From Streptomyces sp. CA-210063 (GTDB lineage: Bacteria > Actinomycetota > Actinomycetes > Streptomycetales > Streptomycetaceae), in NCBI RefSeq assembly GCF_024612015.1, contig NZ_CP102512.1:3782001-3846000 (forward strand): a DNA stretch of 64,000 nt, given 5' to 3'. Below the pieces are notes generated by a model. That model searched no databases. It worked only from the letters and a program-made list of their open reading frames with translations, and was not told the origin of the DNA. Numbering within the stretch: the first letter of the stretch is position 1; every line of letters starts with the position of its first letter. Shown here piece by piece: positions 1 to 64,000 of this stretch. The position numbers and the translations under genes were made by a program.

Positions 1-79
1 CGGAGGAGAAGGCTCGCACGGCCTGGTGACGCGCACACCTGACGTGCGTACCTGACGCACGCCGCTGACGCACACACCG

Positions 80-110
80 ATGGGGCGCACCCTTCAAGGG
101 TGCGCCCCAT
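80..110 (-). terminator. Hairpin terminator after the small secreted protein
   Basis: A perfect 13-bp inverted repeat (80-92 pairs with 98-110) surrounds a TTCAA loop. It starts 26 bp past the stop of the minus-strand gene at 136-510. The stem ATGGGGCGCACCC is very stable, but no T-run follows, which is usual for Streptomyces terminators. Confidence 0.75.
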
Positions 111-135
111 ACGGGCGGAGCTGGTGCGGTGCGGC

Positions 136-510
136 TCAGGCGCCGCCACCGAGGGGCAGGCCGTTCACGCCGAGGCCTTTGCCAGGGAGGGTCTTGCCCA
201 CGGGGAGGCCGCCGAGCAGTCCGGCGACGGGGGCGGTCGGTCCCTCGGCGAGGGCACCCGCGGCGGCGGGCTGCGCGGCCTCCAGACCGGTGCCGAGCGC
301 GCTCTGCCCCTGGGTGAGGGCGCCGGTGGCGGTCGGCAGCGCCTTCGTGACCTTCTCCACGGGCAGCGCTTGGGTGACGGTGCCGAGGGCCTGGGAGGCT
401 TCGGGGACACTCGGCGCGCTCGGGGCGGCGTTCGCGGCGCCCGCGCCCGCAGCGGCGATGGCGGCGCCGACGACGGCGACACCGAGGGTCTTGGCAGCAG
501 ACTGCTTCAT
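136..510 (-). CDS. Small secreted Ala/Gly/Pro-rich protein
   Basis: This encodes a 124-residue exported protein of unknown function. The N-terminus MKQSAAKT followed by a long Ala/Val/Gly hydrophobic stretch and ANAAP looks like a Sec signal peptide cleaved near residue 27. The mature part is low-complexity (Ala, Gly, Pro, Leu, Thr) with no cysteines and no recognised domain, and it ends in a Leu-Pro-Leu-Gly-rich segment. The start at 510 is preferred because AAGGA lies about 10 bases upstream; a longer open frame to 612 lacks such a site and would bury the signal peptide. It is monocistronic, with its own terminator and add upstream on the same strand. Such short secreted proteins are common in Streptomyces and often cell-wall associated; no function should be assigned. 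Confidence 0.7.
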   Translation of the reverse strand: MKQSAAKTLGVAVVGAAIAAAGAGAANAAPSAPSVPEASQALGTVTQALPVEKVTKALPTATGALTQGQSALGTGLEAAQPAAAGALAEGPTAPVAGLLGGLPVGKTLPGKGLGVNGLPLGGGA

Positions 511-643
511 GTTGAATGCGTCCTTGGAATGCGTTTGACGGGTGGTGAGCGGTGCCGAAACGTAAACACCAAAGTCCCGCCGGAGGCAAACATCGAAAAG
601 CGGCCGCGTCACCGCCGGCGTGACCGCTTCCCGAAGTCGCCGT

Positions 644-1807
644 TCAGCTCTGTTCGTTGACAGAACCGCTGGTGGAGGGCGTTTGCCGGAACAGCCATTC
701 GGATTTCAACTCGGCATATCCCGGCTTGATCACGTCATTGATCATGGCCAGTCGTTCATCGAAAGGAATGAATGCTGACTTCATAGCATTGACCGAGAAC
801 CACTGCATGTCGTCGAGCGTGTAGCCGAAAGCCTCGACAAGGTGCTCGAATTCGCGGCTCATGCTCGTGTGGGACATCAGCCGGTTGTCGGTGTTCACGG
901 TGGCCCGGAAGTGCAGTCGCCGCAGCAGCCCGATGGGGTGCTCGGCGTACGAACGGGCGGCGCCGGTCTGGAGGTTGGAGCTGGGGCACAGTTCCAGCGG
1001 GATGCGCTTGTCGCGGACGTAGGAGGCGAGGCGGCCGAGTTTCACGGAGCCGTCCTCGTGGACCTGGATGTCGTCGATGATGCGGACACCGTGGCCGAGC
1101 CGGTCGGCGCCGCACCACTGCAACGCCTGCCAGATGGAGGGGAGCCCGAAGGCCTCTCCGGCGTGGATGGTGAAGTGGTTGTTCTCGCGCTTGAGGAACT
1201 CGAAGGCGTCGAGGTGCCGGGTGGGCGGATAGCCGGCCTCGGCGCCGGCGATGTCGAAGCCGACCACGCCCAGGTCGCGGTAGCGGTTGGCGAGTTCGGC
1301 GATCTCCAGGGCGCGGGCCGCGTGCCGCATGGCGGTGAGCAGGGCGCCGACGCGGATACGGCGGCCGTCGGCCCTGGCCCGCCGTTCGCCCTCCCGGAAG
1401 CCCTCGTTGACGGCCTCGACGACCTTTTCGAGGCTGAGGCCGCCCTCGAGGTGCTGTTCGGGGGCGTAGCGGACCTCGGCGTAGACGACGCCGTCCGCGG
1501 CGAGGTCCTCGGCGCACTCGGCGGCGACCCGGAAGAGCGCGTCCCGGGTCTGCATGACACCGACGGTGTGGGAGAAGGTCTCCAGATACCGCTCCAGCGA
1601 ACCGGAGTCGGCGGCCTCCCGGAACCAGCCGCCGAGCCGGTCGGGGTCGGCCTCCGGGAGCTGGGAGTACCCGCTGTCGCGGGCGAGTTCGACGATGGTT
1701 GCGGGGCGCAGCCCGCCGTCGAGATGGTCGTGCAGCAGAACCTTGGGCGCCCGGCGGATCTGGTCCGGAGCCGGGGTGCTACCGGTCGGGTCGGTCTGGT
1801 TCGTCAT
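644..1807 (-). CDS. add: Adenosine deaminase
   Basis: A 387-residue metal-dependent hydrolase that deaminates adenosine and deoxyadenosine to inosine in purine salvage. The zinc-binding HxH motif is in LLHDHLDGG (H26, H28). The family blocks [17 protein letters not shown] and [10 protein letters not shown] follow in order, and a VNTDNRLMS segment sits where adenosine deaminases carry the catalytic Asp region. Length is normal. The start MTNQTDP at 1807 is preferred over 1867 because the upstream extension runs through a 12-bp palindromic operator at 1824-1835. No Shine-Dalgarno sequence is visible, so a leaderless or short-leader message is possible. The same operator precedes the nucleoside ABC importer and lipoproteins, so this gene is probably co-regulated with nucleoside uptake. 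It is divergent from the hydrolase-like gene at 1921. Confidence 0.93.
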
Positions 1808-1823
1808 TTTGGCACGATAATGC

Positions 1824-1835
1824 CTACGCGCGTAG
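1824..1835. promoter_or_regulatory. Nucleoside-regulon operator, site 1 (add)
   Basis: CTACGCGCGTAG is a perfect 12-bp palindrome 17-28 bp upstream of the add start. An identical 12-mer lies upstream of the ABC importer at 13230, and near-identical sites lie upstream of both BMP lipoproteins. A central CG is typical of LacI-family operators, but the regulator is not encoded in this window, so the family is inference. Confidence 0.7.
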
Positions 1836-1920
1836 ATCGCCTGTCGGGTGATCCCGTCGATACCCAACGGTGACCCACAGGACGAGTGGCGTACACCATC
1901 TCTTCTGACACTGTTCTGTC

Positions 1921-2691
1921 ATGGCGCAGCAAGCAATGACGGTCCGCACGCCCCGCCTTGGGCGGACGATCGGCCCGGAGCCGAGCACGGTCAGCGGTGT
2001 CGTCCTGCTGCTCCCGGCCGGCGACGAGGCATCCACCCGCAGACCCTCCCCCATGATGGCCACTGCCTCCGTGCTCGCCCTCGGCCGCCGGCTCGCCCGC
2101 GCGGGCCGTGCGGAGGGGCTGGCCACGCATGTCGTGCACTACCGCTACCGGGGGTGGAACGGTACGGAGGCGCGGCTCGCGCGTGATGCCGAGTGGGCCT
2201 CGGACGAGGTGGTCCGGCGTTATGGGGACGTTCCGGTGTGTCTGGCCGGGCTTCACATGGGGGCGCGGGCCGCGCTCCACGCGGGTGGGCACGATGCCGT
2301 CAACTCCGTGCTGGCCCTCGCTCCCTGGCTGCCCGAGGAGGATGTGGCCGCGCCGCCCGAGCCGGTGAAACAGCTGTCGGGGCGGCGGGTGCTGATCGTG
2401 CACGGCACGAATGACGAACGGGTCGATCCCGAGTTGTCGTTCCGGTTCGCGGCGCGGGCGAAGAAGACGAACCCCGATATCTGCCGGTTCGAGGTGCATG
2501 CGGACCGGCATGGGTTGACGCAGTACCGGGAGGAGGTGCATGCGTTGGCTTCGGATTTCGTGATGGGGGCGTTGTTCGGCCGGGCGTTCTCCCGGCCTGT
2601 CGAGGACGCGCTTGCCGCGCCGCCGCCGTTGGGGTTGCGTATGCCGCTTGCCTCCGGCTTCGGTGTGGCTCGCCCGCAGAGGGGGGTCTGA
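1921..2691 (+). CDS. Alpha/beta-hydrolase-like protein with altered nucleophile elbow
   Basis: A 256-residue cytosolic protein with an alpha/beta-hydrolase layout. A nucleophile-elbow-like segment AGLHMGAR sits after a strand/helix block, an acid-bearing strand VLIVHGTNDERVD comes later, and a His in ADRHGLTQY follows at the expected spacing. The elbow reads Gly-Leu-His-Met-Gly where the family normally has G-x-S-x-G, so the catalytic Ser is absent and ordinary esterase activity is doubtful. Met at 1921 or 1936 could start translation; neither has a clear Shine-Dalgarno sequence. It is divergent from add, and the shared 113-bp intergenic region contains the nucleoside operator, so it may be co-regulated, though that is not shown. 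Function is otherwise unknown. Confidence 0.75.
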   Translation: MAQQAMTVRTPRLGRTIGPEPSTVSGVVLLLPAGDEASTRRPSPMMATASVLALGRRLARAGRAEGLATHVVHYRYRGWNGTEARLARDAEWASDEVVRRYGDVPVCLAGLHMGARAALHAGGHDAVNSVLALAPWLPEEDVAAPPEPVKQLSGRRVLIVHGTNDERVDPELSFRFAARAKKTNPDICRFEVHADRHGLTQYREEVHALASDFVMGALFGRAFSRPVEDALAAPPPLGLRMPLASGFGVARPQRGV

Positions 2692-2786
2692 GGTCGCGGC
2701 GCGGCCTCGGGTGGTGGAGGCTGGTCGCGCCCACGCGGCGGAGCCGCATATCGACACAGCCCCGCGCCCCCGGGGTCGACTGCCGC

Positions 2787-3809
2787 TCAACTCGGTAGCA
2801 AGTTGCCCCTTCTCGACAGCAGGAACTTCTTGAAGGCCGCCACCGGGGGTGTGTCCGGGTGGCCGTCCAGCCAGGCCACGCCGATTTCTCTGGCCGCTCT
2901 GGGGGCCGTGACCGTCAGTTCCACCACTCCTGGTCTCGGGACGGCCGGGGGCGGGAGGAGGGCCACGCCCAGGCCTGCCGCCACCAGGCCCCGTAGGGTC
3001 TCCGCCTCCTCGCCCTCGAAGGCGATACGGGGCTTGAAGCCGGCCTCCTTGCAGAGGTCGTCGGTGATGCGGCGCATGCCGTAGCCGGGTTCGAGGGTGA
3101 CGAAGTTCTCGTCGGCGGCCTCGGCGAGGCGGACGCGTTTGCGGGCGGCCAGGCGGTGGTCGGCGGGGACGACCAGGCGGAGTTTCTGCTCGTCCAGACG
3201 GCGGGCCACCAGGTCGGGGGCGTCGGGGACCGGGGAGGTGAGGCAGAGGTCGAGCTCGCCCGCGCGTAGGCGTTCGAGCATGGCCTCGCCGTAGTTCTGG
3301 ACGAGGCTGAAGCGGACACGGGGGTGCTCGGCGCGGAAGGCCTGGAGGAGGCCGGGGACGGTTTCGGCGCCCATGGTGTGCAGGAAGCCGAAGGCGACCT
3401 TGCCGGTGGCGGGGTCGGCGTCGGCACGGACCTCGTCGGCGGCGCGCTCGATCTCGGCGAGGGCGCGTTCGACGGAGGCGTGGAAGGTGCGTCCGGCGTG
3501 GGTGAGGGAGACCGTGCGGCCCCGGCGGGCGAACAGGTCGACGCCCAGATCCTGTTCGAGCCGGACCATCGCCCGCGACAGGGTCGACTGTGGGACCTGC
3601 ATCTCGTGCGCGGCCCGGGTGACGTGCTCGGTGCGGGCGACGCCGGCGAAGTAGGCGAGGCGCGGGGCCAGGCGCAGGACGATGTCCTCGATCGCCTCCG
3701 GCTCATCGGTGGCATGGCCATCGATTTGTTTTGTGTCACTGGACGGTGACAGCTGCCGCCCTGACCTCTGCTCATGCGTCACAGGAACGATTATGGGGGT
3801 TCCATGCAT
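2787..3809 (-). CDS. LysR-family transcriptional regulator
   Basis: About 340 residues. After a variable N-terminal extension comes a winged helix-turn-helix of LysR type (LAPRLAYFAGVARTEHVTRA, then QSTLSRAMVRLEQDLGVDLF and a TxAGR turn). A co-inducer-binding domain follows from roughly residue 130 to 330, with the usual LPPP..V segment near the end. It is divergent from the MFS transporter gene 36 bp away, the classic arrangement for LysR control of an exporter. The start is uncertain: ATG at 3809 gives a 43-residue extension without a Shine-Dalgarno site, and a GTG at 3782 preceded by a CATAAT box would give a leaderless message. The inducer is unknown. Confidence 0.88.
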   Translation of the reverse strand: MHGTPIIVPVTHEQRSGRQLSPSSDTKQIDGHATDEPEAIEDIVLRLAPRLAYFAGVARTEHVTRAAHEMQVPQSTLSRAMVRLEQDLGVDLFARRGRTVSLTHAGRTFHASVERALAEIERAADEVRADADPATGKVAFGFLHTMGAETVPGLLQAFRAEHPRVRFSLVQNYGEAMLERLRAGELDLCLTSPVPDAPDLVARRLDEQKLRLVVPADHRLAARKRVRLAEAADENFVTLEPGYGMRRITDDLCKEAGFKPRIAFEGEEAETLRGLVAAGLGVALLPPPAVPRPGVVELTVTAPRAAREIGVAWLDGHPDTPPVAAFKKFLLSRRGNLLPS

Positions 3810-3845
3810 TGGACGGATGAACGGCGGCGTACGTAGGTTCGAGGC

Positions 3846-5123
3846 ATGCCTTCCGCCAGTACCGAGGCGTCCACCACCGTGGGCGCCGTAGCAGCCACGT
3901 CCGACCGATCGCACACCGCCGACTCCCGCGTGACCCCCGGTGGGCCCGGCTACCGCCGGATGAGTCTGGCGCTGTTCCTCGCGGGTGTCGCGACCTTCGC
4001 CCTCCTCTACTCCACGCAGGCTCTGCTGCCGCTGATCTCGGACGGCTTCGGGACCACGGCGAGCGCGGCGAGCTGGACGGTGTCGGCGGCGACCGGTGCG
4101 CTGGCGCTGTTCGTGCTGCCGATGAGCGCGCTGTCGGAGCGGTTCGGGCGGCGTACGTTGATGACGGCGTCGCTGGCGGTCGCGGTCACGGTCGGGCTGC
4201 TGATCCCCTTCGCGCCCTCGCTGGGGGCGCTGGTGGTGCTGCGGGCCGTACAGGGCGCGGCGCTGGCCGGTGTGCCGGCGTCGGCGACCGCCTACCTCGC
4301 CGAGGAGGTGCGGCCCAAGGCCCTCATCACCGCGATCGGTCTCTTCGTCGCCGGCAACAGCGTCGGCGGCATGAGCGGGCGGGTCGTCACCGGGTGGGTC
4401 GCGCAGGAGTGGGGCTGGCGGGTCGCGCTGGGTGTGCTCGGGCTGATCGCGGTGGGATGCGCGGTGGCCTTCCGGCTGCTGCTGCCCGCGCCCAGGCACT
4501 TCGTGGCGGGGTCGCTGCGGCCTCGGGTACTGGGCCGTACGGTGCGGGCGCACCTCGCGAACCCGTTGCTGCGCCGGCTGTACGCGATCGGTGCGCTGTT
4601 CATGACGGTCTTCGGTGCCGTCTACACGGTGATCGGCTACCGGCTGGCCGACGCTCCCTTCTCCCTTCCGCAGGGCGTCATCGGGTCGATCTTCCTCGTG
4701 TACCTGGTGGGTACGGTGTCGGCGTCCACCGCAGGAAAGCTGGTCGGACGGCTCGGGCGTCGTGGCGCGCTGTATCTCGCGGGCGGCACGACGACCGCCG
4801 GGCTGCTGGTGTCGCTGTCCGACTCGCTGGTGCTGGTGCTGCTGGGGCTCGTCCTCATCACCGCGGGGTTCTTCGCGGGGCATGCGGCGGCGTCCTCGGC
4901 GGTCAGTCACACGGCGAAGAAGGGGCGGGCGCAGGCGTCCGCGCTGTATCAGTCGGCGTATTACGTGGGGTCCAGTGCGGGGAGCACGCTGGGGGCGGTG
5001 GCGTTTCATGCCGGGGGTTGGGGCGGGACCGTTTCGCTGGGGCTGCTGGCTGTGGTGGGGGTTGTGGCGATCACTGTGGTGGGGTCGCGTGCGGCTCGGC
5101 GTGGGCCGGTGCCGGTTCACTGA
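3846..5123 (+). CDS. MFS transporter, DHA1/YnfM-like
   Basis: A 425-residue inner-membrane major facilitator protein. A hydrophilic head of about 35 residues is followed by a 12-helix pattern. The MFS loop 2-3 motif is visible as SERFGRRTLM, and a second-half counterpart appears as GRLGRRGALYL. Proton-coupled drug or metabolite efflux is the usual role of this subfamily, but the substrate cannot be read from sequence. The gene is divergent from and probably controlled by the LysR regulator. A TAGGTT box 7 bases before the ATG suggests a leaderless or very short leader transcript, and GAGG sits 5 bases upstream as a weak ribosome site. Confidence 0.88.
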   Translation: MPSASTEASTTVGAVAATSDRSHTADSRVTPGGPGYRRMSLALFLAGVATFALLYSTQALLPLISDGFGTTASAASWTVSAATGALALFVLPMSALSERFGRRTLMTASLAVAVTVGLLIPFAPSLGALVVLRAVQGAALAGVPASATAYLAEEVRPKALITAIGLFVAGNSVGGMSGRVVTGWVAQEWGWRVALGVLGLIAVGCAVAFRLLLPAPRHFVAGSLRPRVLGRTVRAHLANPLLRRLYAIGALFMTVFGAVYTVIGYRLADAPFSLPQGVIGSIFLVYLVGTVSASTAGKLVGRLGRRGALYLAGGTTTAGLLVSLSDSLVLVLLGLVLITAGFFAGHAAASSAVSHTAKKGRAQASALYQSAYYVGSSAGSTLGAVAFHAGGWGGTVSLGLLAVVGVVAITVVGSRAARRGPVPVH

Positions 5124-5210
5124 GCGGGCTTTTTCTCGCCCCCGCCGCCCCTACCCGTCCCCTCCCCAGGGGCTGCGCCCCTTCGACCCCCAGCCTCGGA
5201 TCCGTCGTGG

Positions 5211-5255
5211 CTGATCGCGCAGTTCCCCGCGCCCCTGCAAGGCGCGCGGGGAACT
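5211..5255. repeat. Fold-back intergenic repeat, copy 1
   Basis: The sequence AGTTCCCCGCGC (5221-5232) is repeated in inverse at 5244-5255 around an 11-base loop, preceded by GATCGCGC. It lies downstream of the MFS gene and belongs to a family seen at four other intergenic places in this window (14676, 27628, 37800, 43172). It can act as a terminator, but the primary sequence conservation exceeds what a hairpin alone needs. Confidence 0.75.
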
Positions 5256-5343
5256 GACCTGCACGTTCCCTCACTCGCCGGGCCATTGTCAGTGCCCTGC
5301 GGTAGCTTCCGAGGTGTTGGTGCGTGATGGTGCGTGCGACTGA

Positions 5344-6372
5344 ATGAGCCACAGGGGTGGGTTGGCCATGAGTGAGGGTACGGCGACGGTGGAGCTCGAC
5401 GTCCGGCTGGAGAAGCACCGGGTCGAGTTGACGGGGTACTGCTATCGGATGCTCGGTTCGTCGTTCGAGGCGGAGGACGCCGTGCAGGACACGATGATCC
5501 GGGCCTGGCGGAGTTATGAGAAGTTCGAGGGGCGGTCGTCGCTGCGGTCGTGGCTGTATCGGATCGCCACGAATGTGTGCCTGGACATGCTGACCGCGGG
5601 GAACAAGCGGGCTCGGCCGATGGATCTGACAGAGTCCACGCCTCTCGCTCAGGCCGCCCTCGCCCCCCGCCCCGACAACACCTGGCTCGAGCCGGTGCCG
5701 GACGCCCGGGTGCTGCCGACGACCGACGATCCGGCGGAGGCCGCGGTGGCGAAGGAGTCCGTGCGGCTGGCGTTCGTGGCGGCGCTGCAGAAACTGCCCT
5801 CGAAGCAGCGGGCGGTGCTCATTCTGCGCGAGGTGCTGGCGTGGAGGGCGAGCGAGGTCGCCGAGCTGCTCGACACCTCCGTCGCCTCGGTGAACAGCGC
5901 CTTGCAGCGGGCCCGCGCGACTCTCGCCGAGAGCGACGGGCAGATCGCGGCGGCCGATGTCTCCGACCCCCTGGACGAGGATCAGCAGAAGCTGCTGGAG
6001 CGCTATGTGGCCGCCTTCGAGGGGTACGACATGACGGCGCTGACGGCCCTGCTGCACGAGGACGCGGTCATGACGATGCCGCCGTTCGACCTGTGGCTGA
6101 CCGGGACGAGCGACATCACCGGGTTCATGACCACGCTCGGCGCGCCCTGCGCCGGGTCGCACCTCGTGCCCGTCGAGGTGAACGGTCTGCCGGGCTTCGC
6201 GCAGTACAAGCCTGACCCGGAGAAGGGCGGCTTCAGCGCTTGGGCCGTGCAGGCGCTGGAGATCTCAGAGGGCCGGATCGCCGGGTTCCACTGCTTCCTC
6301 GACACCGCCCGCTGGTTCCCCCTCTTCGACCTCCCCCTCCACATCGAAGGCAAGCCCGACGAGGCCCAGTAG
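5344..6372 (+). CDS. ECF sigma factor with SnoaL-like C-terminal domain
   Basis: A 342-residue RNA polymerase sigma factor. Region 2 runs from about residue 25 to 95 (LTGYCYRMLGS, EDAVQDTMIRAWRSYEKFEGRSSLRSWLYRIATN) and region 4 from about 145 to 200 (LPSKQRAVLILREVLAWRASEVAELL). A C-terminal 130 residues with LERYVAAFEGYDMTALTALLHEDAVMTMPP form a SnoaL-like fold. This matches the long SigG/SigX5-type ECF group, where the SnoaL-like tail is thought to modulate activity in place of an anti-sigma factor. MSEGTATV at 5368 is an alternative start. No anti-sigma gene is adjacent. Its last 108 bp overlap, antisense, the STAS gene on the other strand. Confidence 0.9.
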   Translation: MSHRGGLAMSEGTATVELDVRLEKHRVELTGYCYRMLGSSFEAEDAVQDTMIRAWRSYEKFEGRSSLRSWLYRIATNVCLDMLTAGNKRARPMDLTESTPLAQAALAPRPDNTWLEPVPDARVLPTTDDPAEAAVAKESVRLAFVAALQKLPSKQRAVLILREVLAWRASEVAELLDTSVASVNSALQRARATLAESDGQIAAADVSDPLDEDQQKLLERYVAAFEGYDMTALTALLHEDAVMTMPPFDLWLTGTSDITGFMTTLGAPCAGSHLVPVEVNGLPGFAQYKPDPEKGGFSAWAVQALEISEGRIAGFHCFLDTARWFPLFDLPLHIEGKPDEAQ

Positions 6373-6651
6373 CGCGCGCAGCGCCGGATCGGGGCCCCGG
6401 AGGCGTATCCGGCCCCCGGCCCTTTTGGCCGCCAGCTGCAACCTGGCCAGCACGTCGATGACGCCCAGCCCGGGCGGCCCGATCCCGCCGACGTCGCACA
6501 CCACGACCCCGCCCCCGGTCCCCTCCAGTTGCGCGCGCACCTCGTCACAGAGCCGAGGCACCTCGTCCCGGGTGACGGGGCCTGGCAGTACGAGTACGGC
6601 GGGTGTCGTCGCGTCCACGATCTGTAGACCGGACGAGGTCACGCAATTCAT
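6265..6651 (-). CDS. STAS-domain anti-anti-sigma-like protein
   Basis: A 128-residue protein whose first ~95 residues form a STAS domain: a strand AVLVLPGPVTRDEV, then VVCDVGGIGPPGLGVIDVLARLQLAAKRAGGRIRL. In anti-sigma antagonists the phosphorylated Ser or Thr sits in a D-x-S/T-G motif; here the equivalent segment reads GPPGLG, so the phosphorylatable residue is missing and phospho-switching is unlikely. The tail is Glu/Gly-rich. The gene converges with the sigma factor and overlaps its 3' end by 108 bp, so the two transcripts are complementary there. The ATG at 6651 is preferred; its ribosome site is weak. The sigma target is unknown. Confidence 0.72.
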   Translation of the reverse strand: MNCVTSSGLQIVDATTPAVLVLPGPVTRDEVPRLCDEVRAQLEGTGGGVVVCDVGGIGPPGLGVIDVLARLQLAAKRAGGRIRLRGPDPALRALLGLVGLAFDVEGEVEEGEPAGGVEEAVEPGDPAL

Positions 6652-6683
6652 CGGTGCCTGAGGACACCCTCGTACTGGCGAAC

Positions 6684-7280
6684 CTACGTGGTGGGGAACA
6701 CGCTTGTGTCCAGTGTGAACGCGAAGGGCTCGGGAAGTTCGATCGCGTCGCCGAATTTGCCCGCGCGCAGCACGCGGTAGACGTCGCCCTTCGGCTCGCC
6801 GTAGAGCGTCACCGTCGGACCGCCCGGCGCCCAGCTGTCGATGAGCAGGTACAGCGGTACTCCCGCCTGCGCATAGCCCGCCGCCTTCTTGATCCGGTCG
6901 TTGCTCGCGTTGGATTTCGAGGTGATCTCGACGACCAGTTCGGCGGCGGCTGCGGGGATGTAGTTGTCGCTCCCCTCGGCGTACAGCGCCGCCCTCGGCG
7001 CCACAGCAAGGTCTGGAATGTAGAGCCCGGCCCGAGACGGCACGGCCGTGCCCAGCGTCTGGTAAATGCCCCAGTCCTCTGGAATCTCCCGGTACAAGCG
7101 GCGCTGCACGAGGTCGGCAATGTCGTTGTGGGCGTTGGACGGCGGTGGTGCCACGGTGACGATCCCCTCGATGATCTCCACCTTGCAGCCCTCGGGGGCG
7201 TCCGTCTCCTGCCAGATTCGGACGAGGTCGTCCCACTCGTGGCCACTGGCCGTCGTGTGGTCGACAGTGAGTGCGCTCAT
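6684..7280 (-). CDS. Uma2-family (DUF820) nuclease-fold protein, copy 1
   Basis: A 198-residue member of the Uma2/DUF820 family, which has a restriction-endonuclease-like PD-(D/E)XK fold. The expected motifs are visible: EIIEGIVTV near the N-terminus, YIPDLAVAP supplying the Asp, and ELVVEITSKSN supplying E-x-S/K, followed by KKAAGYAQAGVPLYLLID. The start at 7280 has GGAGAG 7 bases upstream. These proteins are abundant in Actinobacteria, often in many copies, and their cellular role is not established. A paralogue lies at 30089-30670. The gene is 32 bp upstream of the STAS gene on the same strand and may be cotranscribed with it. Confidence 0.88.
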   Translation of the reverse strand: MSALTVDHTTASGHEWDDLVRIWQETDAPEGCKVEIIEGIVTVAPPPSNAHNDIADLVQRRLYREIPEDWGIYQTLGTAVPSRAGLYIPDLAVAPRAALYAEGSDNYIPAAAAELVVEITSKSNASNDRIKKAAGYAQAGVPLYLLIDSWAPGGPTVTLYGEPKGDVYRVLRAGKFGDAIELPEPFAFTLDTSVFPTT

Positions 7281-7378
7281 GGCGGTTCTCTCCAATCGGT
7301 GCGTCACCGACTACAGCATGCCGAACGGGACCGGTGCGGGTCCACCGATCCCGTTCATCCGGATGGGGAATGACCAGG

Positions 7379-8671
7379 TCAGGCGATACGTTCCAGCACC
7401 ACCGGTGACGCCGTGAACTTCGTACCCGGGGCCGCGATGTCGTACGAGCCCTCCACTGCCTCCAAGGCGTACTCGAAGCGCTCCGGGGTGTCCGTGTGGA
7501 GGGTGAGGAGGGGCTGGCCCTCGGTGACCGTGTCGCCGGGCTTGGCGTGCATCTCCACGCCCGCGGCGGCCTGGACCAGGTCCTCCTTGCGGGCGCGGCC
7601 GGCGCCCAGGCGCCAGGCGGCGATGCCGATGTCGTACGCGTCGAGGCGGGTCAGGACGCCCGAGGCGGTCGCCTTCACCACGTGCTGCTCGCGCGAGGTG
7701 GGCAGCTCCGCGTCCGGGTCGCCGCCCTGGGCCGCGATCATGCGGCGCCATGCGTCCATCGCCGAGCCGTCGGCCAGCGCCTTCGCCGGGTCGGCGTCCT
7801 TCACCCCGGCCGCGTCGAGCATCTCGCGAGCCAGCGCGATCGTCAGCTCCACGACGTCCGCCGGGCCGCCGCCCGCCAGGACCTCGACCGACTCGCGGAC
7901 CTCGAGGGCGTTGCCCGCCGTCAGGCCCAGCGGGGTCGACATGTCCGTCAGGAGGGCGACCGTCCTCACGCCGTGGTCCGTGCCCAGACCCACCATCGTC
8001 GACGCCAGCTCACGGGCGTCCTCGATGGTCTTCATGAAGGCTCCCGTGCCCACCTTCACATCCAGGACCAGGGAGCCGGTGCCTTCGGCGATCTTCTTCG
8101 ACATGATCGAGGAGGCGATCAGGGGGATCGCCTCGACCGTGCCCGTGACGTCGCGCAGCGCGTAGAGCTTCTTGTCCGCCGGGGCCAGGCCGTCGCCCGC
8201 CGCGCAGATCACCGCGCCGACCTCGTTCAGGACGTTCAGCATCTCCTCGTTCGAGAGGAGGGCGCGCCAGCCGGGGATGGACTCCAGCTTGTCCAGGGTG
8301 CCGCCCGTGTGGCCGAGGCCCCGGCCCGAGAGCTGGGGGACGGCCGCGCCGCAGGCCGCGACCAGGGGGGCCAGCGGGAGGGTGATCTTGTCGCCGACGC
8401 CGCCCGTGGAGTGCTTGTCGGCGGTGGGGCGGGACAGGGACGAGAAGTCCATGCGCTCGCCGGAGGCGATCATCGCGGCCGTCCAGCGGGCGATCTCACG
8501 GCGGTCCATGCCGTTGAGGAGGATCGCCATGTTGAGGGCGGCCATCTGGTAGTCGGCGACCTCGCCGCGGGTGTACGCGTCGATGACCCAGTCGATCTGC
8601 TCGTCGCTGAGCTCGCCGCGGTCCCGCTTGGTGCGGATGACGGAGATGGCGTCCATCGACTTAGACGTCAT
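7379..8671 (-). CDS. deoA: Thymidine (pyrimidine-nucleoside) phosphorylase
   Basis: A 430-residue cytosolic enzyme that converts thymidine or deoxyuridine plus phosphate to the base and deoxyribose 1-phosphate. The N-terminal helical domain (ISVIRTKRDRGELSDEQIDW) and the glycosyltransferase-family-3 signature DKHSTGGVGDK (residues 85-95) are clear, followed by the SGRGLGHTGGTLDKLES phosphate/substrate loop and a C-terminal PYNP domain. Length is normal. AAGGAAAGCC precedes the ATG at 8671. It is the last gene of the nucleoside operon, separated from cdd by 99 bp that contain a strong hairpin (8731-8769), so its expression may be partly uncoupled. Confidence 0.95.
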   Translation of the reverse strand: MTSKSMDAISVIRTKRDRGELSDEQIDWVIDAYTRGEVADYQMAALNMAILLNGMDRREIARWTAAMIASGERMDFSSLSRPTADKHSTGGVGDKITLPLAPLVAACGAAVPQLSGRGLGHTGGTLDKLESIPGWRALLSNEEMLNVLNEVGAVICAAGDGLAPADKKLYALRDVTGTVEAIPLIASSIMSKKIAEGTGSLVLDVKVGTGAFMKTIEDARELASTMVGLGTDHGVRTVALLTDMSTPLGLTAGNALEVRESVEVLAGGGPADVVELTIALAREMLDAAGVKDADPAKALADGSAMDAWRRMIAAQGGDPDAELPTSREQHVVKATASGVLTRLDAYDIGIAAWRLGAGRARKEDLVQAAAGVEMHAKPGDTVTEGQPLLTLHTDTPERFEYALEAVEGSYDIAAPGTKFTASPVVLERIA

Positions 8672-8730
8672 GGCTTTCCTTACGTTGCAGGTTCGAGGGT
8701 TCCGCGAGCGATCCGGTGAGGATCGGAAAG

Positions 8731-8769
8731 TGTGCGGCCCCTCCGACCGTTCGTCAGAGGGGCCGCACA
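8731..8769 (-). terminator. Intercistronic hairpin between cdd and deoA
   Basis: A 13-bp perfect stem (8731-8743 with 8757-8769) begins one base after the cdd stop, in a gap inside an otherwise tightly coupled operon. In the direction of transcription it is followed by TTTCC. It may cause partial termination or act as an RNase-resistant 3' end for the upstream message. Confidence 0.65.
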
Positions 8770-8770
8770 G

Positions 8771-9172
8771 TTACTTGGTGAGATGGTCCGGGCCGAAGGC
8801 CTGGGGCAGCATCTGGGAGAGCGGGAGGATCCCCGCCGGGGTTTCCAGCAGCAGATCCGGGCCGCCGAACTCGTACAGCAGTTGCCGGCAGCGGCCGCAC
8901 GGGACGAGGATCTCGCCCCGGCCGTCCACGCAGGTGAAGTGCGTGAGGCGGCCGCCGCCCGTGCGGTGCAGCTCCGAGACCAGTCCGCACTCGGCGCACA
9001 GGCCGAGGCCGTACGAGGCGTTCTCGACGTTGCAGCCGGAGATCGTGCGGCCGTCGTCGACGAGGGCGGCGACGCCGACCGGGTAGCCCGAGTAGGGGGC
9101 GTACGCGTGGGTCATGGCGTCCCGCGCGACCGAGCGCAGCTTGTCCCAGTCGGCCCCGGCCAGGGCGGTCAC
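8771..9172 (-). CDS. cdd: Cytidine deaminase
   Basis: A 133-residue homotetrameric-type cytidine deaminase, converting cytidine and deoxycytidine to uridine and deoxyuridine. The zinc and catalytic motif is CAEC (C59, E61), with PCGRC (C92, C95) supplying the other two ligands, and the substrate loop NVENASYG is intact. The GTG start at 9172 overlaps the stop of the upstream permease gene (GTGA), implying translational coupling; AAGG sits about 7 bases upstream. It feeds deoxyuridine/uridine to the phosphorylase encoded next, a normal partnership for nucleoside catabolism. Confidence 0.95.
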   Translation of the reverse strand: MTALAGADWDKLRSVARDAMTHAYAPYSGYPVGVAALVDDGRTISGCNVENASYGLGLCAECGLVSELHRTGGGRLTHFTCVDGRGEILVPCGRCRQLLYEFGGPDLLLETPAGILPLSQMLPQAFGPDHLTK

Positions 9173-10443
9173 TTGCCTTGTCCCTTCCGGTACGGCAGGC
9201 CGTCCGCCTTCGGCATCCGCAGCCGCTGGGCGGAGAGCGCGAGGACGATCAGCGTGATGACGTACGGCGTGGCGGCGACGACCTGGTTGGGGACCTCGTT
9301 GGTGACGGAGTACCAGGTGAAGACGAGGGCGCCGACGACGAAGGTGATCGCGGCGGTGACGTACTTCTTGCGGACGGCCTGCCAGACGGCGCCGAGGAAC
9401 AGCAGGAGGGCGCCGAGGAGCAGCAGGGCGTGGACGTTCTCGGAGCCGCCGCGCAGGTTGAGGCTGTCGGTGTAGCCGAAGAGGCCGGCGCCGAGGGCGA
9501 GACCGCCCGGCATCCAGTTGCCGAAGATCATCGCGGCGAGGCCGATGAAGCCTCGGCCCCCGGTCTGGCCCTCCAGGTAGAAGGGGTTGGCGACGATGGA
9601 GAGGAAGGCGCCGCCGAGGCCGGCCAGGCCGCCGGAGATGATCACTGCGAGGTACTTGTACTTGTAGACGTTGACGCCGAGGGACTCGGCGGCGATCGGG
9701 TTCTCGCCGCAGGAGCGCAGGCGCAGGCCGAAGGCTGTGCGCCACAGGATCCACCAGGTGGCGGGGACCAGCGCGACGGCGAGGAGGGTCAGCCAGGAGA
9801 CGTTGGTGACCAGACCGCCGAGCAGGCCGGCGATGTCCGAGATGAAGAACCAGCCCTTGGCGTTGAGGTCCCGCAGCGCGTCGGAGAGTCCTGGCACCGT
9901 GAAGTTCCCGAGGGAGTCCACCGCCGGGGACTGCTTGGCCGAGCCGCCCTGGTGGCCCACGAAGGCGAGGGGGGCGAGGTAGCGGGTGGCGCCGAGGGCG
10001 AGGATGTTGATGGCCACACCGGAGACGATGTGGTTGACGTTGAAGGTGACGGTGACGAAGGCGTGCAGCAGGCCGCCGATCGCGCCGCCGGCGATGCCGA
10101 CGAGGACGCCGGTCCACGGGCCCCACTGGAAGCCGGCCCAGGCGCCGAACCAGGTGCCGAGGATCATCATGCCTTCGAGGCCGATGTTGACGACGCCCGC
10201 GCGCTCGGCCCACAGACCGCCGAGACCGGCGAGGCCGATGGGAACGGCGAGTTGGAGCGCGGTGGACATCTGGCTGACGTTGGTGATGCCGTCGGCGCCG
10301 GTGATGATGCGGACGATCGAGGTGAGTGCCAGGACGCCGGCGATGACCAGCAGCAGCACGGGCAGCGACAGCTTGCGGCCCGTCGGGGCGGCCGGCTGCA
10401 GCGAGGGCTGGTTGACGTCGGTCGCGGTGGTGCTCGTGGTCAT
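9169..10443 (-). CDS. Nucleoside ABC transporter permease 2
   Basis: A 424-residue integral membrane protein of the BPD_transp_2 family (as in the PnrA/BmpA and YufQ-type importers). Signature segments are ERAGVVNIGLEGMMILG near residue 85 and, in the second half, the coupling-loop region LRSCGENPIAAESLGVNVYKYK. Roughly ten membrane helices are predictable by eye. The ATG at 10443 overlaps the stop of permease 1 (ATGA) and has AAGGAGG about 9 bases upstream inside the end of permease 1. Its own stop overlaps the cdd start. It forms the channel with permease 1 and the double ATPase encoded upstream. Confidence 0.93.
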   Translation of the reverse strand: MTTSTTATDVNQPSLQPAAPTGRKLSLPVLLLVIAGVLALTSIVRIITGADGITNVSQMSTALQLAVPIGLAGLGGLWAERAGVVNIGLEGMMILGTWFGAWAGFQWGPWTGVLVGIAGGAIGGLLHAFVTVTFNVNHIVSGVAINILALGATRYLAPLAFVGHQGGSAKQSPAVDSLGNFTVPGLSDALRDLNAKGWFFISDIAGLLGGLVTNVSWLTLLAVALVPATWWILWRTAFGLRLRSCGENPIAAESLGVNVYKYKYLAVIISGGLAGLGGAFLSIVANPFYLEGQTGGRGFIGLAAMIFGNWMPGGLALGAGLFGYTDSLNLRGGSENVHALLLLGALLLFLGAVWQAVRKKYVTAAITFVVGALVFTWYSVTNEVPNQVVAATPYVITLIVLALSAQRLRMPKADGLPYRKGQGK

Positions 10444-11585
10444 CGGCCCGCCACCTCCTTCTTGACGTTGTTGTTGTCGGAGGCGTCCGCGCCGAGACCG
10501 CCGAGAACACGGCCCGCGGCGAGCTCGGCGCCGACGCGGCGCTGCTGGCGGCGCAGGCCCCACTCGCGCACGGTCTCGTAGGAGACGACGACCGAGAGGA
10601 CGATGAGGCCCTGCATGATGACCGCGATCTCCTTGTCGTAGCCGTGGAAGTCCAGCTCCGGGGAGGCCTTGTCGAGCCAGGCCCACAGCAGGGCGGCGAA
10701 GGCGATGCCGACGGGGCCGTTACGGCCGAGGAGGGCGATGCCGATACCGAGGAAGCCGATGCCGGTGGGGAAGTTGAGGCTGTAGGTGTGGGTGTCGCCG
10801 AGCAGGATCGGCAGGCCCGCGAGGCCCGCGACACCGCCGGAGATCAGCATGGCGGTGAGCACCATGCGCTTGGGGTCGACACCGCTGGCCGCGGCGGCCG
10901 ACTCCGAGGCGCCCGAGGCGCGCAGGTCGAAGCCGAAGCGGGTGCGGTTGATGACGACCCAGTAGCCGATGCCGAGCAGCACGGCGAGGACGACGAGGCC
11001 GTAGATCTCGCCTGCCTTGCCCATGTCGATGCCGGGCACCCAGCCGGACTCGGCCATCTCGCCGGTGGTGTTGTTGTTGCCGACCTTGACGCCGAAGACG
11101 TTCGGCAGCCAGAGGTAGCCGATGACGGAGGTCGCGATCGCGTTCAGCATGATCGAGGCGACGACCTCACTGACGCCCCGGGTGACCTTGAGGACACCGA
11201 CGATGCCGGCCCAGAAGGCGCCGGTGAAGATCGCGGTGAGCATCAGCAGCGGGATCTGGAGGACCGCGGGCAGGTCGACATGGGCGCCGACGATCGCGGT
11301 GATCATGGCGCCGAGCAGGTACTGGCCGTCGACACCGATGTTGAACAGGTTCATCCGGAAGCCGATGGCCACCGCGAGGGCCGCGATGTAGTACAGCGAG
11401 GCCTGGTTGATGATCCGGACCTGGATGTCGGAGAACGAGGCCTGCTCGAACATGATCGTGAACGGCTCGACCGGGTTCTTGCCCGAGGCGAGCAGCACGA
11501 TCGCGGTCAGCGCGAAGGCCACGGCGAGCGCGAGGACCGGGCCGGCCACCGCGAGGAGCACGCGCTCCCTGTCGAACTTCTTCAT
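10440..11585 (-). CDS. Nucleoside ABC transporter permease 1
   Basis: A 381-residue membrane permease of the BPD_transp_2 family. A single N-terminal helix (VLLAVAGPVLALAVAFALTA) is followed by a periplasm-facing stretch, then the signature GFRMNLFNIGVDGQYLLGA and several further helices. A cytoplasmic coupling segment NRTRFGFDLRASGASESAAA follows. The ATG at 11585 overlaps the ATPase stop (ATGA). Together with permease 2 it forms the heterodimeric pore of a purine/pyrimidine nucleoside importer; the assignment rests on family and on cdd and deoA in the same operon. Confidence 0.93.
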   Translation of the reverse strand: MKKFDRERVLLAVAGPVLALAVAFALTAIVLLASGKNPVEPFTIMFEQASFSDIQVRIINQASLYYIAALAVAIGFRMNLFNIGVDGQYLLGAMITAIVGAHVDLPAVLQIPLLMLTAIFTGAFWAGIVGVLKVTRGVSEVVASIMLNAIATSVIGYLWLPNVFGVKVGNNNTTGEMAESGWVPGIDMGKAGEIYGLVVLAVLLGIGYWVVINRTRFGFDLRASGASESAAAASGVDPKRMVLTAMLISGGVAGLAGLPILLGDTHTYSLNFPTGIGFLGIGIALLGRNGPVGIAFAALLWAWLDKASPELDFHGYDKEIAVIMQGLIVLSVVVSYETVREWGLRRQQRRVGAELAAGRVLGGLGADASDNNNVKKEVAGR

Positions 11586-13171
11586 CAGCGGGCCTCGTCT
11601 TCCGGAGACTCGGGAGCCTTGCTCGGGGTCTCGGGGGTCTCTTCGTGTTCGAGGTGGCCGGTGGCGGCGCCGGTCATGGCCGAACCCAGCTCCTCGGGGG
11701 TGATGGTGGCCGGGTCGGCGTCGGCGACGAGCCTGCCGTTGTAGATCACCCGGAGGGTGTCGGACAGGCCGATCAGCTCGTCCAGGTCGGCGGAGATCAG
11801 CAGCACGGCGAGACCCTCGTGGCGGGCCTCGCGGATCTGGTCCCAGATCTGTGCCTGCGCGCCGACGTCCACACCACGGGTGGGGTGGGCGGCGATCAGG
11901 AAGCGCGGCTTGTGGCTCATCTCCCGGCCGACGATCAGCTTCTGCTGGTTGCCGCCGGAGAGGGAGGCGGCGGTGACGTCGATGCCGGGCGTGCGGACGT
12001 CGTACGCCTCGACGATCCGTCGGGTGTCCTCCTGCGCGGCCTTCGGGTCGAGCCAGACGCCCTTGGCGTTGGGCCGCTCGGTCACATGGCCGAGGATACG
12101 GTTCTCCCAGAGGGGGGCCTCCAGGAGCAGACCGTGCCGGTGGCGGTCCTCGGGGATGTAGCCGACGCCCTGCTCGCGGCGCTTGCGGGTGGCCCAGGTG
12201 GTGATCTCCTCGTCGGCGAGCGAGATCGTGCCGGAGTCGGCGTGCTTGAGGCCGATCAGCGCGTCGACCAGCTCGGTCTGGCCGTTGCCCTCCACGCCGG
12301 CGAGGCCGAGGACCTCGCCCGCGTGGATGGTGAAGGTGATGTCGTCGAGGAGCGCCTTGCCGCCGGCGGTCTCCAGGCGGAGCTTCTCGACGGTGAGTAC
12401 GGGGCGGTCGGTGACCGTCGACTCGGCCGTCTCCGGCGTGGGCAGCTCGCTGCCGACCATCAGCTCGGCGAGCTGACGCGGGGTGGTCTCGGCGGGGACG
12501 GCCGTGCCGACCGTCGTACCGCGCCGGATGACGGTGATCTCGTCGGCCACCGACAGCACCTCGCCCAGCTTGTGCGAGATGAAGATGACCGCCAGGCCCT
12601 GCGTCTTGAGCTCGCGCAGGTTGGCGAAGAGCGCGTCGACCTCCTGCGGCACCAGGACAGCGGTGGGCTCGTCCAGGATCAGGGTGCGGGCGCCGCGGTA
12701 GAGGACCTTGAGGATCTCCACGCGCTGGCGCTCGGCGACACCCAGCTCCTCGACCAGGACGTCGGGGCGCACCCCGAAGCCGTACCGCTCGGAGATCTCC
12801 TTGATCTTGCGGCGCGCCTTGCCGCCGATGCCGTACAGCTTCTCGCTGCCGAGGACCACGTTCTCCAGGACCGTGAGGTTGTCGGCGAGCATGAAGTGCT
12901 GGTGCACCATGCCGATGCCGCGCGCGATGGCGTCGGCCGGGGACGAGAAGGAGACCTGCTCGCCGTCGACCGCGATGGTGCCCTCGTCCGGCTTCTGCAT
13001 GCCGTAGAGGATCTTCATCAGGGTCGACTTGCCGGCGCCGTTCTCCCCGACGAGGGCGTGGACGGTGCCCTTGCGGACGGTGAGGTGGATGTCGTGGTTG
13101 GCCACCACACCGGGGAATCGCTTGGTGATCCCGGCGAGTTCGACGGCGGTCACCGATTCGTTGACCGCCAC
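11585..13171 (-). CDS. Nucleoside ABC transporter ATPase (two fused nucleotide-binding domains)
   Basis: A 528-residue double ATPase of the RbsA/YufO type. The first domain has Walker A GENGAGKST (42-50), a signature-like LGVAERQRVEI and Walker B TLILDEPTAVL. The second has a degenerate Walker A GVEGNGQTEL, an intact LSGGNQQKLIVGRE signature and a Walker B-like RFLIAAHPTRGVD, so one composite site is probably impaired, as is usual in this family. The coordinate given is a GTG that lacks a Shine-Dalgarno sequence. Ten codons upstream in frame, an ATC at 13201-13199 sits 7 bases after AGGAGA, so initiation at ATC is possible (see findings). The gene heads the operon ATPase-permease-permease-cdd-deoA. 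Confidence 0.93.
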   Translation of the reverse strand: MAVNESVTAVELAGITKRFPGVVANHDIHLTVRKGTVHALVGENGAGKSTLMKILYGMQKPDEGTIAVDGEQVSFSSPADAIARGIGMVHQHFMLADNLTVLENVVLGSEKLYGIGGKARRKIKEISERYGFGVRPDVLVEELGVAERQRVEILKVLYRGARTLILDEPTAVLVPQEVDALFANLRELKTQGLAVIFISHKLGEVLSVADEITVIRRGTTVGTAVPAETTPRQLAELMVGSELPTPETAESTVTDRPVLTVEKLRLETAGGKALLDDITFTIHAGEVLGLAGVEGNGQTELVDALIGLKHADSGTISLADEEITTWATRKRREQGVGYIPEDRHRHGLLLEAPLWENRILGHVTERPNAKGVWLDPKAAQEDTRRIVEAYDVRTPGIDVTAASLSGGNQQKLIVGREMSHKPRFLIAAHPTRGVDVGAQAQIWDQIREARHEGLAVLLISADLDELIGLSDTLRVIYNGRLVADADPATITPEELGSAMTGAATGHLEHEETPETPSKAPESPEDEAR

Positions 13172-13229
13172 GTCGGCCGGAGGGCTGCTGGACGCGTTGA
13201 TGGCGCACTCTCCTGGGAAAGGGGGTCGT

Positions 13230-13241
13230 CTACGCGCGTAG
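13230..13241. promoter_or_regulatory. Nucleoside-regulon operator, site 2 (ABC operon)
   Basis: CTACGCGCGTAG, identical to the site upstream of add, lies 29 bp upstream of the candidate ATC start and about 59 bp upstream of the GTG start of the ATPase. It is the only such palindrome in the operon, so it should control the ABC genes, cdd and possibly deoA together. Confidence 0.72.
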
Positions 13242-13278
13242 CGCCCCTACGGCATCGAAAGCGGGCGACGCACCGTGA

Positions 13279-13317
13279 CAACGGGGTACAGGGAGCGATA
13301 CTCCCCGTACCCCGTTG
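13279..13317. terminator. Hairpin upstream of the ABC operon
   Basis: CAACGGGGTAC (13279-13289) pairs with GTACCCCGTTG (13307-13317), and an inner GGGAG/CTCCC extends the structure. It lies between the bmp1 terminator and the ABC operon operator. It may be a second barrier to read-through from the lipoprotein gene upstream. Confidence 0.5.
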
Positions 13318-13341
13318 AGCGGACGTAACCCCGCGGTTACT

Positions 13342-13379
13342 GGCGGCTTCGGGGGTGCCTGAGCTCCCCCGAAGCCGCC
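13342..13379 (-). terminator. Terminator of the first BMP lipoprotein gene
   Basis: A 14-bp perfect stem, GGCGGCTTCGGGGG (13342-13355) with its complement at 13366-13379, starts 24 bp after the stop of the lipoprotein gene. Confidence 0.75.
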
Positions 13380-13402
13380 CGGCTGCTCGTGGTGTAGCTG
13401 GG

Positions 13403-14455
13403 TCAGCTGGTCTTGACCTTGATCTCGCCGCTGATGATCTTCTCCTTGGCCGTCTTGATGGCTTCCTGGAGTTCGGTGTTGCTCTTGAACTTCGGGTTCG
13501 AGTCCGCGAGTCCGACCTCGCCGGTCTTCAGATCGCCCCTGACGATACCGGTCTCGGGTTTGCCGTCCTCGACCGACTTAGCCAGGTTGTACACCGCCTT
13601 GGCGACGTCCTTCGTCGCCGAGGTCAGGATGTAGTTCTTGTACTTCGCGAGGGCTTCCTGCTTGTACTGGTCGGAGTCGACGCCGATCGCCCAGATCTGG
13701 TCGACCTCGGCGGCCTCGATCACGCCCTGACCGGACAGACCGGCGGCCGCGTAGAGGACGTCGGCCTTCTTCTCGATCTGGGCCTCGGCGGCCGTCTTGC
13801 CCTTGTCGGGGCTGGAGAAGCCACCCTCCTCGGCCGTCTGGGTCAGGTACTGGGTGAGGACCGTGGCCTTCGGGTTGGTGTCCTTGACGCCCTGCTCGAA
13901 GCCCGCCTGGAACTTGTGGATCAGCGGGATGTCCACGCCGCCGACGAAACCGACGACGTTCGTCCTGGTGGACTTGGCCGCGGCGACTCCGGCGAGGTAC
14001 GAGGCCTGCTCCTCGGAGAAGACCAGGTCCGCGACGTTCTCCAGCTGGACCGTGGAGTCGTCGACGATGCCGAAGGTGGTGTCCGGGTACTGCTCGGCGG
14101 CTGCCTTCACGGCCGTCGCGTACGCGTAGCCGACGCCGACGACCGGGTTGTAGCCCTGCTTCGCCAGGGAGACCAGGCGCTGCTCCTTGTCGGCGTCCGT
14201 CTCGCCCTCGGTGGGCTCGATGTCCTGGGTCTCGTACCCGAACTCCTTCTCCGCCTGCTCCAGACCCGCGTACGCGGCGTCGTTGAAGGACTGGTCGCCC
14301 TTGCCGCCGACGTCGTAGGCGATCGCGAGGCCCTTGTCGCCCTTGGAGTCGGCGGAGGACGAGGCCTCGGTGGAAGTGCCGCCACAGGCGGAGAGGACGA
14401 GGGCGAGGGAGGCGGTCGCTGCGCCTGCGACCGCGAGGCGGGGAACCCGGCGCAT
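13403..14455 (-). CDS. BMP-family nucleoside-binding lipoprotein 1
   Basis: A 350-residue lipoprotein that should deliver nucleosides to the ABC importer. The signal peptide ends in a lipobox LSAC-GG at about residue 24. The mature domain shows the BMP/PnrA family blocks: AYDVGGKGDQSFNDAAY, VGVGYAYATAV, VVGFVGGVDIPLIHKFQAGF, and a C-terminal GVDSDQYKQEA. The ATG at 14455 has AGGAG 8-9 bases upstream. It is very similar over its length to the gene at 14804-15859, so the pair arose by tandem duplication. Both promoters carry the same operator. It lies upstream of the ABC operon but is separated from it by two hairpins, so it is transcribed independently, which would give the excess of binding protein typical of importers. 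Confidence 0.92.
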   Translation of the reverse strand: MRRVPRLAVAGAATASLALVLSACGGTSTEASSSADSKGDKGLAIAYDVGGKGDQSFNDAAYAGLEQAEKEFGYETQDIEPTEGETDADKEQRLVSLAKQGYNPVVGVGYAYATAVKAAAEQYPDTTFGIVDDSTVQLENVADLVFSEEQASYLAGVAAAKSTRTNVVGFVGGVDIPLIHKFQAGFEQGVKDTNPKATVLTQYLTQTAEEGGFSSPDKGKTAAEAQIEKKADVLYAAAGLSGQGVIEAAEVDQIWAIGVDSDQYKQEALAKYKNYILTSATKDVAKAVYNLAKSVEDGKPETGIVRGDLKTGEVGLADSNPKFKSNTELQEAIKTAKEKIISGEIKVKTS

Positions 14456-14539
14456 GTGTGGTGCTCCTGTCGTACAAGCGCCGGGGGGTACTGCTCAGGT
14501 TTGCTGCACAGCGTCGGCGCCGTGTATGGCTTTCGCCGC

Positions 14540-14568
14540 AGAGTAACGCGCGTAGACCCTGCGGGAAA
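14540..14568 (-). promoter_or_regulatory. Promoter with embedded operator, site 3 (bmp1)
   Basis: On the minus strand, TTTCCC (14563-14568), a 17-bp spacer and TACTCT (14540-14545) form a plausible sigma-70-type promoter. The spacer contains CTACGCGCGT, and the operator-like 12-mer covers 14544-14555. A 17-bp block including the operator and AGGGT is identical to the one upstream of bmp2. Transcription would start near 14533, giving a leader of about 78 bases. Confidence 0.65.
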
Positions 14569-14675
14569 CCCCGGGCTACCACGTTGTTATGGGGCCGTGT
14601 CGCAACGTTGGCCGGGGGTGTCGGGGCGCGAGGTCGGGGGTGGTTCGGTCAGGTCGCGACCGCGGGTGCGTCGTG

Positions 14676-14702
14676 GCTGGTCGCACAGTTCCCCGCGCCC
14701 CG
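14676..14702. repeat. Fold-back repeat family, partial copy 2
   Basis: GGCTGGTCGCACAGTTCCCC and the following CGCGCCCC match one arm of the intergenic repeat family, without the opposite arm. It lies between the bmp1 promoter and the bmp2 terminator, and looks like a degenerate single-arm copy. Confidence 0.6.
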
Positions 14703-14744
14703 GAGAAGCAGCGGCGTGGCCCTGAACCGGCGTGCAACGGCGAA

Positions 14745-14774
14745 GCGGGCGGGTGTACGCGTACACCCGCCCGC
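14745..14774 (-). terminator. Terminator of the second BMP lipoprotein gene
   Basis: A perfect 30-bp palindrome with arms GCGGGCGGGTGTACG and its complement lies 30 bp after the stop of the gene at 14804-15859. It is also strong enough to stop transcription from the other direction. Confidence 0.75.
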
Positions 14775-14803
14775 CTGTCAGCACACTCGGAGATTCGCGA
14801 CCG

Positions 14804-15859
14804 CTACTCGGTCTTCACCTTGATCGTGCCGTCGATGATCTCCGCCTTGGCCTTGGCGACCGCGTCGGTGAGGCCGTCGATCTTGGCCATCGCCGGGTTG
14901 GTGTCGGCGAGGCCCACGCCGTCGACCTTCAGGTCGAAGGTCTGGACACCGGTGAGGGGCTTGCCGTCCTCGACGGACTTGGCGAGGGCGTAGACCGAGC
15001 CGCCGACGTCCTTGAGGGCCGAGGTGAGGATGGACTCCTTGTAGGAGGCGAGGGCCTCCTGGTTGTACTGGTCGGAGTCGACGCCGATCGCCCAGACCTT
15101 GGCCTTGGCGGCGGCCTCGATGACACCCTGGCCGGAGAGGCCGGCCGCCTGGTAGACGACGTCGGCCTTCTTCTCGATCTGGCCCTCGGCGGCGGCCTTG
15201 CCCTTGTCGGGGCTGGAGAAGCCACCCTCCTCGGCCGTCTGGGTCAGGTACTGCGAGATGACCTTGACCTTGCCGCCGCTGGTGTCCTCGACGCCCTGCT
15301 TGTAGCCGGCCTCGAACTTGTGGATGAGCGGGATGTCCACACCGCCCACGAAGCCCACGGTGTTCGTCTTGGTGGCCTTGGCGGCCGCGACACCGGCGAG
15401 GTACGAGGCCTCCTGCTCGGCGAAGACGAGGGACGCCACGTTGTCGCCCTCGACGACCGAGTCGACGATGCCGAAGGTGGTGTCCGGGTAGTCCGCGGCC
15501 ACGGCCTCCATCGCGGGGCCGTAGGCGAAGCCGACGCCGATGACGGGGTTGTAGCCCTGCTTGGCCAGCGAGGCCAGGCGCTGCTCCTTGTCCGCGTCGG
15601 TCTCGCCCTCGGTGGGCTCGATGTCCTGGGTCTCGTACCCGAACTCCTTCTTCGCCTTCTCCAGGCCCGCGTACGCGGCGTCGTTGAAGGACTGGTCGCC
15701 CTTGCCGCCGATGTCGTACGCGATCGCGAGGCCCTTGTCGCCCTTGGCGGTCTCGCCGTCACTGGCGCTCTCGCCGCTGGTACCACCACAGGCGGTGGCG
15801 GCGAGCGCCAGCGAGGCGACCCCCACCGCGACGCGGGTCAGTTTGGAAATCCGACGCAT
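14804..15859 (-). CDS. BMP-family nucleoside-binding lipoprotein 2
   Basis: A 351-residue solute-binding lipoprotein, paralogue of the gene at 13403. The signal peptide MRRISKLTRVAVGVASLALA ends in the lipobox ATAC-GG. The BMP blocks AYDIGGKGDQSFNDAAY, VGVGFAYGPAM, VGFVGGVDIPLIHKFEAGY and GVDSDQYNQEA are all present. MRRISKL at 15859 is preferred because GGGGA lies about 8 bases upstream; in-frame starts at 15874 and 15883 would add up to eight residues. The two paralogues differ most around the ligand pocket loops and the linker after the lipid anchor, so they may have different nucleoside preferences, which is inference. It has its own promoter with the shared operator and its own terminator. 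Confidence 0.92.
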   Translation of the reverse strand: MRRISKLTRVAVGVASLALAATACGGTSGESASDGETAKGDKGLAIAYDIGGKGDQSFNDAAYAGLEKAKKEFGYETQDIEPTEGETDADKEQRLASLAKQGYNPVIGVGFAYGPAMEAVAADYPDTTFGIVDSVVEGDNVASLVFAEQEASYLAGVAAAKATKTNTVGFVGGVDIPLIHKFEAGYKQGVEDTSGGKVKVISQYLTQTAEEGGFSSPDKGKAAAEGQIEKKADVVYQAAGLSGQGVIEAAAKAKVWAIGVDSDQYNQEALASYKESILTSALKDVGGSVYALAKSVEDGKPLTGVQTFDLKVDGVGLADTNPAMAKIDGLTDAVAKAKAEIIDGTIKVKTE

Positions 15860-15913
15860 CTTGAAGTTCCCCATCTTCTCCACAGCCCCGCAGCCGGGTG
15901 CTCAGTTCGGCGC

Positions 15914-15942
15914 ACATTAACGCGCGTAGACCCTCCTGGGAA
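15914..15942 (-). promoter_or_regulatory. Promoter with embedded operator, site 4 (bmp2)
   Basis: Minus-strand TTCCCA (15937-15942), a 17-bp spacer and TAATGT (15914-15919); the spacer holds CTACGCGCGT and the operator-like 12-mer covers 15918-15929. Transcription would start near 15907. From 15943 to 16217 no gene, hairpin or other signal was recognised. Confidence 0.65.
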
Positions 15943-16217
15943 CGGGGTTTCGACTGGCCGTTATCCATTCGTGCCGATGGCCGGTTACGTCCTCGTGAAC
16001 CATGGGGTCAAAAGGGATGGAACGGGGCATAACCTCGTTCGCACCCCTCGCGTTCCGTGTACGTGGGGTGACTTCAGCGTGAAGGTGCGCGCGCCGTACG
16101 GGGGCCGGACGGACACGCGCACCAGGCTGCCGCGCGAGGTGGACGGGGCGCAACCGGAACGGATCTCGAACAGGTGGCGATCCCGTACCGAGACCGTGGA
16201 GTCCGTGTGCGGTCGGT

Positions 16218-17471
16218 CTACCGGGCGGCCGTGTCCAGGACGCGCATCCGGGCGTCGAGGAGGGCGGCGGCCGTGAAGAGCTCGACGCCCACCGTGATGG
16301 CGTGTTCGTCGGCGTCGAAGTCGCCCTGGTGGAGGTCGCGGACGGTGAGGTCGCCCGGGCGGCGGACGCCCAGGCGGGCCATGGCGCCCGGGACGTGCTC
16401 CAGGTACCAGGAGAAGTCCTCGCCGCCGAGGCTCTGCTCGGTGTCCTCGATGGACCTGACCCCGCGGCGGGCGGTCATGGCGTCGTGGAGCAGTTCGGTG
16501 ACGACGGGGTCGTTGACGACCGGCGGGACGCCCCGGATGTAGTTGATCTCGGTCTTGGCACGGTGCATGACCGCGACCTCCTGGACCGCCTCGTGGATCA
16601 GGTCGGGGGCCTGCCGCCAGGCGTTGATGTCCAGGCAGCGGACGGTGCCGGAGAGCTCGGCGTGCTGCGGGATGACGTTCGGCGCGTGGCCCGACTCGAT
16701 GCGGCCCCAGGTGACGACGAGCCCGGCGCGGGCGTCGAAGCGGCGGCCGACCAGCGCGGGCACGTCGGTGACGACCCGGGCGGCGGCGGTGACGAGGTCG
16801 GTGGTGAGGTGGGGGCGCGCGGTGTGGCCGCCCGGCCCGTCCAGGGAGAGCTCCAGCCGGTCGCAGGCCGAGGTGATGGGGCCGTGGCGCAGTCCGATGA
16901 GGCCGGCGTCGACCCTCGGGTCGCAGTGCACGGCGATGATCCGGCCGACGCCGTCGAGCGCGCCGGTCTTGATCACGTCGGCGGCGCCGCCCGGCAGCAC
17001 CTCCTCGGCGGGCTGGAAGATCAGCCGCACGGGGCGGGGCAGCTCTCCCTTGCGGTGCAGGTCGGCGAGGACGAGGCCGGCGCCCAGGACGACGGTGGTG
17101 TGCACGTCGTGGCCGCAGGCGTGGGCGCGGTCCGGGACGGTGGAGCGGTAGTCGCAGTCCACCTTGGTGTCGGGGATGGGCAGCGCGTCGATGTCGGCGC
17201 GCAGGGCGAGCGCGGCCTGGTCGGAGCCGTCCCAGTCGCCGATGTCACAGATGAGTCCGGTGCCGGTGTCGAGCACGCGCGGCCGCAGGCCTGCCTTCTC
17301 CAGGCGGGCCTTGATCGCGGCGGTCGTACGGAACTCCTGGTTGCCGAGCTCCGGGTGCATGTGCAAGTCGCGGCGGAACGCGACGAGTTCGGCACGCAGG
17401 ACTTCCGGCAGGGTGCCGGGGAGCGACGCTTCGGCTTCCCCTGGCAGATCGGCCTCGGACTCTCGGGACAT
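16218..17471 (-). CDS. M20-family amidohydrolase (IAA-amino-acid/hippurate hydrolase-like)
   Basis: A 417-residue zinc peptidase-fold amidohydrolase. The family order is complete: RRDLHMHPELGNQEF, ALRADIDALPI with the metal-bridging Asp, HACGHDVHTTVVLG, the catalytic Glu pair in IFQPAEEVLPGGA, the dimerisation-domain segment GPGGHTARPH, and a final metal ligand region SLGGEDFSWYLEHVPG. Members cleave N-acyl amino acids; the physiological substrate here is unknown. The ATG at 17471 is chosen because AGAGGGTG is upstream and because the extra 32 residues before it have no family counterpart. It is a single-gene unit, transcribed away from the polymer cluster. Confidence 0.9.
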   Translation of the reverse strand: MSRESEADLPGEAEASLPGTLPEVLRAELVAFRRDLHMHPELGNQEFRTTAAIKARLEKAGLRPRVLDTGTGLICDIGDWDGSDQAALALRADIDALPIPDTKVDCDYRSTVPDRAHACGHDVHTTVVLGAGLVLADLHRKGELPRPVRLIFQPAEEVLPGGAADVIKTGALDGVGRIIAVHCDPRVDAGLIGLRHGPITSACDRLELSLDGPGGHTARPHLTTDLVTAAARVVTDVPALVGRRFDARAGLVVTWGRIESGHAPNVIPQHAELSGTVRCLDINAWRQAPDLIHEAVQEVAVMHRAKTEINYIRGVPPVVNDPVVTELLHDAMTARRGVRSIEDTEQSLGGEDFSWYLEHVPGAMARLGVRRPGDLTVRDLHQGDFDADEHAITVGVELFTAAALLDARMRVLDTAAR

Positions 17472-18037
17472 CAGTTGGTTCACCCTCTGAAGGGTAGGGC
17501 GATCGGGCGACCTTCTAACCTGGATCAACAAAAAATCAGCCCCTAAGGGGAAGTTTTCCGGCCGCACAACGCATACGTATTTGCAGGGGTGGGTATACCC
17601 GTCCGCCTTTCGGGACGGATGACCTCGGAGACGGGACGCGCGCCACGCCTCGCTCGGCGACGCGGTACACCGGGGTGACCGGGGCGTCCCTCAGGGAACG
17701 CCGGGGTTGCCCGCGAATCCCATCGTCCAAACGTCCGGGGGTGCCCGAACGATTCCCACACTCCACGGATACCACGTCCGCGCCATCTCACCGTCCCGGA
17801 ACCATCACCGGCTCGCGACCGTTCCGCTACGCATCGTGTCCGACATGGCGGCCGGGGAGGCACCGCGATGAGTGGTCAGGGCGGCGGTGACCTGCGGTTG
17901 CGGGGGCGATCGGGGGTGTGGGGGACAGGGCGCGCGGTCGGGTGGCGTGGGGGCTCGTTGGGGTGACAGGGATCACGGCGCCTGCCGGGGAAGCGTCCGC
18001 CCCGGATGTCCCCGGAGCGGACGCTCGGGTCGGCGGC
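17472..18037. other. 566-bp gap without a recognised gene
   Basis: The part next to 17471 must hold the promoter of the amidohydrolase gene. A short hairpin, CCGTCC with GGGACGG around 17599-17619, is visible. The stretch 17870-17960 is G-rich simple sequence. Several open frames exist on both strands, but none has a ribosome site plus protein-like composition. Confidence 0.5.
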
Positions 18038-19162
18038 TCAGATGGACGCCACCGACGACAGGCGGTGCACGTCGCGTGCCGTCCCCGTGACTCCGGACAG
18101 GAAGCCCTGGGCGCGGGGGGAGGCGTTCTCGGTGAGCCAGGTGGGGTCGATGTCGCAGACCGCCACGCGTACGTCCGTTCCCGCGAGCGCCAGCGGCAGG
18201 GTGTGGACGACCGTCGACGGGAAGCTGAGGATCGTACGGCCGATGGGGCCACGCCGGGCGATGAGTTCGAGGGGGAGGTCCGGGCGGACGATCTCCAGGC
18301 CGGTCTCCGCCGCCAGGGTGTGGAGTTTCTCGGTGCTCTCGCGGCGGTGGGCGAAGTAGCGGGTGGCGCCGTGGACGGTCGCGAGGGAGCGGACGGCTTC
18401 GAGGTAGCGCTCGCCGTCGACGACTCCGGTCTCCACCAGGGACGTGCCGACGAGGTCCGCGCCCTTGGTGATGCGGGGCGGGCCGAAGCGGGCCCGGGTC
18501 CAGGCGAAGGAGTTGGCGGTGACGGTGACGCCGTCGGGGGTCTCGTCGATCGGCATCGAGGAGAAGACCTCGACGCGTCTGCCCGCGGTCGGGGTCAGGC
18601 GCTTGCGGGCCTTGGAGGAGACCGGGGCGAAGATCAGGTCGCGGGGGCCGGGGCGGCCGCCCTTGCGGTGCCAGCGGACGAGGCGTTCGCCGCGGGCGAG
18701 CTGGGAGACGAACTCCATGGTCGCGGTGCCGTCGTCGACGACGACCACGTCCGGTGCCCTGGTGATCGTCAGCAGCAGTTGGACATAGCGGGAGAAGGGG
18801 TCGCCCAGGACGATGCGGCGCGCGGCGCGCAGCAGCGGGGCGAGGCCGCCGATGGTGCGGAAGGGCGCGGCCGTTCCGCCGCGCGCCTCCTCCCAGCGCA
18901 CCTCGTGCCCCTCGTCCCGGGCCAGTTCCGCCATACGGCGCAACTGGCCCCGGGTCATGGGGTCGTTCGGCGACAGGACCACGAGGGTGAGGCGCGCGCC
19001 GGTGGTGCCGGGGGGCCCCGCGTCGGTCGCCGCGAAGGGCGGCCCCGCGCCGGGGTCCTGGAGTGCGTGGGCGTGCGCCCACTCCAGCACGTTCAGGAGC
19101 TGTACCGGGCTCTCGACGAAGGCGAGAGTGTGGGGGCCGGCGGTTCCGGCGCGGGGGCTCAT
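18038..19162 (-). CDS. Polysialyltransferase-like glycosyltransferase
   Basis: A 374-residue cytosolic or membrane-associated protein of the last position in the NeuB/NeuA arm. The N-terminus FVESPVQLLNVLEWAHAH is typical of bacterial sialyl/polysialyltransferase-type folds, and a nucleotide-pocket-like VVVDDGTATMEF and YFAHRRESTEKLH segment correspond in position to the acidic-Gly and HP-type motifs of that superfamily. The match is weak, so the class is tentative. It starts with ATG 54 bp after the NeuB stop and is probably cotranscribed with it. It may transfer the CMP-activated nonulosonate made by its neighbours; the acceptor is unknown. Confidence 0.65.
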   Translation of the reverse strand: MSPRAGTAGPHTLAFVESPVQLLNVLEWAHAHALQDPGAGPPFAATDAGPPGTTGARLTLVVLSPNDPMTRGQLRRMAELARDEGHEVRWEEARGGTAAPFRTIGGLAPLLRAARRIVLGDPFSRYVQLLLTITRAPDVVVVDDGTATMEFVSQLARGERLVRWHRKGGRPGPRDLIFAPVSSKARKRLTPTAGRRVEVFSSMPIDETPDGVTVTANSFAWTRARFGPPRITKGADLVGTSLVETGVVDGERYLEAVRSLATVHGATRYFAHRRESTEKLHTLAAETGLEIVRPDLPLELIARRGPIGRTILSFPSTVVHTLPLALAGTDVRVAVCDIDPTWLTENASPRAQGFLSGVTGTARDVHRLSSVASI

Positions 19163-19216
19163 CGACGTACGACCGTCCCGTAGTGGGGGATTCCCGTGGT
19201 CAGGGATTCCGGAGGA

Positions 19217-20155
19217 TCAGACCGAGACCGGCTCGCCCGCGGCGGCCGCGATCTCCGCCTCGGCGACGACGCCGGTGACGCGGCGCAGCTTCTTCATGGG
19301 GCCGAGCTCGGAGTCGTAGACCTTCTTGACGCCGTCACCGAGGGAGGCCTCGATGGTGCGGATGTCACGGACGAGGCGCACGAGGCCCTGCGGCTCGACG
19401 GAGGCGGCCTGGTCGGAGCCCCACATCGCGCGGTCGAGGGTGATGTGACGCTCGACGAAGGTGGCGCCGAGGGCGACCGCCGCGAGGGTGGTCTGCAGGC
19501 CCGTCTCGTGGCCGGAGTAGCCGATCGGGACGTTCGGGTACTCGGCCTGGAGGGTGTTGATGACGCGGAGGTTCAGCTCCTCGGCCTTCGCCGGGTACGT
19601 CGACGTGGCGTGGCAGAGCAGGATGCTGTCCGAGCCGAGGACCTCGACCGCGTGGCGGATCTGCTTCGGGGTCGACATGCCGGTGGAGAGGATGACCGTG
19701 CGGCCGGTGGCGCGCAGGGCGCGCAGCAGCTCGTCGTCGGTCAGGGAGGCGGAGGCCACCTTGTGGGCGGGGACGTCGAACTTCTCCAGGAAGGCGACGG
19801 CCTCGGTGTCCCACGGGGAGGCGAACCAGTCGATGTTCTTGCTCTTGGCGTACTCGTCGATCTGGCGGTACTCGTCCTCACCGAACTCCACACGGTGGCG
19901 GTAGTCGATGTAGGTCATGCGGCCCCAGGGGGTGTCGCGCTCGATGTCCCACTGGTCGCGGGGGGTGCAGATCTCGGGGGTGCGCTTCTGGAACTTGACG
20001 GCGTCGCAGCCGGCCTCGGCGGCGGCGTCGATCAGCTTGAAGGCGTTCTCCAGCTCACCGTTGTGGTTGATGCCGATCTCGCCGACGACGTAGACGGGGT
20101 GACCCGGGCCGGCGGTCTTCGAACCGAACGTGCGCAGACGGGAGTTGGTGCTCAT
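19217..20155 (-). CDS. NeuB-type nonulosonate (sialic acid/Kdn) synthase lacking SAF domain
   Basis: A 312-residue TIM-barrel aldol condensing enzyme that joins phosphoenolpyruvate with a hexose derivative to make a 9-carbon 2-keto acid. Visible blocks are VGEIGINHNGE (residues 24-34), CDAVKFQKR, FASPWDTEAVAFLE, ILSTGMST, LLCHATSTYP, GYSGHETG and VERHITLD. Typical NeuB proteins are about 340-350 residues with a C-terminal antifreeze-like (SAF) domain; here the protein ends soon after SELGPMKKLRRV, so the domain is absent. AAGGA lies upstream of the ATG. It is 14 bp downstream of the CMP-sugar synthetase gene and clearly in one operon. Confidence 0.92.
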   Translation of the reverse strand: MSTNSRLRTFGSKTAGPGHPVYVVGEIGINHNGELENAFKLIDAAAEAGCDAVKFQKRTPEICTPRDQWDIERDTPWGRMTYIDYRHRVEFGEDEYRQIDEYAKSKNIDWFASPWDTEAVAFLEKFDVPAHKVASASLTDDELLRALRATGRTVILSTGMSTPKQIRHAVEVLGSDSILLCHATSTYPAKAEELNLRVINTLQAEYPNVPIGYSGHETGLQTTLAAVALGATFVERHITLDRAMWGSDQAASVEPQGLVRLVRDIRTIEASLGDGVKKVYDSELGPMKKLRRVTGVVAEAEIAAAAGEPVSV

Positions 20156-20169
20156 GGTGGGACGTTTCC

Positions 20170-21471
20170 TTAACTGTCGAGGGGGTCGAGAGAGTCGAGA
20201 GAGGGACCGAGGATCCAGCCGGCGATCTCCCGGATCGCGCCTTCACCACCGGGGACGGTGGTGACCGCGCGTGCGGCGCCGCGCACGACGTCGTGGGCGC
20301 TGCCGACCGCCACGGGCCAGCCCACGAGGGCGAAGCACGGGAGGTCGTTGACGTCGTTGCCGACGTAGAGCACGCGCTCCGGCGCGATGCCCTGCTCCTC
20401 GCACCACTGCTTCAGTGCGAGGTCTTTCCGGTCGATGCCGTGGAGCACCGGGATCTGCAGCTTCCGGGCTCTGGCGGCGACGACCGGGTTCTTCTCCGAG
20501 GACAGGATGAGCATCGTCAGGCCGCTCTTGCGGAGGGCCGCGATGCCGAGTCCGTCGCCGCGGTGCACGGAGACGAACTCCCGTCCGTCGGAGTCGATCA
20601 GCACCCTGTCGTCGGTCTGGGTGCCGTCGAAGTCGAGGACGACCGCGTCGATGTCGGCGGCGGTCGGGAGGGCGCCGGGGCGGTCCGCGTCGAAGAGCGG
20701 CGCGAGTGCCTGGGCGCGGGCGAGGTCGTGCGGGTCGTCGATCTCCAGGACCCGGGCGGGGTCGGTGCGGACGAGTTCCGTACGGCCGAAGAAGCGGTGC
20801 TGGTGCTTGCGCAGGCCGGCCGCGTCCATGGCGTAGGCGGCGCCGGTCTCCAGCAGGTCCTGCGGGCGGTCCTGGCGGCGGGGGCGGAACGACTTGTCGT
20901 GGTTGACGCCGTAGCCGCCCTCGGTGTCCACGACATCGATCGTCTCGCCGTCCACGGCTCCCGTGCGGACGGCTTCGGCGACGGTGGGCTCGTCGGCGCT
21001 GTCCCGCCAGATGAACCCGTGGAACGGGGCGACGGTGAGGGCGGTGTCGGCGCCGTGCTCCACGATGGCGCGGGCGACGCCGTCGATGTCCTCGCGGAGG
21101 ATGAACGGGCTGGTGCACTGGACGAGCAGGACGACGTCGACCGGCGAGCCGTGCAGCGCCTCGTGGGCGTCCAGGGCGTGCAGGACCGCGGCCTCGGAGG
21201 TGGCGGTGTCTCCGGCGATGGCGGCGGGGCGCAGGACGACCTCGGCTCCGGACACACGGGCGGCGGCCGCGATGGCGTGGTCGTCGGTGGAGACGACGAC
21301 GTCGGTCACCAGCCGGGCGCCCAGGCACTCGCGCACCGCGCGGGCCACCAGCGGAACGCCGCCGACGGGGGCGAGGTTCTTCGCGGGGACACCCTTGGAG
21401 CCGCCGCGCGCGGGGATGACGGCGAGCACACGGCGTACGGAAGGCGCTTGACCCGCTTCCGGGTTGGACAT
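20170..21471 (-). CDS. Fused CMP-nonulosonate synthetase and HAD phosphatase
   Basis: A 433-residue bifunctional enzyme. Residues 14-235 are a cytidylyltransferase of the NeuA type (VLAVIPARGGSKGVPAKNL, VVSTDD, LLVQCTSPFI, ETGAAYAMD). Residues 272-420 are a KdsC-type HAD phosphatase with nucleophile D280 in VVLDFDGTQTDD, SSEKNPVVAARA and YVGNDVNDLPCF. The logical pair of reactions is removal of the 9-phosphate from the NeuB product and activation to the CMP-sugar. A similar fused C-terminal module occurs in animal CMP-sialate synthetases, there usually without catalysis. Here the first Asp, the second Asp and the GNDVND loop are all intact, so phosphatase activity is plausible. AAGGAG lies 8 bases before the ATG. 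Confidence 0.9.
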   Translation of the reverse strand: MSNPEAGQAPSVRRVLAVIPARGGSKGVPAKNLAPVGGVPLVARAVRECLGARLVTDVVVSTDDHAIAAAARVSGAEVVLRPAAIAGDTATSEAAVLHALDAHEALHGSPVDVVLLVQCTSPFILREDIDGVARAIVEHGADTALTVAPFHGFIWRDSADEPTVAEAVRTGAVDGETIDVVDTEGGYGVNHDKSFRPRRQDRPQDLLETGAAYAMDAAGLRKHQHRFFGRTELVRTDPARVLEIDDPHDLARAQALAPLFDADRPGALPTAADIDAVVLDFDGTQTDDRVLIDSDGREFVSVHRGDGLGIAALRKSGLTMLILSSEKNPVVAARARKLQIPVLHGIDRKDLALKQWCEEQGIAPERVLYVGNDVNDLPCFALVGWPVAVGSAHDVVRGAARAVTTVPGGEGAIREIAGWILGPSLDSLDPLDS

Positions 21472-21512
21472 GAGTGGAACTCCTTGCGGTGCGTGCGAAG
21501 AGGTCGGGCGGC

Positions 21513-22829
21513 TCACAGCTCCCCCATCCGGCGGATGACGGGCGCCACGCGCTGCACTCCGTGGCGGTAGGCGCCGCGCGCCGCCCGGCGCACGATCTGC
21601 CGTACGGGCCCGGCCTGTTTGTCGGCGGCGGGCGCCCCGGGCAGCGGGTCGCCGTCGGGGCCGAGGTGGTGGCGGGCGAGGATGCCGGGCAGATAGCCGG
21701 GCGCGGTGACGGGTGTGTAGTACGGCGCGAGGGGCGGCAGGCCGTCGGCCGCGACCAGCTTGGCGATGCGGTCGCGGGCGGCGTCGAAGGCGGTGGCGTA
21801 CGAGCCGTCCGCGACGACGCCCTGCCGGGCCACCCACTCCGGGTCCGGCGTCGGCTCGTACCCGGCGTCCAACTGGTCCCAGGAGGCCAGGCAGCCGGAG
21901 CCCACGAAGTGGTGGTTGCCGAGGGTCTCGCGGATGCCGAGGTCGGTGAGGACCACGGTGGGGATGCGGCGGTGCAGCGACTCCAGGGCGGCCGTGGAGC
22001 TGATGGTGACCAGCAGGTCGGTGGTGTCGAGGACCTCGCCCATGTTCCCGTACACCAGACGGAAGTTGGCGGGCGGGCCCTCGGGGAGCCGCTGCAGCAG
22101 CTTCTGGTACGGCAGTTCCTCGATGTGCGTGGTGTGCTCGCCCGGCTTGGAGCGCAGCTTCAGCAGGACCTCGCGGTCCGGGTGCAGCTTCGCGTGCTGG
22201 ATGAGCCGGTTCAGCAGGTATGTACGGTCCCTGCGGTTGTCCGGGACGGACGGCTGTACGGCGAAGGCGACCGTGTAGGGGTCGTTCCTGCCCGCGTACG
22301 GCTTGCCGCCCAGGAAGGGCAGCGCGACCTCGGTGACCGCCGAGGCGTCGGCGCCCACGCCCTCGTACACGGCCCGGAAACGGTCCGCGTCCTGGCGGGA
22401 GTTGGCGAGGACGAGGTCCGCGCCGTGCCGCAGCAGCAGACCGTCGGCGAGCTTCTCGTAGACGACACCGACGTAACCGGTGACGATCACGGGCCGCTTG
22501 GCACGGGCGCCCCAGGCGGCCCTCAGGCCGTGCAGCATCGCCTGGACGCCCCCGCCGACGAGGGCGAGCACGATCACGTCGTACGAGTCCCGCGTCATGG
22601 CTCTGAGGAACTCGACGCCGGTCACCTCGCGCAGGGAGTCGGGTCGGACGCCGACCTCGTCGAGCTGACGGGCGGTGGGGGTGGCTCGGCCCCGCAGGAG
22701 GAAGCCGTCCAGGCGGATGTCCGAATGCTCCGGAGTGAGACGGTTCGCGGTGAGCGCGCCCCATTTCCACCGGGTATCGGAATCCGCGAGTACGGCGACT
22801 CGCAGGCCGTTCGTAGCACTTGCTGGCAC
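21513..22829 (-). CDS. DUF6716-type putative glycosyltransferase
   Basis: A protein of about 438 residues that heads the NeuA/NeuB arm. It starts with LRVAVLADSDTRWKWGALTA and contains VGVVYEKLADGLLLRHGADL, FLGGKPYAGRND and YGNMGEVLDTTDLLVTISST, a layout resembling two-domain GT-B transferases with the nucleotide-binding half at the C-terminus. The family has been labelled DUF6716 in my memory; this was not checked. The start is uncertain: GTG at 22829 lies 5 bases after a TAGCGT box and would be leaderless, while a TTG at 22868 gives 13 more residues. The C-terminal 50 residues are basic. It is 41 bp upstream of the fused synthetase and probably adds the sugar or its partner to the polymer. 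Confidence 0.75.
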   Translation of the reverse strand: MPASATNGLRVAVLADSDTRWKWGALTANRLTPEHSDIRLDGFLLRGRATPTARQLDEVGVRPDSLREVTGVEFLRAMTRDSYDVIVLALVGGGVQAMLHGLRAAWGARAKRPVIVTGYVGVVYEKLADGLLLRHGADLVLANSRQDADRFRAVYEGVGADASAVTEVALPFLGGKPYAGRNDPYTVAFAVQPSVPDNRRDRTYLLNRLIQHAKLHPDREVLLKLRSKPGEHTTHIEELPYQKLLQRLPEGPPANFRLVYGNMGEVLDTTDLLVTISSTAALESLHRRIPTVVLTDLGIRETLGNHHFVGSGCLASWDQLDAGYEPTPDPEWVARQGVVADGSYATAFDAARDRIAKLVAADGLPPLAPYYTPVTAPGYLPGILARHHLGPDGDPLPGAPAADKQAGPVRQIVRRAARGAYRHGVQRVAPVIRRMGEL

Positions 22830-23027
22830 ACCGAAGACGCTAGGAAGCGATTCCGTTGAACGGCCCAACCCAACTACAACAAAGGGTTAACAGCACATCG
22901 CCGAAAGGCGAATCAGGGCACGAAAGGCACAGGAACGCGTCTGGTTCACGGTACCGCCACGTGTCGTTCACCTGACATCAAGCAGGTGGTCAAGACGAAT
23001 GCCGGAGGGCCCCCTAACGTCACGGGG
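22830..23027. promoter_or_regulatory. Divergent promoter region of the polymer cluster
   Basis: This interval separates the two arms. TAACGT at 23015-23020 sits 7 bases before the GTG of the GT2 gene, and on the other strand TAGCGT sits 5 bases before the probable GTG of the DUF6716 gene. Both arms therefore look leaderless. The central part (22880-22960) is A-rich for this genome (CAACAAAGGGTTAACAGCAC). Confidence 0.5.
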
Positions 23028-24005
23028 GTGGTCAAGCTCTCCGTCATCGTGCCGTTCTACAACGTGCAGCAATACGCGCCCGACACCCTGAAGAGCCTCA
23101 GAGCCAACGCTCGCGAGGACTTTGAATTCATTCTCGTCGACGACTGCTCTCGCGACGAGACACCGGACATTCTCGCGCGCGCGGAGCGCGAGCTGCCGGG
23201 GGCGGTGTATGTCAGACACGAGAAGAACGGAGGACTGGCGACCGCGCGCAACACGGGCATCGACAAGGCCCGCGGCGAGTACCTGACGTTCCTCGACGGG
23301 GACGACTGGCTCGCCCCCGGCTACTACCCTCAACTACTCGGTGCCATAGAGGAGTTGGGCTGCGACTTCGTGCGCACGGACCATGTCCAGTGCACCGCGC
23401 GGGCCCGCTCGATCCACCGGGTGCCCAACGGGCGGCGGGGCGTGGTGATGAACCCGCGGGACGCGATCCTGCCCGCCGACCGGTCCACCTCCGTCGACTA
23501 CGCGTACGCCTGGGCGGGCATCTACCACCGCCGCCTGGTCGACAAGGGTGTGTTGCACTTCACCCACGGGCTGCGCACGGCCGAGGACCGGCCGTGGATC
23601 TGGAAGCTCCACCGGGAGGCCGAATCCTTCGCCACGGTGGGGCTGCTGGGCGTTTTCTACCGGCGCGGGGTGGCGTCCTCCCTGACCCAGATCGGCGACG
23701 TACGGCAGCTCGACTTCATTCGGGCGTTCGACCAGGTCATCGCGGAAACGGCTAAGGACCGGGACGCGGACAAGCTTCTCCCCAAGGCCGTGCGCACCTA
23801 TTGCGCGATCATCTCCCACCATTTGGGATCCATCGAAAGGTTCGAGCCGGCGGTGGCACGGAAACTGAAGTCGATGAGCGCGGTGGCGCTGCGCCGGATG
23901 CCGCAGGACGTGCTCGACGAGGCCCTGGACTCGATGGACGTACAGCGCGCCACCCGGCTGCGCCGGCTGCGCCGCCGTCCCGCCTCCACGGGGGTCGCCG
24001 CGTGA
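23028..24005 (+). CDS. Glycosyltransferase family 2
   Basis: A 325-residue GT-A transferase. Residues 3-110 show the family core: LSVIVPFYNVQQY, FEFILVDDCSRDETPDI, NGGLATARNTGIDKARGEYL and the metal-binding FLDGDDW, followed by RTAEDRPWIWKL, the ED-x-x-W block near the acceptor site. The C-terminal tail is highly basic (TRLRRLRRRPAS). GTG at 23028 is preferred as a leaderless start; an in-frame GTG at 22986 would add 14 residues. The stop overlaps the next start (GTGA), so it is translationally coupled to the polysialyltransferase-like gene. GT2 proteins of this kind often build wall teichoic or capsular repeats. Confidence 0.88.
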   Translation: MVKLSVIVPFYNVQQYAPDTLKSLRANAREDFEFILVDDCSRDETPDILARAERELPGAVYVRHEKNGGLATARNTGIDKARGEYLTFLDGDDWLAPGYYPQLLGAIEELGCDFVRTDHVQCTARARSIHRVPNGRRGVVMNPRDAILPADRSTSVDYAYAWAGIYHRRLVDKGVLHFTHGLRTAEDRPWIWKLHREAESFATVGLLGVFYRRGVASSLTQIGDVRQLDFIRAFDQVIAETAKDRDADKLLPKAVRTYCAIISHHLGSIERFEPAVARKLKSMSAVALRRMPQDVLDEALDSMDVQRATRLRRLRRRPASTGVAA

Positions 24006-25336
24006 CCACGCAGATCTTCATGGCGTCCACGCTGTACGGCACGGCCACGCTGGCCGCCGCCCTGGACACCGAGTGCTTCCGCCCCGCCTCCCGGCGCGTC
24101 CTGCTGATCTCCAACAACGCGGCGACGCCCGAGACGGCCCCCTCCCTCGACGAGATGCCCGGCTTCGAGCGGCTGCGCGGCCGCTTCGACGACGTGATCT
24201 CGTGGAACGAGACCATCTCCCCCTTCCACCCGGGCGGTTGGTCCCCGCGCCAGGACGACGTCCCCCTGTGGGAGCGCCATCTGCGGCTGCTGTGGAACCT
24301 GGGCGACGACGACGTCGAGCTGGCCGTGGAGTCCATCCAGGTCCACCCGGCGCTCGGCTTCACCCAGATCTTCACCGGCGCCCCCGTGACCGTGTACGCG
24401 GACGGCCTGATGAGCTATGGCCCCACCCGCAACAAGATCGACCCGCTGGTCGGCACCCGTATCGACCGGCTCCTCCACCTGGACCTGGTCCCGGACCTGA
24501 AGCCCCTGCTGCTCACCGAGTTCGGCGTCGAGGCGGAGATCGTGCCGACGGACGCCTTCGTGAAGGTGCTGGCGGAACTCGTCGACACCGGTGACGAGTT
24601 GCCCGCGATCGAGGAGCCGGCGCTGCTGCTCGGCCAGTACCTCTCGGCGCTCAACATCCTCACCGCCGAGGAGGAGGAAGACCTCCACGTACGGATGCTG
24701 AAGGGCGCGGTGGCGCTCGGGCACACCAAGGTCGTGTTCAAGCCGCACCCCAGCGCCCCGGCCCGCTGGTCGCGCGGCCTGGAGAAGGAGGCGGAGCGGC
24801 TCGGCGCCGACCTGACGGTCCTGGACACGCCCGTCCTCGCCGAGGTGCTCTACCAGCGGATGCGTCCGGCCCTCGTCGTCGGCTGCTTCTCCACGGCCCT
24901 GCTCACCGCGTCCGCGCTGTACGGCCTCCCCGTCGCCCGCGTCGGCACCAGCACCCTGCTGGACCGGCTCGCCCCGTACGAGAACAGCAACCGCGTGCCC
25001 GTCACCATCGTGGACGCGCTGCTGCCGGAGCTCGGCGACCGGGCGGCGGTCACCTCGCAGCAGCCCGGCACGAAGGTGGCGGACCTCAACGCCCTGGTCC
25101 GGGCGGTGGGCTTCGCGATGCAGTCGAAGATCTACCCGTCGCTGCGCGCGGAGGCCGAGGCGTATCTGTCGAAGCATCTGAGCGCGCACACCCTGCGGTA
25201 CTTCAAGCGGCGCCGGTTGACCTCGCTGGGGTTGCCCGGTGGTATCCCCGTCCAGCTGGCCTTCATTCCGCGCAACGCGACCGTGCGAAGAGTCGCGCGG
25301 CGGGCCAGGTCCCTCAAGCGAGCCACTTTGGGGTGA
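24002..25336 (+). CDS. Polysialyltransferase-family (PF07388-like) protein
   Basis: A 444-residue protein. The N-terminus TTQIFMASTLYGTATLAAAL is typical of the alpha-2,8-polysialyltransferase family. Its two motifs are visible: an acidic-Gly segment VYADGLMSYG in the middle and a basic-HP segment KVVFKPHPSAP, followed by GCFSTALLTASALYG with the conserved Ser/Thr. It should polymerise or cap a CMP-activated nonulosonate on the cytoplasmic membrane face. The end is basic (YFKRRRLTSL, RRVARRARSLKRATLG), suiting membrane binding. It overlaps the GT2 gene by 4 bp and is 7 bp upstream of the acyltransferase gene. Confidence 0.85.
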   Translation: MTTQIFMASTLYGTATLAAALDTECFRPASRRVLLISNNAATPETAPSLDEMPGFERLRGRFDDVISWNETISPFHPGGWSPRQDDVPLWERHLRLLWNLGDDDVELAVESIQVHPALGFTQIFTGAPVTVYADGLMSYGPTRNKIDPLVGTRIDRLLHLDLVPDLKPLLLTEFGVEAEIVPTDAFVKVLAELVDTGDELPAIEEPALLLGQYLSALNILTAEEEEDLHVRMLKGAVALGHTKVVFKPHPSAPARWSRGLEKEAERLGADLTVLDTPVLAEVLYQRMRPALVVGCFSTALLTASALYGLPVARVGTSTLLDRLAPYENSNRVPVTIVDALLPELGDRAAVTSQQPGTKVADLNALVRAVGFAMQSKIYPSLRAEAEAYLSKHLSAHTLRYFKRRRLTSLGLPGGIPVQLAFIPRNATVRRVARRARSLKRATLG

Positions 25337-25343
25337 GCCCCAG

Positions 25344-26519
25344 GTGACTGCGAAAAGCACCACGTTTCCGACGCTCTCACCGGAAGCGAGCACCACCCGT
25401 ACGACCACCGCCGCGGCCGCGGCGGATCCCGCGGAGCGCGGCGCCGGTCGACCCGGCCGGCCCGCACCGCGGCTGCGCGCCCTCGACGGTCTGCGGCTGC
25501 TCGCCGCGCTCTCGGTCGCGGCCTACCACTACGGAGGCCGCGACGGGGAGATCGGCAGGGCCTGGGGCGCTTCGCCCGCCGTGCAGTTCCCGACCGCCCA
25601 CACCTGGTTCGCGTACGGCTGGGCCGGCGTCCAGGCCTTCTTCGTGATCAGCGGCTTCGTCATCTGCGCCAGCGGCTGGGGGCGTTCGGTCCAGTCGTTC
25701 TTCGCCTCCCGCGCGGCCCGGCTGTTCCCCGCGTACTGGGCGGCCGTGATCCTGGTCGCGGCGGTCTTCGCCCTGCCGGGCATCGCCTTCGCCCGGGTGT
25801 CCGCCAGTGAGTTCCTGGTCAACCTGACCATGCTCCAGATGCCGCTCGGCGCGGACCGTGTCCTCGGCGTGTGCTGGACCCTGTGGGCGGAGGTCCGCTT
25901 CTACGTCCTGTTCGCGCTGTGCGTGGTCCTGCCCGGGGTCACCCGCCGCCGGGTGATCTGGTTCTGCGGCGGCTGGACCCTGGCCGCGGTCCTGGCGCAG
26001 GGCGCGAAGCAACCACTCCTGGACATGGTCCTGATGCCGGAGTACGCGTCCCTGTTCATCGGCGGCATGGGCCTCTACCTGGTCCACCGCGACCGCCGCG
26101 ACACCATGGCCTGGCTGATCGTGGTCTTCAGCCTCCTGCTGAGCCAGTACCAGACGGTCGAGGAGATCTGGCACGCGCCGAACGCCGACTTCTTCTCCTA
26201 CCGGCCCCAGTTGGGCATCATCCTCGCCGTCACCGTCGGCTTCGTGGCCGTGGGGGCGGTCGCCCTGGGCCTCCTGGACCGGGTCAACTGGCCCTGGCTG
26301 ACCACCGCGGGTGCCCTGACGTACCCCTTCTACCTCGTGCACGAGCACCTGGGCTGGCCGGTGGTCCAGGCACTGCACCAGGGCCTGGGCATCCCGTCCT
26401 CCCTCACCCTCGCGCTCACCGTGGCGCTGATGCTGACGCTCGCCTGGCTGCTGCACCACTGGGTCGAACGCCCGTTGCAACCACTACTGCGCAAGTCACT
26501 TGAGGGACGCCGAGGCTGA
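25344..26519 (+). CDS. Membrane acyltransferase (OafA/YrhL, Acyl_transf_3)
   Basis: A 391-residue integral membrane protein with about ten helices. The Acyl_transf_3 signature is present: RLRALDGLRLLAALSVAAYHYG with the catalytic-site His, GWAGVQAFFVISGFVICAS, and SRAARLFPAYWAA with the R/K-x10-H companion motif. It probably O-acetylates the surface polymer made by the cluster, since it is 7 bp from the polysialyltransferase-like gene and on the same transcript. The GTG start at 25344 has AGG close upstream and leaves a Thr/Ala-rich cytosolic head of about 45 residues. Confidence 0.9.
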   Translation: MTAKSTTFPTLSPEASTTRTTTAAAAADPAERGAGRPGRPAPRLRALDGLRLLAALSVAAYHYGGRDGEIGRAWGASPAVQFPTAHTWFAYGWAGVQAFFVISGFVICASGWGRSVQSFFASRAARLFPAYWAAVILVAAVFALPGIAFARVSASEFLVNLTMLQMPLGADRVLGVCWTLWAEVRFYVLFALCVVLPGVTRRRVIWFCGGWTLAAVLAQGAKQPLLDMVLMPEYASLFIGGMGLYLVHRDRRDTMAWLIVVFSLLLSQYQTVEEIWHAPNADFFSYRPQLGIILAVTVGFVAVGAVALGLLDRVNWPWLTTAGALTYPFYLVHEHLGWPVVQALHQGLGIPSSLTLALTVALMLTLAWLLHHWVERPLQPLLRKSLEGRRG

Positions 26520-26592
26520 ACCGGAAGTTGGTCCAGTGTTCATCCGTTTCCCGGATTCGAACACGCCTCACCGGACAGACTCGGCAACATCC

Positions 26593-26621
26593 TTGACCGG
26601 GCCATAGCCATCTCATAGTTT
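26593..26621 (+). promoter_or_regulatory. Sigma-70 type promoter for the methyltransferase gene
   Basis: TTGACC (26593-26598), a 17-bp spacer and TAGTTT (26616-26621) match the Streptomyces HrdB consensus well. Transcription would start near 26628, 46 bases before the ATG. This suggests that the methyltransferase is not only read from the polymer operon. Confidence 0.65.
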
Positions 26622-26673
26622 CCTGGCCCGTTCGCCTGTTCGCCTCGTCGACGCAAGAGAGTCTTCTGTCCTC

Positions 26674-27615
26674 ATGACCTCTGAACAAGGCACGATCCGG
26701 CTCCCCCGTGAACTCGATGACGTCCCCGGGTGGTTCCCGGTGCTCGACCAACTCCTCTTCGACTGGTTCCTGAACCGCCAGGAAGCCGCAGGCGACAGAG
26801 GCGATCTCCTGGAGGTCGGCGTCTACATGGGCAAGAGCGCCATCTTCCTGGGCCGGCATCTCCAGGAGGGCGAGTCCTACACGGTCTGCGACCTCTTCGA
26901 GAGCGACGCACCGGACGACGCCAACGCGGCGGAGGCCACCAAGTCGTACCGCAGCACGCTCACCCGCCAGGCCTTCGAGGCGAACTACCTCTCCTTCCAC
27001 GACGAGCTGCCCCGCGTCCTGCAGGGCCCCAGCTCGATCGTCCCCGGCGAGGTCAAGCCGCGCTCCTGCCGCTTCGTGCACATCGACGCCTCCCACCTGT
27101 ACGAGCACGTCCAGGGCGACATCACCGCCGCCCGCGACATCCTGCTCCCCGGCGGCCTCGTCGTCCTCGACGACTTCCGCTCCGAGCACACCCCCGGCGT
27201 CTCGATCGCCGCCTGGGAGGCCGTCCTCAACCGCGGCCTCAACCCGATCTGCCTCAGCACCCAGAAGCTCTACGCCACCTGGGACGACCCGGAACCCATC
27301 CAGGAGGCCCTGCTGGAGATGATCGAGGAGCGGGACGACTGCCACCTCAGCAACCAGCAGGCCGCCGGCCACCGCATCATCCGCCTCAAGTCCAAGGGCA
27401 TGAAGGCCCCGGCCTTCCCGAAGTCCCGCCACTGGACGCCGCCTCCGCCGCCCGAGCCGACCCCCGCCCCGGCTCCCGCGGCGCCGAAGCCCCAGCCCCG
27501 CCCGGCCCGCCCCCCGCGCAGCCTCGCCCGCCGCCTGGCGGTCGACCTGCTGCCCCCGGTGGTCACCCGGGCCATCGTGCGGGCGAAGGCGAACAGGCGC
27601 GTGGCCGCGAGGTAA
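26674..27615 (+). CDS. Class I SAM-dependent methyltransferase (Methyltransf_24 type)
   Basis: A 313-residue cytosolic methyltransferase. Motif I is LLEVGVYMGKSAIFLG, followed by a CDLFES acidic turn, RFVHIDASHLYEHVQGDI and LLPGGLVVLDDFRSE, the block typical of cephalosporin hydroxylase/macrocin O-methyltransferase-like enzymes. Residues 255-290 are a Pro/Ala-rich linker and the tail is basic with a hydrophobic patch (LARRLAVDLLPPVVTRAIV), which may bring it to the membrane. It lies at the 3' end of the polymer arm with its own promoter; O-methylation of the surface glycan is a reasonable guess, not shown. Confidence 0.85.
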   Translation: MTSEQGTIRLPRELDDVPGWFPVLDQLLFDWFLNRQEAAGDRGDLLEVGVYMGKSAIFLGRHLQEGESYTVCDLFESDAPDDANAAEATKSYRSTLTRQAFEANYLSFHDELPRVLQGPSSIVPGEVKPRSCRFVHIDASHLYEHVQGDITAARDILLPGGLVVLDDFRSEHTPGVSIAAWEAVLNRGLNPICLSTQKLYATWDDPEPIQEALLEMIEERDDCHLSNQQAAGHRIIRLKSKGMKAPAFPKSRHWTPPPPPEPTPAPAPAAPKPQPRPARPPRSLARRLAVDLLPPVVTRAIVRAKANRRVAAR

Positions 27616-27627
27616 CCGCCGACCGAG

Positions 27628-27668
27628 CCCCGCGCCCCTCAAGGGGCGCGGGGAACTGCGCGACCAGC
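27628..27668. terminator. Bidirectional terminator, fold-back repeat copy 3
   Basis: CCCCGCGCCCC (27628-27638) pairs perfectly with GGGGCGCGGGG (27643-27653) around a TCAA loop, followed by AACTGCGCGACCAGCC, the full repeat-family consensus. It sits between two convergent genes, methyltransferase and TetR. Confidence 0.8.
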
Positions 27669-27712
27669 CCCACACAACCCGCACCGGCCCACCCACCTGC
27701 CCCGCCGGGCTC

Positions 27713-28420
27713 TTAGCTCGCCCCACTCCCCCGCAACGTCACCGCGATCCCCGCCAGGACCGCCTCAAGCCCCACCTCGAATCCCCGCTCCTGGTCCTGG
27801 AACATCTCCCACCCGGCCTCCACGGCCAACGGATACGCCGCCAACCGCTCAGCCCGCGCGGCGAGGTCGTACCCCTCGACACCCCCGGCCCCCTGGGCCC
27901 CGCCTGCCCCGTCTGCTCCGCCGGGACGGCCCCCCATCGCCTGCTCCTCGATCACGTACCCGATCGTGTAGGTGTACGCCGTGAACCAGGCCCGCGCGGC
28001 CCTGGCCGGCGTGAATCCCGCGGCCGTGAGCATCCGCAGGTTCCCCTCCATGGGCTCCGCGAACGACAGATCCGTGAAGTGCGTACCGCTGTACACCTTC
28101 GCGCCGTCGCGGTACCGCAGCAGATGCCCCCGCAGCCCTCGCAGCCGTGCCCGAAGGGCCTCCTGCCAGTCGGCACCCTCGTCACCCCCTGACGACATCC
28201 CGGCCCAGTCCGCCGCCATGCGGCGCATCATCTCGGTCGCCATCTCGTCCAGCAGGTCCTGCTTGTTCTTGAAGTGCCAGTACAGCGCGGGTGCCTGGAC
28301 GTCGAGCTCCTTGGCGATCGCACGGAGGCTCAGCCCCTCCAGACCCACGTCGTTCAGCAACCGCAGGGCCGTCTCGGCAACCTGCTTCTTGTCCAGCTTC
28401 GGGGATTTCCTGGGAACCAC
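27713..28420 (-). CDS. TetR-family repressor (TetR/AcrR with TetR_C-like domain)
   Basis: A 235-residue regulator. The helix-turn-helix is at residues 10-55 (KKQVAETALRLLNDVGLEGL, LRAIAKELDVQAPALYWHFKNKQDLLDEMA), of the tetracycline-repressor subclass. The ligand domain has a Gly/Ala-rich insertion (PGGADGAGGAQGAGG) in the middle. The GTG at 28420 follows a TAAGCT box by 6 bases, so the message is probably leaderless. A 15-bp palindrome (28429-28443) lies directly upstream and a second (28467-28481) precedes the divergent monooxygenase gene. Autorepression and repression of the monooxygenase are strongly implied. The inducer is unknown, perhaps the monooxygenase substrate. Confidence 0.9.
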   Translation of the reverse strand: MVPRKSPKLDKKQVAETALRLLNDVGLEGLSLRAIAKELDVQAPALYWHFKNKQDLLDEMATEMMRRMAADWAGMSSGGDEGADWQEALRARLRGLRGHLLRYRDGAKVYSGTHFTDLSFAEPMEGNLRMLTAAGFTPARAARAWFTAYTYTIGYVIEEQAMGGRPGGADGAGGAQGAGGVEGYDLAARAERLAAYPLAVEAGWEMFQDQERGFEVGLEAVLAGIAVTLRGSGAS

Positions 28421-28428
28421 ATTGACAG

Positions 28429-28443
28429 CTTAACGCTGTTAAG
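28429..28443. promoter_or_regulatory. TetR operator O1
   Basis: CTTAACGCTGTTAAG, arms CTTAAC and GTTAAG around GCT. It falls within the spacer after a consensus TTGACA (28422-28427) that probably is the -35 box of the monooxygenase gene, and it also covers the start of the TetR promoter. Confidence 0.8.
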
Positions 28444-28466
28444 CGAATGCTGCCGTACGGAAGCTA

Positions 28467-28481
28467 CTTAACAGCGTTAAG
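28467..28481. promoter_or_regulatory. TetR operator O2
   Basis: CTTAACAGCGTTAAG is the exact reverse complement of O1; centre-to-centre distance is 38 bp. It overlaps the leader and reaches into the ribosome site AAGGAGAGG of the monooxygenase gene. Confidence 0.8.
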
Positions 28482-28496
28482 GAGAGGGCTCATCTC

Positions 28497-29927
28497 ATGA
28501 GCGAAGCCACGCACACCACGGAGATCCTGATCGTCGGGGCCGGCCCCAGCGGTCTCGCCCTGGCCGTCGACCTGGCCCGGCGCGGCGCCCGCACGCTCGT
28601 CGTGGACCGGGCCGCCGCGCTGTTCCCCGGCTCACGCGGCAAGGGCATGCAGCCCCGCACCCTGGAGGTCCTCGACGACCTGGGCGTACTCGACGCGGTC
28701 CGCGCCGCCGGTGGCCCCGCCCCCGTCGGCATGGTCTGGAGCGAGGGGAGCCGGCAGGGCGAGCTCCGGATGTTCGACGTGTCGGAACCGACCGAGGCCG
28801 AGCCGTACCAGGGCCTCTGGCTGATCCCCCAGTGGCGGACGCAGCAGATCCTGCTGGCCCGCCTGCGGGAGCTGGGCGGCGACGTGACCTTCGACCGCGA
28901 GCTGACGGGGCTGGCCCAGGACGCCGACGGCGTGACGGCGTCCTTCGCCACCGGCCCCGAGGTCCGCGCCCGCTACGCCGTCGCCGCCGACGGGGGCCGC
29001 TCCACCGTGCGGCGCCTCCTCGGTATCGGTATGACCGGCGAGACCGTCGACCCGAGCCCGACCCTGGTGGCCGACGTACGCGTCCCGGCCCTCGACCGAG
29101 ACAACTGGCACCTGTTCCCGCCGGCCGGCGAGACCGGCTTCATGGCGATCTGCCCCCTCCCCGGCACCGAGGACTTCCAGCTCACCGCCAACTTCCCGGA
29201 CCCGGACACGGTCGTCGACCTCTCGCCGGACGGCATCCGCAAGGCCGTCACCGCCCGCTCCCATCTCGCCCCCGAGGACGTGACGGAGGTGCGCTGGGCG
29301 TCGGACTTCCGGCCCCGGGCCGCGCTCGCGGACCGCTTCCGCGAGGGCCGCGTGTTCCTCGCCGGGGACGCGGCGCACGTCCACTCGCCCGCCGGGGGCC
29401 AGGGTCTCAACACCAGCGTCCAGGACGCGTACAACCTGGGCTGGAAGCTGGGCGCGGTGCTGCGCGGCGACGCGGACGAGGCGCTGTTGGACACGTACGA
29501 GGAGGAGCGGCGCCCGGTGGCCGCGGCCATGCTGGGCCTGTCCACCCGGGTGCACCGCGGTGAGGAACGCCGCGGCCGCGCCACCCAGCAACTCGGCCTC
29601 GGCTACCGGGACAGCGCCCTCTGCGTCGACACCCGCGACAGCATCCCCCCGGACGCCCTCCACGCCGGCGACCGCGCGCCCGACGGCCACCGCGGCGGCG
29701 TACGCCTCTTCGACACCTTCCGCGGCCCGCACTGGACACTGCTCACGGTCGGCACGGCCCCGGCGACGGACCTGCCCCCGCTGAAGAACGTACGCCCGGC
29801 CCACATCCCGCCCTACGAGGCCTACGGCACCGGAGTCTTCCTCGTACGCCCCGACGGCTACGTCGGCTGGGCGGGCGAAACCCCGACGGGCTTGACCGAC
29901 TACGCGGCGGCAGCGGGCCTCGCCTAG
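28497..29927 (+). CDS. FAD-dependent aromatic monooxygenase (PheA/TetX/Rox-like)
   Basis: A 476-residue flavoprotein monooxygenase of the FAD_binding_3 class. The Rossmann motif VGAGPSGLALAVDLARRG is at residues 13-30, the DG motif region is AADGGRSTVRRLLGI, and the FAD-pyrophosphate motif is FLAGDAAHVHSPAGGQGLNT. The C-terminal ~80 residues (WTLLTVGTAP, GTGVFLVRPDGYVGWAGE) form the thioredoxin-like tail seen in rifampicin monooxygenases and polyketide hydroxylases. NAD(P)H-dependent hydroxylation of an aromatic or antibiotic substrate is expected. Expression should be controlled by the divergent TetR through O1 and O2. The TAG stop lies within the CTAG target duplication of the MITE that follows. 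Confidence 0.9.
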   Translation: MSEATHTTEILIVGAGPSGLALAVDLARRGARTLVVDRAAALFPGSRGKGMQPRTLEVLDDLGVLDAVRAAGGPAPVGMVWSEGSRQGELRMFDVSEPTEAEPYQGLWLIPQWRTQQILLARLRELGGDVTFDRELTGLAQDADGVTASFATGPEVRARYAVAADGGRSTVRRLLGIGMTGETVDPSPTLVADVRVPALDRDNWHLFPPAGETGFMAICPLPGTEDFQLTANFPDPDTVVDLSPDGIRKAVTARSHLAPEDVTEVRWASDFRPRAALADRFREGRVFLAGDAAHVHSPAGGQGLNTSVQDAYNLGWKLGAVLRGDADEALLDTYEEERRPVAAAMLGLSTRVHRGEERRGRATQQLGLGYRDSALCVDTRDSIPPDALHAGDRAPDGHRGGVRLFDTFRGPHWTLLTVGTAPATDLPPLKNVRPAHIPPYEAYGTGVFLVRPDGYVGWAGETPTGLTDYAAAAGLA

Positions 29928-30092
29928 GGCCCTTCTGATGGATCTCCGTGGGAGAAGGAGCGGCGGTCGGTGCGTGCGCTCGGCGTGCGGTGTGGAGGGT
30001 CATGTGGCGGAGCCACCTGTCCCTTCGCGCCGTGCGGCGAGCGTGCGTGCCGGGCGTCGCGACGCCGCGGAGATCCATCAGAAGGGCCCTAG
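29924..30092. mobile_element. 169-bp MITE with 21-bp terminal inverted repeats and CTAG target duplication
   Basis: Positions 29924-29948 and 30068-30092 are perfect 25-bp inverted copies. The outer CTAG at each end reads as a 4-bp target-site duplication, leaving 21-bp terminal repeats that begin GGCCCTTCTGATGGATCTCC. The interior is non-coding and partly self-complementary, with GTGGC-GGA-GCCAC at its centre (30004-30016). YTAR-type 4-bp duplications are known for IS5-family transposases, so a non-autonomous IS5-type derivative is likely. The two CTAG copies provide the TAG stop codons of both convergent flanking genes. Confidence 0.82.
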
Positions 30093-30670
30093 TCGTCGCC
30101 GTCGAGGAGGGTGTCGACGGAGAGGTCGAGGGTGACGCCCACGGATTCGGGGACGGGGACGGTCTGGCCGCGCTTGTAGCGGACGGGGGCGGGATATTTA
30201 CCGCCGACCGGGTCGGTGTAGAGCAGGATCTCGTCGTGCCTGCGGTCGGCGATGAGATAGACGGGGATGCCTGCCTCGGCGTAGATCTCGGCCTTGAAGG
30301 CTGTGTCGTCGGCCCAGTTCGAGGAAGTCACCTCCAACACCATGCGGAAAACGTGCGGGGCGTAGCAGTTCTTCTGGACAAGTGCGTCACTGATATCGGC
30401 CTCGACGACAGACAAATCCGGAATCGCATAATCCGCCGGGCCAGTCGGCAGCCATAGCCCGATACCGGGGCGCACTTTGAGACCAGCTTCCTTGGCCCCT
30501 GCCCGCCGGATCTCGTAACCGACTTCGAACACGGTTCCCTGATGCGGCTCGTCCGGCGGCGGTGACGCGATAAGGCTCCCTCGAAGGATCTCCACACGAT
30601 GTCCGGGCAGCCAGCTGGAGACACGGTCCGCGGCCTCAGCGATCGTCATCTCGCGCTCTATCACAGTCAT
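30089..30670 (-). CDS. Uma2-family (DUF820) nuclease-fold protein, copy 2
   Basis: A 193-residue Uma2/DUF820 protein. Motifs: HRVEILRGSLIASPPP near the N-terminus, YAIPDLSVVEADI with the Asp, MVLEVTSSNW with the Glu, and KAEIYAEAGIPVYLIADRR. The Lys of E-x-K is replaced by Thr/Ser as often seen in this family, so nuclease activity is uncertain. AGGAGGGTGCC gives a strong start at 30670. The TAG stop is supplied by the CTAG at the right end of the MITE. The protein is only distantly similar to copy 1 at 6684-7280. Confidence 0.87.
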   Translation of the reverse strand: MTVIEREMTIAEAADRVSSWLPGHRVEILRGSLIASPPPDEPHQGTVFEVGYEIRRAGAKEAGLKVRPGIGLWLPTGPADYAIPDLSVVEADISDALVQKNCYAPHVFRMVLEVTSSNWADDTAFKAEIYAEAGIPVYLIADRRHDEILLYTDPVGGKYPAPVRYKRGQTVPVPESVGVTLDLSVDTLLDGDD

Positions 30671-30759
30671 GGCACCCTCCTCTCGGAAGCACTCTTCATG
30701 AGCGTAACCGGGGCCGGGCCGTTTCCGCCCCCGATCACTCGTACGAGGTAATCCCCAGC

Positions 30760-32340
30760 TCAGAACGCGTCGCTGGGGACGTACGTCCCCCAGACCCCCC
30801 GCAGCGCGTTGCACACCTCGCCCACCGTCGCGCGGCCCCGCAGCGCGTCCTTCATCGGGTACAGCACGTTGTCCTCCCCCTCGGCCGCCTTCTTCAGCGC
30901 GGCCAGGGCGGAATCCACCGCCGACTGGTCGCGCTCCGCCCGCAGCTTCGCCAGCCGTTCCGCCTGTTGGGCCTCGATCGCGGGGTCCACCCGCAAGGGC
31001 TCGTACGGCTCTTCCTCGTCGAGCTGGAAGCGGTTGACGCCGACCACGACGCGCTCGCCGGAGTCCGTCTCCTGGGCGATGCGGTAGGCGGAGCGTTCGA
31101 TCTCGTTCTTCTGGAAGCCGTGCTCGATGGCGGCGACGGCGCCGCCGAGGTCTTCGACCTTCCGCATCAGCTCGACGGCCGCCGCCTCGACGTCGTCGGT
31201 CATCTTCTCGATGACATACGAACCTGCGAAGGGATCGACCGTCGCCGTCACATCCGTCTCGTACGCCAGCACCTGCTGGGTGCGCAACGCCAACCGCGCG
31301 CTCTTGTCCGTCGGCAGCGCGATCGCCTCGTCGAAGGAGTTCGTGTGCAGCGACTGCGTGCCGCCCAGCACCGCGGCCAGGCCCTGGACGGCGACGCGGA
31401 CGAGGTTCACCTCGGGCTGCTGGGCCGTCAGCTGCACGCCGGCCGTCTGCGTGTGGAAGCGGAGCATCAGGGACTTGGGGTTCTGCGCGCCGAACTCCTC
31501 CCGCATCACCCGGGCCCAGATCCTGCGCGCCGCACGGAACTTGGCGACCTCTTCCAGGATCGTCGTACGGGCGACGAAGAAGAAGGACAGCCGGGGGGCG
31601 AAGTCGTCGACGTCCATGCCCGCCGCGACCGCCGTACGGACGTACTCGATGCCGTCGGCCAGGGTGAACGCGATCTCCTGCGCGGGGGAGGCGCCCGCCT
31701 CGGCCATGTGGTAGCCGGAGATCGAGATCGTGTTCCACTTCGGGATCTCGGCCCTGCAGTACTTGAAGATGTCGGCGATCAACCGGAGGGAGGGCTTCGG
31801 CGGGAAGATGTACGTCCCGCGCGCGATGTACTCCTTCAGCACGTCGTTCTGGATCGTGCCCGTGAGCTGCGCGGCCGGTACGCCCTGCTCCTCGCCGACC
31901 AGCTGGTACATCAGCAGCAACAGGGCCGCCGGCGCGTTGATCGTCATCGACGTCGAGACCTTGTCCAGCGGGATCCCGCCGAACAGCACCCGCATGTCGT
32001 CGACGGAGTCGATCGCCACGCCCACCTTGCCGACCTCACCGTGGGCGATCGGCGCGTCGGAGTCGTAGCCCATCTGGGTGGGCAGGTCGAAGGCGACCGA
32101 CAGCCCCGTCGTGCCGTGGGCGATGAGCTGCCGGTAGCGGGCGTTGGACTCGACCGCCGTACCGAAGCCGGCGTACTGGCGCATGGTCCACGGACGGCCG
32201 GTGTACATCGACGGGTAGACACCGCGGGTGAAGGGGTACGCGCCGGGCTCGCCGAGCTTCTCCGCCGGGTCCCAGTCCCGCAGCGCCTGGGGCCCGTACA
32301 CCGGCTCGATGGGCAGTCCGGACTCCGACTCGCGCGCCAT
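30760..32340 (-). CDS. Methylmalonyl-CoA mutase large (catalytic) subunit, stand-alone
   Basis: A 526-residue adenosylcobalamin-dependent acyl-CoA mutase subunit. The TIM-barrel blocks are intact: [58 protein letters not shown] (H211) and [17 protein letters not shown]. Tyr56 and Arg174 correspond to the residues that mark methylmalonyl-CoA specificity in P. shermanii MutB, whereas isobutyryl-CoA mutases have Phe and Gln there. The cobalamin-binding domain (DxHxxG) is absent, so a separate small subunit encoded elsewhere is required. GGAGG lies 9 bases before the ATG. No MeaB chaperone, epimerase or small subunit is adjacent. Confidence 0.9.
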
Positions 32341-32469
32341 GGTGTGTGCCTCCCTGCTGCTCGGGGACCTTGCTCACCACCATGCCTCTTTGTTCGCGAC
32401 GGGTCACGCCCGGGAAGCCTCTCGGGGAGATCGACCGGACGCGGCGGATCATGAGACGACGGGGACCTG

Positions 32470-33411
32470 ATGCGTACCAAGGACATGCGGAGATCGGCGG
32501 CCGCGCTCGCGGCACTCGTGCTGGCCGGCGGCTGCACGGCCGAGGTGGTGGACGTGCGCGGCGGCCAGCGGCAGCCGGTGCGCATCGACGTGACCGCCAC
32601 CCCGAGCGGCGAGCCCGGGCAGGACGACAGCGGCACGGTCGAGGGCGGCACGGCCGACGGTGGCGGCGACAAGGCCGACGGCGAGGGCAAGGGCGACGGC
32701 GACGGCAAGGGGGACCGCGAGCAGTCCCCGACCACCGCGCCGCCCAGCGTCTCCCCCACTCCCACCCCCACAGTCGCCCCCAAGGTCCTGTGGGCCGAGG
32801 GCGACGAAGGGCTCGACGTACGGGAGTTGCAGGCGCGGCTGCGGCAGGTCGCCTGGCTCTTCGCCGGGCCCACGGGGACGTACGACGATCTGACGGTCCG
32901 GGCGGTGAGGGGCTTCCAGGGCAAGCGGGGGCTGCCGCGGACCGGGAAGACGGACAGCGTCACCTGGGCGCGGCTGCTGAACATGACGCACGAGCCCGGC
33001 CAGTGGGACCTCTACGCGTACGGCGGACAGCCGGCCGCGTCACCGGACCCGCGCTGTCTCACGGGCCGGGTGCTGTGCATCAGCAAGACGAGCCGCACAC
33101 TGCGCTGGATGGTGGACGGCAGGACGCTGACGACGGTCGAGGTGCGCTTCGGGTCGGAGGGCACACCCACCCGGGAGGGGGTGTTCAGCGTCTACTTCAA
33201 GTCCCGCGACCACTGGTCGACCCTGTACGACACCCCCATGCCGTACGCGATGTTCTTCAGCGGCGGCCAGGCCGTCCACTACTCGTCCGACTTCGCGGCC
33301 CGTGGCTACTACGGGGCCTCGCACGGCTGCGTCAACGTCCGGGACGAGGCGAAGATCGCCCAGCTGTTCGGGCAGGTGAGGAACGGCGACAAGGTCGTCG
33401 TGTACTGGTGA
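32470..33411 (+). CDS. L,D-transpeptidase lipoprotein with peptidoglycan-binding domain
   Basis: A 313-residue exported cell-wall enzyme. The signal peptide ends in a lipobox LAGG-C22. A disordered linker rich in Gly, Asp, Lys and Thr-Pro runs to about residue 105, then a PG_binding_1 domain (DVRELQARLRQVAWLF, AVRGFQGKRGLPRTGK) and a C-terminal YkuD domain with the catalytic SHGCVNV (Cys287) and the upstream HYSSDF His region. It would form 3-3 cross-links in peptidoglycan. The start follows GGGGACCTG directly after the divergently placed mutase gene. It ends 230 bp before the convergent anti-sigma-like gene; that gap holds only a TTCGTA-GCGGA-TACGAA dyad at 33594-33610. Confidence 0.9.
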   Translation: MRTKDMRRSAAALAALVLAGGCTAEVVDVRGGQRQPVRIDVTATPSGEPGQDDSGTVEGGTADGGGDKADGEGKGDGDGKGDREQSPTTAPPSVSPTPTPTVAPKVLWAEGDEGLDVRELQARLRQVAWLFAGPTGTYDDLTVRAVRGFQGKRGLPRTGKTDSVTWARLLNMTHEPGQWDLYAYGGQPAASPDPRCLTGRVLCISKTSRTLRWMVDGRTLTTVEVRFGSEGTPTREGVFSVYFKSRDHWSTLYDTPMPYAMFFSGGQAVHYSSDFAARGYYGASHGCVNVRDEAKIAQLFGQVRNGDKVVVYW

Positions 33412-33642
33412 CCGTGAACCGGTGCCAGGGATATGGGGCGCGGGCGGGACCGGGGGAACGTGTCCCGCCCGCGCCGAGGTGCACGAGCCGTAGGTACGGG
33501 GGGAACCCCGGCTCTGTGCGTCGGCCGATGACCAGTCGGCTCACTCATTACTGCGCGGGGACGGCCGAAAGTGTTACCCGTTCCGCGAAAGAATTCGTAG
33601 CGGATACGAAGTAGCAGGTCAGGAGGGGTGGATGAGCCCGGG

Positions 33643-34878
33643 TCAGAGGGCGCGGGACAGCGGTGACAGGGGGACGGGGGAGGCGTCCGGGCCGACGGCG
33701 ACGGCGCCGACCGGGGTCACGGCTTCGACCTGACCCCGGTGGCTGTTGCCACCGTTGCCCTTGCCGCCCTTGTTCTTGTCGCCCTTGCCCTTGCCGTTCC
33801 CGTTCCAGCGGCCGTTTCCGTCGCCCTTGCCGTTCCCGCCTCCGCCGCGGCCTTTGCCGCTGTCGGAGTCGTCGTCCTCGTCGCCGAAGTCGTTGCCGGA
33901 CCGCGTGTTGTCGCCGTCGCCGCCGGCGGGGCCGGTGGAGTCCCCGGAGTCCGATGTACCGGTCCCGCTGCCCGTGCCGGTGCCCGTTCCCGGCCGCTTC
34001 GCCGTGCCGGGGTTGTCGCCGCCGGCCAGGACGCCTGCGCAGTACTGCTTCAGATGTCCCTTGCCCTTGCCGCCCGCCGCGTCCTCCAGGCCACGCCGGC
34101 GGTCGGCGTCCAGCTCCTTGCCGTCGCGGACGTCACGGCAGGCGGAGAACACGCTGTTCCACCACTCCTGGGTGGAGCCCTCGTCCTGCCCGGTGTCACC
34201 GGGCTGCCCGTCCTCGCCGGTGCCGCCGGTGCCCTCACCGGAGGGGGCGTCGCCCTTCGACGAGGCGTCCGGGGAGTCCTCGGGCGTGGGGCCGCCCAGG
34301 ATCCCGCGCTCGCCGTCCCCCGCCTCGGCGCTCGGCGACGGCGACAGCAGCGGCCGGTCCGGCGACTGCCCGGCGGAGAGGGTGGCGGAGGGTTCCGGTT
34401 CGTCGTCGCGGAACGCGCTCAGCGCGCCGCTGCCGGCCGCCACCGCGACCCCGCCGAGCATCCCGGCGGCCAGCGCCGCGACCAGCCCGAACCGCACCGG
34501 CCGGGCCCAGCGGGCCCGCCGGCCGTCCGCCCCGGAACGCCCGGGCCGCCCGAGGCGTACGAGCCCGGCGTCGGCGGCTGGGGCAGTGGCGGTGTGCGTG
34601 CGAGGGCCGCGGCCGGGCTCAGTGGCCTCGGCGTTCTCTGCGTTCTCGGCGGAGCGAGCCGTACGGGCTGAGCGGAACGCGGCCAACGCGGCTTCCTCGC
34701 CCGGGAGTTCGGCACTCAGCGGAGACACCGGCGGGACCTCGGCGGTCAGCGCGCCGAGCACCTCGGCGAGCCGGTCGGCATGGGCACGGGTGTCGGCGTC
34801 GACGGCTTCGAGCGGCTCCCCACGCAGCAGCCGCTCCGCGGCATCGCGGTTCAGCCACCTGTACTGCTCGTCGGCCAT
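33643..34878 (-). CDS. Membrane anti-sigma-like protein A with Gly/Asn/Lys-rich exterior
   Basis: A 411-residue single-pass membrane protein. A cytosolic N-terminal 100 residues start with ADEQYRWLNRDAAERLLRGEP and end in a basic stretch, one helix follows at about 130-150 (FGLVAALAAGMLGGVAVAAG), then a long extracytoplasmic Ser/Pro/Gly-rich region. Near residue 240 a folded-looking patch WWNSVFSACRDVRDGKELD and GKGHLKQYCAGVLAGGDN holds two Cys. The tail is low complexity (GTGTGTGSGTG and Gly-Asn-Lys repeats). The TGATG overlap with the sigma gene and AAGGA ahead of the ATG show tight coupling, so I infer an anti-sigma role; no ZAS zinc motif is present. Confidence 0.72.
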   Translation of the reverse strand: MADEQYRWLNRDAAERLLRGEPLEAVDADTRAHADRLAEVLGALTAEVPPVSPLSAELPGEEAALAAFRSARTARSAENAENAEATEPGRGPRTHTATAPAADAGLVRLGRPGRSGADGRRARWARPVRFGLVAALAAGMLGGVAVAAGSGALSAFRDDEPEPSATLSAGQSPDRPLLSPSPSAEAGDGERGILGGPTPEDSPDASSKGDAPSGEGTGGTGEDGQPGDTGQDEGSTQEWWNSVFSACRDVRDGKELDADRRRGLEDAAGGKGKGHLKQYCAGVLAGGDNPGTAKRPGTGTGTGSGTGTSDSGDSTGPAGGDGDNTRSGNDFGDEDDDSDSGKGRGGGGNGKGDGNGRWNGNGKGKGDKNKGGKGNGGNSHRGQVEAVTPVGAVAVGPDASPVPLSPLSRAL

Positions 34879-35564
34879 CACACATCCTTCTGCGTCCGCG
34901 AACGCGTATGCGTCACACAGGCGGACGAAGCCGCGCGTGCACGCGGTTCTCTCGGTGGGGGTACGGCGCCCAGCGGGCCGCCGGATTCCGGGTCGGCCTC
35001 CGAAGCCGCCTCCGGATTCTCCCCGATCAGCTCCGCGAGCCGCTTCAGGCCCCGGTGCGCGGCCGTCCGAACGGCGCCCGCGCGCTTGCCCAGCGTCTCG
35101 GCGGCGGTCTTCGCGTCGAGGCCGACCACGACCCGCAGGACCACCGCCTCCGCCTGGTCCTGCGGCAACTGGGCGATCAGCGACAGCGTCCGGCCGGTCG
35201 CCAGGGCCTCCATCGCCTCGCCCGCCGTGTCGGACTCGGCCGCCTTGCCGGTCAGCTCGGTCTCGTCGCCGCCTATCGCGGGACGGCGCCCCCGCATACG
35301 TATGTGGTCGAGGGCCCGGTTGCGGGCGATCCGGGCGGCCCAGCCGCGGAACCGGTCCGCGTCTCCGCTGAACCGCTCCAGGTCACGGGCTATCTGCAGC
35401 CAGGACTCGGAGGTGACGTCCTCCGCGTCCGGATCGCCGACCAGCGTCCGCACGTACCCGAGCAGCCGTGGGTGCACCGCGCGGTACACAGTCCGGAACG
35501 CGGTCTCGTCCCCGTCCTGTGCCGCAAGCACCGCGGCGGTCAGCTCCGCGTCGTCCCCCAGCAC
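34878..35564 (-). CDS. ECF sigma factor A
   Basis: A 228-residue ECF sigma factor. Region 2 is at about residues 25-90 (YRAVHPRLLGYVRTLVGDPDAEDVTSESWLQIARDLERF, FRGWAARIARNRALDHIRMR) and region 4 at about 130-185 (LIAQLPQDQAEAVVLRVVVGLDAKTAAETLGKRAGAVRTAAHRGLKRLAE). The last 40 residues are Pro/Arg-rich and probably unstructured. It starts with GTG and its stop overlaps the start of the membrane partner. It is a close paralogue of the sigma gene at 36920-37510, and each sits with its own membrane partner. Confidence 0.9.
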   Translation of the reverse strand: MLGDDAELTAAVLAAQDGDETAFRTVYRAVHPRLLGYVRTLVGDPDAEDVTSESWLQIARDLERFSGDADRFRGWAARIARNRALDHIRMRGRRPAIGGDETELTGKAAESDTAGEAMEALATGRTLSLIAQLPQDQAEAVVLRVVVGLDAKTAAETLGKRAGAVRTAAHRGLKRLAELIGENPEAASEADPESGGPLGAVPPPREPRARAASSACVTHTRSRTQKDV

Positions 35565-35948
35565 CTACGCGCGCCCCTCTTTGCGCCTAAACCGGCGCCG
35601 CTCTCGCGGACCGGGTTCTCGCCGTCGTGGTTGCTCAATCAATGGTTGCGGTCTCAGGACCGCTGGATGGTTGCAGTGGTCTTCCGCCATCCGCGATCCG
35701 GCGCGAATGGCACGTTACGGCCTGAAACCGCTGGCCGTCCATGTCCGTAGAACATGCAACTAACTCGTGATGCGGAGAGGTGTGACAGAAAACGCGGGCG
35801 CGGCGCTGTAGGTAATACGGGTCGCCGCGCGGCCCGTGCCGCGCGACGGTCGGGGCCTCTCCTGTGGGGGGTGGCGGCCCCGACCGTTGCCATCGGCGGA
35901 GTCGGCCGGGTGTCTTGCGAGTACGGGGGTCTTGCGAGCACGCCGGCC
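35565..35948. other. 384-bp gap upstream of sigma gene A
   Basis: This should contain the sigma A promoter and the 3' end signals of the second anti-sigma-like gene. Three copies of TGGTTGC occur at 35628, 35643 and 35668 on the plus strand, i.e. GCAACCA upstream of the sigma gene, spaced 15 and 25 bp. No gene-like open frame was found. Confidence 0.4.
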
Positions 35949-36923
35949 CTACTTCGTTTTCCGGGCCTCGTCCGCCTGCCCCTGCCGACCGCCGGACGCA
36001 CTCGGCCGATTCGGCTCATTCGAGGTGCTTGACTCCCTGGCCGTGCCCGGCTCACCCGGCTCACTCGGCTTGTTCGACGCGCTCGGTTCGCTCGACCTGC
36101 CCTGCCCGCCACCTTCGCCTTCGCCGTTGTCGGTCGGCCGCTCGGCCTTGTCCGGCGGGGACGTGCGCTCCTCGTCCCGCCGCCCGTCAGCCGCCGTCGG
36201 GCAGCTGAGCCCAGAACCCTTGCCGCTGCTGCCGGTCTTCTTCTCGTACGCGCGGCAGTCCGCCTCGGTCTCCCCGGCCGTGTCGGGCCGGTCGGACGTC
36301 GAGGGGAGCGAGGGAGTCGTGCGCGGGTCGTTCGTGGAGCCTGGCCAGGAGGGGGCGCCGTCCGTCGTGCGGGGACGCCGGTCCCGGCCGCCGTGGTCCC
36401 CGCCGGTGCCGTTGTCGTCGCGCGCGGCCGAGCCGATCGCCGCGAAGGCGACTCCGCCGAGGGTGAGGCTGGCCAGCAGCACGGCCAGGGTGGTGCGTAC
36501 GGAGAGCTGGAGGCGGCGCCGCGCGTTCGGCCGCCAGTCGTCGCGGCGGCGGGTGCGGGCGGTGCCCGGCCCCCTCTCCCGGGCCTCCCGGAACGCGGCC
36601 ACCGCCCGCGCCTCGCCCGCGCTGTCGGCCACGGCACCACCGCGTACGGCGGCGGCGAGGAGGGCATCGAGGGACGGGGTGTCACTCATGTCCCGGCGGT
36701 CGGCCGGGCATCCGCTGTCGCGCCGTTCACCCATGTCCGACTCCGCCTCTGCCCGACGGCATCTCGCGCGCCCTTCCTTGTCGCCGTGCTTCCCGTTGGT
36801 GTCACGCCCGCGGTGACCTTGGTGGCCGCGGTGACCGTGGCCGGCCTCGCTGCCGCTGTCGTCGCGACCGCCACAGCCGCCGTCGCCGTCATGCCCGCGG
36901 CCGCGGCCGCCGCTGTCGGTCAT
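35949..36923 (-). CDS. Membrane anti-sigma-like protein B
   Basis: A 324-residue single-pass membrane protein. The N-terminal 75 residues are an unusual Gly/His/Asp/Arg-rich stretch (GHGHRGHQGHRGRDTNGKHG). MSDTPSLDALLAAAVRG then begins a short cytosolic domain, possibly the real core. One helix follows at about 148-165 (TLAVLLASLTLGGVAFAAIG), and the exterior is a Ser/Pro/Glu-rich tail with a two-Cys patch DCRAYEKKTG, SGLSCP. It shares this architecture, though little sequence, with protein A at 33643. The ATG overlaps the sigma B stop (ATGA); an internal ATG at 36689 is an alternative start. Anti-sigma function is inferred from coupling. Confidence 0.68.
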   Translation of the reverse strand: MTDSGGRGRGHDGDGGCGGRDDSGSEAGHGHRGHQGHRGRDTNGKHGDKEGRARCRRAEAESDMGERRDSGCPADRRDMSDTPSLDALLAAAVRGGAVADSAGEARAVAAFREARERGPGTARTRRRDDWRPNARRRLQLSVRTTLAVLLASLTLGGVAFAAIGSAARDDNGTGGDHGGRDRRPRTTDGAPSWPGSTNDPRTTPSLPSTSDRPDTAGETEADCRAYEKKTGSSGKGSGLSCPTAADGRRDEERTSPPDKAERPTDNGEGEGGGQGRSSEPSASNKPSEPGEPGTARESSTSNEPNRPSASGGRQGQADEARKTK

Positions 36924-37510
36924 CTCGACTCCCCCAGCGTCCGGGGGCCGTCATCCGTCACACCCTCGCTCCGCAGGAGCTGGGCGAGCCGCTTCAGTCC
37001 CCGGTGGGTGGCGGTGCGGACCGCGCCCGGGCGTTTGCCCAGGACGCGGGCGGCGGCGGGGCCGTCGAGGCCGACGACCACGCGCAGCAGGACGGCCTCG
37101 GCCTGGTCGCGTGGCAGCCGGGCGATCAGCGCGAGGGCCTGCTCGGTGGAGAGCGACTCCAGGGCCTGGTCGTGCGTGCTGTGCGTGCCGGGCAGTTCCA
37201 GCAGGTCGTTCTCCAGGGCGGTCGCCCGGGGTCTGACCTTCTGGCGCCGCAGATGGTCCAGGGCCCGGTGCCGGGCGATGGTCGCGCTCCAGCCCCGGAA
37301 GCCGGCCCCGTCGCCCTTGAACCGCCCGAGATCTCGCGCGATCTCCAGCCAGGCGTCCGAGGCGACGTCCTCCGCGTCGTCCCCGACGATGCCGCGCAGA
37401 TACCCCAGCAGCCCGGGCTGCACGAGCCGGTACGCCACCGCGAACGCGGCCTCGTCTCCGGCCTGGGCCCGCGCTATGGCCGCGCCCAGTTCCCCGTCGT
37501 ACGCCTGCAC
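36920..37510 (-). CDS. ECF sigma factor B
   Basis: A 196-residue ECF sigma factor, paralogous to sigma A. Region 2: YRLVQPGLLGYLRGIVGDDAEDVASDAWLEIARDLGRFKG, FRGWSATIARHRALDHLRRQ; region 4: LIARLPRDQAEAVLLRVVVGLDGPAAARVLGKRPGAVRTATHRGLKRLAQLL. The GTG at 37510 is chosen because GGAGGGG lies about 12 bases upstream; a TTG at 37537 would extend it by nine residues. Sigma A and sigma B share the unusual VVVGLD and HRGLKRLA segments, so they are recent tandem duplicates that may recognise overlapping promoters. Confidence 0.88.
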   Translation of the reverse strand: MQAYDGELGAAIARAQAGDEAAFAVAYRLVQPGLLGYLRGIVGDDAEDVASDAWLEIARDLGRFKGDGAGFRGWSATIARHRALDHLRRQKVRPRATALENDLLELPGTHSTHDQALESLSTEQALALIARLPRDQAEAVLLRVVVGLDGPAAARVLGKRPGAVRTATHRGLKRLAQLLRSEGVTDDGPRTLGESR

Positions 37511-37917
37511 GCGCCGAGGTTCCCCTCCCTGGCCCAAGCTGTCCGAGACAGTGCCACGTCAGTGCCGGGATCGCGTTTCCGGGGGCGTCCCGGCCGCCGC
37601 CAACCCCCCACGGTCATCTGCGTCGCATCTCGCGGAAGTGTCACAGCCCGTCGAGCGAACCCCCGAAGATCACCCGGAAGGGGGAACACCGTCCTCTTTC
37701 ACGACATAGGCCACACGAGCACCCCCGGATGACGATGTGCACGCGGGAGAGCTCGAAGGTGCCGGTTGTGTGGCGAGTGCGGGTGGTGTGTGGTTGCTCG
37801 CGCAGTTCCCCGCGCCCCTTAAAAACCCCGGGCGCGCCCCATGCCGTCAAGGGGCGCGGGGGAACTGCGCGACCAGCCCCCACCCACCCGCACCCGAAGA
37901 ACCACCCACGACCGGAC
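37511..37917. repeat. 407-bp gap with fold-back repeat copy 4
   Basis: Arms at 37800-37820 (GCGCAGTTCCC then CGCGCCCCTT) and 37849-37870 are near-perfect inverse copies with one bulged base, around a 28-base loop rich in C/G and A. This is the most complete repeat copy in the window. It flanks the 3' end of the gene at 37918. The 37511-37790 part must contain the sigma B promoter, but no consensus was recognised and no gene is evident. Confidence 0.7.
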
Positions 37918-38397
37918 TCAGCCGGAGGCCATCGCGTCGTGGCACAGCAACCGCAGCGAGCCGTCCCCCACGAAGCACCGCCGGGCCTCGTCGAAGGGAT
38001 CCCAGAAGCGGCCGTCCCAGGTACGCACCCAGTACCCGCCGCCCGACTCGACCCACTCACCCCCGGCCCACCGCACCACGACCTCCCCGCCATACGCCCC
38101 GAACCCCCGAAGCACGCTCTCCACCGCGGCGTACGGCGCCCCCTCCCGCCGTATCTCCTCGATCATCCGGTCCACCCGCCACAGACTCTGTGCCGAGTAG
38201 TCGAGGCGCACCCGCGCCCCCTCCCGCATCATCGCCACCGCGTCGGCCGCCCACCGGGCAGGCTTCGCCGCACTCCCGGACCGGTTCCCGAGGCTCCCCG
38301 ACGTGGCGGGCGTACTGACCGAATTGATTGTCTGCTGTGCGCTCACACTGGAGTCAGCGCCCGCCCCACGGCCCGCGTCACACGATTTCGCCGCCAT
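37918..38397 (-). CDS. Conserved hypothetical protein
   Basis: A protein of about 159 residues that I do not recognise. The first ~50 residues are Ser/Ala/Gly-rich with no motif. The rest looks like a small folded alpha/beta domain with many aromatic residues: LDYSAQSLWRVDRMIEEIRR, GFGAYGGEVVVRWAGGEW, GGYWVRTWDGRFWDPFDEA. Compact soluble domains with this pattern often occur in immunity or DUF families of Actinobacteria, but no function is claimed. The start (ATG 38397) has no ribosome site; a GTG about 57 bases further in is possible. Confidence 0.6.
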   Translation of the reverse strand: MAAKSCDAGRGAGADSSVSAQQTINSVSTPATSGSLGNRSGSAAKPARWAADAVAMMREGARVRLDYSAQSLWRVDRMIEEIRREGAPYAAVESVLRGFGAYGGEVVVRWAGGEWVESGGGYWVRTWDGRFWDPFDEARRCFVGDGSLRLLCHDAMASG

Positions 38398-38500
38398 GCG
38401 CGACACCGGTGCAGGACCACCACACCGGCCCCCAGGACACCCACAGGACCCGCTCAGAGAACGGGGTTTACCCGCCTGCGCCCAGCCACCCCCGCCACCC

Positions 38501-39076
38501 TCAGCGCCGCGCCCCCCGCGCCCGCCGCGACACGACCGCCCGCAGCACCCGCCGCCCCTCCGTGGACACCCCGAGCGCCTGCCGAACCCCCGCCGCGCCG
38601 TGCTGCGCGAGCAGTTCCAGCACCACGACCTGGCGGCGCAGTTCGGCGGCGACGAGATGGGAGACGCCCTCGGTACGGCCCTCACGACAGGCCGCCACCA
38701 AGTCGTCACCCCCGCTGTCCAGCGGGTCGAGCAACTGATGGATGCGCAGGGCGGCGAGAGAACACACGTCGGCCCACTCCCGCAGCCCGTCACCGGACCG
38801 CTCCTCGGGAACCGCGTCGAGCATCCGACGGGCGAGCACGACGACCTCCTCGTCCCCGCCGGCGGAGGCGGAGGACGACACCGCGGCCTCCAGCTCACCC
38901 CGCACCTTCGCCGCCCGCTCCCCCCAGCCCTCCCCGTCGTCCACCAGCCCCGCCCACAGCGGACGCAGCACCTCGTCGTCGCCTCCGAGAAGCGGTACGC
39001 AACGGTCCAAACAAGCCAACCCGCTTGCCGCCAGACCGCGTTCGTCGGCCTGGGCGATCAGCTTCACCAGGCTCAT
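38501..39076 (-). CDS. Conserved hypothetical helical protein
   Basis: A 191-residue soluble, largely helical protein without recognised domain. It begins MSLVKLIAQADERGLAASGLACLDRCVPLLGG and contains the conserved-looking VLARRMLDAVPE, GLREWADVCSLAALRIHQLLD and HLVAAELRRQVVVLELLAQHGAAGVRQALGVSTEGRRVLRAVVSRRARG, the last rather like a helix-turn-helix but not scored as one. GGGGAGGCGTG gives a very strong ribosome site before the ATG at 39076. It is 103 bp upstream of the hypothetical gene at 37918 and likely in the same transcript. Confidence 0.72.
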   Translation of the reverse strand: MSLVKLIAQADERGLAASGLACLDRCVPLLGGDDEVLRPLWAGLVDDGEGWGERAAKVRGELEAAVSSSASAGGDEEVVVLARRMLDAVPEERSGDGLREWADVCSLAALRIHQLLDPLDSGGDDLVAACREGRTEGVSHLVAAELRRQVVVLELLAQHGAAGVRQALGVSTEGRRVLRAVVSRRARGARR

Positions 39077-39161
39077 CACGCCTCCCCAAGATCCCGCTCG
39101 ACCACACCCCGGTTATACGGAGCCCACACTTCCCCTTACTGCGTGCAACGACGCGTGAGTG

Positions 39162-39698
39162 TCACAGCGGTACGACCCCGAGCCGGTCGAGCAATCGGAA
39201 GAGAATGTTTTCAGCCAACGGGTCCGCCGGTCCAGGTTCTGAGGTGAACACATCGGCCAATGACCGCTCGACGACGACCCGCCCGGCCTCCGCGGCCCAG
39301 GCGACGGCGCGTTCGGCGGCGTCGCGCGGTTCGAGGAAGTAGTCCTCCACGCCGAGCCCCTCACCGTCACCGAGATACGCGGCCATGGCGCGCCGCGCGA
39401 GGCAGGTGGTCCACGCCCCGCTCTCCGGCCCGGCGGCCTCGACGACCACACAGTCGCTGCCCATGACGTACCCGAACAGCGCGGGCGCGCCCGTCTCCCG
39501 GGCGAGCGTGTTCATGTTCCCGATGTCCCCGACGTCCGCGGCGCCTTCGTCATCGGCCGCGCCGCTCGGGCACTCCCACACCTGCCAGCCGCCGGCCGCC
39601 GTCGCACGCAGCGTCATGCCCTCGGCCCCGGCCAGCGCGTCCAGCTCCGCGAGCGGCCGCCCGCTGCGGCCCACGACGTAGTACCCCCAGTAGCCCAT
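39162..39698 (-). CDS. Conserved hypothetical protein (Streptomyces-type)
   Basis: A 178-residue protein of unknown function. It starts MGYWGYYVVGRSGRPLAELDALAG, then WQVWECPSG and a middle region GAPALFGYVMGSDCVVVEAAG, with an acidic end EPGPADPLAENILFRLLDRLGVVPL. The opening MGYWGYxVVGR motif is one I associate with short Streptomyces proteins of no known role. Upstream in-frame Met codons at 39716 and 39755 exist, but MGYWGYY is the conserved-looking start. No ribosome site is clear. It lies 85 bp upstream of the gene at 38501-39076 on the same strand. Confidence 0.68.
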   Translation of the reverse strand: MGYWGYYVVGRSGRPLAELDALAGAEGMTLRATAAGGWQVWECPSGAADDEGAADVGDIGNMNTLARETGAPALFGYVMGSDCVVVEAAGPESGAWTTCLARRAMAAYLGDGEGLGVEDYFLEPRDAAERAVAWAAEAGRVVVERSLADVFTSEPGPADPLAENILFRLLDRLGVVPL

Positions 39699-39773
39699 GC
39701 CGGGAATACACCACATCCGTACGGCAGTTCGCCCCCGGAATCGGGCAATCCGCACGGTCGCGCCGAGACGGGG

Positions 39774-40577
39774 TCAAACAGAGACGGGCTCCGGCGCGCG
39801 CGGTCCGCTCCGCGCCCTGTCGTCCTGCATCCGCGTGAGCGCGAGGACGAAGAGGATGGCGAGCACGGCGCCGGGTATCTCGATGGCGTCCGCGAACAGC
39901 ACCTGCTCGGTCGCCGATTCCAGCTCCTCGGCCGTCTCGGCCCTGCGGTAGACCCTCGCGCTCGCCTGGCTCGCGACACCGCCGATGATCCACAGCGTCC
40001 ACCAGACGTTGACGAGGGCGTGCGACCGGGGCTTGTCCCACGGGCTGCTGGCGTCCCAGCAGTCGAGGGCGATCCGGCGCGGGAACCAGAGGTTCACGAT
40101 CGGCACGAACCAGCCGCCGATCGCCCAGCCCCGCTTCTTCCGGTGTCCGAACGGTTCGAACACCTCAGCGTTGACCCGCACCCGGTGGAACCAGATCAGG
40201 AACACGACAACGGTGGCGAGATAGGCGAGCACCTGAGCGCTGCCGGTCAGACCGTAGAACCGGTCGGCCCGGTCGGCGTCCGCCTCGACGGCGGCCCCGT
40301 ACTCGCCGTCCGCCATCCTGCCCAGCACATCGAGCATCGTGAGGTCCGCCCACACCGCGACCAGGTCGGTCACGATGACCGCCCCGAGCAGGATCGCCAC
40401 CGCCCGCCCGAGCCCCACCGGCGACCGCAGCCAGGCGGGGCCGTGAGGCGACTGGATGGGCAACGCCGTGTGCGCGGGGAGCTGCGGGGCCGCCGGATGC
40501 AGGTCCTCCGCCTCGCACTGTCGGCACACCTGACCGCCGGGTGCCGCCGCGTAGTTCCCGCAGCGCGCACAGTTCAT
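39774..40577 (-). CDS. DUF4328-type membrane protein with N-terminal zinc ribbon
   Basis: A 267-residue membrane protein. It begins with a zinc ribbon, CARCGNYAAAPGGQVCRQCE, followed by a Pro/His-rich linker and four hydrophobic segments. The DUF4328 signature is visible as VFLIWFHRVRVNAEVF, GWAIGGWFVPIVNLWFPRRIALDCWDASS and VNVWWTLWIIGG. The role is unknown. The ATG at 40577 is chosen because GGGGGC lies 6 bases upstream and the zinc ribbon begins there. A second in-frame ATG at 40604 is less likely. No neighbour gives a functional hint. Confidence 0.85.
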   Translation of the reverse strand: MNCARCGNYAAAPGGQVCRQCEAEDLHPAAPQLPAHTALPIQSPHGPAWLRSPVGLGRAVAILLGAVIVTDLVAVWADLTMLDVLGRMADGEYGAAVEADADRADRFYGLTGSAQVLAYLATVVVFLIWFHRVRVNAEVFEPFGHRKKRGWAIGGWFVPIVNLWFPRRIALDCWDASSPWDKPRSHALVNVWWTLWIIGGVASQASARVYRRAETAEELESATEQVLFADAIEIPGAVLAILFVLALTRMQDDRARSGPRAPEPVSV

Positions 40578-40709
40578 CGTGAAGCCCCCATGTGATCGAA
40601 ACACACCAAGCGCGGCCCTCCCCAGGCCCTCACGCTCAGCAACAAGAACACGCGGAAGATACGGGTCGCCCGCCTCGCCCGTCCACTCCCTTTCCCTCCC
40701 CCGGGGAGC

Positions 40710-42383
40710 TCAGCTCACCTTCCCCGCCAGCTCCCGGAACTCCGCCCAGCTCAGCCCCGGCTTCGCCGGATCCCAGAGCTTCTGCGACAGCGCCCGCAGC
40801 GGCATCCGTACGCCCGCCGCGACCTGCGCCTCGGTCTGCCGGTTCGCGAGGTCGCACCAGACGGCGAAGGAGCCGCCGAGGATCTGGTCGTCGTACTGCG
40901 CGGAGACGGCCGTCGTACCGCGCAGCACCCGTGGCGTCCAGGACTCGTAGATGCGCTGCCCGGTCGGGTAGACGAACTGGTTGGGCTCGCCGAGGACGTA
41001 GTACAGGTACTCGTCGTTGTAGTTGATCACTTGCCGCCCGGCGCTCAGATACTCGACCGGCGGGCGCGCCCCGATCTCCTTGCCCGTCCAGTACGCGACC
41101 TGGACGGCCTTGTCCGCCTGGACCGATCCGCCCCGGAAGAACCCGTCGTTCCAGGCCCGTACGGTCCGGTCGTGCCCGAGCATCACCTTCGCGCGGTCGT
41201 TCAGCCACCCGGTCGCCAGATCGGCGACGGTCGCGCCGGAGCCGTACTTCGCCCGCGCGGCGGCGGCCAGCTGCGGATACGAGGCCTCGGGGTTCGACAC
41301 CATCAGCGCCCGGTACTCGTCGGCACCGAGATGCCAGTACGCGCCGTCGAAAAGACCGGCGTACTCGTCGAGCAGCTCGTCGACGACCTCGGCGGCGGCC
41401 GGCTTGGAGATGTCCACGGCCCCGCGGGCGGCGACACCCTGCGCGTCGACCAGCTGAAGCTCCGGATTCCCGGCGATCACCGCCCCCAGATGCCCGGGCG
41501 AGTCGATCTCCGGGACGACCTCGATGTGCCGGCTCCTCGCGAGGTCCAGGATCTCCTTCACCTGGGCCTTGGTGAGGTGCTGCTCCGACACCACCTCGGG
41601 GTGGGACGTGGACTCGATCCGGAACCCCTGGTCGTCGGAGAAGTGCAGCCCGAGCTGGTTGTACTTGAGGTCGCCCAGCTCCCGGATGCGGTCCTCGATC
41701 CAGCCCGCCGTGAAGTGCTTGCGCGCGATGTCGAGCATGAATCCGCGCTGCGGCTTGGCCGGCTCGTCCCGTACGACACCCTCCGGCGCCGTACCGCCGC
41801 CGCGCACCTCCTGCTTCAGCGTGCGGGTCCCGTAGAACACACCCGCCTCGGCGGGCGCGGCGATCCGCACCCGTCGGTCCTTGACGGTCAGCGTGTACGC
41901 CTCCGAGCTCGACTTTCCCGTCCCGTCGATCGCCAGCTCGACATCCCCGTCCCGGGGCTCCGTCTCCCCGACGTACGCCAGCCCCAGCTCCCCGGCGGTC
42001 AACCGCCCCTCGTCCGCCAGCGCCGCGTTCCGTACGACGACCCGGCCCCCGGCGGCGGGCTTCCAGCCGGGACCACGGGCGGCCTCGTGCTGCCGTACGG
42101 CGGGGATGGTCCGAGGCTTCTGGGACAGCGGATACGTACGCGACGGCGACGGAGACACGGACGGCGAGCCCTCGGCGGCGCTCACGGACGACGGCTCCCG
42201 CGACGGCTCCGACCCGCCCGGCCACACGGTCACGGCCACCGCGACCGCCCCACCGGCCAGAACAACTCCCGCGCCGAGGAGCAACCCCTTGGACGTGATC
42301 GCCGTCTTCCTGCTCGGAGCTCTCCGCCGACCACGGTTCACGACGCGTCCCCGGCCCCGGTCCCGGTCCCGGTCACCATCCAC
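40710..42383 (-). CDS. Beta-N-acetylhexosaminidase, GH20
   Basis: A 557-residue exported glycoside hydrolase that removes terminal GlcNAc/GalNAc. A basic cytosolic head (RGRRRAPSRKTA) precedes one helix at residues 33-54, then a Ser/Pro-rich linker, a GH20b domain (VVVRNAALADEGRLTAGEL, AYTLTVKDRRVRI, AGVFYGTRTLKQ) and the GH20 barrel from about 210. The catalytic Asp-Glu pair is D355-E356 in YWHLGADEYRAL, and the conserved HFSDDQGFRIES and PEIDSPGHLGAV blocks are present. It may be anchored by the uncleaved helix. GTG at 42383 has GAGGTG about 11 bases upstream. It may turn over wall or chitin oligosaccharides. Confidence 0.9.
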   Translation of the reverse strand: MDGDRDRDRGRGRVVNRGRRRAPSRKTAITSKGLLLGAGVVLAGGAVAVAVTVWPGGSEPSREPSSVSAAEGSPSVSPSPSRTYPLSQKPRTIPAVRQHEAARGPGWKPAAGGRVVVRNAALADEGRLTAGELGLAYVGETEPRDGDVELAIDGTGKSSSEAYTLTVKDRRVRIAAPAEAGVFYGTRTLKQEVRGGGTAPEGVVRDEPAKPQRGFMLDIARKHFTAGWIEDRIRELGDLKYNQLGLHFSDDQGFRIESTSHPEVVSEQHLTKAQVKEILDLARSRHIEVVPEIDSPGHLGAVIAGNPELQLVDAQGVAARGAVDISKPAAAEVVDELLDEYAGLFDGAYWHLGADEYRALMVSNPEASYPQLAAAARAKYGSGATVADLATGWLNDRAKVMLGHDRTVRAWNDGFFRGGSVQADKAVQVAYWTGKEIGARPPVEYLSAGRQVINYNDEYLYYVLGEPNQFVYPTGQRIYESWTPRVLRGTTAVSAQYDDQILGGSFAVWCDLANRQTEAQVAAGVRMPLRALSQKLWDPAKPGLSWAEFRELAGKVS

Positions 42384-42543
42384 GACATCTCACGCACCTC
42401 TCGCCCGTACCTGCCCCCGCTCTCACTCCCGGCTCTCTCCCGAGCCCCTTCTCGAACCTACGGCCTCCCACCACCCCACCCGTCCACCACAGCTTCCGAA
42501 ACTCTCCCGTTCGGGTGAAATTCGGTCATCGAACGGACAGCCC

Positions 42544-43170
42544 ATGACCCGCCTCGATAACGTGGTGGCACATCTCGCACACCCTGCCCTGCCGGCCCCT
42601 ACGCATCGCCGAGGATCCACGCTGCCCCCGCACCGTCTTCCCCACCTCCCCGGCCAGGTCGCCATACCGGAGCAGGACCGCACCCCCGGCCCGTCGGCAC
42701 TGGAGCGGTTCAACGACGCGCCCGCCGACACCGCCCGCCAAGCCCTCCTCACCTGCCTGCGCAGCCTCCGCTGGGCCCACCGCCTCACCGACCACCGCGC
42801 CTACCCCGACCTCGACGCCCTACTCGCCGCGTCGGACGAGGCCGCGTACGACCTCACAGCCGCCGACCTCGCCGAGGCCCTGGCCGGCGAAACCCTCCCC
42901 ACCCTCCCCCCGGACACCTACGGCGTGGCCCACACCGCCCTCAACGCCGCCCACGCCGCCTACGAGGCCCGCTTCGGCCACGTATTCGTGATCTCCCTGG
43001 ACGGCAGGCCCCCGGCCGAGCTCCTCGACCGCACCCTGGAGGGCATCCGCTCCCGCCTGGCGAACGACCCGGAGGAAGAACGAACAGTGGTGGCGGAAGA
43101 ACTCCGCCGCCTGGCGAGACACCGCCTCACACAGCTGCTGGGGAACTTTTCAGCCCCCGCCAGGCATTAG
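42544..43170 (+). CDS. OHCU-decarboxylase-like protein
   Basis: A protein of about 208 residues whose second half matches the 2-oxo-4-hydroxy-4-carboxy-5-ureidoimidazoline decarboxylase fold: ALERFNDAPADTARQALLTCLRSLRWAHRL, then ALNAAHAAYEARFGHVFVISLDGRP and RLANDPEEERTVVAEELRRLARHRLTQLL. In the true uricolytic enzyme the catalytic His lies in an HPxLxG segment; here the equivalent reads YPDLDALLAASDEAAYDL, so the catalytic His is probably absent and urate degradation should not be assumed. The first 60 residues are His/Pro-rich and not conserved, so the real start may be later. No other urate gene is nearby. Confidence 0.65.
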   Translation: MTRLDNVVAHLAHPALPAPTHRRGSTLPPHRLPHLPGQVAIPEQDRTPGPSALERFNDAPADTARQALLTCLRSLRWAHRLTDHRAYPDLDALLAASDEAAYDLTAADLAEALAGETLPTLPPDTYGVAHTALNAAHAAYEARFGHVFVISLDGRPPAELLDRTLEGIRSRLANDPEEERTVVAEELRRLARHRLTQLLGNFSAPARH

Positions 43171-43171
43171 C

Positions 43172-43199
43172 AGGGGCACGGGGAACCGCGCGACCAGCC
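43172..43199. repeat. Fold-back repeat family, single-arm copy 5
   Basis: AGGGGCACGGGGAACCGCGC then GACCAGCC follows the stop of the gene at 42544-43170. It matches one arm of the repeat family with two changes and lacks the opposite arm. The rest of the gap up to 43425 should contain the sdh promoter; TACCAT at 43334-43339 is the best -10 candidate. Confidence 0.6.
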
Positions 43200-43425
43200 A
43201 CAACGAACCCGCATCCGGCGACGCACAGGACCCCCACCCCGGAAGCCGCCCGGTACTCACCCTTACGTGCACCTTTGTATGCCAGTTTGATCACACCAAC
43301 CATCCCGGCTTAAGCCAAGTGCAACGACGTCGCTACCATGGCCGGGGCCGGTGGACCGTACCCGGCCGGGTCAGACCGACAAGCAAGCCGGCCGGCCCCA
43401 ATCCCCGCTCCCGGAGGGTTCTTCC

Positions 43426-43806
43426 GTGCCGGCTGGAACGCTGTACCGCGGCCGGGAAGGAATGTGGTCCTGGGTGGCTCATCGAGTCACCGGCGTCCTC
43501 ATCTTCTTCTTCCTGTTCGTACACGTGCTGGACACCGCTCTCGTACGTGTCTCCCCCGACGCCTACGACAAGGTCGTGGCCACGTACAAGACGCCGATCG
43601 TCGCGCTGCTGGAGTACGGCCTCGTCGCCGCCATCCTCTTCCACGCGCTCAACGGTCTTCGGGTCATCGCCGTCGACTTCTGGTCGAACGGCCCCCGTCA
43701 CCAGAAGACGATGCTCTGGACCGTCGTCGGCATCTGGCTCGTGCTGATGATCGGGGCCCTGTACCCCGTCCTCGGCCACGCCGTCCGTGAAGTCTTCGGG
43801 AGCTGA
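43426..43806 (+). CDS. sdhC: Succinate dehydrogenase cytochrome b556 subunit
   Basis: A 126-residue membrane anchor of succinate dehydrogenase (complex II), with three helices. Conserved SdhC features are WSWVAHRVTGVLIFFFLFVHVLD at the first helix and the haem-ligand region ILFHALNGLRVIAVDFW at the second. GTG at 43426 is chosen because GGAGGG lies 9 bases upstream; the frame extends further upstream without a ribosome site. It is the first gene of sdhCDAB, five bases from sdhD. It anchors the catalytic SdhAB on the cytoplasmic membrane and carries electrons to menaquinone. Confidence 0.95.
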   Translation: MPAGTLYRGREGMWSWVAHRVTGVLIFFFLFVHVLDTALVRVSPDAYDKVVATYKTPIVALLEYGLVAAILFHALNGLRVIAVDFWSNGPRHQKTMLWTVVGIWLVLMIGALYPVLGHAVREVFGS

Positions 43807-43811
43807 GGCAG

Positions 43812-44303
43812 ATGTCCGCCACTGAAACCACCGCATCCGGCATCGGCCCCGTCGAGGGCGCCGGCGCGCTGTCGGGCTACAGCCCCGACAACCCGGCCCC
43901 CGTCATCGAGCCGCCCCGCAAGCGCACCAAGAAGACCCCCAGGTCGACCCGCGGCAACTTCGAGATGGTCGCATGGCTCTTCATGCGCCTGTCCGGCATC
44001 GTCCTGGTCGTCCTGGTCATCGGCCACCTGCTGATCCAGCTCGTCCTCGACGGCGGCGTCTCCAAGATCGGCTTCGCGTTCGTCGCGGGCCGCTGGGCGT
44101 CCCCGTTCTGGCAGACCTGGGACCTGCTGATGCTGTGGCTCGCGATGCTGCACGGCGCCAACGGCCTGCGCACGGTCATCAACGACTACGCGGAGCGCCC
44201 GAACACCCGCCTGTGGCTCAAGGGTCTGCTCTACACCGCCACGGTGTTCACCATCCTGCTGGGCACGCTGGTGATCTTCACCTTCGACCCGAACATCCGA
44301 TAG
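43812..44303 (+). CDS. sdhD: Succinate dehydrogenase membrane anchor subunit
   Basis: A 163-residue membrane anchor. A hydrophilic head of 50 residues ending in basic RKRTKKTPRSTRG precedes three helices: WLFMRLSGIVLVVLVIGHLLIQL, the middle LMLWLAMLHGANGLRTVINDYAERP with the second haem-associated His, and a third YTATVFTILLGTLVIFT. It pairs with SdhC. GAGG lies upstream of the ATG at 43812. The gene order C-D-A-B is standard for actinobacteria. Confidence 0.94.
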   Translation: MSATETTASGIGPVEGAGALSGYSPDNPAPVIEPPRKRTKKTPRSTRGNFEMVAWLFMRLSGIVLVVLVIGHLLIQLVLDGGVSKIGFAFVAGRWASPFWQTWDLLMLWLAMLHGANGLRTVINDYAERPNTRLWLKGLLYTATVFTILLGTLVIFTFDPNIR

Positions 44304-44326
44304 GCACGGGGCTGAGGTAACCGATC

Positions 44327-46081
44327 ATGAAGATCCACAAGTACGACACCGTCATCGTGGGCGCCGGCGGCGCCGGTATGCGCGCGGCCATCGAGTCCAC
44401 GCAGCGCAGCCGTACCGCCGTGCTGACCAAGCTGTACCCCACCCGCTCCCACACGGGCGCCGCGCAGGGCGGCATGGCCGCCGCGCTCGCCAACGTGGAG
44501 GAGGACAACTGGGAGTGGCACACCTTCGACACGGTCAAGGGCGGTGACTACCTGGTCGACCAGGACGCCGCCGAGATCCTGGCGAAGGAGGCCATCGACT
44601 CCGTCCTCGACCTGGAGAAGATGGGCCTGCCGTTCAACCGCACGCCCAACGGCACGATCGACCAGCGCCGCTTCGGCGGTCACAGCCGGAACCACGGCGA
44701 GGCCCCGGTCCGCCGCTCCTGCTACGCGGCCGACCGCACCGGCCACATGATCCTCCAGACGCTGTACCAGAACTGCGTCAAGCACGGCGTGGAGTTCTTC
44801 AACGAGTTCTACGTCCTGGACCAGCTGATCACCGAGGTCGACGGCGTCAAGAAGTCCGCCGGTGTCGTGGCGTACGAGCTGGCGACCGGCGAGATCCACG
44901 TCTTCCAGGCGAAGGCCGTGATCTACGCGTCCGGCGGCTGCGGCAAGTTCTTCAAGGTGACGTCGAACGCGCACACGCTGACCGGTGACGGCCAGGCGGC
45001 CGTGTACCGCCGGGGTCTGCCGCTGGAGGACATGGAGTTCTTCCAGTTCCACCCGACCGGCATCTGGCGCATGGGCATCCTGCTGACGGAGGGCGCCCGC
45101 GGTGAGGGCGGCATCCTCCGCAACAAGGACGGCGAGCGCTTCATGGAGAAGTACGCGCCGGTGATGAAGGACCTCGCGTCGCGAGACGTGGTGTCGAGGT
45201 CCATCTACACGGAGATCCGTGAGGGCCGCGGCTGCGGTCCCGAGGGCGACCACGTCTACCTGGACCTCACTCACCTCCCGCCGGAGCAGCTGGACGCCAA
45301 GCTCCCGGACATCACCGAGTTCGCGCGGACGTACCTCGGTATCGAGCCCTACACGGACCCGATCCCGATCCAGCCGACCGCGCACTACGCCATGGGCGGC
45401 ATCCCGACGAACGTCGAGGGTGAGGTCCTGCTCGACAACACCACCGTCGTCCCGGGCCTGTACGCCGCCGGTGAGGTCGCCTGTGTCTCCGTGCACGGCG
45501 CCAACCGTCTCGGCACCAACTCGCTGCTCGACATCAACGTGTTCGGCAAGCGGGCCGGCATCGCCGCCGCCGACTACTCCCAGAAGGCCGACTTCGTCGA
45601 GCTGCCGGAGAACCCGGAGTCACTGGTCGTCGAGCAGATCGAGCGGCTGCGCTCGGCCACGGGCAACGAGCGCGTGGCGGAGCTGCGGCGCGAGCTGCAG
45701 GAGACCATGGACGCCAACGTCATGGTGTTCCGCACCGAGCAGACGATCAAGACGGCCGTCGAGAAGATCGCCGAGCTGCGCGAGCGCTACAAGAACGTGT
45801 CGATCCAGGACAAGGGCAAGCGGTTCAACACCGACCTCCTGGAGGCCGTCGAGCTGGGCAACCTGCTCGACCTGGCCGAGGTCATGGCCGTGTCGGCCCT
45901 CGCCCGCAAGGAGTCCCGCGGCGGTCACTACCGCGAGGACTACCCGAACCGCGACGACGTCAACTTCATGCGCCACACCATGGCGTACCGCGAGGTGGGC
46001 GACGACGGCGCCGAGTCCATCCGTCTCGACTACAAGCCGGTCGTCCAGACCCGCTACCAGCCGATGGAGCGTAAGTACTGA
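44327..46081 (+). CDS. sdhA: Succinate dehydrogenase flavoprotein subunit
   Basis: A 584-residue catalytic subunit oxidising succinate to fumarate. FAD site GAGGAG at residues 12-17, covalent-flavin His in [10 protein letters not shown] (H42), the [12 protein letters not shown] region, the substrate region HPTGIW, and the C-terminal signature [10 protein letters not shown] with [22 protein letters not shown]. Length and all catalytic blocks are normal. GAGG lies 9-10 bases before ATG. Its stop overlaps the sdhB start by one base (TGATG). Confidence 0.97.
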
Positions 46082-46860
46082 TGGCTACACCCACCCTGGA
46101 CAAGGCGGACAGCGCCGGCAAGCCGGAAGCCGGCTTCGCCGACTCCCCGTACATCACCGCCACGTTCCGCATCCGCCGTTTCAACCCCGAGGTCTCGGCG
46201 GAGGCGGTCTGGGAAGACTTCCAGCTGGAGATCGACCCCAAGGAGCGTGTCCTCGACGCGCTGCACAAGATCAAGTGGGATCAGGACGGTTCGCTGACCT
46301 TCCGTCGCTCCTGCGCGCACGGCATCTGCGGCTCGGACGCCATGCGGATCAACGGCAAGAACCGCCTCGCGTGCAAGACGCTGATCAAGGACATCAACCC
46401 GGAGAAGCCCATCACGGTCGAGGCCATAAAGGGCCTCACGGTCCTCAAGGACCTGGTCGTGGACATGGAGCCGTTCTTCCAGGCGTACCGGGACGTGATG
46501 CCCTTCCTGATCACGAAGGACACCAACGAGCCGACGCGCGAGCGTTTCCAGACCGCCGAGGACCGCGAGCGCTTCGACGACACGACGAAGTGCATCCTCT
46601 GCGCCGCCTGCACGTCCTCGTGCCCGGTGTTCTGGAACGACGGCCAGTACTTCGGTCCGGCCGCGATCGTCAACGCCCACCGCTTCATCTTCGACTCGCG
46701 TGACGAGGCCGGTGAGCAGCGTCTGGAGATCCTCAACGACCGGGACGGTGTGTGGCGTTGCCGTACGACCTTCAACTGCACGGACGCCTGTCCGCGCGGT
46801 ATCGAGGTCACGAAGGCGATCCAGGAGGTGAAGCGGGCGCTCATCACGCGCCGCTTCTGA
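46081..46860 (+). CDS. sdhB: Succinate dehydrogenase iron-sulfur subunit
   Basis: A 259-residue electron-transfer subunit. The 2Fe-2S cluster ligands are in RRSCAHGICGSDAM with a later Cys in RLACKTL, the 4Fe-4S ligands in CILCAACTSSCPV, and the 3Fe-4S ligands in CTDACPRGIEV. A 40-residue N-terminal extension (TLDKADSAGKPEAGFADSPY) is usual in Streptomyces. It is translationally coupled to sdhA and ends the operon; terminators follow at 46881. Confidence 0.97.
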   Translation: MATPTLDKADSAGKPEAGFADSPYITATFRIRRFNPEVSAEAVWEDFQLEIDPKERVLDALHKIKWDQDGSLTFRRSCAHGICGSDAMRINGKNRLACKTLIKDINPEKPITVEAIKGLTVLKDLVVDMEPFFQAYRDVMPFLITKDTNEPTRERFQTAEDRERFDDTTKCILCAACTSSCPVFWNDGQYFGPAAIVNAHRFIFDSRDEAGEQRLEILNDRDGVWRCRTTFNCTDACPRGIEVTKAIQEVKRALITRRF

Positions 46861-46880
46861 TCCGCCGCCGGTGTTCGTGA

Positions 46881-46914
46881 CGGAAGGCCCGCAGGTCCGC
46901 CTGCGGGCCTTCCG
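46881..46914 (+). terminator. sdh terminator
   Basis: CGGAAGGCCCGCAGG pairs with CCTGCGGGCCTTCCG around TCCG, starting 20 bases after the sdhB stop and followed by TCGTTT. It is a strong intrinsic-type terminator. Confidence 0.85.
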
Positions 46915-46974
46915 TCGTTTCCGGTTGCGTGCGCGCAGGTCCGCCTGCGGGCCTTCCGTCGTTCCCGGTTGCGT
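46891..46974 (+). repeat. Tandem 42-bp duplication of the sdh terminator
   Basis: Positions 46891-46932 and 46933-46974 are tandem copies of 42 bp with one change (T at 46920, C at 46962). Each copy contains the right arm GCAGGTCCGCCTGCGGGCCT of the terminator, so a second, shorter hairpin can form with CGCAGG/CCTGCG. Confidence 0.8.
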
Positions 46975-46989
46975 GCGGGCCCACGCACG

Positions 46990-47043
46990 AGGGCCTCGTC
47001 CTCACGCGAAGCTCCTGGGAAGCTCCGCGGCGGACGAGGCCCT
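46990..47043 (-). terminator. Hairpin downstream of the TM2 gene
   Basis: AGGGCCTCGTCC (46990-47001) pairs with GGACGAGGCCCT (47032-47043); the 30-base loop holds a smaller dyad with GAAGCTCC repeated. It starts 35 bp after the stop of the gene at 47079-47342. Confidence 0.55.
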
Positions 47044-47078
47044 TCGGTCGATCACCTCGGCGGTGATCCTCAGCGCGA

Positions 47079-47342
47079 TCAGCCGCGCAGGACACGGCCC
47101 TGCGAGTCGGTGCGGTCGTTGCTCGTGAGGAACAGGATGCCGTCGATCAGGGCCCAGAAGCCCAGACCACCGCAGGTGAGGAGCTGGGCGACGCCCACGC
47201 CGACGGAACCGACGTAGAAACGACCGATGCCGAGCGTGCCGAGGAAGAGCTGCAGGATGCCCGCGACGATCTTCGACTTGTCGGAGTACGGGCGACCCTG
47301 CGGGTCGTGGCCGAAGGGAGCGTCAGGGGTGGGGACGGTCAT
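47079..47342 (-). CDS. TM2-domain membrane protein 1
   Basis: An 87-residue protein with two membrane helices of the TM2 family: DKSKIVAGILQLFLGTLGIGRFYVGSVG then VAQLLTCGGLGFWALIDGILFL. The short N-terminus ends in DPQGRPYSDKS and the protein ends RTDSQGRVLRG. AGGAG lies 9 bases before the ATG. Its C-terminal 75 residues are nearly the same as those of the gene at 48059-48553, so they are paralogues. The function of TM2 proteins is not established. Confidence 0.9.
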   Translation of the reverse strand: MTVPTPDAPFGHDPQGRPYSDKSKIVAGILQLFLGTLGIGRFYVGSVGVGVAQLLTCGGLGFWALIDGILFLTSNDRTDSQGRVLRG

Positions 47343-47667
47343 GGAAGTAACTCCTGGATGTACTGACTGAATAACCGAAGCGGATTGCTTCGGGGGGATC
47401 GCAGGAGAGAAGGCGCGGCGATGACCGGCAGCGATCGGGCACGGCGAACACCGGCCAACGATCGAGCACGACGTAATCCCCCGTCATCCCCCCTGTCGCC
47501 GTTGCAGCGTAGTGAGACACCTGGGACGGATGGGAGTGGATTCAGGCGATCGTTCCGATTCCGTGATCCGATTCCAGCCAACTTGCGACAACTGACCGAC
47601 GTAAAGCGGGCGTAAGGGATTTACGGGGGTCCGCAGGGGGAAGGAGACAGGGCTCGGCCGTGCCCGC
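47343..47667. other. 325-bp gap upstream of TM2 gene 1
   Basis: This must hold the promoter of the TM2 gene; TACGCT on the minus strand near 47505 is the best -10 candidate. GCGATCGGGCACGGCGAACA (47431-47450) and CGATCGAGCACGACGT (about 30 bp later) form an imperfect direct repeat. No gene was recognised. Confidence 0.4.
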
Positions 47668-48066
47668 TCAGTGAAGGTTGCGGACGATCGTCCACGTCAC
47701 CGCGATGCCGAGGATCAACGCCTGGGTGCGGGGCTTCGGTTCGGGGCGCCAGCGGCGGCCGCGCAGGCCCTCGACGAACCAGCGGCCCAGCAGCGCGAGC
47801 GCGAAGGGCGCGGCGAGGAGCAGTACCCGGTTGTCGTGCCAGGCGGCGGCGAACTGGCCGTGCATCAGGTCGTACACCATGCGGCTGCCGCCGCAGGCGG
47901 GGCAGAGCAGCCCCGTGACATAGCGGAACGGGCACTGGGGCAGCAGATGGCCGGGCTCGTGCGGGTTGGTGCCGTACAGATACGCGGCGCCCGCCAGCCC
48001 GGCGGCGGCCACCGCGAGGGGGGCCGCCGCCGGATGCCGGAGGACGGTGAGGCCGCGCTCAGCCAC
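47668..48066 (-). CDS. DUF2752 membrane protein
   Basis: A 132-residue membrane protein with three or four helices. The family signature CPFRYVTGLLCPACGGSRM lies at about residue 50, where two or more Cys are thought to bind metal. The GTG at 48066 overlaps the upstream TM2 gene stop by 8 bp, so the two are translationally coupled; a GTG at 48075 would add three residues. TM2 plus DUF2752 is a frequent Streptomyces pairing; the role is unknown. Confidence 0.87.
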   Translation of the reverse strand: MAERGLTVLRHPAAAPLAVAAAGLAGAAYLYGTNPHEPGHLLPQCPFRYVTGLLCPACGGSRMVYDLMHGQFAAAWHDNRVLLLAAPFALALLGRWFVEGLRGRRWRPEPKPRTQALILGIAVTWTIVRNLH

Positions 48067-48553
48067 GCAGGACACGTCCGTTGGAGTCCGTGGTGTTGCT
48101 GCTCGTCAGCAGGATGATGCCGTCGACCAGCGCCCAGATGCCGAAGCCGCCGCAGGTGAAGAGCTGCCCGAGGCCGAGGCCGACGTGACCGATGTAGAAG
48201 CGGCCTACGCCGAAGGAGCCGAGGAACAGCGAGAGGATGCCCGCGACGATCTTCGACTTGTCGGAGTACGGGCGGCCGTAGGGGTCGTAGCCGTACGGGG
48301 CGTTGGGGTCACCCGTGTAGCTGCCGGCGCCGGGGGGTGCCTGGTAGCCGCCGCCCTGCGGATAGCCGCTCTGCTGCGGGTAGCCGCCCTGCTGCGGGTA
48401 GCCGTAGGCGGCCTGGTCCGCTCCCGGCTGGTAGCCGGGCTGCGGGGCGCCGTACGGGTTGGCGCCCGGCTGGCCGGGGGCGGCGGGGTACCCGTATCCG
48501 GGCTGCTGCGGCGGCTGCGGGGGCTGAGCGGGCTGCTGGGGCTGCTCGGTCAC
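48059..48553 (-). CDS. TM2-domain membrane protein 2 with Pro/Gln/Gly-rich head
   Basis: A 164-residue protein. The N-terminal 90 residues are Pro/Gln/Gly/Tyr-rich with repeated GYPQQ and QPGYG units, a typical disordered cytosolic head. After YDPYGRPYSDKSKIVAGILS come the two TM2 helices (FLGSFGVGRFYIGHVGLG, GQLFTCGGFGIWALVDGIILL) and the ending TDSNGRVLRG shared with TM2 protein 1. The GTG at 48553 is chosen because AGGAG lies 9 bases upstream. It is upstream of and coupled to the DUF2752 gene. Confidence 0.88.
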   Translation of the reverse strand: MTEQPQQPAQPPQPPQQPGYGYPAAPGQPGANPYGAPQPGYQPGADQAAYGYPQQGGYPQQSGYPQGGGYQAPPGAGSYTGDPNAPYGYDPYGRPYSDKSKIVAGILSLFLGSFGVGRFYIGHVGLGLGQLFTCGGFGIWALVDGIILLTSSNTTDSNGRVLRG

Positions 48554-48693
48554 GGTACTGACTCCTGCGTTGTTGAGTGCTTGAGCGGCTGAATAGCTGA
48601 ATATGGGCTGTCCGTCATATTGCAGGAGGGAAGGGCCCGGAGAGAAGTTGTTACTTCGACCGGTCCCCACCCGGCACCCGCATGTGGGCGGAG

Positions 48694-49160
48694 TCACAGC
48701 CCTTGATCACAGGTGGCTGAGGACCGTCGGTCCGTGATCTCCGTGTCCTTGGCGAGCAGCATCGCCTTGCTGAGGATGACAGTGAGCATACGGTCGCCCT
48801 CATAAGGGAGACAGCCGGTCCGCGTGGTTCGGTTCCCGTCGCTGGTGGCCGACTTGGGGACGATGCCCCGTCGGACGCTGCTGGAGCGGCTCGTTCCGGG
48901 CTCGCGATCGCCGACCGGTGCACCCTTGAGGGGCGCTTCCTTCAGGTCACGGGCGAACCGCACACGTACCGGATCCATATCCTGCTCGGCTCGGGCGACA
49001 TGTCGCCGACGACCGATACCTGTTGCCAGGTCGGGTCATTGCCCACGCCGGCCACCCTCACGAACAGGTCGACGTCGCACAACACTTGGGAGAGGACGAG
49101 CGGCGGTATCTCAGTGAGGGGGACCGGGTCGACCAGATCGCGACGGTCGGGGCAGGCCAC
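48694..49160 (-). pseudogene. Decayed DUF4132-type gene with an internal inversion
   Basis: Three fragments of one DUF4132 C-terminal domain can be read. On the minus strand 49142-49023 gives VPLTEIPPLVLSQVLCDVDL then FVRVAGVGNDPTWQ. Minus-strand 48860-48710 gives LPYEGDRMLTVILSKAMLLA and KDTEITD. The piece that should lie between them is on the plus strand (48869-49020): RRTLLERLVP, a one-base frameshift, LAIADRCTLEGRFLQVTGEP and HTYRIHI. So about 150 bp was inverted in place, and the gene is also truncated upstream. GC content falls in the 48700-48860 part. No intact neighbour shares this family. Confidence 0.68.
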
Positions 49161-49303
49161 ATGGTGTACTCACCGCTCCAGCAGGGGGCGTGGTTCTGCG
49201 GGGCGTTGAGCGGATAGGGGCCGGCAGGAACCGGCCGGCGGTCAGCTCGCCCTCGGCGAGGACGCAGAAGGAGCCGGACTGCCAGAAGTTGACCCACCCA
49301 CCG

Positions 49304-49410
49304 AGCCGGTCCACAGCGTGGTGCCGCCGCGCGATCCCCCTGCCGAGAAACGCTGTACCGAGTGGCTGGACCACCTGGCCCAGCGCCGGCAGAAGGAGAC
49401 AGAGCGATGA
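49304..49410 (+). pseudogene. C-terminal relic of a Gp49/HigB-type toxin
   Basis: The last part of a toxin-like protein is readable: STAWCRRAIPL in one frame, then AEKRCTEWLDHLAQRRQKET in the next, with a frameshift near 49341. Its stop overlaps the start of the antitoxin (ATGA), the normal layout of a higBA-type pair. No earlier part of the toxin was found, so the toxin is dead. Confidence 0.5.
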
Positions 49411-49724
49411 CCAGCTTCCACCCATGGGACGAGGTCAAGGAAGAGGTCTTCGACACCGAGGACCTGGACGCGATCGTGGCGGGTGCCCGGCGGATGGTCT
49501 CGGAGGCGCGGGCGCACCGGCTCGCCGAGATGCGCAGGCAGCTCGGGCTCACCCAGCGGGAGGTCGCCGACCGTATGCACGTACGGCAGGAACGGGTGTC
49601 CGCCATCGAGCGCGGCAGGACCGAGTCCGCCGAGGTGGGGACGGTGGCGGCCTACGTCGAGGCGCTGGGCGGGGAGCTGGAGATCGTCGCGAACTTCAAC
49701 GGGACCCGGGTGGTGGTGGCATAG
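49407..49724 (+). CDS. XRE-family antitoxin-like regulator (HigA type)
   Basis: A 105-residue DNA-binding protein. The helix-turn-helix is at about residues 45-80: LGLTQREVADRMHVRQERVSAIERGR, followed by TVAAYVEALGGELEIVANFNG. Residues 1-40 are an acidic helical region (WDEVKEEVFDTEDLDAIVAG) that would contact a toxin. AAGGAG lies about 10 bases before the ATG. The toxin gene upstream is only a relic, so this antitoxin is orphaned and may now act as a plain regulator. Confidence 0.82.
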   Translation: MTSFHPWDEVKEEVFDTEDLDAIVAGARRMVSEARAHRLAEMRRQLGLTQREVADRMHVRQERVSAIERGRTESAEVGTVAAYVEALGGELEIVANFNGTRVVVA

Positions 49725-49799
49725 CTCTCCACGTTCTCCACTGGCCGGATACCGTTCAACTCATGCGACGCATGGGGCAGTTGCTACAGACTGCCACTC

Positions 49800-50591
49800 A
49801 TGAACGCCCTGAGGAAGGCCGCCGCCGCACTGTCGGCCGCGGCCGCGATCCTGATCGCGATACCCCCCACCGCCTCGGCAACGCCCGCCCCGCATCAGAC
49901 GTACGGCGGCACGCTCGTCCGGGAGAACTTCAATCACCTCCCCCTCGGCCCGGTGACCAAGGGCCGGGGCTGGACCACCGACACATCCAACGGCACCCTG
50001 ACCGTCGAGCCCAGCGCCGACGGCCGGGGCCGCGAACTCCGCATCCGCACCGAGGGCAACGGCCGCGCCTTCGTCGTCCTGTCCGATCTCGCCCCGCCCG
50101 GCAACAGCTTCTGGGCCCGGATGCGGCTGCGCGTGGCCGAGTTCCCGACCGCCCCCGACTGGGCCCACTGGACCCTCGCGGAGGCCTCCGGCGCCGATTC
50201 CCCCACCCTCGTCCGCCCGCTCGGTGGCCAGTACGCGCCCACCGACAAGGGCAACTTCTATGGCGTGGGCTCCGACCTGGGTCCGACGGGCGACTGGACC
50301 AACTGGAAGACCTCGGCTCCGGCCGTCGCCGGGAAGTGGCAGTGCGTCGAGTTCCACCTGGACGCCACCGACAACCGGGTCACCGTCTACTTCGACGGAG
50401 TCGAACAGCCCGACCTCACCGTCTCCACGAAGCAGCACGGCGGCACGGCCGACGACTTCGTCTTTCCTCGCTTCGACGAGCTCAAGTTGGGGTGGCAGCT
50501 GTATCAGGCGGACCCTGACCCGTCGTCGTACGACGTCCGTCTGGACGACATCGCGCTGAGCGCGCGGCGAGTGGGCGGCTGCGGCGGCTGA
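49800..50591 (+). CDS. Secreted lectin-like (LamG/concanavalin-fold) protein
   Basis: A 263-residue exported protein. The signal peptide MNALRKAAAALSAAAAILIA ends near ASATPA. The mature part is a beta-sandwich: GTLVRENFNHLPLG, WTTDTSNGTLTVEPS, FVVLSDLAPPGNSFWARMRL, a WQCVEFHLDATDNRVTVYFDG segment and YDVRLDDIALSARRVGGCGG. The two Cys (in WQCVE and at the C-terminus) may form a disulphide. These hydrolase-associated lectin-like domains usually bind polysaccharide; no catalytic residues are claimed. It has no strong ribosome site; TACCGT at 49751 is a weak -10. It converges with the immunity gene at 50606. Confidence 0.75.
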   Translation: MNALRKAAAALSAAAAILIAIPPTASATPAPHQTYGGTLVRENFNHLPLGPVTKGRGWTTDTSNGTLTVEPSADGRGRELRIRTEGNGRAFVVLSDLAPPGNSFWARMRLRVAEFPTAPDWAHWTLAEASGADSPTLVRPLGGQYAPTDKGNFYGVGSDLGPTGDWTNWKTSAPAVAGKWQCVEFHLDATDNRVTVYFDGVEQPDLTVSTKQHGGTADDFVFPRFDELKLGWQLYQADPDPSSYDVRLDDIALSARRVGGCGG

Positions 50592-50605
50592 CGGTCGGGC
50601 GCCGG

Positions 50606-51592
50606 TCAGTCGTCGAGGACGACCATGTTCGTCGGCGGCTGACCGGGCACCGGCGAAGGGCCGCGGAAGTCACCCTGGACCAGCACATCACGGACCACAC
50701 CGTGGACGGCCCGCACCGCCTCACTGTCGTATTGCTGGAAGGTGGGGGTGGCCTGGAGGAGGAGTGAGCCGTTCGGGAGGGACGACACCGCCGAAAAGGC
50801 GCCCGTGGCCCCCAAGGCCTCCTTTCCGCCCAGGAGTTCGGCGACTCCGGCGGGCACGACCATGAGCCATGAGTAGCCCCTGAGCAGGGTGCGCCACTGC
50901 GGTGCGTTGCTCACCGGGTCACTCGGCCGGCCCCGCAGTCGGCTCTCCAGTTCGGTGGCGCCGCCGCTGCGGCGGTACGAGACATGGCCGAACACCACGT
51001 CGTACCGGTCGCAGGCCCAGCGGACGGCGGCGAGCAGGCGCTCGTGCTCGGCGGCCGTCGTCCCCGGAGCCACCAGGGCCGCGGTGTCCACGTGGAGGCC
51101 GAGCTTCACGAATTCCGGCAACTCCTCCTCGAAGACGACCGTGAAGGAGAGGTCAGAATTGCCGACTTCCCCCTTCTCCGAGAAACGGCCGATCTTCACG
51201 CCTGCCGATTCGGGCTGCTCGGAAAGGTGTCGGTCCAGCCAGGGGAGCGTATCGGCGGTGTAGGGGTTGTACAGCACGTCGAAAGTCCCCTGGGGAGAGA
51301 CCTGGACATATCCCCAGAGGCCTTTCCGGTTCTTCCTGGGAACACTGTCGGCGACCCGCGAGAATCCTTTCGGGGAGAACTTCACGTTCTCCGGCAGCGC
51401 GTCGACCGCTCCTTGCCGGTCGTATTCCCGGACACCGCCGGTGAGCCAGCCGAGGGCCGCTTCCCGAAGTTTCTCCGGTTGTTCCGCGTGGACCGTGAGT
51501 TCCACGAAGAGACCGTGACTGACGTCGAAATCGACCGAGTTGAGTGCGCCCACTGTGAACCGCCCAAGGATCTCACTGGCTTTTGGGCGCAC
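50606..51592 (-). CDS. Candidate immunity protein of the RHS toxin
   Basis: A 328-residue soluble protein, without signal peptide, starting 12 bp after the stop of the RHS toxin gene and therefore cotranscribed with it. It begins RPKASEILGRFTVGALNSVD and contains WGYVQVSPQGTFDVLYNPYT, a strand-rich middle, and GYSWLMVVPAGVAELLGGKEAL and VSSLPNGSLLLQATPTFQQY in the second half, which resembles DUF3396-type immunity proteins only in outline. The composition of the first 100 codons is less G+C-biased than its neighbours. In polymorphic toxin loci the gene next to the toxin tail encodes the antidote; that is the basis of the call. Confidence 0.72.
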   Translation of the reverse strand: MRPKASEILGRFTVGALNSVDFDVSHGLFVELTVHAEQPEKLREAALGWLTGGVREYDRQGAVDALPENVKFSPKGFSRVADSVPRKNRKGLWGYVQVSPQGTFDVLYNPYTADTLPWLDRHLSEQPESAGVKIGRFSEKGEVGNSDLSFTVVFEEELPEFVKLGLHVDTAALVAPGTTAAEHERLLAAVRWACDRYDVVFGHVSYRRSGGATELESRLRGRPSDPVSNAPQWRTLLRGYSWLMVVPAGVAELLGGKEALGATGAFSAVSSLPNGSLLLQATPTFQQYDSEAVRAVHGVVRDVLVQGDFRGPSPVPGQPPTNMVVLDD

Positions 51593-51604
51593 TCTACCCG
51601 TCCG

Positions 51605-54600
51605 CTACTCCAGCCCGAAGGGGCTGGTGAACATCTTGCCGATCACGTAGATGGCCATCGACGCGGCGGCTCCCAGGGCAATGTCCCGTTGCTGGTCCGG
51701 GGTGGGCTGCCAGGCCTGGATCTTCTCCAGGACCGGCACCGATTCACGCTGGTAGCCGTCGGGTCCCTTGCCGCGCGGTGGCATCTTCCGTGTCCACCAG
51801 CCGATCACACCCTTGTATTCCTCTCCGGTGCGGGTGGAGCCCTTGCGCTGCTGTGTGGACTCCGCCACCAGTTGCTTCTTCGGGTCCAGCGGGTCCAGGG
51901 TCGTGATCTGGGGAAGGTTGTTGCCCCGTTCGACGGTCCGGAATGTGCCTTCCTTCCGCTCGATCTTCCGCAGCGCGTTGATGTAGCGGTCGAGAGTCGC
52001 GGGACCGTCCAGTTCCGCTGTCTTCGCCGACTTCACCTCCCACACGAAGATGGTGTCCGGGAAGATCACGACGACGTCGGCGAAACCGCCCTTTCCGTTT
52101 TTGCGCTGTGCTCCCGGAATGTAGTACTCGGTCTTCACCTGTACGTCCGGGTTGTGCCGCCAGAGGAACCTCAGATAGATGGCCACCGCCGCGACCGCGG
52201 CATTGTGGCGGAGCCGGTCCGCGGCCATTTCCTTGCCGTCACGACCCTTGCTGGTGTTTCCGGAGCCGTTGTTGGTGGATCCGCCACCGCCGCCCTCGTA
52301 GTAGAGGATGAGGCCGGTCGGGTCGCTCTTGCTGATCGGGCTGCCGTTGCTGTACGTGTACCCGTTCATCTGCAGCGGGTCCGCGATGTCGATGACCGGG
52401 TCGGCCGACAGGAAGCGGCCGGACGCCTGGTCGTACTCGCGGGCGCCGATGTGGGTCAGGCCGGTGGCCGCGTCGTCGATGCCGACGCCGAGGTAGCCGC
52501 GCCGGTTGGGCCAGGTCGACGGCTTGGGGCCACGGACCTCGCCGTACGGCTTGAAGGCGCGGCGGGTGACCGTCTGGCCGCTCGCCAGATCGACGGTCGT
52601 GTTCGCCGTGCCGAGGTGGTCGGCGAGCAGGACGGTGAGCTTGTGTCCGGTGGTCGCGCCGTTGGTGGTGGTGCGGACCGCCGTGGGGGCGCCTGCCTGG
52701 GCATAGGCACGTGCGGCGCGGGTGATGGTGCCCGAGGAGTTCGTGGTCAGCTCGGTCTCGCCCAGGTGGAGGGTCGAGCCCGAGGGGGAGTTCTCCAGGA
52801 CGCGGTTGCCGTCGGCGTCGTAGACGTACGTCGTCTTGGTGCCGTCGTCGGTGATCGTGTCGAGCTTGTTCTCGGACGTCCAGGTCAGGTCCTGGGTCGT
52901 GGTGGCCAGATCACGGACCTCGGTGTTGCCCGCCGCGTCGTAGGTGTAACTGCTGCCCTTGCCGGACGGGGTGGAGCCGATCCACTTCACGGTGTGCGGC
53001 TGCGCGCTCTCGTAGCCGTACGTGTAGCCGACGTTCTTCGTCGCGTCCGCCGGGTCGTGCTCCGTCATCGTGGCCCGGTTGCCGAGCCAGTCGAAGGTGA
53101 AGGACTGGCGGTAGGCGGTGGCGCCGGTGGAGACCGTGGCCGTGTCGGGAGCGGCGGCCGCCAGGGTGGAGCTGAGGGAGGCGTCGGGGCCCGACACGTC
53201 GGTCGACGCGTCCGGGGCGTCGGCCACCGGGCCGGACGAGGTCTCGTAGTCGGTGCGCGGGCCCCATGTGGTGCCGTTGGACGACTTGCAGCCGGTGCCG
53301 TTGCCGGTGGGGGCCGCGTTCGAGGTCCAGGCGTTCACCAGCTCGCCCATGGCGTCGTACGTGAAGCACTGGGTGTCCCACGTCTCGCCGGAGGCCTCCG
53401 CCAGCTTGCGGGCGTGGGAGGTGATGATGCCGGAGGCGTCGTACGAGTAGTAACTGTCGCTGATGCGGTGCGGGCCCGAGGTCTCACGGTCCGCGACCGT
53501 GCGCTGGAGCTTGCCGGTGCGCGGGTCGACGAAGTTGGTCGTCCACACCCGGTACGGCTGGGAGCCGGAGACCGTGCGCATGACCTCGCCGAACGGCGAG
53601 TACGTGACGTCGGAGGTGTACCAGGCGAGACCGGACGTGGACTCGGCCAGACCGTCGCCGTTGTAGCGGGTGACGACCTTCTCCCTCGCCAGCCCGCCCA
53701 CGGCGGGCATGGTGACGGACTCCGGCCGTCCGGTGACCTTGGTGTACGTGTACGCGTAGGCGTAGGTGCCGGCGACGCCCGTCGTCATCGTGTTGGCGGG
53801 GATGACCGTCTCACGGCCGGTGGGCCGGTATCCGGCGTCGTAGCCCGTGACGCGGTTGATGTAGTCGCCGTTCGCGGTGTGCCGGATCGAGGAGACCAGC
53901 CGGCCGAGCCCGCCGGGCAGCGAGTCGTAGGTGAACTCCTTGGCCGGGGTGGCGGTTTCGGAGCCCTCCCGGACCTTGGTGACCCGGCCGAGGACGTCGT
54001 ATTCGGTGTACGTCGTCTGTGACCGGGAGGTGGTCACCTTGTTGGGCCGGTCGGCGTCGTCGTACCAGGTGTCCGTCTTGCCGGTGTCCGGGTCCGTGGC
54101 GGAGGTGACCCGGCCGCGGGCGTCGTAGATGTACGACCAGATGTTGCCGGCCGGGTCGGTGACCCTGCTGCGGTTGCCGCGGGAGTCGTACTCGTAGGTG
54201 GTCGCGCGCCCGGTGGTGCTGGAGGAGTCGTCCTGGCTGTAGTGGTGGACCGAGGTGACCCGGCCGAGGGCGTCGGTGTAGGTCCGGGTCCTCGGGGTGG
54301 TCGAACCGGCCGGGTTCACATAGGTGCTGGTGTCGGAGTGGGTCGTGTACGTCGCGTACCTGTAGTCGCCGTCCAGGTAGGTCGACAGGCGGACCTGGCG
54401 TTCCATGCCGTCGTAGCGAGTCTTGGTCCAGCTGGGGATCTGAGCCTTGGACCGGGGGGCGAACAGCTCGGCGGCCGGCTCGCCCTTGGCCAGGTACTTG
54501 CCGGTCTGCTCGTCGACGAGGCCGTGGTCGTTGTACGTCGTGTCGCTGACGACGCGGCCGGGGCCGTGGGCGTCGGTCTGGACCTGGACCTCGCGCATCA

Positions 54601-57600
54601 GGCCGTCGTAGACGGTGACCTTGCTGCTGTAGGTGCCGTCGTCCTTGAGCGACTTGACGGTGACGGCGGCGGGGCGGGTCTGGGCGCTGGTGGCGATCGC
54701 GCTCTGGTAGGCGATCACGACGTCGGGGGCCGTCGCGGTCGACCGCGCCGCCGTCCAGCCCTTCACCAGCCGGCCGAGGGCGTCGTACTCGGTGCGCGTC
54801 GTCCGTCCGTTGGCGTCGGAGACCGTCAACGGGAGGCTGCGTCCCGGATCGAAGGTCGTCGCGGTGGCGTGGCCCTTGGCGTTGATCAGCTTGCTCGCGG
54901 TGAGCGGGCCGCCGCCCTCGGGCGTGTACTGGGTCTCGGTGGTGCCCTGGCCGGGCTTGGTGACGGTACGCACTCGGCCGAGGTCGTCGTAGGTGGTGTC
55001 GGTGACGAGCGAATACGCCGATCCGGTGCCGTTGGTCTCGGCCACCGAGGTGATCTGCCCCTTGGTCGGGGTGGCGCCGTGGGCCAGCTTGTCGTAGGTG
55101 GTGCGGACCGCCTTCTTCAGCTGGGTGGCGGGGTCGGCGGCGTCGTGGCCCGCGCAGGAGGTGCCGGTGGTCCTTTCCTCCTTGGGCAGCCCGATCAGCC
55201 AGACAGAGGTGTTGTGAACGTAGGTGGTTCGGGTGCAGGTCCGGTCGGAGAGGGTCTCGCCGGAGCCGTTCGGCTTGACCATGGCCGTCTCGACCTGGAC
55301 GGGCAGACCGTAGGTGTCGTCGACCTCGGTGAGGGTGCGGACGGACCGCCAGCTCGTGTCCCCGACCCGCTGGATCTCGTCGGCGCGCTTGACGCCGCTG
55401 CGATGCGCGAGCATCGGGTCCATGTCCGCGCCGTTCTCCGCCTCCCGGGCGCGGGACGCGGTCTGCTTGGACCAGGGGAAGGTCAGTGTCCGCTTCTGCC
55501 AGCGCTTGTCGGAGTTGAGGTGGACGATGCTCTCCGCCGTCATGCCGGCGTACTGCGGGGCGTCGTCGGCGATGAGCGTGTACGCGCCCGTGGAGTCCTT
55601 GATCTCGCCGCCGACGCCCTGGAAGTAGCGCGTCTCCACATACGACTGGGCCTGCGGGTCGCCCTGCTGGGAGCTGGTCTTGCTGCCCTTGGTGACGGCG
55701 ACCTGGCGGTAGCCGCGCCAGTCGCTGTGGGTGCGCAGGGACGGGCGGGTGAACTCGTCGTCGTTCTTCGCCCAGGCGGGGCCCGTGTAGGCGTACTGGG
55801 TGACGACGGGCTTGCCGCGGGAGGTGACCTTGTCGGTCTCGGTCACGGTGTGGACGACGTACTTGTTGAACCAGGACTTGGCGGGTGTCTTCTCGTCGCC
55901 GTCCGGGGACCAGCGGACCGGGTAGCAGGTGCCGTTGTTCCTGCCCTTGTCCTCGGACGGTTCGCTCGTGCAGCCGCCCTTGTACTCGACCTCGATGTCA
56001 CCGCCGTACTCGGTGGCGACGGTGCCGATGCGGGGCCGGGTGAAACCGGGGCGCTGGTCGTTCGCTCCGGTGAGCACGAGGTTCGGGAGCTGGCGGTCCC
56101 GCAGCCGGGTGCGCAGCGGTGAGCCCGAGCCGACGGAGTACTCGGCGAAGCTGACGCCGTCCGTGTGCTGGAGGGTGCCGGTGCTGTCCCCGGGGGCGTA
56201 GCCGCGGCGGGTGATCGAGTTCAGCCAGAGGCCCGGGGAGGTGTCGTACCAGTCCTCGGGGAACGACTGGTGGAGCTGGTAGGTGTCCACCTTGCCCAGG
56301 CCGGTCTGGCCGGCGCGGGCCGCCTTCGTCGTCACCGTGTCGAGGCGCATCTGGGTCCAGAAGGACGGGAAGGCCGGGCACAGCTTCGACGTCGACTTGC
56401 AGTTGAGGTTGCCGGGGGTGTCCCACCAGGGGCGGTAGGCGCCGGGGTCTGCGGTCTTGGCGAAGTTCGCCGCGTCGCAGGCCGTCTCGGACTTCAGGCA
56501 GCGCTGCCGGACACCGAACTCGACGGTCGCGGACGGCTTGGTGAGGTCCGCGCGCATGCCGTACTCGATGGTCGTCGGGTAGGCGTAACGGTCGTACTGC
56601 TCGGGGGACTTGAACTTCTTCTTGACGGAGTAGTAGTTCGTCTCCTGCTTCCAGTTGACGACCAGGGTGTTGCCGTACACGTCGACGATCTTGTCGAGAC
56701 CCCAGCGCCAGGCCTGCTTCTTGCCCGCGCCGCAGCGGGAGTCCGCGAAGGCGGTGGCGTGGCAGGGTTCGCCCGGGTGGTTGCCGAAGACGGGGACGGT
56801 GGACACCGAGTCCGTGTCGGCGTGACCGCCGCCGACCTGGTTGAGACCGAAGTAGTGCTTGGTGCCGTCCGGGGTCGTGACGATCCAGTACTCGCCGTTG
56901 TTGTCGCCGTTGCTGCCGCCGGTGCGGCGCTCGACGCGGGTGCCGTCGTCCTGCTGCGGACGGTAGACCTCGGTGTCCGTCTCCGGATCGCTGCCGGAGG
57001 GAGCGTCCCGCACCAGCTCCGTGGTCTTGCCCGCCAACGACATCACCGCGTTGTACGACGCCCAGCACAGGTCGGCCGTCTTGTCCTTCTTGGCCGTGTT
57101 GTTGGGCGTGCCGGACTTCATCGCCTTGCGGTCGTCCTGGCAGGAGCGGTAGCGGCGCTCGATGTGGCCGGCGTCGTAGTCCCAGCCCTCACCGATCCAG
57201 GAGACCTGGGGGGAGGAGACCGCGGTACGGCCGTCCACCGTCTGGGAGTTGTAGTTGAAGGCGACGCTCGGGGCCGGGCCCGCCGGGGCAGCCGGGATCG
57301 TCAGCGGGTACGACCAGGTGAAGGCGCCCGACGAACCGCCGGCCTCCCACTTGCCGTTGGCGACCAGGGGCGTGGCCTTGAAGGTGCCGCCCGCGCCGCC
57401 GCCGGAGTCGACCGCGCCGACGACGGCGGAGTCGCCGGTCGCGGCGACCGGGGTGGCGGAGGTGCTCGACGTGCGGAACGCCGCCTGGGCGACGGTCGGC
57501 CCGTCGGACTCGGCCACCTCGGCCGCCGCGGCGGGAGTCACCGTCCCGTCCGCCGCCGTGTCCACCGTCGCCGTGATCGACTGGGTCTTGGTGTCGTTGG

Positions 57601-58285
57601 TGGTCTCCAACTCCTCGTACTCCTGGCACGCCTCGACGTCCGGCGTGGTCAGGTAGCACTCGGGGAACTGGACGAAGCGCAGCCGGGAGGCCCAGTCGGC
57701 GCCGTAGAGGTTCCTGAACTTGGCGTAGTCGAGCTTGACCGAGATCGGCACCGAGCCGGTCGCGGGGGCCTGGACCTTGACGACGGCGCCGTCGACACCC
57801 TGGGAGACGGCGGCGGCGCGGTCGTAGACCTGGACGCTCCAGGTGCCGGTCGGGGCGGCCTGGTCGGGGGCCTGGCCGAGGCTGACAGGGAGGTCTTCGA
57901 CGGGGGTGACAGCGACCTGCTGGGCGGTCGCGGCCGTGCGGGCCGAGGCGGGGCTGGTGGTGGCCGCGCCGCCGAAGCTCACCGAGCCGGCGTCGGGGGC
58001 CGGTGCCGTGGCCGTGCCTGAGGGGGCCTGCTCCAGATCTTCGGGGACCTCGACCTTCAGGGTCTCCAGGTCCCGCTCGAAGGCCTCACCTGTGATCGGC
58101 TCGTCCTGGTCGAGCGCCTCCAGGTCCAGGGTCTCGCGGCCCTTCTCGGCGACCGCCGGATCGGGCGGCAGCGCCACCGACTGCGCGGGCAGCAGCCCCA
58201 CGAGCAGGGCCGCGCCGAGAGTGGGTACAACGGCCGCGCGCAGCAGACGCGTGCGACGGCGGACATGCGAAAAGCGACCGAACAC
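51605..58285 (-). CDS. Secreted RHS/YD-repeat polymorphic toxin with C-terminal PD-(D/E)XK-like nuclease
   Basis: A 2226-residue exported protein. A basic start FGRFSHVRRRTRLLRAAVVP and hydrophobic core ending AQSVALPP form a Sec signal peptide. An N-terminal beta-rich part of about 250 residues precedes a SpvB/Tc-like segment (VSWIGEGWDYDAGHIERRYR), then many RHS/YD repeats (YDSRGNRSRVTDPAG, YDALGRL, YDDLGRV) end in the core boundary SDPTGL. The last 234 residues (51605-52309) are a distinct toxin: GGFADVVVIFPDTIFVWEVKSA carries the D...ExK nuclease core, and IALGAAASMAIYVIGKMF is a hydrophobic tail. GTG at 58285 follows GGGGGGACCTCGCC. A candidate immunity gene lies 12 bp downstream. Confidence 0.92.
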   Translation of the reverse strand: MFGRFSHVRRRTRLLRAAVVPTLGAALLVGLLPAQSVALPPDPAVAEKGRETLDLEALDQDEPITGEAFERDLETLKVEVPEDLEQAPSGTATAPAPDAGSVSFGGAATTSPASARTAATAQQVAVTPVEDLPVSLGQAPDQAAPTGTWSVQVYDRAAAVSQGVDGAVVKVQAPATGSVPISVKLDYAKFRNLYGADWASRLRFVQFPECYLTTPDVEACQEYEELETTNDTKTQSITATVDTAADGTVTPAAAAEVAESDGPTVAQAAFRTSSTSATPVAATGDSAVVGAVDSGGGAGGTFKATPLVANGKWEAGGSSGAFTWSYPLTIPAAPAGPAPSVAFNYNSQTVDGRTAVSSPQVSWIGEGWDYDAGHIERRYRSCQDDRKAMKSGTPNNTAKKDKTADLCWASYNAVMSLAGKTTELVRDAPSGSDPETDTEVYRPQQDDGTRVERRTGGSNGDNNGEYWIVTTPDGTKHYFGLNQVGGGHADTDSVSTVPVFGNHPGEPCHATAFADSRCGAGKKQAWRWGLDKIVDVYGNTLVVNWKQETNYYSVKKKFKSPEQYDRYAYPTTIEYGMRADLTKPSATVEFGVRQRCLKSETACDAANFAKTADPGAYRPWWDTPGNLNCKSTSKLCPAFPSFWTQMRLDTVTTKAARAGQTGLGKVDTYQLHQSFPEDWYDTSPGLWLNSITRRGYAPGDSTGTLQHTDGVSFAEYSVGSGSPLRTRLRDRQLPNLVLTGANDQRPGFTRPRIGTVATEYGGDIEVEYKGGCTSEPSEDKGRNNGTCYPVRWSPDGDEKTPAKSWFNKYVVHTVTETDKVTSRGKPVVTQYAYTGPAWAKNDDEFTRPSLRTHSDWRGYRQVAVTKGSKTSSQQGDPQAQSYVETRYFQGVGGEIKDSTGAYTLIADDAPQYAGMTAESIVHLNSDKRWQKRTLTFPWSKQTASRAREAENGADMDPMLAHRSGVKRADEIQRVGDTSWRSVRTLTEVDDTYGLPVQVETAMVKPNGSGETLSDRTCTRTTYVHNTSVWLIGLPKEERTTGTSCAGHDAADPATQLKKAVRTTYDKLAHGATPTKGQITSVAETNGTGSAYSLVTDTTYDDLGRVRTVTKPGQGTTETQYTPEGGGPLTASKLINAKGHATATTFDPGRSLPLTVSDANGRTTRTEYDALGRLVKGWTAARSTATAPDVVIAYQSAIATSAQTRPAAVTVKSLKDDGTYSSKVTVYDGLMREVQVQTDAHGPGRVVSDTTYNDHGLVDEQTGKYLAKGEPAAELFAPRSKAQIPSWTKTRYDGMERQVRLSTYLDGDYRYATYTTHSDTSTYVNPAGSTTPRTRTYTDALGRVTSVHHYSQDDSSSTTGRATTYEYDSRGNRSRVTDPAGNIWSYIYDARGRVTSATDPDTGKTDTWYDDADRPNKVTTSRSQTTYTEYDVLGRVTKVREGSETATPAKEFTYDSLPGGLGRLVSSIRHTANGDYINRVTGYDAGYRPTGRETVIPANTMTTGVAGTYAYAYTYTKVTGRPESVTMPAVGGLAREKVVTRYNGDGLAESTSGLAWYTSDVTYSPFGEVMRTVSGSQPYRVWTTNFVDPRTGKLQRTVADRETSGPHRISDSYYSYDASGIITSHARKLAEASGETWDTQCFTYDAMGELVNAWTSNAAPTGNGTGCKSSNGTTWGPRTDYETSSGPVADAPDASTDVSGPDASLSSTLAAAAPDTATVSTGATAYRQSFTFDWLGNRATMTEHDPADATKNVGYTYGYESAQPHTVKWIGSTPSGKGSSYTYDAAGNTEVRDLATTTQDLTWTSENKLDTITDDGTKTTYVYDADGNRVLENSPSGSTLHLGETELTTNSSGTITRAARAYAQAGAPTAVRTTTNGATTGHKLTVLLADHLGTANTTVDLASGQTVTRRAFKPYGEVRGPKPSTWPNRRGYLGVGIDDAATGLTHIGAREYDQASGRFLSADPVIDIADPLQMNGYTYSNGSPISKSDPTGLILYYEGGGGGSTNNGSGNTSKGRDGKEMAADRLRHNAAVAAVAIYLRFLWRHNPDVQVKTEYYIPGAQRKNGKGGFADVVVIFPDTIFVWEVKSAKTAELDGPATLDRYINALRKIERKEGTFRTVERGNNLPQITTLDPLDPKKQLVAESTQQRKGSTRTGEEYKGVIGWWTRKMPPRGKGPDGYQRESVPVLEKIQAWQPTPDQQRDIALGAAASMAIYVIGKMFTSPFGLE

Positions 58286-58765
58286 GGCGAGGTCCCCCCG
58301 GACCACTCAAGGCGGGCCAGGAACGGACCACGCGTGATGGCGTATCAGATGCCGGAGATTCTGTGGCGCTCTTGTGAAGTTCCGCTAGATCGGCCGTGTG
58401 TATGTGATGACCGTCACGGTTCGTAAGCATGGATAACGGCCAGTGAAGGCCAGATCCGAGCTATTGCGGGGTAAGGGAAGGAGTCTCCGCTACGTGATCA
58501 ACCACGCCATTCACCAGTTCCCCTGGCAAACGAGCTCCGAATCACGGCAGTTGACGCAGTGTTTGCGGTGATTTGCCCTCAGGAGGCTTGTCCTGGACGG
58601 CAGTTGTCGGCCGATCGCCCCGGCTTCATGTACGGATGAACGGCTTGATCCACTCAATCGCCGCTCCGGCTGCGAAGCGTGACGACGGCCCGCTCATAGG
58701 TCATCATCGGCTCGCCCGGCGAGGCCTGTCCCGCCGGTTCCAAGGGGGGAAGGGGAACTCGCCCG
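58286..58765. other. 480-bp divergent region between RHS toxin and DNRLRE genes
   Basis: Holds the promoters of two very large divergent genes. TTGACG at 58551 is a -35 candidate for the plus-strand gene. Both start codons follow a G-run and a CTCGCC block: GGGGGG-ACCTCGCC before the RHS gene and AAGGGG-AACTCGCCCG before the other. No further gene is evident. Confidence 0.5.
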
Positions 58766-61700
58766 ATGACGCGCAAGGAGCGCAACTGGCGTCGTGTGCC
58801 CGGCAGACGGACCACGGCCGCCGTACTCACCGCGGCGCTCGCCGCCACCGGCATCACCTTCATCGGCCTCGGCCTGGACGAGCCCGGCTCGCGGGGCGGG
58901 ACGAGCGGGGACGGGAAGGCGAAGCCGGTCACCGAGGCCGCCGCGCTCACGCGGGCGGCGAAGACCGGGAAGTCCGTCGAGGTCACGGCGGCGCGTACGG
59001 CACGGTCCACGACGTGGGCGCGGCCGGACGGCCGGATGGCGAAGAAGCTGTACTCCTCGCCGATCCGGGCCAAGGTGGGCGGCGAGTGGAAGCCCATCGA
59101 CTACGACCTCCACCGCACGGCCAAGGGCTGGGAGCCCAAGGCCACGAACGCGCGGATGGTGTTCTCAGCGGGGTCGAAGGCGGGCGGTTCAGGGGCGGGC
59201 GGTTCGAAGGCGGCGCGCGACGGCGAGGAGCGCGCCTCCCGAGCCGGCTCCGGCGTACGCCGCGTCTCCCTCGTCAAGGGTGTACGGGCCGCCGCGGACG
59301 CGGACGCGAGCCCCCTGGTCACCCTCAGCGTCGACGGCTACACCATCCAGCTGACCTGGCCGGGCGCCGTCCCCGCCCCCGTCATCGACGGCTCCCGCGC
59401 GCTGTACCCGGAGATCTTCCCGGGCGCCGACCTCGTGCTGACGGCCGACGACGAGGGCTTCGCCCAGCTGCTGGTCCTCAAGAACCGGCAGGCGGCGGCC
59501 GATCCACGCGCGCAGCAGCTGTCGTACGGCATCACCTCGCCGGACCTGACCTTCCGTCTGGACCCGGTGACGAGCGTGCTGAGCGCGGAGAACGCGTACG
59601 GCAACGAGGTGGCGGTCTCGCCGACGCCGCTGATGTGGGACAGCACCGGTTCCCCGGCGGTGACCGACGGCGGGGTCGGCGCCACCGCGCAGCCGACGAC
59701 CGAGGAGAGCCCGGAGCCCAGCACACCGGCGTCCGACGAGCCGAGCGACAGTGCGAGCCCGACCGAGGAGCTGATCGAGACGGACGAGCAGGGCGACACC
59801 ACACCCGAGACGCTTCCGGCGGCCACCGACGGCCCCGAGCCGACGGTGTCGGAGTCGCCGCTTCCGTCCGCGCCGGCCGAGCCGACGCCCGCGCCCACGC
59901 AGACCGGCTCGGCGGCGACGCTCGGCCTGTCCGGGCTCGACGGCCCCTCGCCGGACTCGCGCGGTGAGCTGGTCGAGGTCGACCTGTCCGGCGCGAACTG
60001 GGTGCTCACCCCGAACCTGGAGTTCCTGAACGACCCGGCCACCAAGTACCCGGTGTTCGTGGACCCGTCGGTGAAGAAGCACACCCAGAACTGGACCACC
60101 GCGTACAGCCGGCACCCCACCGCCACCTTCTACAACGGCAAGGGCTTCAACAAGGGCGGTACGCACGAGGCCCGGGTCGGCTTCGAGTCGGACACCTGGG
60201 GCACGTCGCGCTCGTACTTCAACATCGCCTTCGACAAGGACCTCAAGGGCACGAAGATCACGAGTGCGAAGCTGCGCATGCTGGAGACGTACTCCTGGTC
60301 GTGCAGCTCGCGGGCGATGAGCGTGCACCTCACGGGCGCGGTCAACGGGAAGACCAACTGGAAGAACGCGCCCAAGCTGACCGACGGCAACAAGTTCGCG
60401 ACCAAGAGCTTCGCGCACGGCTACAAGTCCGGCTGCCGGGACGCGTACGAGACCTTCGACGTGAAGAAGGCAGCGCAGAAGCGGGCCGACGAAGGCAAGG
60501 ACAGCATCACGTTCGGCCTGCGGGCGCGGGACGAGAACTCGCAGTACTCGTGGAAGAAGTTCCAGGCGAACGGCGACAACGCGCCCGTGCTGGAGCTGGT
60601 CTACAACCGCAAGCCGGCCATCGACTCCAAGTCGCTCGACCTCGGCCCGGACGCCAAGTGCACCACCACCGAGCCGTACGTGCGCATGGGCTCGGGGAAC
60701 CTGACGTTCACCGCGCGGGGCTCCGACAAGGACAAGAACCTCGACTTCCTCGACTTCGACTTGTGGGCGACCGGCAAGTGGGACACCACAGGCGACCTGC
60801 TGGGCTCCACCGGCAAGGTCTCGGTCGGCGGCGACAAGGAGGTGGCGCTGCGCACCACGAGCGGCTTCGCCACCAGCAAGCTCACCAACGGCACCCTCTA
60901 CTCCTGGCGGGTGCGGGCCCTGGACGACGCGAACGCCAGCTCCGGGTACGCGCCGGCCAAGACGCCATGCCGCTTCGTCCTCGACACCACCGCGCCCAAA
61001 CCGCCCAAGGTCAGCTCCACCGACTTCCCGAACGCCGACGGCGCCGAGAACGGCTTCGGCAACGACGCCGAGGACGCCAACTGGTCCACCAAGAAGTTCG
61101 GCACGCCGGGCTCCTTCACCGTCCGCGCGCTCAACACGGACGTCGTCCGCTACGAGTACGGCTTCAACTCGGCGAGCTACCCGTTCAGCCTGAGCCGCAC
61201 CTCCGGCACGGCCACGACCGTCAGCGCGACCCTCGCGAACGCGAAGCCGCCGACGGCAGGGCCGAACGTGCTGTACGTCCGTGCCGTGGACGCCGCGGGC
61301 AACCCCTCGCATCCGACGAAGTACTTCTTCTACGTCACCCCGCGCGACCAGGCCGACTCCCCCGGCGACTTCACCGGGGACAAACTGCCCGACCTGATGG
61401 TGGTCACCGACGCCGGCAACCTGGCCCTGTACCCCTCCCAGGCCACCAACGACCTGGCCAAGGGCTCCGGTGACCTCGACTACTCGATGCCGGGCGCCTA
61501 CCGGGCCAACCCGGCCAAGGACCCGAACGGTGACGACCTGCCGCCCTTCGTCGCCGCACCCTCCGGCCATTTCAAGGGTGCGCTGATCACCCACAACGGC
61601 GACATCTACGGCGGTGACGGCCTCCAGGACCTGGTCGTCCGGCTGGGCGACAAGCTCTGGGTGTACCCCGGCGACGGCTACGGCGCGGTCAACATCGACC

Positions 61701-62278
61701 GCCGGGTGGAGATCCTCCTCCCTGCGGGCGCCCCCAGCCCCGCCTCCCTCACCCAGATCGTCTCGGCCGGCGACGCCACCGGGGACGGCCGCACGGACTT
61801 CTTCGCCACCATGGGCGACGAGCTCTGGGCCTTCACCGGCTACCACGGCGCCAGCATCGACCAGGCGATCCGGCTGTCCGGCTCCGCCTGGACCGAGCGG
61901 GACATCGTCAACGTGGCGGACCTCTCCGGCGACGGAGTGACGGACCTGGTGTACCGCACGGACGTCTCCAGCCGGCTCCTGCTCCGTAAGGGCATCAAGG
62001 CGAGCGCCGGCGGTACCGAGCTGACCTCGCTGGGCTCCGCCGCGGCCTCGGCCGACGGCGAGGACGGTGTCTACGCCACCGCCGGCTGGGGCAGCTCCAG
62101 CATCTACCTCATCGCCGGCACACCGGACGCCAACGGTGACTCCGTCCCCGACATCTGGGCCGTCCGCACCGACGGTACCGTGCGCTTCCACACCGGCAGC
62201 CGAACGGCCCTGTCCGGCCCGGGCACGGAGGTCATCGGCGCGGCGAGCTACTGGAAGAACCGGATCGCCATCGGCTGA
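58766..62278 (+). CDS. Secreted DNRLRE and FG-GAP repeat protein of the RHS locus
   Basis: A 1170-residue exported protein. The signal peptide has a basic head (RKERNWRRVPGRR) and hydrophobic TTAAVLTAALAATGITFIG. Residues 85-210 hold a conserved beta-rich module (KLYSSPIRAKVGGEWKPIDY, PGADLVLTADDEGFAQLL), then a Ser/Pro/Glu-rich linker to about 405. A DNRLRE-type domain follows at 420-610 (KYPVFVDPSVKKHTQNW, RSYFNIAFDKDLKGTKITSA), next fibronectin-like strands, and four or five FG-GAP/VCBS calcium-binding repeats in the last 300 residues (DFTGDKLPDLMVVTDAGNLA, GDATGDGRTDFFATMGDELW). This architecture regularly accompanies RHS toxins in Streptomyces; it may aid secretion or adhesion. A 17-bp-stem terminator follows. 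Confidence 0.9.
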   Translation: MTRKERNWRRVPGRRTTAAVLTAALAATGITFIGLGLDEPGSRGGTSGDGKAKPVTEAAALTRAAKTGKSVEVTAARTARSTTWARPDGRMAKKLYSSPIRAKVGGEWKPIDYDLHRTAKGWEPKATNARMVFSAGSKAGGSGAGGSKAARDGEERASRAGSGVRRVSLVKGVRAAADADASPLVTLSVDGYTIQLTWPGAVPAPVIDGSRALYPEIFPGADLVLTADDEGFAQLLVLKNRQAAADPRAQQLSYGITSPDLTFRLDPVTSVLSAENAYGNEVAVSPTPLMWDSTGSPAVTDGGVGATAQPTTEESPEPSTPASDEPSDSASPTEELIETDEQGDTTPETLPAATDGPEPTVSESPLPSAPAEPTPAPTQTGSAATLGLSGLDGPSPDSRGELVEVDLSGANWVLTPNLEFLNDPATKYPVFVDPSVKKHTQNWTTAYSRHPTATFYNGKGFNKGGTHEARVGFESDTWGTSRSYFNIAFDKDLKGTKITSAKLRMLETYSWSCSSRAMSVHLTGAVNGKTNWKNAPKLTDGNKFATKSFAHGYKSGCRDAYETFDVKKAAQKRADEGKDSITFGLRARDENSQYSWKKFQANGDNAPVLELVYNRKPAIDSKSLDLGPDAKCTTTEPYVRMGSGNLTFTARGSDKDKNLDFLDFDLWATGKWDTTGDLLGSTGKVSVGGDKEVALRTTSGFATSKLTNGTLYSWRVRALDDANASSGYAPAKTPCRFVLDTTAPKPPKVSSTDFPNADGAENGFGNDAEDANWSTKKFGTPGSFTVRALNTDVVRYEYGFNSASYPFSLSRTSGTATTVSATLANAKPPTAGPNVLYVRAVDAAGNPSHPTKYFFYVTPRDQADSPGDFTGDKLPDLMVVTDAGNLALYPSQATNDLAKGSGDLDYSMPGAYRANPAKDPNGDDLPPFVAAPSGHFKGALITHNGDIYGGDGLQDLVVRLGDKLWVYPGDGYGAVNIDRRVEILLPAGAPSPASLTQIVSAGDATGDGRTDFFATMGDELWAFTGYHGASIDQAIRLSGSAWTERDIVNVADLSGDGVTDLVYRTDVSSRLLLRKGIKASAGGTELTSLGSAAASADGEDGVYATAGWGSSSIYLIAGTPDANGDSVPDIWAVRTDGTVRFHTGSRTALSGPGTEVIGAASYWKNRIAIG

Positions 62279-62297
62279 GGCAGTGAGGCAGTCGCAG

Positions 62298-62336
62298 CGA
62301 GGGGCCGACCGCGGGAACACCGCGGTCGGCCCCTCG
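62298..62336 (+). terminator. Terminator of the DNRLRE gene
   Basis: A 17-bp perfect stem, CGAGGGGCCGACCGCGG and its complement, around GAACA, followed by TCGTTCCC. One of the strongest hairpins in the window. Confidence 0.88.
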
Positions 62337-62378
62337 TCGTTCCCACAGATGCGCAAGCCGACCCTCTAATCTGACGAC

Positions 62379-62789
62379 ATGTCAGACAACGAGTCGTACG
62401 AACTGCTCGGCTTCGACAACATCCTCTTCCCCGTCGGCGACCTCGGTGAGGCCGTCTCCTTCTACGAGCGGGCCGGATTCGCCGTGACCTTCCGGCTGGA
62501 CGAGGCCGGGATCGCCGGGTTGAAGGTCGGCAAGGAGACGCCGGGACTGCTCCTGAGGGTGGAGGAGGAACTGCGGCACCGGCCACCCCTGTGGGGGTCG
62601 GCACGGGTGTGGCTGGAGGTGCGTGACGCGCGGGCCGCCGCGCGGGCGCTCGCGGCGGCGGGGGTGCCGCCGCTCGACGCGCCGTTCTCCGTCGCCACCG
62701 GGTGGACCGTCGAGTTCGCCGATCCCTGGGGGAACGTCGTCGGGTTCACGGACTACAGCAAGCGGCCGGAGCTGGCCCGCGTCGGATGA
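62379..62789 (+). CDS. VOC-family (glyoxalase/dioxygenase fold) protein
   Basis: A 136-residue vicinal-oxygen-chelate protein with two beta-alpha-beta-beta-beta repeats: FDNILFPVGDLGEAVSFYER with AGFAVTFRLDEAGIAGLKVG, and ARVWLEVRDARAAARALAAA with WTVEFADPWGNVVGFTDYS. The metal-ligand Glu/His residues typical of glyoxalase I are not evident in the first repeat, so it may be a binding or resistance protein. It starts at ATG 62379, likely from a short leader, and is a single-gene unit. Confidence 0.87.
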   Translation: MSDNESYELLGFDNILFPVGDLGEAVSFYERAGFAVTFRLDEAGIAGLKVGKETPGLLLRVEEELRHRPPLWGSARVWLEVRDARAAARALAAAGVPPLDAPFSVATGWTVEFADPWGNVVGFTDYSKRPELARVG

Positions 62790-62843
62790 CCGCTCGGAGG
62801 TGACCGCTCGAAGATGGCCGCTCGAAGATGGCCGCTTGAACGT
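62788..62843. repeat. Four tandem 14-bp units leading into the operator
   Basis: Units start at 62788, 62802, 62816 and 62830: GACCGCTCGGAGGT, GACCGCTCGAAGAT, GGCCGCTCGAAGAT and GGCCGCTTGAACGT. The last unit contains the first half of operator 1 (TTGAACGT). The first unit overlaps the VOC stop codon. Confidence 0.75.
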
Positions 62844-62864
62844 GTTCAAAAACAGGTCTACAGT
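62836..62864 (+). promoter_or_regulatory. Promoter with operator 1 for the DCC operon
   Basis: TTGAAC (62836-62841), a 17-bp spacer and TACAGT (62859-62864) form a good sigma-70-type promoter. Its -35 box is the left half of the dyad TTGAAC-GT-GTTCAA (62836-62849). A repressor bound here would block polymerase directly. Confidence 0.75.
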
Positions 62865-62879
62865 CTCTCCCAGAACGTT

Positions 62880-62893
62880 TTGAACGCGTTCAA
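62880..62893. promoter_or_regulatory. Operator 2 for the DCC operon
   Basis: TTGAACGCGTTCAA is a perfect 14-bp palindrome about 10-23 bases after the predicted transcription start and 44 bp from operator 1 (centre to centre). The likely binding protein is the TetR encoded third in the operon. Confidence 0.78.
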
Positions 62894-62916
62894 GCAAGCT
62901 GGGAAGGGGTGGGGAC

Positions 62917-63324
62917 ATGGACCTCACGGTCGTCGCGTATGTCATCTATCTGCTGGTCAGCGTGGGGCTGACGGTGTGGGTGGCGCGGACGTTGAGCAGG
63001 AACGGGCGGATCTTCCTCGCGGATGTACTGCGGGGGAACGAGACGCTCGCGGACGCGGTGAACCACCTGCTGGTGGTCGGGTTCTACCTCGTGAACCTGG
63101 GGTTCGTGGCGCTCTACCTGAACGCGGACGGCGCCATCGACAGCCCGCGTGAGGTGTTCGAGGCGGTGTCGGCGAAGCTCGGGGTGGTGCTGCTCGTGCT
63201 CGGGGCGCTGCACCTGGGGAACGTGTTCGTGCTGAACAAGTTCCGGCGGCGGGGCGTCATGGAGCGGGAGCAGATGCCGCCGGTCGCGCCGCAGGGCTGG
63301 GTCGCTCCCACGGGGCGGGCATGA
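62917..63324 (+). CDS. Small integral membrane protein
   Basis: A 135-residue membrane protein with three helices (VVAYVIYLLVSVGLTVWVA, HLLVVGFYLVNLGFVALYL, KLGVVLLVLGALHLGNVFVL) and a short basic cytosolic end with EREQMPPVAP. It is a conserved actinobacterial type without known role. AAGGGG lies 11 bases before the ATG. Its stop overlaps the next start (ATGA), so it is coupled to the DCC protein gene and may help it at the membrane. Confidence 0.85.
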   Translation: MDLTVVAYVIYLLVSVGLTVWVARTLSRNGRIFLADVLRGNETLADAVNHLLVVGFYLVNLGFVALYLNADGAIDSPREVFEAVSAKLGVVLLVLGALHLGNVFVLNKFRRRGVMEREQMPPVAPQGWVAPTGRA

Positions 63325-63839
63325 GCACCACGGCCGAGGCGGCCACCGAGGACCGGGGCGCCGAGCGCGTCCCGGTTCGCGGGCTCACCGTGCTGTTCGA
63401 CGCCGGGTGCGGGCTGTGCGCCTTCCTGCGGGAGTGGCTGGGCCGGCAGCGGCAGCTGGTACCGCTGAGGTTCGTGGCGGCGGGATCGGAGGAGGCTCGG
63501 CGGCTGTTTCCGTCGCTCGACCATGGGGCGACGCTGGAGGAGATCACGATCGTGGGGGACGGCGGGCAGGTGTACCAGGGGTCCGCCGCCTGGATCGTCT
63601 GTCTGTGGGCGCTGCGCGAGCACCGGCCGCTCGCGCACCGGCTGAGCACCCCGGCGGGGGCCCGGCTCGCGCGCACCGCCGTACTCACCACCGCGAAGTG
63701 GCGGGGCGCCCACCGGCAGCCCGGCTCGGGCTGCGGGAGCGGCGGAGCCGAGCTGAAGGGATGGGCGTACGACCGGCGGTACGGGTGGGTGTACCGCCCT
63801 CCCGGTGACTGCGACACCGGTACCTGCCCGACTCGTTAG
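63321..63839 (+). CDS. DUF393/DCC-family thiol-disulphide oxidoreductase-like protein
   Basis: A 172-residue protein of the DCC family, named after the DxxC-x-x-C motif, here LTVLFDAGCGLCAFLREWLG at residues 22-41. LVPLRFVAAGSEEARRLFPS and a VYQGSAAWIVCLWALREHR segment follow, as in the family. The last 50 residues carry extra Cys (GSGCGSGG, GDCDTGTCPTR) that are not part of the usual domain. Probable role in redox or maturation of the partner membrane protein; not shown. The gene overlaps its upstream neighbour by 4 bp. Its TAG stop begins a TAGGCT box 6 bases before the next gene. Confidence 0.88.
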   Translation: MSTTAEAATEDRGAERVPVRGLTVLFDAGCGLCAFLREWLGRQRQLVPLRFVAAGSEEARRLFPSLDHGATLEEITIVGDGGQVYQGSAAWIVCLWALREHRPLAHRLSTPAGARLARTAVLTTAKWRGAHRQPGSGCGSGGAELKGWAYDRRYGWVYRPPGDCDTGTCPTR

Positions 63840-63848
63840 GCTCTGACC

Positions 63849-64000
63849 GTGCCCGCAGTGAACGACAACCCCAGCCCAGAGCCCCCCGCCGACCGGCTCG
63901 ACGCGGAGGCCGGTGGCCCCAGGGACGGCGCGGAGCAGCCCGGTCCCAAGGGTTCCGCCAAGTCCGAGCAGACCCGCGCGCTGATCCTGGAGACCGCGCT
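63849..64000 (+). CDS. TetR-family regulator, cut by the window end
   Basis: The first 50 residues: a Pro/Asp/Glu-rich head of 39 residues, then SEQTRALILETA, the start of the TetR helix-turn-helix domain. GTG at 63849 lies 9 bp after the DCC stop and 6 bases after a TAGGCT box, so it could also be read as a leaderless message. It is the natural candidate to bind the TTGAAC dyads at 62836 and 62880 and so control its own operon. The gene continues past base 64000. Confidence 0.8.
   Translation, partial: MPAVNDNPSPEPPADRLDAEAGGPRDGAEQPGPKGSAKSEQTRALILETA

Follow-up and report, generated by a model that had tools for sequence, protein, structure and literature searches.

The window analysed here, a 64-kb stretch of DNA at positions 3782001–3846000 of the genome's one 10.86 Mb contig, contains an RHS gene whose product is very probably an exported polymorphic toxin with a PD-(D/E)XK nuclease tail, and this gene is followed by that of a putative TsiV-type antidote. 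The tail is predicted to be toxic and its neighbour is predicted to protect the producer. Judging by named relatives, the bacterium belongs to Streptomyces.

RHS gene and its core

The RHS gene (51605–58306, minus strand) encodes an RHS/YD-repeat polymorphic toxin of 2233 aa. A search with the whole protein revealed RHS repeats (PF05593, Pfam, E = 8.4e-18), a YD_repeat_2x match, and the Rhs_assc_core domain (TIGR03696, NCBIfam, E = 6.5e-14), the match to which ends at residue 1999, just before the variable tail. Nine RHS core matches, the window gene among them, are present in the genome. The database copy of the protein, P0050, has a length of 2226 aa and is seven residues shorter. The PHROGs matches were an unnamed family covering the repeats and a second, weak family; PADLOC gave no match.

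A putative export signal with an arginine-rich start and a hydrophobic stretch at residues 21–39 was recognised by eye at the N terminus (approximately residues 1–46; 58169–58306, minus strand), where the hydropathy peak is 2.04. The end of the core (residues 1967–1999; 52310–52408, minus strand) contains two aspartate motifs, SADP and SDPTGL, the second of which occupies residues 1994–1999 (52327–52310). This arrangement resembles the aspartyl-protease consensus that precedes the C-terminal cut of TseI in the accessible part of PMC7170923. By analogy, it is a predicted self-cleavage motif, and the core may cut itself after SDPTGL.

Several other genes lie nearby. A gene divergent from the RHS gene (58766–62278, plus strand) encodes a 1170-aa protein with FG-GAP repeats and a signal peptide recognised by eye. 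A helix-turn-helix regulator (49407–49724, plus strand) and a Cip1/laminin-G-like protein, secreted as judged by eye (49800–50591, plus strand), are located on the other side; the latter gene is convergent with the antidote gene. At RHS locus L119 of the same genome, the tail ends with another (D/E)xK-like motif, GIEVKGG, and has no C-terminal hydrophobic helix.

Predicted toxin tail

The tail comprises the 234 residues 2000–2233 (51608–52309, then the stop codon, minus strand) and is distinguished by its low GC3 and its AlphaFold2 (AF2) model. The preliminary description had placed a nuclease-like domain of this length, with GGFADVVV and WEVKSA, after SDPTGL; the motifs are indeed found there, at residues 2073–2080 and 2089–2094. 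Its numbering of the tail, 1993–2226, fits the 2226-aa copy P0050 and corresponds to 2000–2233 in the window.

The AF2 model of residues 2017–2233 has a pLDDT of 79.1. The modelled order of a helix, three strands, a helix, and a strand is the alpha-beta-beta-beta-alpha-beta core of the superfamily (in model numbering, H8–32, E40–48, E57–65 with D61, E69–77 with E74 and K76, H78–103, and E108–111). In the fold search, the best rows were the R2 endonuclease domain, the N.BspD6I nickase, McrBC, and EndoMS; the top chains are mostly superfamily enzymes, with modest scores. The predicted nuclease domain extends over approximately residues 2024–2174 (51785–52237, minus strand), with H2034, D2077, E2090-x-K2092, and Q2133 as its characteristic residues. 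In the alignment of 15 of the 20 distinct tails (P0056, P0063, P0066, P0067, and P0069 were left out), H2034, A2076-D2077, W2089-E2090-x-K2092, and Q2133 are invariant in all 15, and the motif is therefore not due to chance. The modelled fold, the fold-search rows, and the invariant motif thus agree with the earlier suggestion of a PD-(D/E)XK nuclease. We infer that the tail is a metal-dependent enzyme of this kind with D2077, E2090, and K2092 in its predicted active site, probably helped by H2034.

The structure search proposed in the preliminary description led mostly to PD-(D/E)XK enzymes, and the profile search found no match at E ≤ 1 to VRR-NUC (PF08774) in the 15 tails or to the Tox-REase profiles in the whole RHS protein or the 15 tails. 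TnsA, which is placed in a VRR-Nuc subfamily in the accessible text of PMC9635880, is a weak fold row (E = 0.039), and TseV is not among the rows listed; the tail is not classed here as VRR-NUC. A PDB match of the tail alignment profile to gelsolin (E = 0.036–0.05, positions 61–116) was judged to be due to chance because the fold search returns nucleases.

Putative antidote gene

The neighbouring gene (50606–51592, minus strand) encodes a soluble-looking protein of 328 aa, P0002, and starts 12 nt past the toxin stop (spacer 51593–51604, minus strand), as had been described. An alternative start at GTG codon 17 (51544), near the starts of many homologues, would give a spacer of 60 nt.

The statement that the immunity protein matches nothing closely does not hold, given that 47 relatives with 46–96% identity are present in the database, as well as a remote TsiV relationship. 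Most relatives are unnamed or annotated as "hypothetical protein", and one is annotated with a TsiV domain. The TsiV profile (PF11876) matches 33 of the 38 family members, with a best E-value of 2.8e-5; P0002 itself gives no match at E ≤ 1, and no protein of its genome matches at E ≤ 0.001. Of the 47 homologues, 37 were aligned with P0002 to represent the family; the ten omitted include near copies and short sequences. The fold search of the antidote model recovered the TsiV fold, with PA0821 as the best match. By modelled fold, and through the profile matches of its relatives, the neighbour is probably a remote TsiV (DUF3396) protein.

A PDB sequence search with P0002 alone found nothing at E ≤ 10. 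In PDB, the family profile matched only a designed protein at E = 0.026 and a receptor at E = 0.82, both attributed to chance, and NCBIfam matches to photolyase and others were rejected as weak. A third protein search returned five proteins.

Linkage and exchange of the cassette

At all six named Streptomyces tail loci (L002–L007), an antidote homologue is located on the same strand at most 455 nt downstream of the tail; the seventh named tail locus, L008 of Actinoplanes, has a different gene in this position. When 392 genomes from the genus were searched, 13 matched the tail profile and 32 the antidote profile, absences being soft given that seven tail and five antidote candidates were scored per genome. 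Both matches are adjacent in nine genomes (G000, G253, G196, G172, G028, G283, G291, G157, and G322). The last six form clade B, whose tails are 20–28% identical to those of clade A (four compared); clade B antidotes are shorter, and the two scanned also give weak TsiV matches (E = 0.007 and E = 0.0027).

The distances between tails follow those between antidotes. The Mantel correlation is r = 0.973 (p = 0.0001) for 11 pairs; because G253 nearly duplicates the window, these pairs lack independence, and their division into two clades raises r. It is 0.978 (p = 0.0001) for the nine pairs remaining without L004 and L006, the cores of which were poorly cut out (the RHS frame of L006 is also shortened), and 0.907 (p = 0.0041) for the seven pairs within clade A. 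Core and antidote distances correlate with r = 0.09 (p = 0.26), 0.375 (p = 0.051), and 0.327 (p = 0.029) in the same three sets. L007, in which the antidote is present, G028 (short core), and G291 (broken) were omitted from these comparisons.

The window core shares 75–76% identity with its counterparts in G157 and G322, whereas the tails are only 25% and 21% identical. The conserved core and divergent tails in these genomes therefore indicate exchange of the cassette on a conserved carrier, of which they are a clear natural example. Base composition differs as well. The core has a GC3 of 0.959, compared with 0.847 for the tail and 0.821 for the neighbour, as anticipated from the lower G+C bias reported for the latter two; the lowest core windows of the tail and neighbour lengths have GC3 values of 0.919 and 0.936, and both the tail and the neighbour lie below every such window. 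The identities and the Mantel correlations bear out the idea of a swapped tail module, and the compared sequences support the view that a tail travels with its antidote as one cassette, joined to RHS cores that stay conserved. Linkage, co-variation, and the TsiV-like fold also favour the proposed role of the neighbour as a dedicated partner, the predicted antidote.

Other candidate partner genes and decayed loci

Some related tails are followed by other genes. Besides the nine genomes above, four have a tail match, namely G359, G212, G263, and G237. The tail of G359, which looks intact, precedes a small gene of 182 aa. In G212 (L053), only the second half of the tail is found, behind a transposase-like sequence; it is followed by a 165-aa gene that is similar to the 182-aa gene of G359 and has no Pfam match. 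The gene after the G263 tail encodes a DUF1877 protein (E = 1e-4; 23.0 bits, cut-off 22), and the one after the Actinoplanes L008 tail a DUF4304 protein (1.3e-5, over the cut-off). No clear partner gene was found for the G237 tail. A class-wide search with profile A4 matched 4 of 394 genomes, namely the genome studied here, G291, G401, and G375. In G401 (L172), from another family of the class, the tail is followed by an unmatched gene; the G375 match (L173) was judged unrelated on reading. By their position, the small genes beside the G359, G212, G263, L008, and G401 tails are candidate antidotes. Loci L052, L053, L055, L008, and L172 carry related nuclease tails and differing small genes, as if the antidotes had been replaced and the nuclease kept.

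No tail match is present in 23 of the 32 antidote-positive genomes. In ten antidote loci without a tail match (L062–L071), a search with motif patterns, which miss divergent toxins, found the nuclease motif in none. In G343 (L046), an antidote is located beside an RHS remnant, the two sharing one open frame. The tail-less TsiV-like genes could be orphan antidotes, or their partner toxins may have escaped detection. Four loci represent naturally decayed toxins: besides the half tail of G212 (L053) and the RHS remnant of G343 (L046), these are L004 (Streptomyces sp. TRM68367), with a stop before the C-terminal helix, and L059 (G291), with a broken nuclease tail frame beside an intact antidote.

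C-terminal hydrophobic helix

More surprising than the nuclease itself is a hydrophobic helix at residues 2203–2227 (51626–51700, minus strand; helix 187–211 of the model), which was modelled at low confidence (block pLDDT 45–52) and is not mentioned in the preliminary description. Its hydropathy is 1.56, and the stretch ends six residues before the end of the protein. With the best 19-residue hydropathy in the last 70 residues as the score, a lenient threshold of 1.0 is reached by 31 of 34 family tails; none of the 59 control tails, all complete and from other long RHS frames in the genus, reaches it, the highest value being 0.91. The 34 rows comprise 20 proteins (P0050–P0069) and 14 loci, with some duplicates, and hence counts were also made after clustering: 15 of 18 family tails versus 0 of 54 controls at 70% identity, and 8 of 10 versus 0 of 47 at 50% identity (Fisher p = 2.7e-8). 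L059 (broken frame) and L004 (internal stop) were left out of the family rows, as were L002, L005, L007, and L011, taken as represented by protein entries. The control is biased towards RHS cores with high scores and does not represent a random sample. It consisted of 60 stretches: 58 came from the top 60 entries for long RHS frames (≥2000 aa) in a ranked and capped list (G017:C291 and G022:C239, near contig ends, were skipped), and two more from the same genome as the window; L124, cut by a contig end, was removed, leaving 59.

Only P0068, P0069, and L055 fall below the threshold among the family tails. The helix also occurs in clades with different neighbour genes, where its score rises as high as 2.35 (Actinoplanes) and 3.05 (G401). 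Since clade A values of 1.04–1.68 are borderline for a transmembrane segment and the antidote P0002 reaches 1.25 inside a soluble-looking fold, the helix is described here as hydrophobic and not as a proven transmembrane one.

The helix might anchor the exported protein in the producer membrane or plug the RHS shell, a possible but rather doubtful role. An exported protein with a hydrophobic stretch so close to its C terminus could remain membrane-held; however, the helix would depart with the tail if the core cleaves itself after SDPTGL, and the lack of such a stretch in 59 other tails indicates that neither anchoring nor shell closure is a general need of RHS proteins. We propose that the helix may instead help the tail to bind or cross the target membrane, because the RHS shell of Tse5 holds and delivers a membrane-active tail (PMC10684867, accessible part). 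More broadly, and only tentatively, the helix can be regarded as a device for membrane entry that is built into the RHS nuclease tails of an actinobacterial superfamily. The shell would keep the greasy helix soluble during export, and the released helix would insert into the one membrane that bounds a Gram-positive neighbour, carrying the nuclease in with no injection machine. As part of the cassette, it would persist through replacements of the antidote family (TsiV-like, DUF1877, DUF4304, or unmatched).

Probable substrate and proposed mode of action

DNA is favoured over RNA as the probable substrate of the tail. The same toxin–antidote pair could act through cleavage of RNA, for example tRNA, which we consider unlikely. 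RNase tails are common in RHS toxins, and the fold rows include RNA-cutting superfamily members such as bunyavirus cap-snatching endonucleases; however, most of the top-ranking rows, by Foldseek as well as by Z, are enzymes that act on DNA (the R2 endonuclease domain, N.BspD6I, MGME1, TnsA, McrBC, and EndoMS), and TseV3, a characterised TsiV partner, cleaves DNA according to the accessible text of PMC9635880. An RHS adhesin whose tail is either an inactive remnant or a domain for binding is a very improbable reading: broken relatives do exist (the stop in L004, the tail frame of L059, the half tail of G212), but the catalytic motif is invariant in the 15 aligned tails, the window's included, and the paired antidote is kept and co-varies. 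Adjacency on the same strand with a short spacer would also suit a chaperone or export helper of the RHS protein, an explanation made extremely unlikely by the divergence of the neighbour, which follows the tail more than the core (r 0.98 vs. 0.38), by the other genes in its place beside other tail clades, and by its fold, which matches known immunity proteins.

We therefore retain the reading of a nuclease toxin with its antidote. As inferred from other RHS proteins, the core would form a shell, cut itself after SDPTGL, and free the enclosed tail, which would cut nucleic acid in a neighbouring cell. In the producer, the TsiV-type neighbour would bind the nuclease beside its active site and block the substrate, as proposed for TsiV3 and TseV3. 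The contribution of the C-terminal helix at the target membrane is the weakest step of this scheme.

Comparison with known systems

TsiV antidotes against PD-(D/E)xK effectors are established in type VI systems (PMC9635880, accessible text). As in the window, the nuclease gene of TseV3 adjoins a TsiV-family immunity gene, and PA0821 is the best fold match of TsiV3 in the same source. The differences concern the carrier, which in this actinobacterium is an RHS protein bearing a likely signal peptide as opposed to PAAR/type VI, and the tail, which, unlike TseV, lacks a VRR-NUC profile match and has a histidine in the first helix and an extra C-terminal hydrophobic helix. The word "Streptomyces" does not occur in the main text of PMC9635880. 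Among the best-listed open-access literature, no report of TsiV/DUF3396 with Streptomyces or with exported RHS toxins was found.

TseT of the TseT/TsiT pair (PA3907/PA3908, Imm52) is Tox-REase-5. Imm52 is paired with Tox-REase-5 in the accessible part of PMC3482391; the pair described here differs in that none of the 15 tails matches Tox-REase-5 and in that the Z-score of the antidote is lower to TsiT than to PA0821. Polymorphic toxins with tails of the restriction-endonuclease fold are well established, and Tox-REase-1 to 10 share with the window tail this fold, in several cases an RHS carrier, and D, ExK, and Q patterns (PMC3482391, in which the accessible part has no occurrence of DUF3396); however, neither the window protein nor the 15 tails match a Tox-REase Pfam model at E ≤ 1. 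Tse5 likewise combines an RHS shell with a membrane-active C-terminal tail, but Tse5-CT is itself a pore former (PMC10684867, accessible part), whereas the window protein has a predicted nuclease domain and then one hydrophobic helix.

The pair would extend TsiV-type immunity, described in the literature covered for type VI systems of Gram-negative bacteria, to RHS toxins that actinobacteria export. For the question of how the RHS tails of Gram-positive bacteria enter the target cell, the helix offers a directly testable part: it is characteristic of this tail family, and the 59 control tails from the genus lack such a stretch. The pair also suggests that one antidote fold tracks PD-(D/E)XK nucleases across delivery systems.
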